From an uncultured bacterium (GTDB lineage: Bacteria > Bacillota_I > Bacilli_A > RF39 > UBA660): a stretch of DNA of 39,823 nucleotides. The translations under genes and the position numbers were made by a program. The stretch covers positions 1 to 39,823 of the forward strand of contig CASDWO010000100.1 of NCBI GenBank assembly GCA_949284575.1. The letters are read 5' to 3'. The stretch's first letter is position 1. Each line of letters opens with the position of its first letter. Shown piece after piece: positions 1-39,823 of this stretch. The notes under the pieces were generated by a model, which was not told the DNA's origin, searched no databases, and was given only the letters and a program-made list of their open reading frames with translations.

Positions 1-136
1 CAAAACTTATTAGTTTTACATCTGTTGTATTTTCTGCTCCACTTCCATCAACTTGTCTAACAAACAAGAAAATACTAACACCAGCAAATATTATAAATTG
101 AATAATTTGGAATATTTTCCATCCACTTACTTTCAC
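1..136 (-). CDS. Partial membrane protein, N-terminus only
   Basis: Only the first 45 codons are in the window; the gene runs off the left edge. The start is a GTG at 136, preceded by GAGGAG on the minus strand about 7-8 nt upstream. The peptide begins VKVSGWKIF and then has a hydrophobic stretch (residues about 9-26) followed by polar residues, which fits one membrane segment or an uncleaved signal anchor. An ATG slightly further in is in another frame and closes quickly, so GTG is the best start. It lies downstream of the ABC permease at 252-1913 in the same orientation but has its own promoter-like -10 element. The family is not recognisable from so short a piece. Confidence 0.55.
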   Translation of the reverse strand, partial: MKVSGWKIFQIIQFIIFAGVSIFLFVRQVDGSGAENTTDVKLISF

Positions 137-161
137 TCCCTCACTCCTCTCGTATATATTA

Positions 162-170
162 ATTATATCA
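162..170 (-). promoter_or_regulatory. Extended -10 promoter element
   Basis: On the minus strand the sequence reads TGATATAAT, an extended -10 (TG-N-TATAAT), about 25 nt upstream of the GTG at 136. No good -35 is visible, which is acceptable for extended -10 promoters. Confidence 0.45.
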
Positions 171-215
171 TGAAAACACAATTTTTTCTTTACTTATACA
201 TTAATAACTAAATAA

Positions 216-241
216 AGAAAAAAACTAACAAAATATTAGTT
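216..241 (-). terminator. Rho-independent terminator after ABC permease
   Basis: Minus-strand stem AACTAA / TTAGTT with a 7-nt loop followed directly by a T-rich run. It ends the SdpRI-ABC transcription unit. Confidence 0.6.
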
Positions 242-251
242 CTTTTTCCAA

Positions 252-1913
252 TTAAGATATTTTACTTGCTAATTCATTTTGATTGTTATATAAATATTTG
301 TTTGCAACAAAAGTCGCTATAATAAATAAACATCCTAACATTGCAAGTCCTAAATATACATTAATATTTTTAAATAAATAAACCATTAATGCGATAATTA
401 CTATATTAATCATTGATAATAAAACAGGAAAAACCAAATTCATGTTCTGTTTAGCAACTGCATATTCCGAATCCCAATTTAACTTTGGTCTTTTTAGATC
501 TACAATAATCATTAAAATACTTTGTAATATACCCATTATAGTTGCAATTACAAACAAAATAACTAAAGTTAATACTGGAAGATGTAAAATATATTGTGCA
601 ATACCTAATGATATAACAATTGTTACAATATTCATAATTATATTAGGAATAATTTTATATATATATTGTTTATACAATGAAACAGGAATGTATTTCATAA
701 ATATAGCATTTGTACCTTCCCTTGAAATCGCTGTTATGGATATGTATATAAACATAGTGAAGAATTGTATAATTCCCAATATAATACCTATAATTAAAAA
801 TGAATTTGTTGGAGTATTACCTAACATTTTTATGGTTGATTCTGCTACTCCACCATCTCCATTTAAACTGGAATAAACAACGAAAACCATTAATATAGGA
901 ATCAAAATAGCTGGTAATAAACATTGTAATAAAAACACAGGATTTCTAGCTAATGTTTTAAATTCTTTACCAATATAGCTCTTATATAATTTACTATTTT
1001 GATATTTTTCTTGATTAATTTTCTTATTAGAAGTTGTTGTACTACTTCCAAATAAATTACCAATCAATCCTTTAAAATATAATTTTTGTGAAATAATCAA
1101 ATATAAAAATAGTCCAACTGCTGTAATTATAAAAGTTTTAAAAATGTTAATTACTACTATAAATAACGAATTTGTAGTTAATGCTTCTACCATATAATCT
1201 ACTGTTGGTACATATCCTTTCATTATCTCTATCATACCATTTGCTTGAACAACAGCTTGTGCCATTTCCTCATTAGTTAAATTATCTCTTGTTCCACTAG
1301 TCGCAACCGATATAGCAATTACAATTCCAATAAGTAATATAGATGCAATTAATTGAAATCTATTTCTATTTTTGGTAAATCTAGCAAAACTCATAATAAT
1401 CATAACAATTATACTTATTAACAAAATTGGTAATATTGGTAATAATATAACAGAGCAAATCATTGTAATATAATACAAAATTCCTGCATTTGTTAATACT
1501 CCGTACATAACTAAAGGAATTAATCCAAGTAAAAATATAATAACATATTCAATAATCAACATTACCCCAGTTCTAGCAAGGATTATTTGATAGGGTTTAA
1601 GTGGTAATGGCAATATATATTCATTATCTTTTGTAAAATATAGTATATTAATACTTGAAAATAAAGTTTGAAAAATGGCTAATCCAAAAATCATAAATAA
1701 AATCATACCAACGAATATTGTTTCTTGATGAATAGATATTAATCCATCTAACAAATTATAACTCAAAAAAATGATTAATCCTGCAAAATATAAAAATAAT
1801 ATTCCATAAATCAATATTTTGCTTTTTGACTTTGATGAAATTCCCATCCTTGCATCCATATTAGAAAAGGAATTTTTTAAAAATATTTTTGTTAATTTTA
1901 TAACCTTATCCAT
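252..1913 (-). CDS. ABC-2 type exporter permease, 553 aa
   Basis: Polytopic membrane protein with about 12 hydrophobic segments spread over 553 residues. It resembles the large 'putative ABC transporter permease' family in which a full-length permease pairs with a separate ATPase. It contains a soluble, polar stretch near residues 290-320 (TTTSNKKINQEKYQ) between the two halves. The start ATG at 1913 has an AGGAAGGTG ribosome binding site. The gene lies 21 nt downstream of the ATPase gene, which is its obvious partner, and the pair sits in one operon behind SdpI-like and SdpR-like genes. The substrate is not shown by sequence; the context suggests export of, or protection against, a peptide or lipid-active compound (inference). 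Confidence 0.75.
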   Translation of the reverse strand: MDKVIKLTKIFLKNSFSNMDARMGISSKSKSKILIYGILFLYFAGLIIFLSYNLLDGLISIHQETIFVGMILFMIFGLAIFQTLFSSINILYFTKDNEYILPLPLKPYQIILARTGVMLIIEYVIIFLLGLIPLVMYGVLTNAGILYYITMICSVILLPILPILLISIIVMIIMSFARFTKNRNRFQLIASILLIGIVIAISVATSGTRDNLTNEEMAQAVVQANGMIEIMKGYVPTVDYMVEALTTNSLFIVVINIFKTFIITAVGLFLYLIISQKLYFKGLIGNLFGSSTTTSNKKINQEKYQNSKLYKSYIGKEFKTLARNPVFLLQCLLPAILIPILMVFVVYSSLNGDGGVAESTIKMLGNTPTNSFLIIGIILGIIQFFTMFIYISITAISREGTNAIFMKYIPVSLYKQYIYKIIPNIIMNIVTIVISLGIAQYILHLPVLTLVILFVIATIMGILQSILMIIVDLKRPKLNWDSEYAVAKQNMNLVFPVLLSMINIVIIALMVYLFKNINVYLGLAMLGCLFIIATFVANKYLYNNQNELASKIS

Positions 1914-1934
1914 AAATAAACACCTTCCTAAGAA

Positions 1935-2657
1935 TTATTTTTCTGTTATTTCTAAGAATAATTTTTCCAAGGATGTTTCTTCTTTGAATTTTTGTTTCAT
2001 TTCATCAAATGTACCTACGAAAACCAATTTACCATTGTTTATAATTCCTACTCTATCACATAACTTTTCAGCCACTTCTAATATGTGAGTAGAAAAGAAA
2101 ACTGTTTTTCCAGATTTTGCGTGTTCACGCATCATTTCTTTCAAATCATAAGAAGATTTTGGATCTAAGCCCGTCATCGGTTCATCTAATATCCAATTTT
2201 TTGGTTCAGAAAGCAAAGCTCCACATATAACAATTTTTTGCCTCATACCATGAGAATAACTTTGAATTTGATTATTTAATTGATTATATATTCCAAACTT
2301 TTTTGTAAGTTCTTCTATTCTTTCTCTTCGCTTATCTTGTGGTACATCATATATATCAGCCATAAATAATAAATATTCAATGCCTTTTAGTTTTAAAAAC
2401 ATATCTGGACTATCTGGCACAAATCCAAAACTTTTCTTTGCCTCTAATGGATTGCTTTTTATACTTTTTCCATCTATTAAAATATCTCCCTCATCAATAT
2501 TTAAGATTCCTGTTATCATTCTTATAGTTGTTGTTTTTCCTGCTCCATTTGGACCTAAAAAACCAAATATCTCACCATTTTTTACATCTAAATTCAAATT
2601 ATCAACTGATTTTTTCCCTTTAATATACGATTTAGAAACATTTTTTATTTCAATCAT
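1935..2657 (-). CDS. ABC transporter ATP-binding protein, 240 aa
   Basis: Complete nucleotide-binding domain: Walker A GPNGAGKTT at about residues 35-43, Q-loop region GFVPDSPD, signature SHGMRQK near 135, Walker B NWILDEP with the following MTGLDP, and the switch histidine in FFSTHILE. It is of the DRA/CcmA-like exporter type that pairs with ABC-2 permeases. It hydrolyses ATP at the inner face of the membrane to power the permease encoded just downstream. The reading frame overlaps the end of the SdpI-like gene by 8 nt, so translation is probably coupled. The ATG at 2657 follows a GAGGGGAAG ribosome binding site. Confidence 0.88.
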   Translation of the reverse strand: MIEIKNVSKSYIKGKKSVDNLNLDVKNGEIFGFLGPNGAGKTTTIRMITGILNIDEGDILIDGKSIKSNPLEAKKSFGFVPDSPDMFLKLKGIEYLLFMADIYDVPQDKRRERIEELTKKFGIYNQLNNQIQSYSHGMRQKIVICGALLSEPKNWILDEPMTGLDPKSSYDLKEMMREHAKSGKTVFFSTHILEVAEKLCDRVGIINNGKLVFVGTFDEMKQKFKEETSLEKLFLEITEK

Positions 2658-3294
2658 TACTTCTTCCCCTCACTTTTCTATCTTTATGAAATAAATATAT
2701 TGAATACATAACTAATACTACAGCAAATATTATAATAACTCCTACCAATGCAAATGATACCAATGGATTTAAAAATGTAGATATTACAAATAATAGTCCC
2801 ATAACTACAAAGAAATATGCTACAGGTCTTTTAATTTTTTCCCAATGTTCTTTTCTCATATATGTTAACTGAAATTTATTAGGTATCGTTTTGGGAAGAT
2901 AATTTCCTAATATTGTAAATAGTATTCCTAAAGTAATACAAACAATCATTCTCATATCCAAGTTTATTCCCGTACCATAAGCTATCATTGTTAAATAACA
3001 CACTATTCCAATAATTGGTATTATCCATTTATAAATTGAAATATATTTTTTATTTTGCCTTTTTTGTTCTAATAAATCACTAAAAATACAACAAACTATT
3101 TGTAATAAGGTCATAAATATAGGAATTCCAAACAAAGCAAATTCTTTTGATGCATATTCATTAGGCTCATTATTTATCCCAAAATGTACTGCCATTTGAT
3201 CTGGTAATTTTTCGTATAAAACTATTCCAAAAATTATTGGAATTATACAGATTAAACTTGTTATGATTAAAATTTTCCAATCAATTTTTTTCAT
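2650..3294 (-). CDS. SdpI-like membrane protein (DUF1648 + SdpI)
   Basis: A membrane protein of about 214 residues with six likely membrane segments. The N-terminal part carries a DUF1648-like signature (LPDQMAVHFGINNEPNEYASK), and the second half has the SdpI-type pattern GNYLPKTIPNKF followed by EHWEKIKR. In B. subtilis SdpI gives immunity to the SdpC toxin and titrates the repressor SdpR at the membrane. Here the gene overlaps an SdpR-like ArsR gene by 14 nt, the same pairing. I chose the ATG at 3294 because AGAGGAAG lies 6 nt before it; an in-frame upstream Met would add nine basic residues with a poorer site. No sdpC-like toxin gene is seen, so this may be an orphan immunity cassette serving the downstream ABC transporter. 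Confidence 0.8.
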   Translation of the reverse strand: MKKIDWKILIITSLICIIPIIFGIVLYEKLPDQMAVHFGINNEPNEYASKEFALFGIPIFMTLLQIVCCIFSDLLEQKRQNKKYISIYKWIIPIIGIVCYLTMIAYGTGINLDMRMIVCITLGILFTILGNYLPKTIPNKFQLTYMRKEHWEKIKRPVAYFFVVMGLLFVISTFLNPLVSFALVGVIIIFAVVLVMYSIYLFHKDRKVRGRSND

Positions 3295-3580
3295 TCTTAT
3301 CTTCCTCTTTCTTATTATCATTATTTACAAATTGATAAACCCATACCAATATATCTTCAAAAACCGATGTATTAAGTTCATAGTAAATATAGTTTTTATA
3401 TTTTTCTTCTCTAATCAAATCTACTCTTTTCAAATAAGACAAATGATAGGATACAGACGCATTGGTTATATTAAATTCCTTTGCTATATCTCCAGCTGTC
3501 ATTTTACCTTTTTTCAGCATCTCTAATATATTTCTTCTAATAGGATCTGATATAGCTTTTAAGGTTTCAGAAATTTCAAT
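3281..3580 (-). CDS. SdpR-like ArsR-family autorepressor
   Basis: Winged-helix ArsR-family repressor of about 100 residues. The core KAISDPIRRNILEML, then MTAGDIAKEFNITNASVSYHLSYLK, then NYIYYELNTSVFEDILVWV closely matches the layout of B. subtilis SdpR. No metal-binding cysteine pairs are present, so it is not a metal sensor of the classic ArsR type. The start is unusual: the only canonical in-frame codon (GTG at 3589) lies inside the ribosome binding site GAGGTGAT. The codons at proper spacing are two ATT codons at 3583 and 3580 (5 and 8 nt after GAGG); I place the start at the second, but GTG 3589 cannot be excluded. It overlaps the sdpI-like gene by 14 nt and is preceded by two palindromes that probably are its own operators. 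Confidence 0.8.
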   Translation of the reverse strand: MEISETLKAISDPIRRNILEMLKKGKMTAGDIAKEFNITNASVSYHLSYLKRVDLIREEKYKNYIYYELNTSVFEDILVWVYQFVNNDNKKEEDKNEKN

Positions 3581-3593
3581 AATTATCACCTCG

Positions 3594-3617
3594 CTATTTA
3601 GACATTTGTCTAAATAG
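3594..3617. promoter_or_regulatory. Operator 1, perfect 11+2+11 palindrome
   Basis: CTATTTAGACA, then TT, then TGTCTAAATAG: a perfect inverted repeat with 11-nt arms. It lies between the -10 element and the ribosome binding site of the SdpR-like gene, where bound repressor would block transcription. Confidence 0.75.
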
Positions 3618-3646
3618 ATTTTATCTTATTATATATATAAAGTCAA
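3618..3646 (-). promoter_or_regulatory. Promoter of the sdpRI-ABC operon
   Basis: On the minus strand TTGACT (3641-3646), a 17-nt spacer and TAAAAT (3618-3623). It sits exactly between the two palindromic operators. Confidence 0.75.
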
Positions 3647-3648
3647 TA

Positions 3649-3672
3649 CTATTTAGAAAGTTATCTAAATAG
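3649..3672. promoter_or_regulatory. Operator 2, imperfect copy
   Basis: Second copy of the palindrome just upstream of the -35: left arm CTATTTAGA and right arm TCTAAATAG match operator 1 over 9 nt each, with a changed centre. The centres of the two copies are 55 bp apart, which would allow looping or cooperative binding. Confidence 0.65.
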
Positions 3673-3678
3673 TTCCCA

Positions 3679-3710
3679 AAAAAATTAGTATGATTTCATA
3701 CTAATTTTTT
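3679..3710 (-). terminator. Terminator after the Bce-VanZ-YxeA operon
   Basis: Inverted repeat with 14-nt arms (AAAAAATTAGTATG and its complement) around an ATTT loop, with A and T tracts on both sides. It could work on both strands, but the minus-strand YxeA gene ends just before it. Confidence 0.65.
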
Positions 3711-3724
3711 ATATTTTATTTCAT

Positions 3725-4069
3725 TTATTCATATTTTTCTTGTACTTTATCAGGTAATTCGCTAAATTGTACTTCTTCCCAAGATTTAACTCCTCTTGTT
3801 AACATTACATCAAGTTTTAAATAAGCATCATCCTTTAATTCTCTGCTTGTTTTAAAAATTACTTCCTTTGAATTACCCTTTTCATTATAAGCATCTAGTG
3901 TGTATTCATATCTCATATCACCAGAATCCAATTGTTCTACCTTAGTATTATCAATTTTAGTATAATAAGTAGATTCTTGATAGAATAATAACCAGAATAT
4001 TACAAAGAATACTGCAATGACAACAACAATACCAATACCAGCAAATATCTTTCCTTTAATGTTTTCCAT
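3725..4069 (-). CDS. YxeA family protein (DUF1093), 114 aa
   Basis: Small exported or membrane-anchored protein: hydrophobic segment at about residues 7-29, then a YxeA/DUF1093 domain with the family pattern YYTKID, YEYTLDAYNEKGNSKEV, KDDAYLKLDV and KSWEEVQFSELPDKVQEKYE. YxeA-family genes of B. subtilis and relatives often stand next to BceAB-type peptide transporters; the molecular role is not firmly known. I chose the ATG at 4069 because GGAGG lies about 8 nt upstream; a longer frame starting at 4102 lacks such a site. The gene overlaps the end of the VanZ-RDD gene by 14 nt and is the last gene before the terminator at 3679-3710. Confidence 0.75.
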   Translation of the reverse strand: MENIKGKIFAGIGIVVVIAVFFVIFWLLFYQESTYYTKIDNTKVEQLDSGDMRYEYTLDAYNEKGNSKEVIFKTSRELKDDAYLKLDVMLTRGVKSWEEVQFSELPDKVQEKYE

Positions 4070-5186
4070 CTTTTCGCCTCCTATCTTTTTCTTTAACTTC
4101 ATCTATTGTACTTAAATAAGTAATTTTAAATGCTTTATCGTAATAAATTCTTCCATTTTTAAGCAATAAGAATATATTTACCAAATAGAAAAGAATAATA
4201 ATTATAAAGCACCCTAAATATACCCAAATTGAAGGTACTGCACTCAAATCTATATTATTAACTATTATCATTCCTGTTGCTAATATACAAACTGGTAACA
4301 TAAAATAATAAAGGTAATTAAATATGTTTTTTAAAATCAATCTAATAAATGTCATATTAGGAAAAGTAACTTTTACATTTAAGAAATTACTAGCAATCGT
4401 TTTACCATTCCAAAAATAAGGTATTACTCCATAATAAATTATAAAAGATACAAGTGTCATAAATAATGTTCCAGAGAATAATGATAATATAGTAGATAAA
4501 CAAAGATATACAAATCCATCTAAGAAAAATAATGTAATTCTTCTAAATCCTGATACTCTTCTTCCATCTTCAATCGTTTCTTCATCTATTTCATCTCTTG
4601 TAGGAAGAAAGTCATCTACTATTCCCATTATAAAATAACCAATTATTCCACCTAGTGTATTTGTTATTAAATCATCAACATCACAAAGTCTATATGGTCT
4701 TGGATATATACCATAAAGTCCTGTTAGTTGTGTAAATTCAAAGAATAGAGAAAGAAGTAGAGTTAACATAAAAGTCTTTTTTAAACTGCATTTATAGTAA
4801 TATCTTAAATACATTCCAAAAGGTATAGTCATTACAACATTAAATAGCATTGTATAAACACTAGGATGAGATAATGTAGAAATATATGTTGATGGATCTA
4901 ATATATTAAAATTTGTTTCTCTTGCTATATCTCCAATAAATGAAAATGGTATTAATTGTATTGTTCTACTAGTCATATTTGCCACTTCTTCTCTACTCGG
5001 AAGTGGGAGTATTACTAGAAAATACATTGTAATTAAATAAAGTATAAATGAATAAATTATTAAAACTCTAAATTTATTTATAGAACCATATTTATGGTAC
5101 TGATGTAGTATAAAAGGAATGGTAAATAAGAAAGCAATAATCGGAAATACAATAATTGCTGTTTTTATTGATTCTAAATAACTCAT
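4056..5186 (-). CDS. VanZ-RDD fusion membrane protein
   Basis: A protein of about 376 residues with two membrane modules. Residues about 30-200 are VanZ-like (FNVVMTIPFGMYLRY, then FFEFTQLTG and RLCDVDDLITNTLGGIIGY), the family linked to teicoplanin and lipoglycopeptide tolerance. After a charged linker (about 200-220) the C-terminal half looks like an RDD domain (RITLFFLDGFVYL, then WNGKTIASNFLNVKV). The likely start is ATG 5186; TTG 5195 is an alternative. Neither has a visible Shine-Dalgarno sequence, so translation probably relies on coupling with the 44-aa gene that ends 28 nt upstream. Position in the Bce operon suggests a role in envelope defence (inference). Confidence 0.75.
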   Translation of the reverse strand: MSYLESIKTAIIVFPIIAFLFTIPFILHQYHKYGSINKFRVLIIYSFILYLITMYFLVILPLPSREEVANMTSRTIQLIPFSFIGDIARETNFNILDPSTYISTLSHPSVYTMLFNVVMTIPFGMYLRYYYKCSLKKTFMLTLLLSLFFEFTQLTGLYGIYPRPYRLCDVDDLITNTLGGIIGYFIMGIVDDFLPTRDEIDEETIEDGRRVSGFRRITLFFLDGFVYLCLSTILSLFSGTLFMTLVSFIIYYGVIPYFWNGKTIASNFLNVKVTFPNMTFIRLILKNIFNYLYYFMLPVCILATGMIIVNNIDLSAVPSIWVYLGCFIIIILFYLVNIFLLLKNGRIYYDKAFKITYLSTIDEVKEKDRRRKDGKH

Positions 5187-5214
5187 ATTCAGCAAGAGGG
5201 ATTAGCAAAAAACA

Positions 5215-5349
5215 CTAATTCTTTTTCTTACCTTTCACTATTGCTACTATAATAATAACTAAAATTACAAAACCAATAGGAATTAAAATTGGTAACCAAG
5301 TGTCTTCTACACTTTGCCAAACAGCACTCCAATTATAAGCCAAAAACAT
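5215..5349 (-). CDS. 44-aa single-pass membrane peptide in Bce operon
   Basis: Short gene with a strong AAAGGAGAGG ribosome binding site. The peptide starts MFLAYNWSAVWQSVEDTW, continues with a single hydrophobic segment (about residues 19-38, rich in Ile and Val), and ends in a basic tail KGKKKN. The start lies 2 nt after the TAA of the BceB-like permease gene, so the two are likely translated together. The tryptophan-rich N-terminal helix and basic cytoplasmic tail suggest a small regulatory subunit or accessory peptide of the transporter; I do not recognise a family. A canonical ATG, an ideal ribosome binding site and a tight fit between two operon genes make it real in my view. Confidence 0.7.
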   Translation of the reverse strand: MFLAYNWSAVWQSVEDTWLPILIPIGFVILVIIIVAIVKGKKKN

Positions 5350-5351
5350 TT

Positions 5352-7403
5352 TTACCTCTCCTTTATAATATTTTTACTGCATAAATATGTAATTATAAAA
5401 TATCCACCATATACAAAGACAATAATTCCTGCTGTCATGATAATTGATTTTAATAATTCGCCTTTACCAAATGTTTCTAATAAATAAAGACAGAATTTAA
5501 TACCAAATATAGAATGAATAATTGCAATAATCAATGGGAACAAGAAGAATATTCCAATTTGTCTAAATAGAGCTTTATTAAGCATTTTCTCATCAGTTCC
5601 TATTTTTCTTAACATTCTAAATCTTTCTTTATTATCGGTAGATTCTGATAATTCTTTTAGTGCTAAAATGGCTGCACTAGCAATTAAGAAGATAATTCCA
5701 AGATATAAACCAATAAATGTGATCATAGCTCCAAGTCCAATACTACCTTCATATAAAGATAATTTTGTACTTGCTTGTATATCGGTATTTGGAGAATAAG
5801 AGCTTTTATCCAATCCAATAATCATATCTTCTATTTTTTGTTTGCCCTGATCATCATTTGCATTGTAATTAGCAACTAATATACCTGTTTCCCTAGTCAT
5901 ATTTTCTAAAACTTCATCAGGTACAACAAATATTCCCGTGTTAATATGATTACTTGACATATAGACAAATCCATTAACACATTCATTATATTTTGGTGTT
6001 AAACTGACTTCATTTATAGTAATTGGTGTACCTTTTTCCAAACTTCGATTTCTAATATCAGTCCAAAAGTCAACATCAGAAATAATAATATATTCATCAT
6101 CATCTACATAAACAGGATCTAATCCATATAATTTTGCAAGTTTATTATAATCACTTTCCTTAATAAACGTTTCAGCATCATCATAATATAAATATGGAAA
6201 TTCTTTAACTAGTTCATCGTAAACAGAACCTAAAGTATTTTTAATCAAAATATCATTACTAGCATATAAATCAAACTCTATAACATCTTTAAAATATTTA
6301 TCTGTATCAAAACCTAATCTATCTAATGTTTCACTAACTGATATTTTAGAATCATCTATAATCTCTGGAGAATAACCAGAATCAGCTGATATATCCATTG
6401 TTTTATCAAGTTGTATATCAACAGGAGCTAAAGTTTTTAAATTGCTTGTCATTGAATTTCTAATTGAAATAGCACCTGATAACACACATATTGTAAAAAA
6501 CAACATCAAACATATAATAGTCATTGAAAATACTGTTGTGTTAATCTTGCTACTAAATTGTCTTAAGGTGAAACTATTTAAACCTTTGTAATAAACATTC
6601 TTCATACTCATAAATAACTTGAGTAATAATCCAGATAAAGACCAGAAGATAAAGAATGTTGATACAGCCCCTAAAGCTATTGGAATTAATATTTTATCAG
6701 CTGTTTGCATATCTGTTACTCCACCAGTTACACACCAGTAAGCATAACCTAATGCACTAACAGAAACAATAAATACAATTACACATAACCACGGATTTTT
6801 TAATTTTACTTTTTCAGACTTTTTATTTGCATTTAATAAATCAATTAATTTACAACGACTGACATTATATGTATTAAAAATCATGACTAAGATATACATT
6901 ACACTAAAATATATAAGTGTTTTTATACAAGCTGATGATGAAAAGACAAACTCAAATTCAGTCATATTTGCTTCAAACATATTCGCAACAAGTAAGCTCA
7001 TCACTTGCGATAATGCAGTTCCGAGTACCAAGCCAACTACTAATGATATACAACCAACAATTAAAGTTTCAAAAAATAATATTAAAGATATTTTTCTTTT
7101 ACTCATACCTAAAGTTAGATATATACCAAATTCTTTATTTCTTCTTTTCATCAAAAATCTATTTGCATATATAATCAAAAAACCTAATATAAATGCCACG
7201 AAAACACTTACACCAGAAAGCATACTTGTCATTAAATCAATAATCTCATAAGTAGATTCTGATACTTGCATCATAACTGTTTGACTATCGATCGCATTAA
7301 ATATATAAAATATTGCAACACCTAATATTAAAGTAAAAAAGTAGATGGCGTAGTCTTTTATACTTCTCGCAATATTTTTAAAGGATAACTTAAAGAGCAT
7401 CAT
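5352..7403 (-). CDS. BceB-like ABC transporter permease (FtsX family), 683 aa
   Basis: Large peptide-resistance permease. The layout matches BceB/YvcS: an N-terminal membrane helix, a block of three helices with the FtsX-type segment RRNKEFGIYLTLGMSKRKI (about residues 90-110), more helices to about 300, then a large extracytoplasmic domain (about 330-545) between helices 7 and 8, and a final three-helix FtsX block. These transporters free cell-wall lipid targets from peptide antibiotics such as bacitracin, and they also act as the sensor for the partner histidine kinase. The start overlaps the ATPase gene by 14 nt. The ligand cannot be told from sequence. Confidence 0.88.
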   Translation of the reverse strand: MMLFKLSFKNIARSIKDYAIYFFTLILGVAIFYIFNAIDSQTVMMQVSESTYEIIDLMTSMLSGVSVFVAFILGFLIIYANRFLMKRRNKEFGIYLTLGMSKRKISLILFFETLIVGCISLVVGLVLGTALSQVMSLLVANMFEANMTEFEFVFSSSACIKTLIYFSVMYILVMIFNTYNVSRCKLIDLLNANKKSEKVKLKNPWLCVIVFIVSVSALGYAYWCVTGGVTDMQTADKILIPIALGAVSTFFIFWSLSGLLLKLFMSMKNVYYKGLNSFTLRQFSSKINTTVFSMTIICLMLFFTICVLSGAISIRNSMTSNLKTLAPVDIQLDKTMDISADSGYSPEIIDDSKISVSETLDRLGFDTDKYFKDVIEFDLYASNDILIKNTLGSVYDELVKEFPYLYYDDAETFIKESDYNKLAKLYGLDPVYVDDDEYIIISDVDFWTDIRNRSLEKGTPITINEVSLTPKYNECVNGFVYMSSNHINTGIFVVPDEVLENMTRETGILVANYNANDDQGKQKIEDMIIGLDKSSYSPNTDIQASTKLSLYEGSIGLGAMITFIGLYLGIIFLIASAAILALKELSESTDNKERFRMLRKIGTDEKMLNKALFRQIGIFFLFPLIIAIIHSIFGIKFCLYLLETFGKGELLKSIIMTAGIIVFVYGGYFIITYLCSKNIIKER

Positions 7404-8157
7404 TTAAATCCCCACCTAAAAGGGTTACAACATCTATAATTTTATCAAAAAATTCTTTCCTAGAATCACTACCTCTATGTAGTTCGTTAAAGATTTTACC
7501 ATCCTTGATAAATATTACACGACTTGCATAACTGGCTGTAAAAGCATCATGTGTAACCATAAGAATTGTTGCCATTAATTCTTTGTTTAAATATGTAAAT
7601 CTTTCAAGTAACATTTTTGCTGATTTAGAATCTAATGCTCCTGTTGGCTCATCTGCTAAAACAAGTTTTGGATTTGTAATTATTGCTCTAGCTGATGCTA
7701 CTCTTTGCTTTTGTCCTCCACTCATTTGATACGGATATTTCTTTAAAACATCCTTAATATCAAGTTCCTTTGCAACTTTATCAATTCTTTTTGCAATGTC
7801 ACTAGCACTTACATTTTGAATAGAAAGAGCTAAAGCAATATTCTCATAAGCAGTCAGAGTATCAAGTAAATTAAAGTCTTGAAAAATAAAACCTAATTCT
7901 TCTCTTCTAAATTTATTTAATTTATTACCCTTTAATTTTGTAATGTCTTCTCCATCTACATAGATGTGTCCACTTGTTACTCTATCTATTGTAGATATAC
8001 AATTTAAAAGAGTTGTTTTTCCTGATCCACTTGCTCCCATGATAGCAACAAACTCACCCTTATCTACTTCAAATGAGATATTGTCAATTGCTTTGGTAAG
8101 ACTAGATCTACTACCGTAATATTTTTCAACTTTATCAATCTTTAAAATATTTTCCAT
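7390..8157 (-). CDS. BceA-like ABC ATPase, 255 aa
   Basis: MacB/LolD-type nucleotide-binding domain: Walker A GASGSGKTT (about residues 41-49), signature MSGGQKQR, Walker B LVLADEP followed by TGALDSKSAK, and H-loop MVTHDAFTA. The C-terminal tail (ELHRGSDSRKEFFDKIIDV) is typical of BceA/YxdL proteins. It energises the BceB-like permease encoded downstream with a 14-nt overlap. The ATG at 8157 follows AAAGGAGA. The gene has its own control region (8158-8258) holding the same inverted repeat as is found before the response-regulator gene, so induction by the local two-component system is likely. Confidence 0.92.
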   Translation of the reverse strand: MENILKIDKVEKYYGSRSSLTKAIDNISFEVDKGEFVAIMGASGSGKTTLLNCISTIDRVTSGHIYVDGEDITKLKGNKLNKFRREELGFIFQDFNLLDTLTAYENIALALSIQNVSASDIAKRIDKVAKELDIKDVLKKYPYQMSGGQKQRVASARAIITNPKLVLADEPTGALDSKSAKMLLERFTYLNKELMATILMVTHDAFTASYASRVIFIKDGKIFNELHRGSDSRKEFFDKIIDVVTLLGGDLNDAL

Positions 8158-8228
8158 AAAAATTCTCCTTTCTGCTACTAATTTTATGACAAAAAAGGGA
8201 CTTTGTCGTTATTCTAATATTACAGAAC

Positions 8229-8244
8229 ATTACAATTTCGTAAT
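8229..8244. promoter_or_regulatory. Putative BceR-like operator before bceA
   Basis: On the minus strand ATTACGAAATTGTAAT, an inverted repeat ATTAC-N6-GTAAT. Thirteen or more of 16 positions match the element at 9987-10002. It lies about 70 nt upstream of the BceA-like start codon, a fitting place for a response-regulator site. Confidence 0.6.
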
Positions 8245-8258
8245 ACCAAAAATACTTA

Positions 8259-9275
8259 TTAATCCCCTATTTTATAAAAATCATTTTTTGCAAAAGATAT
8301 AACAACCTTTGTATATTCTCCCTCTTTAGATTCAATCCTAACTTTATGACCTAATTTTCTACATAATTTTTTTACGATATAAAGCCCCATCCCAGTTGAT
8401 TTAGAAGTAGCTCTACCATTTTCTCCTGTAAATGTTTTTTCAAATACTCTTTTAATATCTTTCTCTGGTATTCCAATACCATTATCATAAATAATTAAAT
8501 CTACTTGTTTTGAAGTTTCCACAGCATTAATTTTAATAATGCTATTATTATCTTTAGTATATTTCATACTATTACTAACAACTTGATTCACGATAAATTC
8601 TAGCCATTTTGAATCTGTTAATACTTTTATATCAGATAGTTCTACTTCAAAACAAATATTTCTTTCTAATAAATCATTTTTGTTTTTCATGGCTACTGAA
8701 TTAATTACTTTTTTCAAACTGGTGTCTTTAATTAAATAATCTTTTTCAGCATTCTCACTTCTAACAAAATAAAGGATTTGATCCACATAATCATCTATTC
8801 TTCTTATTTGCTCATCATATTTTTTATCTACATTTGTTTTATGATTATGATTCATTAAAACTAAACTAGAAATAGGAAGTTTTATTTCATGTATCCAAAG
8901 TTCCACATATTCTTTAAAATCATTCAAACTTATTTCTAAATCTTTGACATTTTCATTCATTGATTTATTAATTTCATATAATACTTGGTATAGTATTTTT
9001 CCATCATAAAAAGATGGCTCATTTAACATTTCTAAAACAAGATACTTTTTATCTAGTTTATCTACATTATTTATTAAATTAGTGTAAAATCTTCTTCTTT
9101 TAATATACCCAGTTAAAATTATCATAATGAAGAATAACAAAAATACTACTGTTATCCCTATAATAACTTCTTTTGAAATTTTAAAAGCAAATAACATCAT
9201 TAGAACAATGAAATATCCGAATAAAGCAAATAATATCTCTAACCATTTATCAAAAACATATTTACTAAATTTCAT
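8259..9275 (-). CDS. BceS-like intramembrane-sensing histidine kinase
   Basis: A 338-residue kinase with two closely spaced N-terminal membrane helices (about residues 15-31 and 37-56) and almost no external loop, the hallmark of the BceS family, which senses through the transporter rather than directly. The phosphoacceptor is His129 in WIHEIKLPIS. The ATPase domain shows an N-box (FIVNQVVSNSMKYT), a G1 box (IYDNGIGIPEKD) and a G2 box (STGMGLYIVKKL). The start codon overlaps the end of the response-regulator gene by 4 nt. It should phosphorylate the regulator upstream when the BceAB-like transporter is working. Confidence 0.9.
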   Translation of the reverse strand: MKFSKYVFDKWLEILFALFGYFIVLMMLFAFKISKEVIIGITVVFLLFFIMIILTGYIKRRRFYTNLINNVDKLDKKYLVLEMLNEPSFYDGKILYQVLYEINKSMNENVKDLEISLNDFKEYVELWIHEIKLPISSLVLMNHNHKTNVDKKYDEQIRRIDDYVDQILYFVRSENAEKDYLIKDTSLKKVINSVAMKNKNDLLERNICFEVELSDIKVLTDSKWLEFIVNQVVSNSMKYTKDNNSIIKINAVETSKQVDLIIYDNGIGIPEKDIKRVFEKTFTGENGRATSKSTGMGLYIVKKLCRKLGHKVRIESKEGEYTKVVISFAKNDFYKIGD

Positions 9276-9934
9276 AACAACTTATACCCTAGTCCCTTTC
9301 TCGTTTCAATTGCATTTTCTATTCCAAAAGATTCTAGTTTTGCTCTTAATCTGCTTATATTTACGGTCAAAGCATTTTCGTTAATATATTCTTCGTTATT
9401 CCATAGTTCTGTCATTAATTCATCACGAGTTACTATATTAGAGCGATTATTTAATAAATAAGAAAATATAATCATTTCATTTTTAGTTAAATCTAATATT
9501 TCTTCGCCTTTCATTAAAATCCCTTTACCTTGATATACTTTTACATCATCATAGGTAAGAAAGTCTGTACTTTTTTCCATTCTCTTGAAAATATTAGATA
9601 TTCTTAATAATAAAATTGTTGGATTATAAGGTTTTGTTATATAATCATCTGCCCCATAACTCATAGACAATACTTCATCAGTTTCTCCTACTCTACTTGT
9701 TACCATAATTACGGGGATATTAGACTGCTTTCTAAACTCTTTTAATAAAGTTTCGCCATTCATTTTAGGTAAATTTATATCTAATAGAAGCAAATCAAAT
9801 TTACTCTTTAATATATCCTCTAAAGTATTATCAAATCGTTCCAATAAGATAACCTTATATCCAGATGTTTCTAAAAGTGTTTTAAGTTCATCTCTTATTG
9901 ATTTTTCATCTTCGACTATCATGATTGTTTTCAA
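9272..9934 (-). CDS. BceR-like OmpR-family response regulator
   Basis: Two domains: a receiver with acidic pair Glu8-Asp9, phosphoacceptor Asp52 (LLLLDINLP), Thr in VTS and Lys in ITKPYN, followed by an OmpR-type winged helix (about residues 125-220, with TKNEMIIFSYLLNN and VNISRLRAKLE). I prefer a TTG start at 9934, five nt after GGTGG, giving MKTIMIVEDE; an in-frame GTG at 9946 and an ATG at about 9922 are alternatives. It should activate the BceAB-like transporter operon and probably its own gene, because the same inverted repeat precedes both. Confidence 0.88.
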   Translation of the reverse strand: MKTIMIVEDEKSIRDELKTLLETSGYKVILLERFDNTLEDILKSKFDLLLLDINLPKMNGETLLKEFRKQSNIPVIMVTSRVGETDEVLSMSYGADDYITKPYNPTILLLRISNIFKRMEKSTDFLTYDDVKVYQGKGILMKGEEILDLTKNEMIIFSYLLNNRSNIVTRDELMTELWNNEEYINENALTVNISRLRAKLESFGIENAIETRKGLGYKLL

Positions 9935-9958
9935 AATAACCACCACATTTCATTAATA

Positions 9959-9964
9959 ATTATA
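9959..9964 (-). promoter_or_regulatory. -10 element of the regulator-kinase operon
   Basis: TATAAT on the minus strand, 24 nt before the TTG start at 9934. No good -35 is present at 17 nt; instead the response-regulator-like repeat lies about 22 nt upstream, as expected of an activator-dependent promoter. Confidence 0.55.
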
Positions 9965-9986
9965 CCATGTTTTAAGATTTATTTAT

Positions 9987-10002
9987 CTTACAATACCGTA
10001 AT
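9987..10002. promoter_or_regulatory. Putative BceR-like operator before bceRS
   Basis: On the minus strand ATTACGGTATTGTAAG, an inverted repeat ATTAC-N6-GTAAG nearly identical to the element before the BceA-like gene. Confidence 0.6.
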
Positions 10003-10019
10003 ATTAAAACAAATATATA

Positions 10020-10045
10020 AAGACAAATCGATATAGACTTGTCTT
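10020..10045 (-). terminator. Hairpin terminator after zinc ribbon gene
   Basis: Stem AAGACAAGTC / GATTTGTCTT on the minus strand (one G-U pair) with a 6-nt loop. It overlaps the stop codon of the zinc ribbon gene. The T tract after it is weak, so this is a modest call. Confidence 0.45.
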
Positions 10046-10262
10046 ATTTCTTTTTACTATTAATTGTTAATTTTTTTACTTTGCTAGGTTCTGCAACATA
10101 TATTTCACTATAACCACATTCTGGACATACAGCACATTTGAATTTTCCTAAATTATCTTTGAATATTCCTTGTTGAGTTACTTTTAATCCGTATGCCCCA
10201 CCTTCTACTTTTACATCCAAATCTTCGACCATTTCGGCATTACATCTTAAACATTTTCTCAT
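10044..10262 (-). CDS. Zinc ribbon protein, 72 aa
   Basis: Small protein with two Cys pairs, CLRC near the N-terminus (residues 4-7) and CPEC around residues 47-50 (preceded by a further Cys in KCAVCPEC), with a beta-rich stretch between. This is the pattern of a nucleic-acid-binding or structural zinc ribbon. The basic C-terminal tail (KVKKLTINSKKK) agrees with nucleic acid contact. It lies 16 nt after the ABC-2 permease gene and probably shares its operon. No catalytic motif is present; the function is unknown beyond zinc binding. Confidence 0.65.
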   Translation of the reverse strand: MRKCLRCNAEMVEDLDVKVEGGAYGLKVTQQGIFKDNLGKFKCAVCPECGYSEIYVAEPSKVKKLTINSKKK

Positions 10263-10278
10263 AATTCATTTCCTTTCT

Positions 10279-10899
10279 CTAATTAAAACTTTTAATTTTT
10301 TGTGTAGATACAATCCATGAAATTACATATATAATAGCACTTATAATGCAACAAATAACTAAAGTCATATTCATATTTTCTCTAACATTAAATATTTGAT
10401 TTAATCCAAATATTGATAATGCAAGTATTCCTGATGTTAAAGAATATGCTAGTATTGTTCCAATTATTGATTGTTCTTCTGGTAAAATAAAGTTACATGG
10501 CATAATAATGCTTCCACTTAATAGGGAAATAATAATACTAAATCCAATAAATATATTCATATAATTATCTGTTGTATTTGTAATTTTCAAAACTGCTAAA
10601 CATATTAAAATACCAACAATTAAGCCTACTATCACCCAAAATAAATATGCAATATATTTACTCGATATGATTTGCTTTTTTGAAACTGGTAATGTTACAG
10701 AATATTGAGTCCATTTATTCTTTTTATCGGATATAATAGTTCCTGATACTGTCATACTTAGAGGAATTGCCACTAATATAATAACTACCGAAGGAGAAAT
10801 CACGAAGGATAATCCAATAGCCATTACTAGACATGATAATAATGCAACTAATATATTAGCTTTAGTCGTGTAAAAATCTTTTAAAAGTAAACCTTTCAT
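10279..10899 (-). CDS. ABC-2 transporter permease, 206 aa
   Basis: Six-helix membrane protein of the short ABC-2 permease class (ABC2_membrane_5 like): opens MKGLLLKDFYTTKANILVALL, has the conserved loop SDKKNKWTQYSVTLPVSKKQIISSKYIAYL (about residues 57-87) and helices to the end. It pairs with the ATPase encoded immediately upstream, whose stop is 1 nt away from this start. Together with the YtrA-type regulator this is the common GntR-ATPase-permease arrangement linked to cell-envelope stress. The cargo is not known. Confidence 0.82.
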   Translation of the reverse strand: MKGLLLKDFYTTKANILVALLSCLVMAIGLSFVISPSVVIILVAIPLSMTVSGTIISDKKNKWTQYSVTLPVSKKQIISSKYIAYLFWVIVGLIVGILICLAVLKITNTTDNYMNIFIGFSIIISLLSGSIIMPCNFILPEEQSIIGTILAYSLTSGILALSIFGLNQIFNVRENMNMTLVICCIISAIIYVISWIVSTQKIKSFN

Positions 10900-10900
10900 T

Positions 10901-11764
10901 CTACTTTTCCCCCTTTACATACATCAACATAATATCTTCAATTTTAATGTTATCCATTATAAAATTAGGATATTTACGCTCTAATTCTTTTTTATTTTTT
11001 ACTAATATTTCATATCCATAATCCATTTTTCTAAATCTGATTATATCTTCTTTATCAATACTATCGAAATCTTTCTGCTTGCATTTCATGATACCATAAT
11101 CATATATAAGATTATCTTTTGTTTCTTCAAAAATCATTTTTCCTTTATGAATAAATACTATATAATCAGCAACTTTCTCCAAATCGCTTGTAATATGAGA
11201 TGAAATTAATATAGAATGTGTTTCATCCTGAACAAAGTCCAAAAGTATATCTAAAATATCATCTCTTACTACTGGATCAAGTCCACTAGTTGCTTCATCT
11301 AAAATAAGTAATTCTGCTTTATGAGATAATGCTACACTTATAGATAACTTCATCTTCATTCCTCTGGAGAATTTTTTTATCTTTTTATCTATTGATAAAG
11401 AAAATTTTTCTAATAATTCAAAAAACTTCTTTTCTTCCCAATTTTTATATATAGCTTTTAATACGTTATTTAATTTATTTGGTGTTAAATCTTCAGGATA
11501 ATTATTTCCATCAAAAACAACTCCAATTCTTTCTCTAATATCATTATCAATTTTATTTTTTTTGCTATCTAATATATAAATATCTCCAGAATCCTTTTGT
11601 ACTATTTCAAGCATAGTATTTATAGTTGTACTTTTCCCTGCACCATTTTCTCCAATTAATCCAACTATATTCCCTTTTGGAACATAAAACGAAACTTTAT
11701 CTAATAAAAATCCATCATATTTTTTAGTTAAATTTTCTACTTTTAATGCGTAGTCTGACATCAT
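10901..11764 (-). CDS. ABC transporter ATPase, 287 aa (YtrB-like)
   Basis: ATPase with Walker A GENGAGKST (about residues 37-45), signature FSRGMKMK, Walker B LLILDEA followed by TSGLDPVVR, and H-loop SSHITSD. The MKMKL variant of the signature and a C-terminal extension (about residues 215-287) are typical of ATPases paired with YtrA-type GntR regulators. The first ATG shares one nucleotide with the TAA of the GntR gene, and GGAGG lies in the last codons of that gene; a second ATG three nt later is equally possible. It drives the short ABC-2 permease downstream. Confidence 0.88.
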   Translation of the reverse strand: MMSDYALKVENLTKKYDGFLLDKVSFYVPKGNIVGLIGENGAGKSTTINTMLEIVQKDSGDIYILDSKKNKIDNDIRERIGVVFDGNNYPEDLTPNKLNNVLKAIYKNWEEKKFFELLEKFSLSIDKKIKKFSRGMKMKLSISVALSHKAELLILDEATSGLDPVVRDDILDILLDFVQDETHSILISSHITSDLEKVADYIVFIHKGKMIFEETKDNLIYDYGIMKCKQKDFDSIDKEDIIRFRKMDYGYEILVKNKKELERKYPNFIMDNIKIEDIMLMYVKGEK

Positions 11765-12144
11765 TATTCCTCCTCGTAAAATATTTTTAACAAATCAATA
11801 AGTTTAGATAACTTTATTCCATTTTCTTTTCCTAAATCAACTGCTTTTTGTAAATGTCCTTCAATCTCTCGTTGTTTTTCCTCTTGAACAAAATTCTTAT
11901 TAAAAGAACTAACAAAACTCCCTCTACCAACTGTTGTTTCAATAAAACCATCTTTTTGTAAATCTTCATAAGCTCTCTGTACTGATATAACACTAACGTG
12001 CAAAGATTTAGCTAAAGAACGCATTGAGGGTATTGACTTTCCAGCTTTTAATTCGCCAGACATTATCATTTGTTTAAATTGACTTGTTATTTGCTCATAG
12101 ATTGGCTTGCTTGTATTATTACTAATGATAATTTCCATTTTCAC
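11764..12144 (-). CDS. YtrA-type GntR transcription regulator, 126 aa
   Basis: Short GntR regulator: winged helix at about residues 10-75 (KPIYEQITSQFKQMIMSGEL, then PSMRSLAKSLHVSVISVQRAYEDLQKDGF and GRGSFV), then a short helical dimerisation tail (about 88-126). Length and lack of a large effector domain place it in the YtrA subfamily, which represses neighbouring ABC transporter operons and is released by envelope-active antibiotics. The ATG at 12144 has an AGGAGGGGTG ribosome binding site. A perfect palindrome overlaps the promoter, consistent with autorepression of the whole operon. Confidence 0.87.
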   Translation of the reverse strand: MKMEIIISNNTSKPIYEQITSQFKQMIMSGELKAGKSIPSMRSLAKSLHVSVISVQRAYEDLQKDGFIETTVGRGSFVSSFNKNFVQEEKQREIEGHLQKAVDLGKENGIKLSKLIDLLKIFYEEE

Positions 12145-12154
12145 CCCTCCTAAA

Positions 12155-12175
12155 TGTACTTATTGAATAAGTACA
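12155..12175. promoter_or_regulatory. YtrA-type operator, perfect palindrome
   Basis: TGTACTTATT, one G, then AATAAGTACA: a perfect 10+1+10 inverted repeat that extends by two more pairs. It lies directly after the -10, between promoter and ribosome binding site of the GntR gene. A half-site (GTACATT) recurs at 12181-12187. Confidence 0.75.
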
Positions 12176-12203
12176 TTATAGTACATTTTATAATATATGT
12201 CAA
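12175..12203 (-). promoter_or_regulatory. Promoter of the YtrA-ABC operon
   Basis: Consensus sigma-A promoter on the minus strand: TTGACA (12198-12203), 17-nt spacer, TATAAT (12175-12180). Confidence 0.85.
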
Positions 12204-12206
12204 TAT

Positions 12207-12254
12207 AAACAAAAAAAGAAAAATTACATTGTTTTATAATTTTTCTTTTTGTTT
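12207..12254 (-). terminator. Terminator after receiver-like gene
   Basis: Long A/T stem: GAAAAATTA pairs with TAATTTTTC and is extended by an AAAC-A-tract / T-tract-GTTT pairing with a 2-nt bulge. It follows the stop codon of the gene at 12258-12914 and separates it from the YtrA promoter. Confidence 0.6.
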
Positions 12255-12257
12255 ATT

Positions 12258-12914
12258 TTATAAAAGTAATCTTGTCATAACTTCTTCAGCTTGTTTTTGA
12301 GTCAATACTTTTTCCATATACTCATCAAAACCATCTTCATAAACAAACTCATCTCTAGCACCTGTAGAAACTGTTAATACTACAATAGGAATATTAAATC
12401 CTTCTATATCTTTTAAATCATGTAAAACATCTATTCCATTACGTTCACCGTATTTATATAGATTATTAGTAACTATAACGTCGCAAGTATAACCATGAGT
12501 AATTTTATCATAGATGTCATCACCAGATTCCACAGTATCAACTTCAAAGCCTAATGACATTAATACTTTTCTAGTATTTTGAAGCATCCACTCATTATAA
12601 TCACCAACTAAAACTTTTTTTCCTTTAAAAGTATCTTTCTTGACTAATGACGTTTTTTCAGATATTTTAATTGTCTTACTATTATTATTTTTCTTTAATT
12701 CTTGTTCTTTGACTATTTTCAATTCTCTTTCGTTTCTCCTGTTTTCTCGAAAATAGTATTCTTTCTCTTCTTGTTCTGTTTTTAGATTACGTTCTAATAA
12801 TATTGAATGTAATTTATACCCTCTAAGTTTGTCAATCAAAATAAAAAGAACAATACATAAAATTACTACTAAAATTACTGCTATTATTAACAAAATTTCT
12901 ATAGCATCCATCAT
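12258..12914 (-). CDS. Membrane-tethered degenerate receiver-domain protein
   Basis: A 218-residue protein in three parts: an N-terminal membrane helix (about residues 5-28), a highly charged region likely to be a coiled coil (about 32-75, rich in Glu, Lys and Arg), and a receiver-like domain (about 98-218). The receiver fold is recognisable (KKVLVGDYNEWM, GFEVDTVESGDDI, CDVIVTNNLYKYG, IPIVVLTVS, YMEKVL), but the phosphoacceptor Asp is Asn150 and the second acidic residue of the Asp pair is Tyr. It therefore probably cannot be phosphorylated in the usual way and may act as a docking or signalling scaffold. It is divergently placed to a small Xre regulator across an 18-bp palindrome. Confidence 0.65.
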   Translation of the reverse strand: MMDAIEILLIIAVILVVILCIVLFILIDKLRGYKLHSILLERNLKTEQEEKEYYFRENRRNERELKIVKEQELKKNNNSKTIKISEKTSLVKKDTFKGKKVLVGDYNEWMLQNTRKVLMSLGFEVDTVESGDDIYDKITHGYTCDVIVTNNLYKYGERNGIDVLHDLKDIEGFNIPIVVLTVSTGARDEFVYEDGFDEYMEKVLTQKQAEEVMTRLLL

Positions 12915-12930
12915 AGCTTCCTTTCATTAA

Positions 12931-12948
12931 TCTATACACGTGTATAGA
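12931..12948. promoter_or_regulatory. Perfect 18-bp palindrome between divergent genes
   Basis: TCTATACAC followed by its exact complement GTGTATAGA. It lies 17 nt before the receiver-like gene and 62 nt before the ribosome-binding-site/ATT start of the Xre gene on the other strand. It is well placed as an operator, most likely for that Xre protein (inference). Confidence 0.6.
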
Positions 12949-13010
12949 AGACTTTGTACTGCACAAAATATATAATAAAATAAGGTTTTCGGGATTGGAG
13001 GCGATTTATT

Positions 13011-13292
13011 ATTACAAGGAAAAGTAAAGATATACTTGCAATAAATTTAAAATATTATAGGTATCAATCTAACTTATCTCAAGAGAAATTTGCTGAAGCT
13101 ATTGATACCACCTTCTTATACGAATACCAATTAGAAAAAGGTAAAAGAAATCCATCTGTGAATATGTTAGATAAATTATCTACCAACATTTCTAAATTAT
13201 TAGATTGTAATATTACACCTGCTGATTTATTATCATACGATGAAAAGAAAATTATAAGTTCTAAAAGAATTGATAAAAGAAGTAGTAATTAG
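13011..13292 (+). CDS. Xre-family regulator with non-canonical ATT start
   Basis: A 93-residue helix-turn-helix protein that has no usable ATG, GTG or TTG at its N-terminus. The frame reads TRKSKDILAINLKYYRYQ, then SNLSQEKFAEAIDTT (first helices), FLYEYQLEKGKRNPSVNMLDKLS (recognition and scaffold helices), then DCNITPADLL. A strong GGAGG (12997-13001) is followed by two ATT codons at 13008 and 13011, 6 and 9 nt away. Because the Xre fold only becomes complete when these are used, I take ATT as the start. The gene is divergent from the receiver-like gene and shares with it an 18-bp palindrome. The alternative is a gene that lost its start codon by mutation, but the coding frame is otherwise intact. 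Confidence 0.65.
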   Translation: MTRKSKDILAINLKYYRYQSNLSQEKFAEAIDTTFLYEYQLEKGKRNPSVNMLDKLSTNISKLLDCNITPADLLSYDEKKIISSKRIDKRSSN

Positions 13293-13491
13293 TGTCGACC
13301 AAAACATTTTAATTACTTTTTTTATTTATAAAACTTTTTACTAGTATTCATATATCTATCGCCTCAACATTTACCTTGTATTTATTTTCTTACAACTAAC
13401 ACTCTCCTTTCATTAGTAATTCATATATATACTGCTTTATGATTACTCAAATACAATTATAACACAAATTTTAACTTATAAAACATAAAGT

Positions 13492-13510
13492 TGCTCCTTG
13501 TGAAGGAGCA
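13492..13510 (+). promoter_or_regulatory. Leader hairpin
   Basis: TGCTCCTT, GTG loop, AAGGAGCA: perfect 8-bp stem with relatively high GC for this region. Not followed by a T tract, so it is not a simple terminator. The right arm carries AAGGAG, itself a ribosome-binding-site-like sequence. Confidence 0.5.
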
Positions 13511-13527
13511 GTATGTTAATGATATTT

Positions 13528-13550
13528 CCTATAAAATTATTTATAGGAGG
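13528..13550 (+). promoter_or_regulatory. Hairpin overlapping ribosome binding site
   Basis: CCTATAA, 6-nt loop, TTATAGG; the right arm overlaps the first bases of the AGGAGG ribosome binding site (13545-13550) of the Xre gene. It could lower initiation at low temperature or until unfolded. Confidence 0.4.
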
Positions 13551-13558
13551 TACTAACG

Positions 13559-13825
13559 ATGAACAACATTTATGATTTATTTAATCTTATAGGTAGAAAT
13601 ATGAAAACTATAAGAACTGAAATAATTGGTAAATCGCAAGAAAAAATGGCAGAAGAAAACGATTTAAGTAGAAGTTTTATTTCACACATCGAAAGTCCAA
13701 ATGTGGATATGGGAGTTTCATTAGATACCTTATTTTACTTAGCACAGAAATATAACTTTGACATTAGAAAATTCTTCGATGGATATGAAGAACTTATGAA
13801 TAAAGACAAAAGAAATGACGAATAA
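13559..13825 (+). CDS. Xre-family transcription regulator, 88 aa
   Basis: Single HTH_3 domain: IGRNMKTIRTEIIGKSQEKMAEENDLSRSFISHIESPNVDMGVSLDTLFYLAQKYNFDI covers the five-helix Cro/CI fold, with recognition helix around SRSFISHIE (about residues 37-45). The C-terminal tail is short and charged, with no effector domain. The ATG at 13559 has a perfect AGGAGG. It is in the same orientation as the ATT-start Xre gene upstream and convergent with the CAP-domain gene, sharing a bidirectional terminator. The target is unknown. Confidence 0.8.
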   Translation: MNNIYDLFNLIGRNMKTIRTEIIGKSQEKMAEENDLSRSFISHIESPNVDMGVSLDTLFYLAQKYNFDIRKFFDGYEELMNKDKRNDE

Positions 13826-13839
13826 TCATTTCTTTTTTT
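13808..13839. terminator. Bidirectional terminator between convergent genes
   Basis: AAAAGAAATGA, 7-nt loop, TCATTTCTTTT, with T7 on the plus strand and T4 on the minus strand. It ends both the Xre gene (plus) and the CAP-domain gene (minus) and overlaps both stop codons or nearly so. Confidence 0.7.
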
Positions 13840-14860
13840 AATAGTTCATTCTAAATGACGCTACAGCATACCATGTTCCATTTTTCTCATATACACTTAC
13901 TGCCATAGCTGTATTTTGTTCTCTTAGCATTGTGGCTCTATGAGTTGGGCTATTTTTCCATGCTTCAAAAAAGTTTCCACCTGCTGTACCATAACCAATA
14001 TTTTCACCAAAACCGTATGAAGCATTATGAGAATAATTACTAACAATTTGTTTAGCTCGCATATCAGCTTCTGCTTGTGCTTCAGCTGTTACAGGTAATT
14101 CTGATAAACCTTTTTCTTTTCTATAATTATTTATTTGTACTACATAAGAATCTGATATACTTTTTTTATAACCATTTGAAGATGTTGGCGTATAATCTTC
14201 TTTAGAATTATTTGTTTGATTATTGCTTGACACATTATTATTAGGTTTTTGAACACTATTACTATTTGAAGTATTTTCTGGCTCCTTTTCTTTTTTTAAA
14301 ACTTTTAAAACAAAATTAAAACTTGAAATATTACCAAATTTATCTTTTGCTTCTATTATTAAATTGTAATCAGCTGGATTATTTATATCATAATCACCTT
14401 TAATTTGTAATGTTACATCAGAATAGTCTTCAACTTCAAAAAATGACTTTAAATCAAAAGAATTATTTCCTTCTTCTACTTCTATAATATCTTTAGTATT
14501 CACAAATTTTGGTGATGTTGTATCAACAACTTTTATTAAAAATTGTTTAGTATTTTTTTCAATAGATATTTCGATGGTATAAGTTCCAACAGAAACAATA
14601 GAATCATCTTGAGCAACAAAGTTTCCGTTTTTAATTTTTAAATCATCCGTGTTTATATCATATTTTTTATTATTTTTAATAGTATCAATATTCTCAATAT
14701 AATATGTCATATCACTGCTTATATTATCGCCTAATTCATAAACAAATTCGTTTTGTTTTAAAATTATCTTATTAGAGTTTTTTTGAATATATAAAAATAC
14801 TATTAAAAATACTATTAATATAACTAAAATAAATATTAATAATTTTAACTTCTTTTTCAT
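13838..14860 (-). CDS. CAP-domain (SCP-like) surface protein, 340 aa
   Basis: An N-terminal membrane anchor (about residues 4-26) is followed by two Ig-like beta domains (about 33-112 and 112-188; the second with DKFGNISSFNFVLKVL), a low-complexity Ser/Asn/Thr linker (about 190-225), and a C-terminal CAP/SCP domain (about 235-340). The CAP motif residues are visible: VVQINNYRKEKGLSELPVT, ADMRAKQIVSNYSH, GFGENIGYG and EAWKNSPTHRATML. The protein should face the cell exterior. YkwD-type CAP proteins occur widely in Firmicutes with unclear activity. The gene is the last of the minus-strand mobile-element operon or a separate unit; the ribosome binding site is GGGAGTGAG. Confidence 0.82.
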   Translation of the reverse strand: MKKKLKLLIFILVILIVFLIVFLYIQKNSNKIILKQNEFVYELGDNISSDMTYYIENIDTIKNNKKYDINTDDLKIKNGNFVAQDDSIVSVGTYTIEISIEKNTKQFLIKVVDTTSPKFVNTKDIIEVEEGNNSFDLKSFFEVEDYSDVTLQIKGDYDINNPADYNLIIEAKDKFGNISSFNFVLKVLKKEKEPENTSNSNSVQKPNNNVSSNNQTNNSKEDYTPTSSNGYKKSISDSYVVQINNYRKEKGLSELPVTAEAQAEADMRAKQIVSNYSHNASYGFGENIGYGTAGGNFFEAWKNSPTHRATMLREQNTAMAVSVYEKNGTWYAVASFRMNY

Positions 14861-14892
14861 TTTAACTTCTCACTCCCAAACTTCTATGTATT

Positions 14893-14910
14893 ATGTGGCA
14901 AAAGCCACAT
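14893..14910 (-). promoter_or_regulatory. Intercistronic hairpin
   Basis: ATGTGGC, 4-nt loop, GCCACAT on the minus strand between the ArpU-like and CAP-domain genes. There is no T tract after it, so it may be an RNA processing or stability element, or a weak terminator. Confidence 0.45.
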
Positions 14911-14925
14911 TATAACTACTAAATT

Positions 14926-15387
14926 TCAATCTAAGTAGAACTGATATACCCTTTCTTCTATGAACTCTACCTGATTAGTATATATAGCTAAATAATAAAA
15001 TGCTTTTGATTTATAGTTAGCTACGCTTCTTAATGAAACATTTATTCTTCTAGCAATTGCATCATCAGATAATCTATAAAAACATTTTAATTTTAAATAT
15101 TCTCCAATTAAAGGATCAAAAGATTTTATATTCATAATGTTTTCTATGAATAAAGCTATTTGATCATTATTCCAAGACAATCTATCTATTAATTTAGAAT
15201 CAGTCGATTTTAAACCACTAGAATTACTACATACAACAATACTAGCTGAATTTATTGGAATTTTACTTAATTGTTTTAATCTCTTTTCTACTAATGGTTG
15301 ATAAAGCAAAAATACTTCTTTACCATTTGCAATAGTTTTTCTCATATCTATTTTTGATGCTATTTCGCTATTAAATACATTTACCAT
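14926..15387 (-). CDS. ArpU/sigma-like HTH protein, 153 aa
   Basis: The C-terminal part (about residues 105-140) has a sigma-70 region-4-like helix-turn-helix: YLKLKCFYRLSDDAIARR, then INVSLRSVANYKSKAFYYL. This is the pattern of phage-type late regulators (ArpU/RinA group). The N-terminal part has no motif I recognise. The ATG overlaps the stop of the cold-shock gene (TAATG), so they are co-translated. In phages and integrative elements such proteins switch on late or packaging genes; here no such genes are in view, so the target may be the element's own operons. Confidence 0.55.
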   Translation of the reverse strand: MVNVFNSEIASKIDMRKTIANGKEVFLLYQPLVEKRLKQLSKIPINSASIVVCSNSSGLKSTDSKLIDRLSWNNDQIALFIENIMNIKSFDPLIGEYLKLKCFYRLSDDAIARRINVSLRSVANYKSKAFYYLAIYTNQVEFIEERVYQFYLD

Positions 15388-15638
15388 TATACAGTAGGAA
15401 CATTATTTTCTACAATAGATTCTACTGCTAATTTTTGAACATTTAATGCTTTTTGCATTTCTGAATCGTATTCAAAAGCAACTATATCATTTTGATCTAA
15501 ACTTTTAAATCCTTTCATTTGAATATCAGAGAAATGAACATATATATCATTTTCTATCTCATCACACGAAATAAAACCATATCCTTTTTCGTTACTAAAC
15601 CACTTAACCCTACCTTTATAACTTACTCTTTCTTCCAT
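15387..15638 (-). CDS. Cold-shock domain protein, 83 aa
   Basis: Single-stranded nucleic-acid-binding OB fold: GRVKWFSNEKGYGFISC (RNP1 motif, about residues 9-25) and DIYVHFSDI (RNP2, about 31-39). Longer and more divergent than the chromosomal copy at 24166-24384, with an unusual C-terminal extension. It overlaps the end of the membrane protein gene by 23 nt, has an AAAAGGAG ribosome binding site, and overlaps the ArpU-like start, so it belongs to the mobile-element operon. A cold-shock protein on an element may act as an RNA chaperone or antiterminator for element transcripts (inference). Confidence 0.82.
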   Translation of the reverse strand: MEERVSYKGRVKWFSNEKGYGFISCDEIENDIYVHFSDIQMKGFKSLDQNDIVAFEYDSEMQKALNVQKLAVESIVENNVPTV

Positions 15639-16197
15639 TTTTTTCTCCTTTTCTATTCTTGATTATTTCACTACCTTCTACTGCTAATTTATATAATTTA
15701 TCAATTTTTATAGTAAAATAATTAATTGATAACATAACTACTGCAAGAACTACTATTAAATAAAAACTACTCATAAAACTATTTAATAAATTAAAATTAT
15801 AATTTATTAATACTGCAATTGGTAATAATAATAAGCTTAAAATTATTAATTTATAAATCATTTCAATACTATATTTATACTTATAAGATGCAAACCCTAT
15901 TATAAATAATGAAACAACAAATGTAATAATATAAGTGTTAATTAAAAAGGTTTTAAAATCTTCTATTTTTTGTAAAAAAGCATAATTACTATTATTCCAT
16001 AAATGGATTAAACTATTAGTCGATAAACTAATACAATAAACTACTAAAGCAAATATTAATAGTTTATTAATAACTTTCAATATTTTAGATAATTTAAAAT
16101 AATTTTGCATTCTCTTATTATTACCTTCACCACACCAATATTCTTCTGCATTAATTCCAAATAAATCTTTATAAAACTGCCTTATCTTAGTTTTAAT
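15616..16197 (-). CDS. Four-helix membrane protein with ATT start
   Basis: Unknown membrane protein with about four hydrophobic helices in the last 150 residues. The first canonical ATG is at 16110, but it has no good ribosome binding site, and the frame stays open upstream for 29 more codons (KTKIRQFYKDLFGINAEEYW, then CGEGNNKR). At the very start stands GGGAGG (16205-16210), followed by ATT codons at 16200 and 16197, 4 and 7 nt away, just 13 nt after the MazF-like stop. I therefore place the start at ATT 16197 (194 residues); ATG 16110 is the fallback. The extra segment is hydrophilic with a Cys and a Trp. Overlaps the cold-shock gene by 23 nt. Confidence 0.6.
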   Translation of the reverse strand: MKTKIRQFYKDLFGINAEEYWCGEGNNKRMQNYFKLSKILKVINKLLIFALVVYCISLSTNSLIHLWNNSNYAFLQKIEDFKTFLINTYIITFVVSLFIIGFASYKYKYSIEMIYKLIILSLLLLPIAVLINYNFNLLNSFMSSFYLIVVLAVVMLSINYFTIKIDKLYKLAVEGSEIIKNRKGEKNGRKSKL

Positions 16198-16210
16198 AAT
16201 TTTTCCTCCC

Positions 16211-16537
16211 TTAATTTAAATCCAATGAAATGGATAAAGCATCATTTATTTGTTCTAAAGTTTTTTCATCTAATGTTCCAATATAATTAATTATCTGTTC
16301 TTTTGAAATAGTCATAATACTTTCACACAAAGCCATTTGTTTAGAATTTACAATTACATGAACTGGCATAGTAATTTTTTTTAGTTTAGTGGTAAGAGGA
16401 ACTACAATTAAAATTTTAGAAAATGTATTTCCAAAATTATTTTGAACCACTACACAAGGTCTAATGCCTGTTTGAATATGTGGATAATCATTCTTTAATT
16501 TAACTAATAAAATATCCCCTCTTTTAATATTTTTCAT
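16211..16537 (-). CDS. MazF/PemK-like toxin, 108 aa
   Basis: PemK/MazF fold: RGDILLVKLKNDYPHIQTGIRP (conserved Arg-Gly-Asp at about residues 6-8), CVVVQNNFGN, LIVVPLTTKLKK and ALCESIMTISKEQI. Members of the family are mRNA interferases that cut RNA at short sequences. The start overlaps the stop of the upstream 86-aa gene (ATGA), so expression is coupled to it. No MazE-like antitoxin is recognisable; the upstream 86-aa protein takes its place in the operon but does not look like a known antitoxin. Some PemK-like proteins on mobile elements are not toxic, so toxicity is an inference. Confidence 0.8.
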   Translation of the reverse strand: MKNIKRGDILLVKLKNDYPHIQTGIRPCVVVQNNFGNTFSKILIVVPLTTKLKKITMPVHVIVNSKQMALCESIMTISKEQIINYIGTLDEKTLEQINDALSISLDLN

Positions 16538-16794
16538 AAGTTATAAATTCTTATTTTTTCTTCCATTTCTAAAATATAATAAGCGTAAATTGGATATTTT
16601 GTTCTTCTTTTAACGATATAATCATCCTCATAAACAATTTTTAATATGCACTTAAACCCTTTTTTTCTTAAAACTTCTATAATTTTTTCTTTACCAATTC
16701 TTTTTACTATTTCTCTACCACAGCAACAATTACCATATCTTCTTAGATGTTGCAAAATCCATTCAGGGATTTGGATCTCATCTGAGAACTTCAT
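16534..16794 (-). CDS. Unknown 86-aa protein, possible MazF partner
   Basis: Small protein with a Cys triplet (YGNCCCGREIVKRIG, Cys at about residues 23-25) and an alpha/beta pattern after it (EKIIEVLRKKGFKCILKIVYEDDYIVKRRTKYP broken by charged residues). The ATG at 16794 follows GGAGGAGC. It overlaps the MazF-like start by 4 nt, the classic layout of an antitoxin-toxin pair, but there is no recognisable DNA-binding fold of the MazE type. Cysteine clustering could bind metal. I do not recognise the family. Confidence 0.55.
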   Translation of the reverse strand: MKFSDEIQIPEWILQHLRRYGNCCCGREIVKRIGKEKIIEVLRKKGFKCILKIVYEDDYIVKRRTKYPIYAYYILEMEEKIRIYNL

Positions 16795-16820
16795 AATAGT
16801 TGCTCCTCCTATACATCAAT

Positions 16821-16997
16821 CTAATAAATTTTTATTAGATCATCTTCAAAATTACTGCCTACTTCAAAAAATTTTAATTCGTCATCACCATCAAATAAAT
16901 AGCAAATTATGTTATCTATTTTTTGAATTATGGTTAAAAAATTCCCGTGTTTATCAGATAAAGAATTGTATATTCTGTATCTTTCTCCCTTTTTTAT
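16821..16997 (-). CDS. Hidden 58-aa gene with ATA start
   Basis: Open frame with no ATG, GTG or TTG in it, running from a TAA at 16998-17000 to a TAG at 16821. It reads (ATA)KKGERYRIYNSLSDKHG, then NFLTIIQKIDNIICYLFDG and DDELKFFEVGSNFEDDLIKIY, an amphipathic protein-like composition with acidic C-terminus. GAGAGGTGA lies upstream so that ATA 16997 is 7 nt after GAGG. The downstream gene begins 26 nt after its stop, with a GGAGGAG ribosome binding site in between. It is therefore the first gene of the operon that contains the 86-aa protein and MazF. The function is unknown. Confidence is limited by the absence of a standard start codon. Confidence 0.5.
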   Translation of the reverse strand: MKKGERYRIYNSLSDKHGNFLTIIQKIDNIICYLFDGDDELKFFEVGSNFEDDLIKIY

Positions 16998-17015
16998 TTA
17001 CTCACCTCTCTTCTA

Positions 17016-17031
17016 TTCCACTATTGTGGAC
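17016..17031. promoter_or_regulatory. Element operator, copy A
   Basis: TTCCACTATTGTGGAC, differing in one base from the perfect palindrome GTCCAC-TATT-GTGGAC. It lies upstream of the ATA-start gene and the MazF operon. Confidence 0.65.
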
Positions 17032-17101
17032 TGTTGTTTCAAAAAAAATATAACTCCATATTCTTTTCTAAAACTGATATACCACCTCCAAATCGTAAGT
17101 T

Positions 17102-17117
17102 GTCCACTATTGTGGAC
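17102..17117. promoter_or_regulatory. Element operator, copy B (perfect)
   Basis: GTCCAC-TATT-GTGGAC, a perfect 6+4+6 inverted repeat, 86 bp from copy A in the same control region (16998-17213). Confidence 0.7.
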
Positions 17118-17213
17118 TACAATAATAATATACTCTATTAAAAATATTTTGTCAATACTTCCTGTGGATAAAAAACTGTATAGATTTTTTCTATACAGAG
17201 TACCTTATCAGTT

Positions 17214-17519
17214 TTAATGGACTTTATCATATTTTTTTAATGTTGATAAAATTTCATCCATTTGTAGGTCGTCTTCTACTGATATGGTACTAACAATACC
17301 AATTAATTCTAATAATTGTTCATATTTTACTACCAAAGAATTACTTGCTAAAAGATCTTTTATAGTCTTATCGTAATCTTCCTCTACTGCCAATAATTTT
17401 TTAAAAACTTCATTTAAAACTGCATATGGAACATCGCTTTTACTTTCAAAATATTCCTTTAATACTTCTAAAACTACCTTTACTTCTTTTACTGCCTTAT
17501 TTTCATCTTTAGTTATCAT
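17214..17519 (-). CDS. Unknown helical protein, 101 aa
   Basis: All-helical, acidic protein (KDENKAVKEVKVVLEVLKEYFE and further helices to KKYDKVH), without Cys, membrane segments or known motif; the heptad-like Leu/Val spacing suggests helix packing. I chose the ATG at 17519, which has AAAGG about 9 nt upstream; a TTG at 17537 would lie inside the preceding gene. It is encoded directly after the 62-aa gene and before the MazF operon. Such small helical proteins are common in the regulatory part of integrative elements, but I do not recognise a family. Confidence 0.55.
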   Translation of the reverse strand: MITKDENKAVKEVKVVLEVLKEYFESKSDVPYAVLNEVFKKLLAVEEDYDKTIKDLLASNSLVVKYEQLLELIGIVSTISVEDDLQMDEILSTLKKYDKVH

Positions 17520-17520
17520 T

Positions 17521-17709
17521 TCATTTTTCCTTTCCAATCGGTACTGCCTTTTTTAGTGATGCTTTGTCCTTTAAATTCCTTAAGCATACTTCTAAAATGC
17601 GAATCGTTAATTCATTATCCAATTGGGTTTTACATGTAACACTATTATTACTTCCATTGTAAAGAATCTGGATACTTCTAGTTGTTTCTGAAGACTGCCA
17701 TTTATTCAA
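17521..17709 (-). CDS. Unknown 62-aa protein
   Basis: Short protein with a TTG start (17709) after an AGGTGA ribosome binding site. The sequence shows a beta-rich N-terminal half (RSIQILYNGSNNSVTCKTQ) and a helical, basic C-terminal half (TIRILEVCLRNLKDKASLKK). It is the first gene of the leftward unit driven from the control region that faces the Xre repressor, preceded by a possible 10-codon leader peptide. Its position next to a CI-like repressor resembles small control proteins of integrative elements. No family recognised. Confidence 0.5.
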   Translation of the reverse strand: MNKWQSSETTRSIQILYNGSNNSVTCKTQLDNELTIRILEVCLRNLKDKASLKKAVPIGKEK

Positions 17710-17732
17710 ACTTTCACCTGCCTTTCTATAAG

Positions 17733-17765
17733 TCAGGACGAAACCATCACCCTGATTTTTATCAT
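17733..17765 (-). CDS. Possible 10-aa leader peptide
   Basis: ATG four nt after AAGGTGG, then IKIRVMVSS and a TGA, 23 nt before the 62-aa gene. A weak stem (TCAGG / CCTGA) brackets the second half. It could couple translation or act as an attenuator, or be chance. Confidence 0.3.
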   Translation of the reverse strand: MIKIRVMVSS

Positions 17766-17782
17766 ACTACCACCTTACTTCC

Positions 17783-17804
17783 AATATAGCACATATACTA
17801 TATT
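17783..17804. promoter_or_regulatory. Inverted repeat in divergent control region
   Basis: AATATAG, 8-nt centre, CTATATT. It lies in the leader or promoter of the leftward operon. It is AT-rich, so chance is possible. Confidence 0.3.
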
Positions 17805-17834
17805 AATTTAATTTTAGCAAATTATTTTAAATAA

Positions 17835-17850
17835 GTCCACTATTGTGGAT
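17835..17850. promoter_or_regulatory. Element operator, copy C
   Basis: GTCCACTATTGTGGAT, one mismatch from the perfect palindrome. It lies between the leftward operon and the Xre gene at 17945. Confidence 0.7.
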
Positions 17851-17865
17851 TTTTTTAACAAATTG

Positions 17866-17881
17866 TTTTACTATAGTGGAC
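17866..17881. promoter_or_regulatory. Element operator, copy D (degenerate)
   Basis: TTTTACTATAGTGGAC matches the palindrome at 12 of 16 positions, keeping the right half-site. Its start is 31 bp (about three helical turns) from copy C, so both could be filled by one repressor on the same face of DNA. Confidence 0.55.
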
Positions 17882-17944
17882 TTTTTTCTGAAAATAATAT
17901 AAAATATATATGCAGTATCATAAAAGAAAAGAAGGGAGGATACA

Positions 17945-18346
17945 ATGACCAGAGAAGAAGCAATAAGACAGATTATTTTGGATTATTGTGAAAGCAACAA
18001 CATACTAATTACTCAATTTGCGAAAAGATGCAACATAAGTAAATCATACATAAGTAAAATTAATTTAAAACAATTTGGAAAATTAGGAATATCTATGACC
18101 TATCTCGAACTTATAGCTAAAGGATTAAATATGTCTATGGTAGATTTACAAATTTTAATTGAAAAATATCAAAATTGTAATCATCAAAATAAAGAAGAAA
18201 CGAAAAAAGAACTTATCCTGTGCGAAATCAATGATAAACTAAGAAATTTTAATGTAGAAGATTTGGAAATTGTACATAGTATTATATCAAATGTTAATCA
18301 TAAAGATTTAAACATTTTACATAGTTTTTTAAAAAATATGCGATGA
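17945..18346 (+). CDS. CI-like Xre repressor of the element, 133 aa
   Basis: N-terminal HTH_3 domain (about residues 8-68): AIRQIILDYCESNNILITQFAKRCNISKSYISKIN with recognition helix around SKSYISKIN, then a helical C-terminal part (about 85-133; KEELILCEINDKLRNFNVEDLEIVHSII broken here for length) probably for dimerisation. It has no peptidase domain, so induction would not be by RecA-type self-cleavage. It reads rightward, opposite to all other element genes, from a region with two GTCCAC-type operators; this is the standard place for the element's master repressor. The ATG follows GGGAGG. Confidence 0.8.
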   Translation: MTREEAIRQIILDYCESNNILITQFAKRCNISKSYISKINLKQFGKLGISMTYLELIAKGLNMSMVDLQILIEKYQNCNHQNKEETKKELILCEINDKLRNFNVEDLEIVHSIISNVNHKDLNILHSFLKNMR

Positions 18347-18466
18347 CATATTTTTTTTTATAAAAAAATACTTCAAAAAATTGATAATTAAATATGCTTA
18401 AATAATTATCTATTTTTAAAGAAAACAAGCACATAATTACTAATATTAAGATGATTACATTTAAAA

Positions 18467-19300
18467 TTATATTTCAAGATCATAATCTAAATCATAATTA
18501 TCTTCCTTTTCATTCTTATTTACAAACCATCCAGTTTCTGGATCTATTACAAGTTCTTCATTATTTTTTAATTTTAATATACAATTATTTATTGCTCCTT
18601 TAAAGAATCCAAATTTATTTTCTATTCTATTACCTTCTTCATCTATAAATTCATAATCAATCACATTTCCATTTTTATCAATATACTTATTCTTTGAAAT
18701 CCTTGACAAAATGTAATCTGTCATAATTATGGTTTTTTTATAGGTATGTTGTTTTATCAATTTTTCAAATAAACTATCATAATAATAAATATCTGTGTCT
18801 TCTATATCAATATATTTGTTCTTTATTAATTTATGTGTTAAAGGATTTAATTCATCTAAATCAACAAAAGAAAGATTACTTTTAACATCTTTAACTGTTT
18901 GTTCTTTAGTATTTTGTTTATTAGTATTTATTTGGTTGTCTTTTTCGGTATCTCCTATATCGGCATATCCCTTTTGGGTATCTGGATTATTTTTCTCTTG
19001 TAAAACATCTAATGGAATCTCTCTAATTATATATTCATATTTATAATAGCCTTTTTCACCTCTTGTTTGTTGAATCTCTAAGTAGCCATGATCTTTCAAT
19101 TCATTAAGTATTGATCTTATTGCCTTTATATTTTCTTTACTAACTGCAACTAGCCCTTTCATTGAATAATCCCAATCTTCTGGTAAACTTAACATAAAAG
19201 AAAGTAAACCTTTTGCTTTATAAGATAAACTTCTATCTTGTAAATGGTAATTACTCATTACAGTATAGTTTTTTTGCTTTTCTATTTTAAACACTGCCAT
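18467..19300 (-). CDS. Replication-initiator-like HTH protein, 277 aa
   Basis: The N-terminal part (about residues 1-95) looks like the winged helix of RepA/phage replication proteins: MAVFKIEKQKNYTVMSNYHL, then RSLSYKAKGLLSFMLSLPEDWDY, SKENIKAIRSILNELKDHGYL. A polar, Asn/Lys/Thr-rich linker (about 110-140) and an acidic C-terminal domain (ending YDLDYDLEI) follow. Such proteins serve as replisome organisers in plasmids, phages and integrative elements. The ATG at 19300 has AAAGGGTGAT upstream; an in-frame TTG at 19321 is less likely. It stands next to the integrase, suggesting an autonomous replication stage after excision (inference). Confidence 0.65.
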   Translation of the reverse strand: MAVFKIEKQKNYTVMSNYHLQDRSLSYKAKGLLSFMLSLPEDWDYSMKGLVAVSKENIKAIRSILNELKDHGYLEIQQTRGEKGYYKYEYIIREIPLDVLQEKNNPDTQKGYADIGDTEKDNQINTNKQNTKEQTVKDVKSNLSFVDLDELNPLTHKLIKNKYIDIEDTDIYYYDSLFEKLIKQHTYKKTIIMTDYILSRISKNKYIDKNGNVIDYEFIDEEGNRIENKFGFFKGAINNCILKLKNNEELVIDPETGWFVNKNEKEDNYDLDYDLEI

Positions 19301-19325
19301 ATAATCACCCTTTCTTTGCAAAATA

Positions 19326-19352
19326 AAAAAGCTAATAAACTTTTAGCTTTTT
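19326..19352 (-). terminator. Terminator after integrase
   Basis: AAAAAGCTAA / TTAGCTTTTT stem on the minus strand overlapping the integrase stop codon. It separates the integrase from the downstream replication gene. Confidence 0.65.
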
Positions 19353-20655
19353 AAGTATTTTTATTTTTTAGTATAGATATTGAAAGAGAATTAGTATAGT
19401 CTTCAAATTTACTAACTACTTCTTCTTCCATTTTTAAAGTTACTCTTACATAAATATTATAAGTTGTTTGTATTGTAGAGTGTCCAAGTCTTTTAGAAAC
19501 GGCTTTAATATCTGCTCCTTGTTCAATCAATCTTGTTGCATGTGTATCCCTAAAGTCATGAAATCTACAAGGGATACCTAATTCATAATGGATTATTTTA
19601 AAAGGATGTTTAGTAGTATCAGTTCCTTCAAAAATTCCATTGTTTTTAACAAATATTAGATTAACTTCTGGTAAGGCAACATCTATTTCAGCAAGAGCAT
19701 TTACAATTTTTATTTCTGGTTTATTATTATATGGATTAATTACTTCTTTCATATAATGCTTCATATACAAATCTCCATATTGTTCTTTAAAAAGTTCTTG
19801 TTCTTCTTTAAAATCTTTTAATGCTTGAAGTAATGTATCTCCTATTTCTATAGTTCTATGACTAGATGCTGTTTTACATGGACCAAAATACCAAATAGTT
19901 TTTGCTTTTCCCTCAATCAACCTTTTCTTTGTTCCTCCATGTTGATTTTTTTTAAGAACCTTTCTATCTACTTTTATTGTTTTCTTTTCAAAGTCTATAT
20001 CATCCCATGTTAAGGCAAACACTTCAGATACACGAAGTCCTGTATAGTATGCTGTTAAAAACGAATAATAAATAGTATGACTATTTCTAAATCTATTAAA
20101 AATGCGTTCAATTTCTTCTGGCGTAAAAATATGAACAGGATCTTTTTCAGGTATATCATATTTAGGCAATTTTACTTTTAGTGCTGGGTTGTCTTTTATA
20201 AAATCTAATACATCAGCTGCATAACCAAAAGAGCCTTTCAAGATTTTTAATATCGTATTTAAGAAACTTTTTGATACTCCCTTAGTAATATATATATCAT
20301 TAATAAGTTCCTGTAAAGTCGATGGAGTAATTTGAGACAATCTATAAAATCCTAATCTTGGTTTTAAATAATTTTTTATAATATTTTGATATGACAAAAT
20401 TGTTGAATATCTTAAATTTACTTCACAATATGTTTTTATCCAATAATCTAAATAATCCGAAAATGACATATTAGAAGGTTCAAATTTACGACCTGTATTT
20501 AGATACTCATTATAAGCTTTCATTCCAGCTTCATAAGCATCTCGTTTTGTTTTAAAACCAGACTTATTTATAAATTTTCTTTTTCCTCCTTGAGAGGCTA
20601 TTTCAAATCTGTATTGAAAGAAATTTCCTCTTTTCATAATACTTACTTTTCCCAT
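19351..20655 (-). CDS. int: Tyrosine recombinase/integrase, 434 aa
   Basis: Phage-type integrase with three parts: an N-terminal arm-binding segment (about residues 1-55, KRGNFFQYRFEIASQ), a SAM-like core-binding domain (about 60-165, FSDYLDYWIKTYCE), and the catalytic domain (about 175-420). Catalytic residues are visible: Arg in TGLRVSEVFALTW, His366 and Arg369 in HDFRDTHATR, His392 in RLGHSTIQ, and the nucleophile Tyr402 in YNIYVRV. It mediates site-specific insertion and excision. It is read away from secA, with a terminator and TGCACACA repeats between them, so the attachment site is probably in the secA 3' intergenic region. Strong AAAGGAGG ribosome binding site. Confidence 0.93.
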   Translation of the reverse strand: MGKVSIMKRGNFFQYRFEIASQGGKRKFINKSGFKTKRDAYEAGMKAYNEYLNTGRKFEPSNMSFSDYLDYWIKTYCEVNLRYSTILSYQNIIKNYLKPRLGFYRLSQITPSTLQELINDIYITKGVSKSFLNTILKILKGSFGYAADVLDFIKDNPALKVKLPKYDIPEKDPVHIFTPEEIERIFNRFRNSHTIYYSFLTAYYTGLRVSEVFALTWDDIDFEKKTIKVDRKVLKKNQHGGTKKRLIEGKAKTIWYFGPCKTASSHRTIEIGDTLLQALKDFKEEQELFKEQYGDLYMKHYMKEVINPYNNKPEIKIVNALAEIDVALPEVNLIFVKNNGIFEGTDTTKHPFKIIHYELGIPCRFHDFRDTHATRLIEQGADIKAVSKRLGHSTIQTTYNIYVRVTLKMEEEVVSKFEDYTNSLSISILKNKNT

Positions 20656-20675
20656 GTTTCCTCCTTTAAGAGAAC

Positions 20676-20698
20676 AAAAAAATCAGCAAGAATGCTGA
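20676..20698 (-). terminator. Terminator upstream of integrase
   Basis: Stem TCAGCA / TGCTGA with 4-nt loop and T7 on the minus strand. It stops read-through from the secA direction and may also act as an attenuator in the integrase leader. Confidence 0.7.
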
Positions 20699-20710
20699 CT
20701 TTTAAATTTG

Positions 20711-20805
20711 TGCACACACACCAATATCTATTTTTCCTAGATTTTATAAGGCTTTTCAAAGGTGTTCAAAATATTTGCACACAAACTGCACACAAATTGC
20801 ACACA
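20711..20805. repeat. TGCACACA repeats, likely integrase arm sites
   Basis: Four direct copies of TGCACACA at 20711, 20776, 20787 and 20798; the last three are spaced by exactly 11 bp, one helical turn. They lie in the 231-nt gap between integrase and secA, where attachment-site arm sequences would be expected. No gene is seen in this gap. Confidence 0.65.
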
Positions 20806-20886
20806 TTTTGGTATTTTTACGCTTTTTTTTATGTTTTTTTGCACTTTTTACTATCGCAAAATTCTCTTAAACCCTTATTTTATGGG

Positions 20887-23379
20887 CTATTTTCCACAAC
20901 ATTGTTTATATTTCTTACCAGAGCCACATGGACATGGGTCATTTCTACCTACTTTTTTAACTCTTTTAGGAGTCTTTTTAGTATCTTTAGTATCATTTGT
21001 TTTTGCTTCTTTGTTTACCTGTTTTCTTTCAATATTTTGTCTAATTTCTGCTTTTAATAAGAAAACTGTAATATCTCTATCTATTTTTTGAAGCATTTCA
21101 TCAAATAAACCATAGCCTTCAGTAGTATATGCTCTTAAAGGATCATCTTGTCCATATCCTCGAAGATAAATACCTTCTCTTAAATGAGACATAGCATTTA
21201 TTTGTTCCATCCAGTAATTATCTATAACTTGTAAAGATAATGCTTTTTCAAACTCATTACTTATTTCTGTTGGAACTTCTTTAATCTTAGCTTCATATTC
21301 TTCTTTAGCTTTATTATAAAGATATTCTATAATTTCATCAGCATTTCTATTTTCTAATTCTACTTTACTTATATCATTTTTAAGTAAATTTTCATTTGCA
21401 AAATCAGTAATACTTTGTAATTCCTCATCAGTTATTACACTATCAACATTTCTTGATTTAACTAGATCAGTAATATGATTATGAATAGATGTTAATACAG
21501 TTTCATGAATTGATTCACTATCTAGTATTTCATTACGTTTACCATACATAATTTCCCTTTGAGTATTCATTACATCATCATATTGTAGTAAATGTTTTCT
21601 TGCATCATAGTTATTTCCTTCTACACGTTTTTGAGCTGTTCCTATTGCTTTTGTAAAGGTTTTACTTTGAATAGCTTGATCTCCAAAACCAAAGCTTTTC
21701 ATCATTTCTCTAATTCTTTCACTACCAAATCTAATCATTAAATCATCTTCCATAGAGACAAAGAATTGAGTAAAACCAGGATCTCCTTGACGTCCAGAAC
21801 GTCCTCTTAACTGATTATCAATACGACGTGATTCATGACGTTCTGTACCTATTACACAAAGTCCACCTAATTCTCTTATTTCATCTGATAGTTTAATATC
21901 AGTACCACGACCAGCCATGTTAGTTGCAATAGTAACTGATCTATGTTCACCTATTTTAGAAATAATTTCTGCTTCACGAGCATGGTTTTTAGCATTTAAT
22001 ATTTCATGAGGAATATGAGCTTTCTTTAATAAGTCACTTATAAGTTCACTTGTTTCAATAGCAATAGTACCAATTAGAACAGGTTGTCCTTTATCATAAC
22101 GAGATTTTACCTCATTAATTATTGCTTTATATTTAGCACTTCTTGTTGCAAAAACTAAATCAGGAGCATCTACTCTAACTACAGGTTTATTAGTAGGAAT
22201 TTCGATAACATACATATTATAGATGTCTCTAAATTCTTCTTCTTCTGTTTTAGCAGTACCAGTCATACCTGATAATTTTTTATACATTCTAAATAAATTT
22301 TGGAAAGTAATAGTAGCAAGAGTTTTTGTTTCTCTATTTATTTTAACTCCTTCTTTTGCTTCTATTGCTTGATGTAATCCATCACTATAAGCTCTTCCTT
22401 TCATTAAACGACCGGTAAATTGATCAACTATTACGACTTCTCCATCTTGTACAACGTAGTCTACATCTTTTTTCATAGCATAATTAGCACGTAGAGCTTG
22501 ATTAATATAATGAAGTAACGTTGCATTTTCTATTTCATATAGATTTTTAATTTTAAACATATTTTCAGCTTTAGCACTTCCTTCATCTGTTAAAGAAACA
22601 CTAATTGAACTTTTTCCTGATTCATCACAAATATAATCAGTATCTTCTTTTAAGCTTTTAGCAAATTTATCTGCTTCAAGATAAAGATTAGCACTATTCA
22701 TAGCTCCACCTGAAATAATTAAAGGAGTCCTTGCTTCATCGATAAGAATAGAGTCAACTTCATCAACTATAGCAAAGTTTAAAGGACGCTGTACTCTATT
22801 TTCTTTTCTAATTACCATATTATCTCTTAAGTAATCAAAACCTATTTCATTATTAGTAGAGTATAATATATCACAGTTATAAGCTTCTTGTTTTTCTTTT
22901 GGAGACATATCTCTTGTATTAACACCTACAGTTAGCCCAAGAAATCTGTGTATTCCTCCCATCCACTCGGCATCACGAGTTGCTAAGTATTCATTAACAG
23001 TAACAACATGAACGCCTTTTCCTTCTAAAGCATTAAGATAAGCTGGTAAAACACTTGTTAAAGTTTTTCCTTCACCTGTTTTCATCTCAGCAATATTACC
23101 ATAATGAATAGCTAAGGCGCCTAATATTTGAACATAGAAAGGCTTTTCACCAATAACACGAAAAGCTGCTTCTCTTGCAACAGCAAAAGCTTCTACTAAA
23201 ATATCTTCTAACGTTTCGCCATTTGCTAATCTTTCTTTAAATTCTTCTGTTTTATGCTTTAATTCATCATCAGAAAGCTTTGTCATCTCTTCATCAAGAG
23301 CAATTATCTTATCAGCTTTTAATGTGAATCTTTTTAACTCTTTATATTCATGATCAAAAATTTTTGTAAATAATCCCAT
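20887..23379 (-). CDS. secA: Protein translocase ATPase SecA, 830 aa
   Basis: Complete SecA: N-terminal helix MGLFTKIFDHEYKELKR, Walker A MKTGEGKT near residue 100, DEAD-type region VDEVDSILIDEARTPL, GTNMAGRGTDIKL-type segment in NBD2 (TNMAGRGTDIKLSD), HESRRIDNQLRGRSGRQGD, and the C-terminal zinc tail CPCGSGKKYKQCC that binds SecB or ribosomes. It drives export of preproteins through SecYEG. It follows hpf as in other Firmicutes. In many relatives prfB comes next, but here the integrase of the mobile element lies downstream. Confidence 0.97.
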   Translation of the reverse strand: MGLFTKIFDHEYKELKRFTLKADKIIALDEEMTKLSDDELKHKTEEFKERLANGETLEDILVEAFAVAREAAFRVIGEKPFYVQILGALAIHYGNIAEMKTGEGKTLTSVLPAYLNALEGKGVHVVTVNEYLATRDAEWMGGIHRFLGLTVGVNTRDMSPKEKQEAYNCDILYSTNNEIGFDYLRDNMVIRKENRVQRPLNFAIVDEVDSILIDEARTPLIISGGAMNSANLYLEADKFAKSLKEDTDYICDESGKSSISVSLTDEGSAKAENMFKIKNLYEIENATLLHYINQALRANYAMKKDVDYVVQDGEVVIVDQFTGRLMKGRAYSDGLHQAIEAKEGVKINRETKTLATITFQNLFRMYKKLSGMTGTAKTEEEEFRDIYNMYVIEIPTNKPVVRVDAPDLVFATRSAKYKAIINEVKSRYDKGQPVLIGTIAIETSELISDLLKKAHIPHEILNAKNHAREAEIISKIGEHRSVTIATNMAGRGTDIKLSDEIRELGGLCVIGTERHESRRIDNQLRGRSGRQGDPGFTQFFVSMEDDLMIRFGSERIREMMKSFGFGDQAIQSKTFTKAIGTAQKRVEGNNYDARKHLLQYDDVMNTQREIMYGKRNEILDSESIHETVLTSIHNHITDLVKSRNVDSVITDEELQSITDFANENLLKNDISKVELENRNADEIIEYLYNKAKEEYEAKIKEVPTEISNEFEKALSLQVIDNYWMEQINAMSHLREGIYLRGYGQDDPLRAYTTEGYGLFDEMLQKIDRDITVFLLKAEIRQNIERKQVNKEAKTNDTKDTKKTPKRVKKVGRNDPCPCGSGKKYKQCCGK

Positions 23380-23451
23380 TTATAAACATCTCCTTGCATA
23401 AAATATTCTATCAAAAAATTAAGATAATAAAAAGGTTTTGAAGTTATTTTA

Positions 23452-23482
23452 TTAAAAAAAGAATGATATTTTTATATCATTC
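23452..23482 (-). terminator. Terminator after hpf
   Basis: GAATGATAT, TTTT loop (plus-strand reading), ATATCATTC, with T7 on the minus strand; lies between hpf and secA. Confidence 0.75.
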
Positions 23483-23497
23483 CTCGATTTTTTTATT

Positions 23498-24025
23498 TTA
23501 CTCAGCTTCTATTAAGCCATAGCCACCATTTTTTCTTTTATAAACAACAGCTTCTTTATTAGTATCAACATTTTTAAATAAATAAAATTCATGACCTAAT
23601 AGTTCAAGTTGAAGAATAGCTTCTTCTTCATCCATTGGTTTAACTTCAATTCTTTTTCTTTTAATAATATTACTTTCTTCATGTTCTTCTTCTTCAATAT
23701 CGATAATATTAAAGTCAATTTTTGTTTTTGTAGCTTTAGCTTTTATTTTAGTTTTATTCTTTCTAATTTGACGTTCCATAATATCAATAGCTTTATCAAC
23801 AGCAGCGTAAAAATCATCTTGGGTCTCTTCAGAACGAATAATAAAATTGTGAAGTGGAATTGTAATCTCAATCGTTTGTAAGTGTCCTTTTACTTTAACA
23901 ACTATGTTAGCACGTACATTTTCACTTTTCTCTAGATATTTATCTAGTCTTTTTAACTTTTCATTAAGGTAGTCTTTCATAGCTTTAGTAATTTCAATTT
24001 TGTCTCCACGAATGATTAGTTCCAT
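23498..24025 (-). CDS. hpf: Long-form ribosome hibernation promoting factor
   Basis: A 175-residue protein with the N-terminal HPF/YfiA domain (MELIIRGDKIEITKAMKDYL, about residues 1-100) and a C-terminal domain (about 118-175: RKRIEVKPMDEEEAILQLELLGHEFYLF broken here, then NVDTNKEAVVYKRKNGGYGLIE) that dimerises two ribosomes into 100S particles. It acts in the cytoplasm in slow growth. The gene precedes secA as in B. subtilis and is closed by its own terminator. Confidence 0.95.
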   Translation of the reverse strand: MELIIRGDKIEITKAMKDYLNEKLKRLDKYLEKSENVRANIVVKVKGHLQTIEITIPLHNFIIRSEETQDDFYAAVDKAIDIMERQIRKNKTKIKAKATKTKIDFNIIDIEEEEHEESNIIKRKRIEVKPMDEEEAILQLELLGHEFYLFKNVDTNKEAVVYKRKNGGYGLIEAE

Positions 24026-24159
24026 ATTATCACCTTCCTTAGCATTAATATATCATATTTTAAGATAAAGAGCAAAGGAAATTAATCTTCAAGATAGTTG
24101 TTATACTAAAGTATTAATATATTTATTATAGTTTAGCTAATCGGATTATTTCATAGAAA

Positions 24160-24185
24160 AACCAACTATTTTACGACAGCTGGTT
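24160..24185 (-). terminator. Terminator after csp
   Basis: AACCAGCT / AGTTGGTT stem (one G-U pair) followed by T5 on the minus strand; overlaps the csp stop codon. Confidence 0.6.
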
Positions 24186-24384
24186 CTTTAATTGGCGTTA
24201 CGTCAACTGCTTGATAGCCCTTACTAGTTTCTAGTAATGTAAATTCTACATACTGTCCCTCTACTAAAGTCTTATAACCTTCACAGTTTATAGTTGAATA
24301 ATGAACAAATATGTCTTCATTTTCTTTATATTCAATAAAACCATAACCTTTTTCATTATTGAACCATTTTACTTTTCCGATCAC
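24166..24384 (-). CDS. csp: Cold-shock protein CspA family, 72 aa
   Basis: OB-fold protein with RNP1 GKVKWFNNEKGYGFIEY (about residues 3-19) and RNP2 DIFVHYSTI (about 24-32, usually VHFS). Binds single-stranded RNA or DNA and acts as an RNA chaperone. The start is GTG (24384) preceded by GGAGGTG. The upstream region has a -10-like TATAAT and a leader of about 80 nt, as usual for csp genes. A more divergent second cold-shock protein is on the mobile element (15387-15638). Confidence 0.93.
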   Translation of the reverse strand: MIGKVKWFNNEKGYGFIEYKENEDIFVHYSTINCEGYKTLVEGQYVEFTLLETSKGYQAVDVTPIKEPAVVK

Positions 24385-24577
24385 TAAACTTTCACCTCCA
24401 CATCTTTTTATTCTTACCTCGGGCGCTACTTCTTTTCAAATGCTGTATTTAGATTATAGCAGTTTATATATGAGAATTTTTTTATTTTCCGGGAAATGAC
24501 GTTTTAAAGACTTTTTCTGTTTAAATAATAGAAAAAAATGTCGAAATTACATTAAATGGTTAAATTTTAGCTTTTAA

Positions 24578-24616
24578 AGTCATTCTTTTATTTAGACATT
24601 TATTATAATATATAAT
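24578..24616 (+). promoter_or_regulatory. agrBD promoter region with repeats
   Basis: Two TATAAT candidates at 24604 and 24611 with no good -35; upstream are two similar sequences, AAGTCATT (24577-24584) and TAGACATT (24593-24600), 16 bp apart. This fits an activator-dependent promoter, perhaps bound by the LytTR regulator, though the consensus is not close. The rest of 24385-24577 holds the csp leader and no gene. Confidence 0.35.
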
Positions 24617-24637
24617 CTTTATAGCATAGGAGGAGGT

Positions 24638-25231
24638 ATGAAGGAAGCATTTATAAATCATACAATCAGTTTTATTACTAATAATAACGATAATCTTAGC
24701 GCCTTAGAAAAAGAAAAACTTGCTTATGGTTTAGAAGGAATATATTTAACAATAACAAAGACTGTTATCATACTATTAATCGCTTTAGTCTTAGGGTTTG
24801 TAAAAGAATTTATTATTTCTTTGATACTTTTTAATATTATTAGATATCCTGGTTTTGGATTCCATGCCGGTAAATCGATTGTATGTTTAATTTCTAGTAC
24901 AATTTTAATTTTAGGTTTGCCTTATTTATTAATTAATATTAATTTGAACTTAACGATTAAAATTATTCTATGTTGTGTAGCAGTTCTTGCTTTTATAATA
25001 TGGGCTCCTGCTGATACAAAAAAAAGACCTTTAACTAATAAGAAAAAAAGACTTATTAGAAAGATCGCTACTATTGTTATAGCTGTGATATATAGTATAG
25101 CAATTATAATGTTAAATGAAAATGTGATAAGTGATTTATTCTTAGCAGCACTTTTAATTGAAGCTATACTTGTATCTCCTTTTATGTATAAGGTTTTTAA
25201 TGAAAGCTATAATAATTACAAAATGGTTTAA
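24638..25231 (+). CDS. agrB: AgrB-like peptide-processing membrane protease
   Basis: Membrane protein of 197 residues with about five hydrophobic segments. The catalytic pair of the AgrB family is present: His76 in YPGFGFHAGKS and Cys83 in SIVCLIS, seven residues apart. AgrB cleaves the AgrD precursor at its C-terminal side and forms the cyclic thiolactone. The gene has an AGGAGGAGG ribosome binding site and is followed after 43 nt by agrD. It lies on the plus strand, unlike nearly all its neighbours. Confidence 0.88.
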   Translation: MKEAFINHTISFITNNNDNLSALEKEKLAYGLEGIYLTITKTVIILLIALVLGFVKEFIISLILFNIIRYPGFGFHAGKSIVCLISSTILILGLPYLLININLNLTIKIILCCVAVLAFIIWAPADTKKRPLTNKKKRLIRKIATIVIAVIYSIAIIMLNENVISDLFLAALLIEAILVSPFMYKVFNESYNNYKMV

Positions 25232-25274
25232 ACATTTAATGTTTAAATAAATAGAATAAGAAAGGGATGAAAAT

Positions 25275-25394
25275 ATGAAAAAAAGAATGGCTAAAGTACT
25301 AGCTGCTGTTGCTATGTTAGCTACTGCAAGTGCAAGTGTTGGATGCATTTGGTGGTGTCTAGATGAACCAAAAGCTTTAAAAGACATGGACTAA
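25275..25394 (+). CDS. agrD: AgrD-like cyclic autoinducer precursor, 39 aa
   Basis: Short peptide gene with an AAAGGGATGA ribosome binding site. N-terminal amphipathic leader KKRMAKVLAAVAMLATASAS, then the predicted core GCIWWCL and the acidic tail DEPKALKDMD. The Cys-x-Trp core and [DE]EPK tail match the cyclic lactone autoinducer peptides of Firmicutes. Cys24 is the likely thiolactone donor; Cys28 is an unusual second cysteine inside the core. The mature ring could run from Cys24 to Cys28 or Leu29. It is probably matured by the AgrB encoded before it and sensed by the kinase encoded on the other strand. Confidence 0.85.
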   Translation: MKKRMAKVLAAVAMLATASASVGCIWWCLDEPKALKDMD

Positions 25395-25397
25395 AAT

Positions 25398-25417
25398 AAG
25401 AGTGCCCTAACACTCTT
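25398..25417. terminator. Bidirectional terminator between agrD and agrC
   Basis: AAGAGTG, CCCTAA loop, CACTCTT with T tracts on both strands. It serves the convergent agrBD and agrAC transcripts. Confidence 0.75.
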
Positions 25418-26704
25418 TTATTTTACAATTATTTTTTGAATAAAATAGTTATTTAAGAATTGTTGTTCAACGGCAATTCTTTTTTCTTTTCTAATAACTT
25501 TATTAGCGAAATAAAGGCCTCTACCATGACCTGATCCTTTAGTAGTAAAGCCTTTTTCATTCATCTTTTTAATAGATAATACTTTACTACAAGAGTTAGA
25601 TATAACAAAATAAAGTTCTTTTTCTTTTTCATAAATTTCAATTGTAACATTTTTATGTTTTTCTTTTTTACATGCATCTAGAGCATTATCTATATAAATA
25701 CCAAGAACAATACAAAGAGATTCTAAGAGATCTTTATCTAATTTGGATATTTTACCTTTTATTTTGGGACTTACATCTATATAAATATTTATATTGGCTT
25801 TTAAAGCTAATGCTAATTTATAATATAGTAAGCCTTTTAAACCGCCTTTAGGTATTTCTTTTAGAGTTTCAATATAGTTATCATCAATAACCATATTCAT
25901 TTTAAGCATTTTATCTATTTTTTTGTCTATTTCTTTTTTATTAGTTAAATTTCTAATTATAGATAAATTATTCTTTAGTTCATGTCTATACATTTGTTCA
26001 TTATCAATCCAATCTTCGAATGTTTGGACATAACTAAACATTGTATTATATTCATCTTTTAACTTATCATAATTATTTCTTTCTTCCATATAGATATAAT
26101 AGAGAATAAAAAATAGAATAATACTAAAAAAGGTAATTGTATATTGCAAATTAAATTTAAAAATTGTTGTAATATTGTAATATAAAAGACATACTATTAC
26201 TACGACTATAATGGTAAAAAGTGTACTTTTTATCTTTTTATTTTGTTCTACTTTATCACTAATACGTTTAAATATATTAATTGCTTTTTTTTGGTAGGAT
26301 ATTAAAATTGAGATAGCACTAATTAAAGTATTATTAGCTATAATAATATACCAAACATTTCTAACTTGATAATAAGAAAAAATAGGAATCTCTACAATTG
26401 TTAAAGTTACATCAACTAAAGCAGTTAATAGCATTATATAGCCACATACTAGTATAGACTGTGCTATGTCAATTTTAAATAAATATTTAAACATTAAAGC
26501 CATAATTGTATATACCATTAATGTGAAAATTATATTATATTTAACGTCATATAATACAAAAGTAGGACTTGTGATCAATAAAATAGCACCTATTACTTTT
26601 AAAATGCTTATTTTACCTTCATAATTTAAAATCTTTCTAGCAATAATAAATGCACTAGTACTCATAATTATACCTAAAATTAGTTTAACTATTATTGGTA
26701 ACAT
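25418..26704 (-). CDS. agrC: AgrC-like sensor histidine kinase, 428 aa
   Basis: N-terminal sensor of about six membrane helices (residues about 1-205) and a cytoplasmic GHKL kinase part. Phosphoacceptor His in MYRHELKNNLSIIRNL (about residue 243), N-box LGIYIDNALDACKKEK and G-box GSGHGRGLYFANKVI. This is the class that reads cyclic autoinducer peptides. The start overlaps the LytTR regulator gene by 20 nt, so they form one operon. The sensor faces outward to bind the AgrD-derived peptide. Confidence 0.85.
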   Translation of the reverse strand: MLPIIVKLILGIIMSTSAFIIARKILNYEGKISILKVIGAILLITSPTFVLYDVKYNIIFTLMVYTIMALMFKYLFKIDIAQSILVCGYIMLLTALVDVTLTIVEIPIFSYYQVRNVWYIIIANNTLISAISILISYQKKAINIFKRISDKVEQNKKIKSTLFTIIVVVIVCLLYYNITTIFKFNLQYTITFFSIILFFILYYIYMEERNNYDKLKDEYNTMFSYVQTFEDWIDNEQMYRHELKNNLSIIRNLTNKKEIDKKIDKMLKMNMVIDDNYIETLKEIPKGGLKGLLYYKLALALKANINIYIDVSPKIKGKISKLDKDLLESLCIVLGIYIDNALDACKKEKHKNVTIEIYEKEKELYFVISNSCSKVLSIKKMNEKGFTTKGSGHGRGLYFANKVIRKEKRIAVEQQFLNNYFIQKIIVK

Positions 26705-27416
26705 AGTTGATCAACTCCTTTCTTCCAGATCTTGATACTAAATTAGTACTCATACCATTAACAAATAGAATCTCATTTTCTTTAATATTATAGGTACTAA
26801 TTTTATCAACATTTAGAATTAAGCTTTTATGTACCTTTAAAAATCTCTTATCTAAATTTTTAGATATACCACTAAGTGTAAATGGTGCTTTGAAAGTTCC
26901 ATATGTAGTAGTGATAATACATCTTTTACTGTCTTGTTCTTTTTCAATGAAGATTATGTTCTTTAATTCTATTTTGTATAACATATAATTGTATTCATAG
27001 CTTAAACATTTCTCACGACTGTTATAATTTTTATAAGCTATCTTTAATGCTCCTCTTATCTTACTTTTACAATTGTCAAATTTACTTATAAAATCTAATA
27101 AATATAATCTGTTAGATAATGCTTCATATCTATACTCAGCAAAAGCAGTTATAATTACAATGATAGAAGTCCAATCATCTAGCTCTTCTCTTATAAAACG
27201 AGCAGCATCTAAACCTGAGCCACTCTTAGTTTTTATATCAAAGAAATAAACTTTAAAACCAAGATCAGCTTTCGCTACTTTTTCAAATTCTTTATCATAA
27301 GTTTCAAACTCATATACCTTGTAATCAATATCATAATTCATCATGAATTTCTCTATTTCTTGGATTATCATACTTCTAAATTCTTTTTCATCATCACATA
27401 CAACAAAATTTAACAC
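26685..27416 (-). CDS. agrA: AgrA-like LytTR response regulator, 243 aa
   Basis: Receiver domain (about residues 1-125) with acidic pair CDDE and phosphoacceptor Asp60 in VYFFDIKTKSGSGLD, followed by a LytTR DNA-binding domain (about 140-240; NIIFIEKEQDSKRCIITT, FLKVHKSLILNVDKI, VNGMSTNLVSRSGRKEL). The usual receiver Lys is seen in DFISKFD. Start is GTG 27416 after GGAGGAGG. It should activate agrBD and possibly other targets after phosphorylation by the AgrC-like kinase downstream. Confidence 0.88.
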   Translation of the reverse strand: MLNFVVCDDEKEFRSMIIQEIEKFMMNYDIDYKVYEFETYDKEFEKVAKADLGFKVYFFDIKTKSGSGLDAARFIREELDDWTSIIVIITAFAEYRYEALSNRLYLLDFISKFDNCKSKIRGALKIAYKNYNSREKCLSYEYNYMLYKIELKNIIFIEKEQDSKRCIITTTYGTFKAPFTLSGISKNLDKRFLKVHKSLILNVDKISTYNIKENEILFVNGMSTNLVSRSGRKELINYVTNNS

Positions 27417-27490
27417 TTAAGCCTCCTCCTTTTTTAATACTCACACCCTTAAATTTTACCATATATTTCCAAATTATAAATATTTTGTCA

Positions 27491-27525
27491 AAAAAAAATA
27501 GTAGTTATTTAACCCTATTTTTTTT
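27491..27525 (-). terminator. Terminator after tagO
   Basis: AAAAAAAATAG / CTATTTTTTTT stem with a 13-nt loop; overlaps the stop codon of the glycosyltransferase gene. Confidence 0.65.
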
Positions 27526-28623
27526 ATGGCGAGGCTCTTTTTTTATGACTTCTCCTACTTTATCTATAATATTATCAGTCATCTCTTTATTCTTTTTAGA
27601 GATTATTGTAGTTCTTAAGACAAACCATACGACAATTATAAAAATTATTATATATAATATTTTTCCCATAACAGGATCTTTTAAAGAGTAAAAGATTGAG
27701 GCACTTGCAAATAAAAGATTAAAGCCATATATAATTAAAACGGTAGTTCTTTGTGAAAAATTCATTCCTAATAGTTGATGATGAATGTGCTCTTTATCAG
27801 GAGAAAAGGGGGCTTGATGTTTTAAAAGACGTCTTATAATTGCAAAGAGTGTATCTAGAATAGGTATTCCTAAAATCATTAATGGAACAAATAAACTAGT
27901 TAAAGCTGGACCTTTAAATTCTAATAATGTTATTACTGCTATCATGAAACCAAGATACATAGCACAATCTCCACAAAATATTTTAGCAGGATAGAAATTA
28001 TGAAGGAGAAAACCTAATGTTGCTCCTAACATTATAAATGTTAAAGTCATAACTAAACTGCCACTACGTCCTTGGAAAAAACCAATAATTCCTATAGTTA
28101 AAAAGAAAATACTACTTATTCCACCACTTAAACCATCTAAACCATCAATTAGATTTATTATATTAACACAGGCGACAATAAAAAAGACAGTAAGGGGATA
28201 AGAGAAAATTCCAAAGTTTATTGTATAACCAAAGGCAGTAATATTATTTAATAAGAAGCCTCCATAAAATACTAAGATAGAAGCAGCGATGAGCTGACCT
28301 ATTAATTTATATCTTGCTTTTAGAGATTTTATATCATCTATAATTCCTGTTAAGATAATAATAAAACTACCTATTAGTATTGAATTCATTTGGACACTTT
28401 CTGTTCCAAAGAGCATATATCCTATTAAAAAAGCTAAAAAGATACCAACACCGCCTAATTTAGGGATAGGCTTAGTATGAATATGTCTATTACCTTCATC
28501 ACTTCTTGGAACATCTATAGCGTTTATATAATGAGCTATTTTCTTCATAAATGGCATAATCAGTGCCGAACATACAAATGTAGTAATAACTATTTTTAGA
28601 GTTTCTAGTATTTCTTGATTCAT
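27505..28623 (-). CDS. tagO: Undecaprenyl-P GlcNAc-1-P transferase (TagO/WecA family)
   Basis: A 372-residue polytopic protein of the MraY/WecA family. Motifs: VPRSDEGNRHIHTKPIPK with GGVGIF, TGIIDD (the metal-binding Asp pair, about residues 90-95), NLIDGLDGLSGG, and the C-terminal HIHHQLLG. The HIHH motif and lack of MraY-specific sequence point to the polyprenyl-phosphate HexNAc-1-P transferases that begin wall teichoic acid or related glycopolymers. It works at the inner face of the membrane. The C-terminal tail is basic. Confidence 0.85.
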   Translation of the reverse strand: MNQEILETLKIVITTFVCSALIMPFMKKIAHYINAIDVPRSDEGNRHIHTKPIPKLGGVGIFLAFLIGYMLFGTESVQMNSILIGSFIIILTGIIDDIKSLKARYKLIGQLIAASILVFYGGFLLNNITAFGYTINFGIFSYPLTVFFIVACVNIINLIDGLDGLSGGISSIFFLTIGIIGFFQGRSGSLVMTLTFIMLGATLGFLLHNFYPAKIFCGDCAMYLGFMIAVITLLEFKGPALTSLFVPLMILGIPILDTLFAIIRRLLKHQAPFSPDKEHIHHQLLGMNFSQRTTVLIIYGFNLLFASASIFYSLKDPVMGKILYIIIFIIVVWFVLRTTIISKKNKEMTDNIIDKVGEVIKKEPRHKKNRVK

Positions 28624-28724
28624 AAAGTTTCCTCTTTTCTAAAATAATTATAACAAGTAAAAATTAGTTTTACAACCATCATGAGGAGGAGAATTTTATT
28701 TTTACTTTTTAGTAGTAAAGAAAA

Positions 28725-28744
28725 AGTCACTAAAATAGTGGCTT
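28725..28744 (-). terminator. Terminator after mbl
   Basis: Stem around CACTA-TTT-TAGTG (with one mismatch further out) followed by T5CT3 on the minus strand. Confidence 0.65.
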
Positions 28745-29735
28745 AATTATCTTCTAATAATTTTATATTATCAAGTAATACTCCTGTTCCTTCAACAACA
28801 CAAGTTAGGGGACTATCAGCGATAAGAACTGGTACTTTTAACTCTTTTTTTAGTAAATCATTAAGACCTTTTAACATTGAACCTCCACCGGTTAAGACAA
28901 TACCTTTATCAACAATATCAGCAGATAATTCAGGTGGTGTTTGTTCTAAAACATTAGTTGCTGCTTTTACTATCTTGTAAACAGATTCCTTTAAGGCTTC
29001 TAGAGTTTCTTGTTCATTTATTTCAATAGTGCTAGGTAAGCCTGTAACTAAGTCTCGGCCTCTTACTTCTAATTTATTCTTTTTGTCAGGTTCATAGACA
29101 TTAGCAAAGTCAACTTTAATTTCTTCAGCTGTTTTTTCACCAATTAAAAGTTTATATTTTTCTTTTATATATTTAACAATATCTTGATCAAAAACATTAC
29201 CAGCGATTCTTACTGAAGCACTATTAACGATATCATTTAATGATAAAATAGCTATATCTGTTGTACCACCACCAATATCTATTACCATATTTGCACTTGG
29301 TTTAGAAATATCCATACCTGCTCCTATAGCTGCAACTTTAGGTTCTACTTCTAAAAATACTTTTCTTGCTCCTGTACGTTCTGCTGCTTCTTTAATAGCA
29401 TTCTTCTCAACAGGAGTTATATTGGTTGGACAACAAATTAAGATTCTTGGTCTTGATAAGAAGTTACGAGCATGAATTTTTCTAATGAAGTAATCTAACA
29501 TTATCTCAGTTATTTCAAAGTCTGCAATTACCCCATCTTTCATTGGTTTTATAGCTTTTACTTTTTCAGGAGTTCTTCCTAACATTTCACTAGCATCTTT
29601 ACCTACTGCTACTACTTTTTTATTATCAGTATCAATAGCGACAACACTAGGTTCATTTAAAACTATTCCTTCACCTTTTATATAAATTAGAACATTTGCT
29701 GTTCCTAAATCTATGCCAATATCTTTTGAAAGCAT
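28743..29735 (-). CDS. mbl: MreB/Mbl-type actin, cell-shape protein, 330 aa
   Basis: Bacterial actin with phosphate-1 IGIDLGTANVLIY, phosphate-2 VIDIGGGTTDIAIL, and adenosine motif GIVLTGGGSMLKGL. It polymerises at the membrane and guides lateral cell-wall synthesis. I favour Mbl over MreB because of length (330 against 333 in B. subtilis), because mreC and mreD are missing nearby, and because it sits beside a SpoIIQ-like gene, as mbl does in B. subtilis. It could still be the only MreB of this genome. Confidence 0.9.
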   Translation of the reverse strand: MLSKDIGIDLGTANVLIYIKGEGIVLNEPSVVAIDTDNKKVVAVGKDASEMLGRTPEKVKAIKPMKDGVIADFEITEIMLDYFIRKIHARNFLSRPRILICCPTNITPVEKNAIKEAAERTGARKVFLEVEPKVAAIGAGMDISKPSANMVIDIGGGTTDIAILSLNDIVNSASVRIAGNVFDQDIVKYIKEKYKLLIGEKTAEEIKVDFANVYEPDKKNKLEVRGRDLVTGLPSTIEINEQETLEALKESVYKIVKAATNVLEQTPPELSADIVDKGIVLTGGGSMLKGLNDLLKKELKVPVLIADSPLTCVVEGTGVLLDNIKLLEDN

Positions 29736-29833
29736 TATCTCACATCCTTACGTAATATAATCTTTTTATATAGTTGTTTTTACTGTTAATATTTTAGCAA
29801 AAATATATAGTATTGTAAATTATTTTCTTAGAA

Positions 29834-29859
29834 AAAAAACGGCCTTTACTCCGTTTTTT
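29834..29859 (-). terminator. Terminator after spoIIQ-like gene
   Basis: AAAAAACGG / CCGTTTTTT with an 8-nt loop and T8 on the minus strand; overlaps the stop codon. Confidence 0.75.
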
Positions 29860-30529
29860 CATTAGTATTTGTGTCATCATTTGTTGTATCTTTACTTGGG
29901 TCAGTAGTAATAACTTGATCAAAGTATTTGCTAGGGTCAACTACTTCACCAGCTTTATATAACTCAAAATGTAAATGATTACCTAAATCTTGATCAATTG
30001 AATTAGTACCACTTTTTCCTATTACTTGACCTTGTTTAACTGTGTCGTTCTTTTTTACTGATACTTCGCTTAAACTTTGATAGCTACTAATGAAATCATT
30101 ATCATGTTTTATTTCTACTATGTTTCCTAATAATTCATCCTCTCTTATATCTAGAACAGTTCCATCTAAAACAGCGACAACTTCAAAGACATCAGTAGAT
30201 CCAAAATCCATACCGGAGTTTTGAATATACGTATTTTCATGATATAGAATTGATTTTTCTTGACTTGCATTATCAGCTTGGTAGTCATAGAAGTATTTTA
30301 ATGTTTCAATAGTTTCAGCTGTATAAGGCTTTATAAGTTTTGTTTCTTCTTTAATCACTTCAATATCATTATCTTCAATAATTGAGCTGTTAACATATTC
30401 TATGTCTTCTTCCTTAGGATTATTATCTTTCATATTTTGGCTAACAAAGAATGCTCCCATACCAGTTATTGAAAAAGCAATTAAATAGGCTCCAATGATA
30501 ACACCTTTTTTTAATCTTAATTTTTTCAT
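29846..30529 (-). CDS. spoIIQ: SpoIIQ-like M23/LytM-domain protein, 227 aa
   Basis: N-terminal membrane anchor (about residues 6-26), then a linker and a LytM/M23 fold (about 100-215): VFEVVAVLDGTVLDI, GNIVEIKHDNDFISSYQSL, DTVKQGQVIGKSGTNSI, GNHLHFELYKAGEVVDP. The HxH motif is present (NHLHFE), but the first zinc ligand of HxxxD is Asn (QNSGMDF), so it is probably not an active endopeptidase. SpoIIQ of B. subtilis also lacks a full zinc site and joins SpoIIIAH to form the channel between forespore and mother cell. Gene order next to mbl and a DUF1146 gene supports this call. ATG 30529 follows AGGTGG. Confidence 0.7.
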   Translation of the reverse strand: MKKLRLKKGVIIGAYLIAFSITGMGAFFVSQNMKDNNPKEEDIEYVNSSIIEDNDIEVIKEETKLIKPYTAETIETLKYFYDYQADNASQEKSILYHENTYIQNSGMDFGSTDVFEVVAVLDGTVLDIREDELLGNIVEIKHDNDFISSYQSLSEVSVKKNDTVKQGQVIGKSGTNSIDQDLGNHLHFELYKAGEVVDPSKYFDQVITTDPSKDTTNDDTNTNEKTE

Positions 30530-30582
30530 TATCCACCACCTCATTAAGAGTTTGACCAAAATGAAAAAAAATATACTTAAAA

Positions 30583-30780
30583 TTAAAAAAAGATTGTAGT
30601 TTCATATAAATCCCAAATAAAATTTGTTACTAAATAGCTAAGTGCTAGTACTAAAAAGAAATAAAATAGACGTGCTTGAAAAATTTTATTTTTTTTAAAA
30701 ATAGAATTTATATTTAAAGAATCAGTACTATATATTACTAGAATAGTTACAATAAAGTAAATAATATATTTAACGCTCAT
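30583..30780 (-). CDS. DUF1146 (YwzB-like) membrane protein, 65 aa
   Basis: Two membrane helices (about residues 4-20 and 38-58) joined by a short loop INSIFKKNKIFQARLFYF, which resembles the DUF1146/YwzB family. The family is found near cell-wall and ATP synthase genes in B. subtilis; the function is unknown. I chose the ATG at 30780, which has GAGG 6 nt upstream inside the end of rpiB; a longer frame to 30792 has a poorer site. Overlaps rpiB by 11 nt. Confidence 0.6.
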   Translation of the reverse strand: MSVKYIIYFIVTILVIYSTDSLNINSIFKKNKIFQARLFYFFLVLALSYLVTNFIWDLYETTIFF

Positions 30781-31216
30781 CTTTATCCTCATATTCTTTT
30801 ATTTTATTTATTCTTCTTAAATGACGCTCTGCAGTAGAAAAAGGAGTTGTTATGAAGGTTATTATTAAATTATAAGCATAATCTACATTCATATTTTCAT
30901 TTAAACAAATGATATTTGCATCATTATCGTTTCTTGTTTCAATAACATCTTCTATATTTATTACTCTTGCTGCTCTAATTCCTTTTACTTTATTACAAGC
31001 GATAGATATACCTATACCACTACCACAAATAGCAATACCAAAGTCTATTTCTTTATTAGTTAAAGCTTCACTTAATTTAAAAGCATAATCAGGATAATCA
31101 ACAACTTCTATTCCTTTAGCACCATAATCTATTATTTCATAGTCCTTTTTTAACTTCTCTAAAAGTTCTACTTTTAAATTATATCCTCTATGGTCATTTG
31201 TTATTCCTAATTTCAT
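30770..31216 (-). CDS. rpiB: Ribose-5-phosphate isomerase B, 148 aa
   Basis: RpiB/LacAB family: NDHRGYNLK near the N-terminus, catalytic Cys64 in ICGSGIGISIACN, and the KGIRAARV segment. It interconverts ribose-5-phosphate and ribulose-5-phosphate in the pentose phosphate pathway. The usual HNDAN motif reads DNDAN (Asp97 in place of the ring-opening His), a change that may alter activity or substrate. The gene lies between rpmE and a DUF1146 gene. ATG 31216 has an AGGAGG ribosome binding site. Confidence 0.88.
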   Translation of the reverse strand: MKLGITNDHRGYNLKVELLEKLKKDYEIIDYGAKGIEVVDYPDYAFKLSEALTNKEIDFGIAICGSGIGISIACNKVKGIRAARVINIEDVIETRNDNDANIICLNENMNVDYAYNLIITFITTPFSTAERHLRRINKIKEYEDKDER

Positions 31217-31295
31217 TTTTAACCTCCTAAAAGTTTTAGTTATTATTTTTTAATATATTTATACTTTACTTATATAGTATATCATAATTTAAAAG

Positions 31296-31330
31296 AAAAA
31301 AGCCCTTTTTTAAGATTAAGCGCTTTTTTT
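31296..31330 (-). terminator. Terminator after rpmE
   Basis: AAAAAAGC-G-CTT pairs with AAG-G-GCTTTTTT (one internal mismatch) on the minus strand, ending in a T run; overlaps the rpmE stop codon. Confidence 0.65.
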
Positions 31331-31525
31331 ATCAAAACCATATTTTTTGTTAAATTTATCTATTTTACCTGCTGCTCTTGTTCTACCTTGTTGTCCTGTA
31401 TAGAAGGGATGACATTTAGAACATATTTCAATATTAAGTTCATCTTTATTTGACATAACTTCAAATGTTTCTCCACAAGCACAAGTTACTTTGCAAGGTC
31501 TATAGTTACTATTAGTTTTTGCCAT
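31316..31525 (-). CDS. rpmE: 50S ribosomal protein L31, 69 aa
   Basis: Zinc-binding (C+) L31: [11 protein letters not shown] supplies two Cys and [14 protein letters not shown] the other pair with the HPFYTG signature. It sits at the central protuberance of the large subunit. Length is normal for the C+ type. A canonical promoter with a short leader stands upstream. Confidence 0.96.
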
Positions 31526-31599
31526 ATTATTATCTCTCCTTTCGCCATGATATTTATTATCATAGAAATTATTCCTTTAAGGAAACTAATTCGCTACTT

Positions 31600-31628
31600 A
31601 ATATATCAAATTATTTAGAATTTGACAA
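31600..31628 (-). promoter_or_regulatory. rpmE promoter
   Basis: TTGTCA (31623-31628), 17-nt spacer, TATATT (31600-31605) on the minus strand. The leader of about 70 nt contains the palindrome TTCCTTAAAGGAA and a small ATGATA / TATCAT stem, a possible site of control by L31. Confidence 0.65.
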
Positions 31629-31661
31629 GTTTTTTAAGAGATTTTTATACTAAATTTTTAT

Positions 31662-32384
31662 TTATATATAGTTTTCTATTATTTTTGTGGCAATCATTTG
31701 ATAGGCTTCTGTTGATGGGTAAATATTAGTTGGATTATTTAGATAATTTTTATTATTTTTAAAGAGATTATAAATATCTAGATACTCTATATCATATTTT
31801 TGACAAAGATCTTTAGCTTTAGCTATTAAATAAGTATAGAGTCTTTCTCTTGTTAATGTTTCTTCTTCTAAAGGATTATAAAATCCTATAAAAATTATTT
31901 TTTCTTTGGCATATTTTCTTAATTCTTTAAAAAGAGCAGCTAATTCATTTAGCGTTTTATCTGCTAGAGTGGTTATTTCTTTATTAGAAAGGTTATCAAC
32001 AGATACTGTGGATAAAGCTAAGTTTGTTAAAATATCATCTGTTCCTACTGATAAAGTTACTAAGTCTGCATCACGAAGACATTTTTTTAAAGATAAAGTT
32101 TTTTTATCTTTTGTTATTTCCCAATTAGTTTCGAGTTTACCTTTTAAATCTTTTATTCTAGTACCACTTGTGGAAAAATAGTTGTTATAGCTTTTTAATA
32201 GATCTTTATCTTTTAGATAGTTAGCAATATAGTTACTATAACCATAATTAGTGTTGCCATTAGAATCTATACCAAGACTTAGAGAGTCTCCTATTGATAT
32301 ATAAGTTATTTTATCTGTATGGTTAAAGTAATAAATTGTATAAACTAAAAAGCATAGAGTTAAAAGACAAAGTATTTTTTTCAT
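31662..32384 (-). CDS. SGNH/GDSL hydrolase-like exported protein
   Basis: Signal-anchor (about residues 1-17), then an SGNH fold: block I ISIGDSLSLG with the Ser, block II around SGTRIKDL, block III VTLSVGTDDIL, and block V near IYPSTEAYQMIA. The block III Asn is Asp (GTDD), and the catalytic His of block V (normally DxxHP) is Tyr, so the protein may have lost hydrolase activity or use another residue. Family members deacylate lipids or cell-wall sugars outside the membrane. ATG 32384 follows GGAGGTAAAA; a TTG frame to 32396 is less likely. Confidence 0.72.
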   Translation of the reverse strand: MKKILCLLTLCFLVYTIYYFNHTDKITYISIGDSLSLGIDSNGNTNYGYSNYIANYLKDKDLLKSYNNYFSTSGTRIKDLKGKLETNWEITKDKKTLSLKKCLRDADLVTLSVGTDDILTNLALSTVSVDNLSNKEITTLADKTLNELAALFKELRKYAKEKIIFIGFYNPLEEETLTRERLYTYLIAKAKDLCQKYDIEYLDIYNLFKNNKNYLNNPTNIYPSTEAYQMIATKIIENYI

Positions 32385-32450
32385 TTTTACCTCCAAAAAA
32401 ACTAGAGTTATATATTATAATTATATTTCTCTAGTTTCTTTTTAATACTT

Positions 32451-33704
32451 TTAGATTTCTTTTAATTCTAATTTTGCTCCTACATCTAGTAATTTTTCAA
32501 CAATGTTTTCATAACCGCGTAAAATATGTTCAACATTAGTTATTCTTGTAGTGCCTTTAGCCATTAATCCTGCAATTACAAGGGATGCACCTGCTCTTAA
32601 GTCAGTAGCAACTACATCAGTTCCTGTTAATTTTGTTGGCCCTATAATTGTTGAAGTTTGATTTTTAACTCTAATATTAGCACCCATTTGGTTTAAATAA
32701 GGAATGTGCATAAAGCGATTTTCATAGATAGTTTCTTCTATTTTACTTTGACCTTTACATAGAGTTAAAAGTGGTGTTAAAGGCTGTTGTAAATCAGTAG
32801 CAAAACCTGGATATGTTTGGGTTTTTACATTTATAGGTTTATAGTTGTTGGAACTACTTACAATAATATAGTCAGTTCCAATATCTAAAAATACACCCAT
32901 TTCTTCTAATTTACTTGTTAAAGCTTCTAAATGTTCAGGAATTATATTAGTGATTTTTAAATTTTCACCAATAGCAGCTCCTAAAATTACATAGGTTCCA
33001 GCTTCAATTCGATCAGGAATAACTTCATGAAAGCATTTATTAAGTTTTTCCACACCGGTTATTTCAATACTGCTAGTACCTGCTCCTCTTATTTTGGCTC
33101 CCATATTATTTAGAAGAGTAGCAACATTAACAATTTCTGGTTCTTTGGCTGCATTATCAATAATTGTTGTTCCTTTTGCTAAAACTGCAGCGAGCATAAT
33201 ATTGATAGTAGCACCTACACTAGCAAAATCTAAATAAATATTGGCCCCTTTTAATTCCTTAGCTTCTACTGTATAAATATTATCGTTATTAGTAACTGTA
33301 GCTCCTAAAGCCTCAAAGCCTTTTAGATGTAGATTAATAGGTCTTGCTCCAATAGAGCAACCACCAGGAAGAGCCATAGTAACTTTTTTATATTTTCCAA
33401 GTAAAGCTCCCATAAAATAGTAAGATGCTCTTAATTTTTTAGTATAATCACTAGGAATTTCTTTATTTACCATATTATGACTATTAATAATTAAGCTTTC
33501 AGTAGCTTTTTTGACGTCTACTTCTAGAAAATCTAATATCTCACATAATGCTTTTGTATCTGTAATATCAGGAACATTACAGATAGTTACATCTTCACTA
33601 GATAATATAGCAGCAGGAATTAGAGCAACAACACTATTTTTAGCTCCACTTATTCTAATAGTTCCAGTTAGCTTATGGCCTCCTTTTATTTCTAATATTT
33701 TCAT
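32451..33704 (-). CDS. murA: UDP-GlcNAc 1-carboxyvinyltransferase, 417 aa
   Basis: MurA, the first committed step of peptidoglycan synthesis: transfers enolpyruvate from PEP to UDP-GlcNAc. The catalytic loop PGGCSIGARPINLHL holds Cys116, the fosfomycin target. Lys22 and Asn23 in GAKNSV and the C-terminal DLRAGASLVIAGLMA with the downstream Arg-Gly-Tyr segment are conserved. The neighbourhood (rpmE, fba, rpoE, argS) is that of murZ, the second MurA paralogue of B. subtilis, so this may be MurZ rather than MurAA. Confidence 0.95.
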   Translation of the reverse strand: MKILEIKGGHKLTGTIRISGAKNSVVALIPAAILSSEDVTICNVPDITDTKALCEILDFLEVDVKKATESLIINSHNMVNKEIPSDYTKKLRASYYFMGALLGKYKKVTMALPGGCSIGARPINLHLKGFEALGATVTNNDNIYTVEAKELKGANIYLDFASVGATINIMLAAVLAKGTTIIDNAAKEPEIVNVATLLNNMGAKIRGAGTSSIEITGVEKLNKCFHEVIPDRIEAGTYVILGAAIGENLKITNIIPEHLEALTSKLEEMGVFLDIGTDYIIVSSSNNYKPINVKTQTYPGFATDLQQPLTPLLTLCKGQSKIEETIYENRFMHIPYLNQMGANIRVKNQTSTIIGPTKLTGTDVVATDLRAGASLVIAGLMAKGTTRITNVEHILRGYENIVEKLLDVGAKLELKEI

Positions 33705-33721
33705 CTTTTACCTACTTTCTA

Positions 33722-34597
33722 CTATATTATATTATTATCAGTGCTATTTGGCTTTAAATGTTTTTCATTAAAAACATTTATTAATTCTAATACTTTTGCT
33801 TTCATAGGTGCTTTTCCACTACCTATTACTTTTCTTGGATCATATACAGTAGGATTTTCTTTAATAAAGTCACATACAGCTTTATGCCATGTTACTTGAA
33901 GTTCTGTATTAATATTTATTTTACTAATACCACAACTAATAGCTTTTTTAATCATATCATAAGGAATACCTGTTCCACCATGTAATACTAAAGGAATAGA
34001 TAAACTTTCATTAATTTGTTTCATTCTATCAAAATCTAAATTAGGTTCTCCTTTATATAGTCCATGAACAGATCCTAAAGCAGGAGCTAGAGCATCTATT
34101 CCTGTTTTAGTTATTTCAAAACAATCTTCTAGAGTTGCTCTAAAGACATCTCCATAAACATTATCTTCTGTTCCTCCAACATGACCTACTTCAGCTTCAA
34201 CAGATACACCTTTAGGATGAGCATAATCTACAACTTGTTTAGTGATTTCTTTATTTTTTTCAAGTTCGTATTTGCTAGCATCGATCATTACACTAGTAAA
34301 GCCAGCATCTATTGCTTTTTTACATGATTCAAAACTACCTCCATGATCTAAATGAAGGCATACAGGAATAGTAATGTTTAAATCTTTTATTAAACCTTCT
34401 ACCATAACTCTAATGGTATAAAAACCTCCCATATAAGAAGCTGCTCCTTCACTAACACCTAGGATAACAGGAAGATTTAATTCTTGCATCTGTTCTAAAA
34501 TATTTCTAGCCCATTCTAAATTATTAATATTAAAATGAGGCACAGCATAACTATTTTTCTTTGCATCTTTTAAAATTTCATTAAAATTAACTAACAT
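33722..34597 (-). CDS. fba: Class II fructose-bisphosphate aldolase
   Basis: About 291 residues. Zinc and catalytic motifs: [21 protein letters not shown] (zinc His and catalytic Asp, broken by charged residues), [21 protein letters not shown], and [11 protein letters not shown]. Splits fructose-1,6-bisphosphate into DHAP and glyceraldehyde-3-phosphate in glycolysis. The ATG at 34597 has AAAGGTG; a GTG nine nt upstream lies in the ribosome binding site. The gene lies 17 nt before murA in one unit. Confidence 0.96.
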
Positions 34598-34667
34598 AAA
34601 CAACACCTTTCATATATATCATAAAGCAATTATAGACATTTTGTCAAAAGAAAAAGAAAAAGAAGCC

Positions 34668-34778
34668 TTATTTTGCTCCTTTTATAAGTGGGTTTTTACA
34701 ATGATATCTTAATGGAAGGATTTCTTTTTTTATAATCTCTTCCATTTCTTCATCTGTAATCATTCTTTTTTCTTTCAT
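34668..34778 (-). CDS. Small 36-aa protein upstream of fba
   Basis: ATG after a modest GGTGAAG site; sequence MKEKRMITDEEMEEIIKKE, then ILPLRYHCKNPLIKGAK. It is acidic and helical at first and basic at the end, with one Cys and His next to each other (YHCK). It is encoded between mntP and fba in the same direction. I do not recognise a family. Composition and position make it more likely than not to be real. Confidence 0.5.
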   Translation of the reverse strand: MKEKRMITDEEMEEIIKKEILPLRYHCKNPLIKGAK

Positions 34779-34818
34779 AAAACTTCACCCATTTATAGTT
34801 TTACCTTTTATTAGAATT

Positions 34819-35355
34819 TTATGCAATAAAATAACTAAAGGCTAAAATTAACAGTAAGATACTACCAATAATACTTGTAATCTTACCAAATTTTTTTGTT
34901 AAAAATTTGCCAATATTTAGTCCTAAATAAGTAAATATGCAACTAGTAATAGCAAAAATTGTTCCTGCTAAATAGATGTTTTCATTATGGGTTCCTAAAG
35001 CGATTCCAACTGAAAAGCTATCAATGCTAACACTAAAGGCAAAAAGAAAGGCACTAGCTAAGCTTTTAAAGTCTTTCTTTTCTTCATCTAGTTCTTTTAT
35101 GTTAAGAAGCATTTCAATACTTAATATTGTAAAGATAATTCCTACTAAAATATCAGGATTACTAATTATATGCTTTACAATAAATAGTCCTAATATACTT
35201 CCTAAAAGAGGCATGAAAAAGTGAAACATTCCTACTGTTAGACTTAAAAAGTTTTTTATTTTTGTTTTAATATTCATAGTACCATAGACTATCGATAGAG
35301 AAAAAGCATCCATACTAAGACTTACAGCTATAATTATTAACTCTAAAATATCCAA
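34819..35355 (-). CDS. mntP: Manganese efflux pump MntP, 178 aa
   Basis: MntP (YebN) family with six membrane helices in two repeats; the key metal-site segments are SMDAFSLSIVYG in helix 1 and SIDSFSVGIALG in helix 4. Exports Mn(II). I chose the TTG at 35355, which gives MDILELIIIAVSLSMDAF as in relatives and has AGGTGATC upstream; the GTG at 35364 lies in that ribosome binding site. A 7-bp hairpin covers the ribosome binding site. Follows spoIIR as in B. subtilis (ywlD region). Confidence 0.88.
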   Translation of the reverse strand: MDILELIIIAVSLSMDAFSLSIVYGTMNIKTKIKNFLSLTVGMFHFFMPLLGSILGLFIVKHIISNPDILVGIIFTILSIEMLLNIKELDEEKKDFKSLASAFLFAFSVSIDSFSVGIALGTHNENIYLAGTIFAITSCIFTYLGLNIGKFLTKKFGKITSIIGSILLLILAFSYFIA

Positions 35356-35358
35356 AGT

Positions 35359-35388
35359 GATCACCTATCACAAGTCTATTCGGTGATC
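35359..35388 (-). promoter_or_regulatory. Hairpin covering mntP ribosome binding site
   Basis: GATCACC, 16-nt loop, GGTGATC on the minus strand. The right arm is the ribosome binding site of mntP, so the fold would block translation. No yybP-ykoY manganese riboswitch is seen, and the gap to spoIIR is too short for one. Confidence 0.5.
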
Positions 35389-35398
35389 TAGGGTTTTA

Positions 35399-35926
35399 TT
35401 ATAAGTATTTATCTATCATTTCTTTAACAAAAGATTTATATTCAATTTCACTAGAATCTGTTACTTCACCTTCCATTAGACATAATGGAGGAAATAAGAC
35501 ACACCACCAATTATCACCATTGCCATTTCCAAGAGTAATTACAAGAGATTCATAATATCCTTCTTCATAAGTTACTCCTTTATATTTTTTTAAAGGGAAG
35601 TAATTAAGACCATAGTTAACTTTATAAGTTGTTGAGATTTTATTTGTTAAGAGAGTTCTTTCTATTAGATTTTCAAAATGTCTTTTATTATTTTTTAGAA
35701 TAGTTCTAGTTTCATCAATACTATCACTATCTTTTAAAAGTTCAGTTAGATCTTCTTCTAAAATTTCTTTTATTAGGGTTTTAGTATTTTGATCTTCTTC
35801 ATTATTAGATTCTGCTACTACTCGAAATCTAATAGCAGTATTAGGTATTACAATTTCTTCACTTTCTTTATTAAAATTTGGTATAAAAATTAAGATAAGA
35901 CTAGCTAAGATTAAATATTTTTTCAT
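35399..35926 (-). CDS. spoIIR: SpoIIR-like stage II sporulation protein, 175 aa
   Basis: N-terminal signal (about residues 2-15), then the family pattern IRFRVVAESNNEEDQNTK, KVNYGLNYFPLKKY, TYEEGYYESLVITLGNGNGDNWW and the hallmark WWCVLFPPLC. SpoIIR is made in the forespore and secreted to trigger the protease SpoIIGA, which activates sigma-E in the mother cell. It is shorter than the B. subtilis protein (about 220). It follows prmC and prfA exactly as in B. subtilis. Together with the SpoIIQ-like gene it suggests the organism can, or its ancestor could, form endospores. Confidence 0.82.
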   Translation of the reverse strand: MKKYLILASLILIFIPNFNKESEEIVIPNTAIRFRVVAESNNEEDQNTKTLIKEILEEDLTELLKDSDSIDETRTILKNNKRHFENLIERTLLTNKISTTYKVNYGLNYFPLKKYKGVTYEEGYYESLVITLGNGNGDNWWCVLFPPLCLMEGEVTDSSEIEYKSFVKEMIDKYL

Positions 35927-35977
35927 ATAAAAATATCACCCTTTCTACACTTAATTAATGAGTGATATTTTATATTT

Positions 35978-36805
35978 TTAATCAATATTTTTTTCGACAA
36001 AAAGCATTCTATCTTTATTACTTAGATCTTTTTTTATAATTACTTTACTATTAGGAATAGTATTTTCTACTAACAACTTTAAATCTTCTCCTTCAAGATA
36101 ACCTATTTCAAAAGCGATTAAGTAATCATCTTTTAGGTAGTTATTGATATCTTTTAAAATGTTACGATAACAATCTAAGCCATCTATTCCTCCATATAAG
36201 GCAAGATGAGGTTCATTATTTCTTACTATCTCTTCTATTTCTTCATTAGTTTTAATATATGGGGGATTTGAGACGATTACATCATACTTATCTAAAGGTA
36301 CATTACTAAACCAATCACTTTTTATAAAGTTAACATCTAAATCTAGAGTTTTAGCATTATCTTTGGCAACTTCTAAGGCCTCATCACTAATATCTACTAA
36401 AGTAACATCGGCATTTTTAAAGAATTTTTTTAAAGTTAGTCCTATTACTCCACTTCCACAACCTAAATCTAAGATTTTAGGATTAGTTATATTTTTCTTT
36501 TCTAGATAGTTCTTTATATTTTCAACTAACTCTTCTGTTTCAAAGCGTGGTATTAGGACATTTTTATTAACTTTAAACTGTAATCCATAGAAATTAACAT
36601 GACCTATTACATATTGAATAGGTCTATTTTCACTTAGGGATTGTAAAGAGTTTTTATAAAGATTAACAGTATTATTATCTACTACTTTATCTAAAATAGT
36701 TAATAGTTCTAGAGGATTAACTTCAAGGAATGTTGCTAGCAACATTTTAGCATGAGTACTACTTGTATATTTTTTTCCATAGACGATTAACTCTTCAACG
36801 GTCAT
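35978..36805 (-). CDS. prmC: Release-factor glutamine methyltransferase, 275 aa
   Basis: Class I SAM methyltransferase: N-terminal helical domain (about residues 1-75), motif [14 protein letters not shown], acidic motif [11 protein letters not shown], and the catalytic VSNPPYIK. Methylates the Gln of the GGQ motif in release factors. Overlaps prfA by 4 nt (coupled expression with its own substrate). Confidence 0.95.
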
Positions 36806-37863
36806 TCTTCTTCTCCTGCTAGTTTTCTTCTTTGATCTTCCATAACTAAAGTATCGATTATTTCTTCTAAATCTCCATTCATTACACGATCTAAATTATT
36901 AGTTGTAAAACCAATTCTATGGTCTGTTACTCTATTTTGAGGATAGTTATATGTTCTTATTTTTTCAGCTCTATCACCTGTTCCTATTTTATTACGACGT
37001 GATTCACCTAACTCTTCTTCCTTTCGTCTTAACTCTTGTTCATAAAGTCTTGCTTTTAATACTTTCATCGCTTGTTCTTTATTTTGAATTTGACTTCTTT
37101 CATTTTGACAAGTAACTACTGTATTAGTTGGTATGTGGGTAATACGTACGGCACTATCTGTTGTATTTACTCCTTGTCCACCACAACCAGATGATCTGTA
37201 GATATCTATTCTAAGATCAGATGGATTTATTTCAATGTTAACATCTTCTGCTTCTGGCATTACAAGAACTGTGGCAGTTGATGTTTGGATTCTACCATTA
37301 CTTTCAGTAACAGGTATTCTTTGAACTCTGTGAGAACCACTTTCATATTTAAGTTTAGAATAAGCACCGTTTCCTTTAACCATAAACTCTACTTGACTAA
37401 AACCACCTGCTGTTCCTTCTTCAGCATTGATTAATTCTGTTTTAAATCCTACTTTATCAGCATATTTAGAATACATTCTATAAAGATCACCAGCAAAGAT
37501 ATTAGCTTCATCTCCTCCTGCTGCTCCTCTTATTTCGACAATAACGTTTTTATTATCATTAGGATCTTTTGGTATTAAAAGTATTTCTAAGTCATGTTCT
37601 AATTTTTCTTTCTTCTCTTCTAAATCTTTTAACTCTTCTTTAGCAATATCTTTTAATTCATCGTCTTTTAACATTTCTTTAGTTTCAGGAATAGCTTCAA
37701 TAACCTTTTTATATTCACGATAAACTGTTACTACTTCTTCAAGTTCTGACATTTCTTTTGATAATTCTCTTGTTTTATTAATATCTTTTAGGACTTCTTC
37801 ACTCATTAGTTCTTTTTGTAAGTCCATATATTTCTTTTCAGTAGCTTCAAGACGTTCTATCAT
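36802..37863 (-). CDS. prfA: Peptide chain release factor 1, 353 aa
   Basis: RF1 with the stop-codon tripeptide PVT in [18 protein letters not shown] and the catalytic GGQ in [17 protein letters not shown]. Recognises UAA and UAG. The PxT tripeptide, not SPF, marks it as RF1 rather than RF2. Normal length. Encoded before prmC and after rpoE. Confidence 0.97.
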
Positions 37864-37939
37864 TATAACCAGTCCTTTCTTTTTCTTTGTAATTATAGCA
37901 TAAGTATAATAAAAATATCAATGTTTTTATACATATGAA

Positions 37940-37968
37940 AAGATATTACAAATAACCTGCAATATCTT
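37940..37968 (-). terminator. Hairpin after rpoE
   Basis: AAGATATT / AATATCTT with a 13-nt loop that can shorten by extra pairs, followed by a weak T tract. Overlaps the stop codon of rpoE. Confidence 0.5.
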
Positions 37969-38419
37969 AACTCTCTTCTAGTTCATCTTCATCAACTACA
38001 ACTAAATCTTTTAAATCTTCATTAGGATCATCATAATCATCATCTTCATCTGTATCACCTGAGTCATAATTATCCTCTTCTTCTTCATCAGGTAAGATAG
38101 TATCTTCTTTTAATTCTTCTTCCTCTTCTTCTTCTTCGTCTTCATCTTCTGTTACTTTAACAATTTTATCAGAGGTATGACGACTTCTTAAATCCCAAGA
38201 ACCATCTTCTAATAAAATAAATCTTTTATCAGTTGTAAGAAGAGTATAATAGTCACCTATTTTTTCTTCAAAAGTTTTATTAGGAAGCTCAAGTAATGTT
38301 ACTACTTTTTTAAATAGATCAGCAGTATTCATTTTTCCTTCTTCTTCTAATATATAGTAAGTTATATCTTTATGCGATAACAATTCTAAGTCTTCTTTTT
38401 TCATTTTAGCTAACTTCAT
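37967..38419 (-). CDS. rpoE: RNA polymerase delta subunit, 150 aa
   Basis: N-terminal HARE-HTH domain (about residues 1-85: ITYYILEEEGKMNTADLFKKVV, FYT-like YYTLLTTDKRFILLEDGSWDL) and a long, disordered acidic tail of Asp/Glu runs (about 95-150). The delta subunit raises promoter selectivity and recycling of RNA polymerase in Firmicutes. Consensus-like promoter upstream; ATG 38419 has GGAGG. Confidence 0.95.
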   Translation of the reverse strand: MKLAKMKKEDLELLSHKDITYYILEEEGKMNTADLFKKVVTLLELPNKTFEEKIGDYYTLLTTDKRFILLEDGSWDLRSRHTSDKIVKVTEDEDEEEEEEEELKEDTILPDEEEEDNYDSGDTDEDDDYDDPNEDLKDLVVVDEDELEES

Positions 38420-38486
38420 AAAAATTCCTCCTATAGCTAAGACATTATATGTATTATTTTTTTATTTGTGATTTAAATCATATAAA

Positions 38487-38515
38487 CTTATAGCATGATT
38501 TCATATAAAAGGCAA
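38487..38515 (-). promoter_or_regulatory. rpoE promoter
   Basis: TTGCCT (38510-38515), 17-nt spacer, TATAAG (38487-38492) on the minus strand, about 68 nt before the start codon. Confidence 0.6.
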
Positions 38516-38540
38516 TACTTTTTTATATATTTATATTTTT

Positions 38541-39823
38541 TTACATTTTTTCTGGCACTTCAATTGCAAGTATATCAAGTAAATCTTCGTTAGTTTCTTT
38601 AACTAATTTTGTTAAGGTAAGCCAGCTTTCTTTTACCTTTTCATCACTTTCAGTTAAGATATGATTTGCCTCATAAAATCTACTAAATAAACTTGTTAAA
38701 TTATATAGGTAATCTGCTATAGAACTTAAATCTTTATTATTATAAGCTTTATGTAAAATATTATTCTTCTCCATTAATAAAAGGATAATTTCTTTTTCAG
38801 TATCTGTTGGTTTATTGTAATAGTTACTATAGTCTATACCCATATCATTCGCTTTATTCAAGATAGACTTCATTCTAATAGTATTATATAAGATATAAGG
38901 TCCTGTTTTTCCTTCTACATCAATAAATTTACTTGGTTCAAAGATATAGTCTGTTGTTCTATTAGGTAAGAAGTCAGCATATTTAATCGCAGCGATAGTT
39001 ATTTTTTCAGCGATTTCTTCTTTATTATCCATATCTTTATTCATATGAGTAAGTATTTCCTCTTTAACACTTTTAATAAGACTTTTTAATGTTGCTGCAT
39101 TACCATCTCTTGTTTTAAATGGCTTACCATCTGTTCCATTCATTGTTCCAAAGCCATAGAACTCTAAGACTGTATCTTTTGGAACAAGATTTGTTTTGAA
39201 TGATGCTCTAAATACTTGATTAAAATATAACTCTTGACGCATATCTGTTATATACCACATTTCTTTAGGATTAAACCTTTTCATACGAGATGTGATGGTA
39301 GCAAGTTCTCTTGTAGCATAAAGAGTTGCACCATTACTTTTAATAACAACAAGTGGTGGCATAGGTGCCTTATCAGTATCTTCTATTACTTCAACTATTT
39401 TAGCACCTTCACTTTCTACTAAATACCCAGATTTCTCCATAATATCAATAGTTTCTTCGATATAAGGGTAAGAATCACTTTCTCCTTCCCATAAATCAAA
39501 GTCTGTATTTAATTCTTTATATATACTTTTTATATCTTTTGTAGATATATCTTTTATCTTATCACAAAGAGCGACATATCCTTTGTTTTTACCTGATTCT
39601 AATTCGGCAGTTATTTCTCTAACTTCATCCATTATCTCTTCGTTTTCTTTAGCTTTTATACTTGCAGTAGGATAGATTTCTTCTAAGTCTTCACCTGTTA
39701 TAGGTAATTCATCCCAAGTAGTTTCTTCTTTTCCACTAAAATAGTTAAGATTAGGATATCTTTCTTTTAGTTCATAGATTACCATTCCAGATTGACGACC
39801 AATGTCTCCAAAGTGAACATCAG
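38541..39823 (-). CDS. argS: Arginyl-tRNA synthetase, C-terminal part (5' truncated)
   Basis: The frame runs off the right edge with DVHFGDIGRQSGMVI, a known ArgRS segment, so the true start is outside the window. About 426 residues are seen. The visible part has the rest of the Rossmann catalytic domain, the KMSKS-equivalent loop as GKPFKTRDGNA, and the C-terminal anticodon-binding helical domain (about the last 130 residues, with NLTSLFSRFYEANHIL). Charges tRNA-Arg. Position next to rpoE matches B. subtilis. A frame beginning at 39785 is only an internal methionine. Confidence 0.94.
   Translation of the reverse strand, partial: DVHFGDIGRQSGMVIYELKERYPNLNYFSGKEETTWDELPITGEDLEEIYPTASIKAKENEEIMDEVREITAELESGKNKGYVALCDKIKDISTKDIKSIYKELNTDFDLWEGESDSYPYIEETIDIMEKSGYLVESEGAKIVEVIEDTDKAPMPPLVVIKSNGATLYATRELATITSRMKRFNPKEMWYITDMRQELYFNQVFRASFKTNLVPKDTVLEFYGFGTMNGTDGKPFKTRDGNAATLKSLIKSVKEEILTHMNKDMDNKEEIAEKITIAAIKYADFLPNRTTDYIFEPSKFIDVEGKTGPYILYNTIRMKSILNKANDMGIDYSNYYNKPTDTEKEIILLLMEKNNILHKAYNNKDLSSIADYLYNLTSLFSRFYEANHILTESDEKVKESWLTLTKLVKETNEDLLDILAIEVPEKM

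Follow-up and report, generated by a model that had tools for sequence, protein, structure and literature searches.

An agr signal precursor with a recurrent, receptor-linked second cysteine in its predicted ring from an uncultured RF39 bacterium

The window, a stretch of 39,823 nucleotides from an uncultured bacterium (GenBank assembly GCA_949284575.1, contig CASDWO010000100.1; GTDB lineage Bacteria; Bacillota_I; Bacilli_A; RF39; UBA660), contains an agr locus (Table 1). The start of agrD lies 43 bases past the stop codon of agrB, and its 39-residue product, MKKRMAKVLAAVAMLATASASVGCIWWCLDEPKALKDMD, combines a cysteine nucleophile (Cys24, codon 25344–25346), a hydrophobic core and a tail with acidic residues and proline, as AgrD precursors do; the core reads CIWWCL and is followed by DEPK. 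In alignment A1, the tail residues E31, P32, A34 and L35 are invariant. A family model search matched the precursor to TIGR04223 with 21.4 bits, above the curated cut-off of 19, and a six-frame genome search with TIGR04223 at E 0.001 did not return it. The initial annotation had read this ORF as an AgrD with two cysteines, Cys24 and Cys28, in its signal core, which the translation, the TIGR04223 match and the adjoining agrB confirm; judged from its sequence, the ORF is a true AgrD and not a chance ORF.

Table 1. Features of the agr locus in the window
Feature	Position	Strand	Basis
agrB, membrane peptidase/cyclase, 197 aa	24638..25231	+	PF04647, E 4.4e-32
agrD, signal peptide precursor, 39 aa	25275..25394	+	TIGR04223 match, translation
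Predicted signal ring C24-I-W-W-C28-L29, six residues	25344..25361	+	Family spacing, tree tracking; closure inferred
Cys28, second cysteine, core position 4	25356..25358	+	11/27 genus AgrDs; AgrC Thr179 link
C-terminal recognition tail DEPKALKDMD	25362..25391	+	Removal by AgrB expected; residue 30 tracks AgrB
Terminator-like hairpin, bidirectional, between agrD and agrC	25398..25417	.	2 found vs 0.3 expected in shuffles
AgrC-like sensor kinase, 428 aa, probable cognate receptor	25418..26704	-	GHKL domain, E 1.6e-11
AgrC Thr179, helix end before last transmembrane helix, candidate Cys28 contact	26168..26170	-	11/11 vs 1/15
AgrA-like LytTR response regulator, 243 aa	26685..27416	-	PF04397, E 7.2e-12

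AgrB, the only AgrB match in the source assembly (92.9% complete), has R69, G74, H76 and C83 at the spacing of R70, G75, H77 and C84 in the Staphylococcus aureus enzyme (excerpt of PMC10196373). The motif R-x4-G-x-H-x6-C is intact in all 27 genus AgrBs examined; a search for sequence relatives in the PDB found none at E 0.001, the best match having E 0.53. The genes for the AgrC-like kinase and the AgrA-like regulator lie on the opposite strand, convergent with agrB-agrD. The kinase matches the staphylococcal AgrC model NF046015 (E 9.1e-16) and the regulator the staphylococcal AgrA model NF046049 (E 1.7e-9), in both cases far below the model's own cut-off, and the AgrC profile of the genus matches the S. 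aureus AgrC kinase chains 6e52 and 4bxi. Past agrA, translations judged by eye show a 372-residue membrane protein (27505–28623) and then an MreB-like protein (28743–29735). A promoter scan gave 9 matches with 6.9 expected, which is about chance level, and an alignment of cspA–agrB intergenic regions contained no recognisable AgrA site. The locus is a complete, genuine agr quorum-sensing system with an uncommon type of signal.

Two other regions of the window deserve mention. A small mobile element may occupy 14926–20655, against the 3' end of secA; its possible parts are a tyrosine integrase (19351–20655), an HTH_36 protein with weak likeness to DnaD (18467–19321), an HTH_3 regulator (17945–18346, + strand) and a PemK/MazF-like toxin gene (16211–16537), while its left limit is a guess and 14926–15387 has no family match. 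At 5352–9946, genes for an FtsX-type permease, an ATP-binding protein, a sensor kinase and a response regulator follow one another, a gene row that we take to resemble peptide-antibiotic resistance modules.

For comparison we used 35 genomes of the genus, 28 of which have an AgrB match, with 30 matches in total. At 27 of these 30, agrB is directly followed by an AgrD of the same type; the others are a locus whose contig ends 123 bases past agrB (L020), an agrB fragment at a contig end (L029) and a third locus of genome G017 with a different type of AgrD (L031). A search of the genome contigs for related loci returned three loci only. All 27 AgrDs have the form leader-GC-xxxxx-[DENA]EP[KDR]AL, and in three of them (L004, L008 and L011) position 5, counting the first cysteine as 0, is Ala, followed by EEP. 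The loci as cut also contain CspA (27), HPF (26), the N-terminus of SecA (19) and AgrC (26), and by eye the gene order, with SecA-HPF-CspA on the minus strand, agrB-agrD on the plus strand and agrC on the minus strand, is constant wherever the genes are present. Receptor and tracking tests were performed on 26 systems, G020 having no AgrC on its contig.

Outside the genus, a spacing pattern yielded 135 AgrD rows from the family, which became 133 when the second ORFs of L102 and L181, neither of them an AgrD, were removed; a second ORF in L033, also picked up by the pattern, was discarded by eye as non-AgrD. These rows derive from TIGR04223 matches in 71 of 193 family genomes and from matches to an AgrD profile of the genus in 95 of 386 genomes, of which five belong to the genus, and the profile search may favour six-residue spacing. 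Weak matches to TIGR04223 (G214, G159, G120 and G064) and to the profile (G174, G076, G754, G712, G735, G736, G650 and G669) were kept outside the count. Among loci found by TIGR04223 only, 68 of 70 have the D-E tail motif; L035 and L091 have other tails and were not counted either. Twelve AgrDs from other families of the class (L105–L112, L116, L118, L119 and L121) were read by eye, with L120, a repeat of L118, and L115, which is not AgrD-like, left aside. The rarity of two-cysteine cores was measured in the family and in these twelve.

A cysteine occupies core position 4 in 11 of the 27 genus AgrDs: besides CIWWCL of the window, the cores are CVWWCL, CALFCA, CLWWCA, CAWLCA, CVWFCA, CTWLCV, CAWWCA, CVILCI, CVLWCI and CIILCI. 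Positions 1–3 have no cysteine at any of 81 sites and position 5 has one, in CAWWMC, so that the other variable-core sites (positions 1, 2, 3 and 5) together contain a cysteine at 1 of 108; with 11 of 27 at position 4, the second cysteine is not a product of chance. Otherwise position 4 is I, L, F or M. Outside the genus, the cysteine-led family AgrDs of the same spacing have Cys at position 4 in only 1 of 123 cases. Four of these 123 have extra cysteines, namely CACFVW (position 2), CVWFLC and CVMFLC (position 5) and CCWFCF (positions 1 and 4), the last being the three-cysteine core of L170 in genome G746.

Cysteines also occur where they would be the closing residue. In L136 (G161), L158/L161 (G112) and L030 (G017), the cysteine is at core position 5, the would-be closing residue of a six-residue ring; in G112, some 1.6 kb separate two agr loci whose AgrD cores are identical. 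In L119 (G468), an AgrD of another family, the core was read as SARHC before HQE, with Ser as the nucleophile and Cys as the last of a five-residue ring.

The distribution of the second cysteine follows the receptor. The AgrC tree accounts for Cys at position 4 with 5 changes, compared with 8.6 when shuffled (3 of 500 shuffles as low); the AgrB tree needs 7 (81 of 500), and the tree of the housekeeping proteins HPF, CspA and SecA needs 10 (466 of 500), on which the trait is unclustered. Both halves of AgrC cluster the cysteine, the sensor half with 5 changes (2 of 500) and the kinase half with 4 (0 of 500), so the agrC gene appears to move as a whole. The AgrC tree leaves 9 of its 23 inner branches open and the housekeeping tree is poorly resolved, with 2 starred branches of 23; at least 2 changes of the second cysteine follow from the starred AgrC branches taken by themselves. 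Within supported AgrC clades the cores are similar: C[AGS]WW[LM]x; CVLFI[VI] with C[VI][LI]WLV; C[AVT][WL][LF]C[AV]; C[IVA]WWC[LA]; C[VI]ILCI; and CLWW[FC]A. G016, G006, G028, G003 and G017 stand alone. On these sequences, the second cysteine belongs to several receptor types and not to one species line. Because it clusters on the AgrC tree and not on the housekeeping tree, the signal–receptor pair seems to have been exchanged or sorted among species, a pattern comparable with the agr groups of staphylococci.

We then compared 1027 residue features of AgrC with the second cysteine. The best match is Thr179, present in 11 of 11 receptors of two-cysteine signals and in 1 of 15 others, an association reached by none of 1000 label shuffles and by 10, 4, 2 and 2 of 500 simulations on the AgrC tree at four rates that give similar counts and changes. 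The exception inside the genus is G028, with Phe at position 4; among nine systems outside the genus that have no second cysteine, Thr179 occurs once, in G184, G112 being counted once and the alignment of these distant rows being less sure. For G746, which could have served as an outside test, no AgrC was found in the 5 kb examined. Phe109 behaves similarly (10 of 11 versus 2 of 15, and 0 of 9 outside the genus). Positions 273 and 342 also associate with the second cysteine within the genus, and Ile273 was not read as specific because it is present in 7 of the 9 outside receptors lacking the cysteine. An independent-pairs test on the AgrC tree could draw on 2 pairs only. Cys87 of AgrC, considered as a partner of Cys28, was rejected (7 of 11 versus 2 of 15; independent pairs 0.2 to 0.2, 2 pairs).

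In a moderately confident structural model of AgrC (mean pLDDT 75.8, pTM 0.53), used for helix boundaries only, the helix 158–180 ends at a short loop (181–185) and residue 109 lies in the loop 106–110. With the kinase inside the cell, residues 109 and 179 would both face outward, and Thr179 is a candidate contact of Cys28. For S. aureus AgrC, discrimination between AIP-1 and AIP-4 rests mainly on three residues in extracellular loop 2, and specificity becomes broader when residue 171, in predicted loop 3, is changed (excerpt of PMC10482373).

The second cysteine might instead be near-neutral, a small hydrophobic residue tolerated at position 4 whose thiol has no special role. A single base change turns a Phe or Trp codon into a Cys codon, the residues found at this position elsewhere in the genus are I, L, F and M, and two sister receptors, with 60 differences over 215 sensor positions, go with a single-cysteine signal in G010 (Phe) and a two-cysteine signal in G021 (Cys). 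Nevertheless, we consider this reading rather unlikely: cysteine is absent from positions 1–3, which are likewise hydrophobic, outside the genus it occurs in 1 of the 123 relatives, and the simulations seldom reproduce the link to Thr179. Taken at the level of sequence, Cys28 is a recurrent, receptor-linked feature of the genus.

Assuming that AgrC is the reader of the ring and AgrB that of the tail, one would expect the variation of an AgrD column to follow the tree of its reader. Core positions 2, 3, 4 and 5 gave 2, 1, 2 and 0 of 2000 shuffles as low on the AgrC tree (n = 26), and 555, 1385, 1526 and 380 on the AgrB tree, which they do not track. Position 6 (residue 30) follows the AgrB tree (0 of 2000) and the AgrC tree weakly (80 of 2000). 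Core position 1 shows no AgrC tracking (240 of 2000). Leader position -2 follows neither AgrC (1346 of 2000) nor AgrB (1365 of 2000); it follows the housekeeping tree at 1 of 300 in an earlier 300-shuffle run, which covered fifteen variable columns on three trees, so that single weak values mean little. When five deep-branching receptors were removed, positions 2, 3 and 5 gave 0, 3 and 1 of 2000 on AgrC and position 6 gave 1 on AgrB, with position 4 on AgrC weakening to 58 of 2000. Position 5 is the strongest AgrC-tracking column. As position 6 is nearer to agrC on the DNA than position 5 is, the drop in AgrC tracking from position 5 to position 6 is not explained by simple linkage to agrC.

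Distances computed between the proteins point the same way to co-evolution of the core with AgrC. Core distance correlates with that of the AgrC sensor at rho 0.317 (0 of 999 permutations), and with the linker at 0.161 (22 of 999), the kinase at 0.185 (11 of 999), AgrB at 0.132 (62 of 999) and HPF at 0.117 (82 of 999). Leader distance correlates with AgrB (rho 0.476, 1 of 999) and HPF (rho 0.330, 21 of 999), and not with AgrC. At the level of the genus, the AgrC of the window can be counted as the probable cognate receptor, co-varying with the core.

The boundary between AgrC-tracking and AgrB-tracking columns lies where the cut would be expected. AgrB of S. aureus cuts M32|D33, with D33 and E34 essential (excerpt of PMC10196373). 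Asp30-Glu31 of the window correspond to this Asp-Glu pair, and applying the S. aureus register places the cut at L29|D30 and the ring at C24–L29. From the nucleophile up to the D-E pair there are six residues in 128 of the 133 family AgrDs outside the genus, five in 2 and seven in 3, and the 128 have Cys (123), Thr (3) or Ser (2) as nucleophile. The rows found by TIGR04223 alone, with the second ORF of L102 removed, give six residues in 66 of 69, five in 2 and seven in 1. In the 123 cysteine-led rows, entropy is 2.7–3.3 bits at positions 1–5 and falls to 0.38 at position 6 (D 114, E 9), 0.00 at position 7 and 0.48 at position 8, a fall that is partly built in because the spacing pattern admitted only seven letters at position 6 and P/E/D/S at 8 and required E at 7. 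A six-residue ring from Cys24 to Leu29, cut before Asp30, is thus the most likely prediction, and by its spacing the precursor would belong with AIPs of the six-residue-ring type and not with the canonical five-residue type. The ring had earlier been proposed to close at Cys28 or at Leu29, leaving a second thiol spare. Spacing and the tracking boundary favour Leu29, closure at Cys28 fits less well, and Cys28, penultimate in the ring and not its closing residue, would indeed keep a spare thiol.

Some family AgrDs depart from this pattern. Thr (3) or Ser (2) replaces the nucleophilic cysteine in L031 (G017), L058, L124, L048 and L063, which perhaps encode lactone signals, and L057, L186 and L194, in which the D-E pair is preceded by seven residues, possibly encode seven-residue rings.

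Closure at Cys28 would mean that AgrB cuts past this residue and that the sulfur of Cys24 is joined to the carbonyl of Cys28, whose thiol stays free. Rings of five residues are the common type (excerpts of PMC12312760 and PMC11297923), and the twelve AgrDs from other families are compatible with them, six with Cys having the canonical spacing, one residue shorter than here, and six with Ser/Thr being readable likewise. For the window such a ring is unlikely, given that the family spacing is one residue longer, that position 5 is hydrophobic, variable and the column that tracks AgrC most strongly, and that D30-E31 would be one residue too distant from the cut.

The initial annotation had gone further, raising the possibility of a disulfide or alternative ring and of a new autoinducer chemotype. 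Both cysteines would then be active, either in a Cys24–Cys28 disulfide or in a cyclic hexapeptide formed from a tailless peptide by an S-to-N shift and bridged by the freed thiols into a bicycle. Cysteines at i and i+4 can form such a bridge, and the indifference of leader position -2 to AgrC would fit a tailless signal. Tailless thiolactones do rearrange, freeing the first thiol (excerpt of PMC11297923). We found no positive evidence for this chemistry, however, and regard it as improbable: a single-cysteine signal goes with a sister receptor, and no AgrC cysteine was found to accompany the trait, Cys87 included. The sister receptors and the Ser/Thr nucleophiles are both compatible with a usual (thio)lactone formed at the first position. 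The initial annotation is supported in part. That the ORF encodes a small lipoprotein or its signal peptide, as a leader with G-C presumably resembling a loose lipobox might suggest, is scarcely credible in view of the TIGR04223 match, the agrB directly upstream, the conserved tail and the substitution of Ser/Thr for Cys in 5 of 133 relatives, which is incompatible with lipidation.

A six-residue thiolactone with a free Cys28 thiol, read by AgrC, offers the best explanation of these data and is probably correct as a whole. AgrB would cut AgrD at Leu29|Asp30 and pass the Leu29 carbonyl to the thiol of Cys24, closing a six-residue, 19-atom thiolactone C-I-W-W-C-L. The leader would be removed near Ala20|Ser21, leaving the exotail Ser-Val-Gly, or directly before Cys24. 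Next to the closing residue, Cys28 would keep its thiol in reduced form, and outside the cell the peptide would be read by the outer face of AgrC, with Cys28 and the bulky pair W26-W27 helping to set which receptor responds; signal-bound AgrC would then drive AgrA. Some observations fit this explanation less well: the kinase half of AgrC also follows the core, Thr179 occurs without the cysteine in G028 and G184, core position 1 does not track AgrC, and the five family AgrDs that are one residue longer or shorter indicate that the spacing is not absolute. More speculatively, and doubtfully, the genus may represent a clade with free-thiol agr signals in which redox-tuned switching occurs between thiolactone, transthioesterified and disulfide (bicyclic) forms, Thr179 receptors reading the reduced thiol.

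The agr system and six-residue rings are already known; the new part, as far as partial coverage of the literature allows, would be a second cysteine that recurs across several receptor types. The literature matches listed include no two-cysteine AIP, most subscription journals lying outside the coverage, and in the excerpts consulted the described agr signals have one central cysteine or serine. The genus provides a natural series of signal–receptor pairs with and without the cysteine, with which one can test the reading of a ring residue by AgrC and any influence of a ring thiol on signal stability or redox behaviour. In addition, the point at which tracking passes from AgrC to AgrB, here between residues 29 and 30, provides a computational locator of the AgrB cut in unculturable systems.

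Among known systems, some AIP rings have 6 residues rather than 5, according to a primer (excerpt of PMC12312760). Six-residue-ring AIPs have been predicted for Clostridium acetobutylicum and relatives, where the synthetic peptide R6T0 is active, and the window shares with this type the predicted ring size and the separate agrBD and agrCA units (excerpt of PMC10301443). It differs in its second core cysteine, of which that excerpt makes no mention for the C. acetobutylicum type, and in that the LanM-like gene found there downstream of agr was not seen beside the window locus, in translations judged by eye. The tailless pentameric AIPs of Listeria, which rearrange to homodetic peptides, share the cysteine-led ring and possibly the tailless processing, whereas their ring has five residues and that of the window a predicted six (excerpt of PMC11297923). 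Lactone AIPs such as GBAP of Enterococcus faecalis and the AIP of S. pseudintermedius illustrate that ring size and nucleophile vary, as the Ser/Thr variants of the family also do; they use Ser where the window has Cys, and the ring of GBAP has nine residues (excerpt of PMC12312760). With staphylococcal agr (AgrD/AIP, TIGR04223) the window shares the R-G-H-C motif of AgrB, the hydrophobic leader, the cysteine and hydrophobic core, Asp-Glu at the expected cut, the AgrC/AgrA pair and a core that co-varies with the AgrC sensor. In contrast to the single staphylococcal operon, its agrBD and agrCA are convergent, and its AgrD has one extra residue between Cys and Asp-Glu, the tail DEPKALKDMD and a second cysteine in the core.
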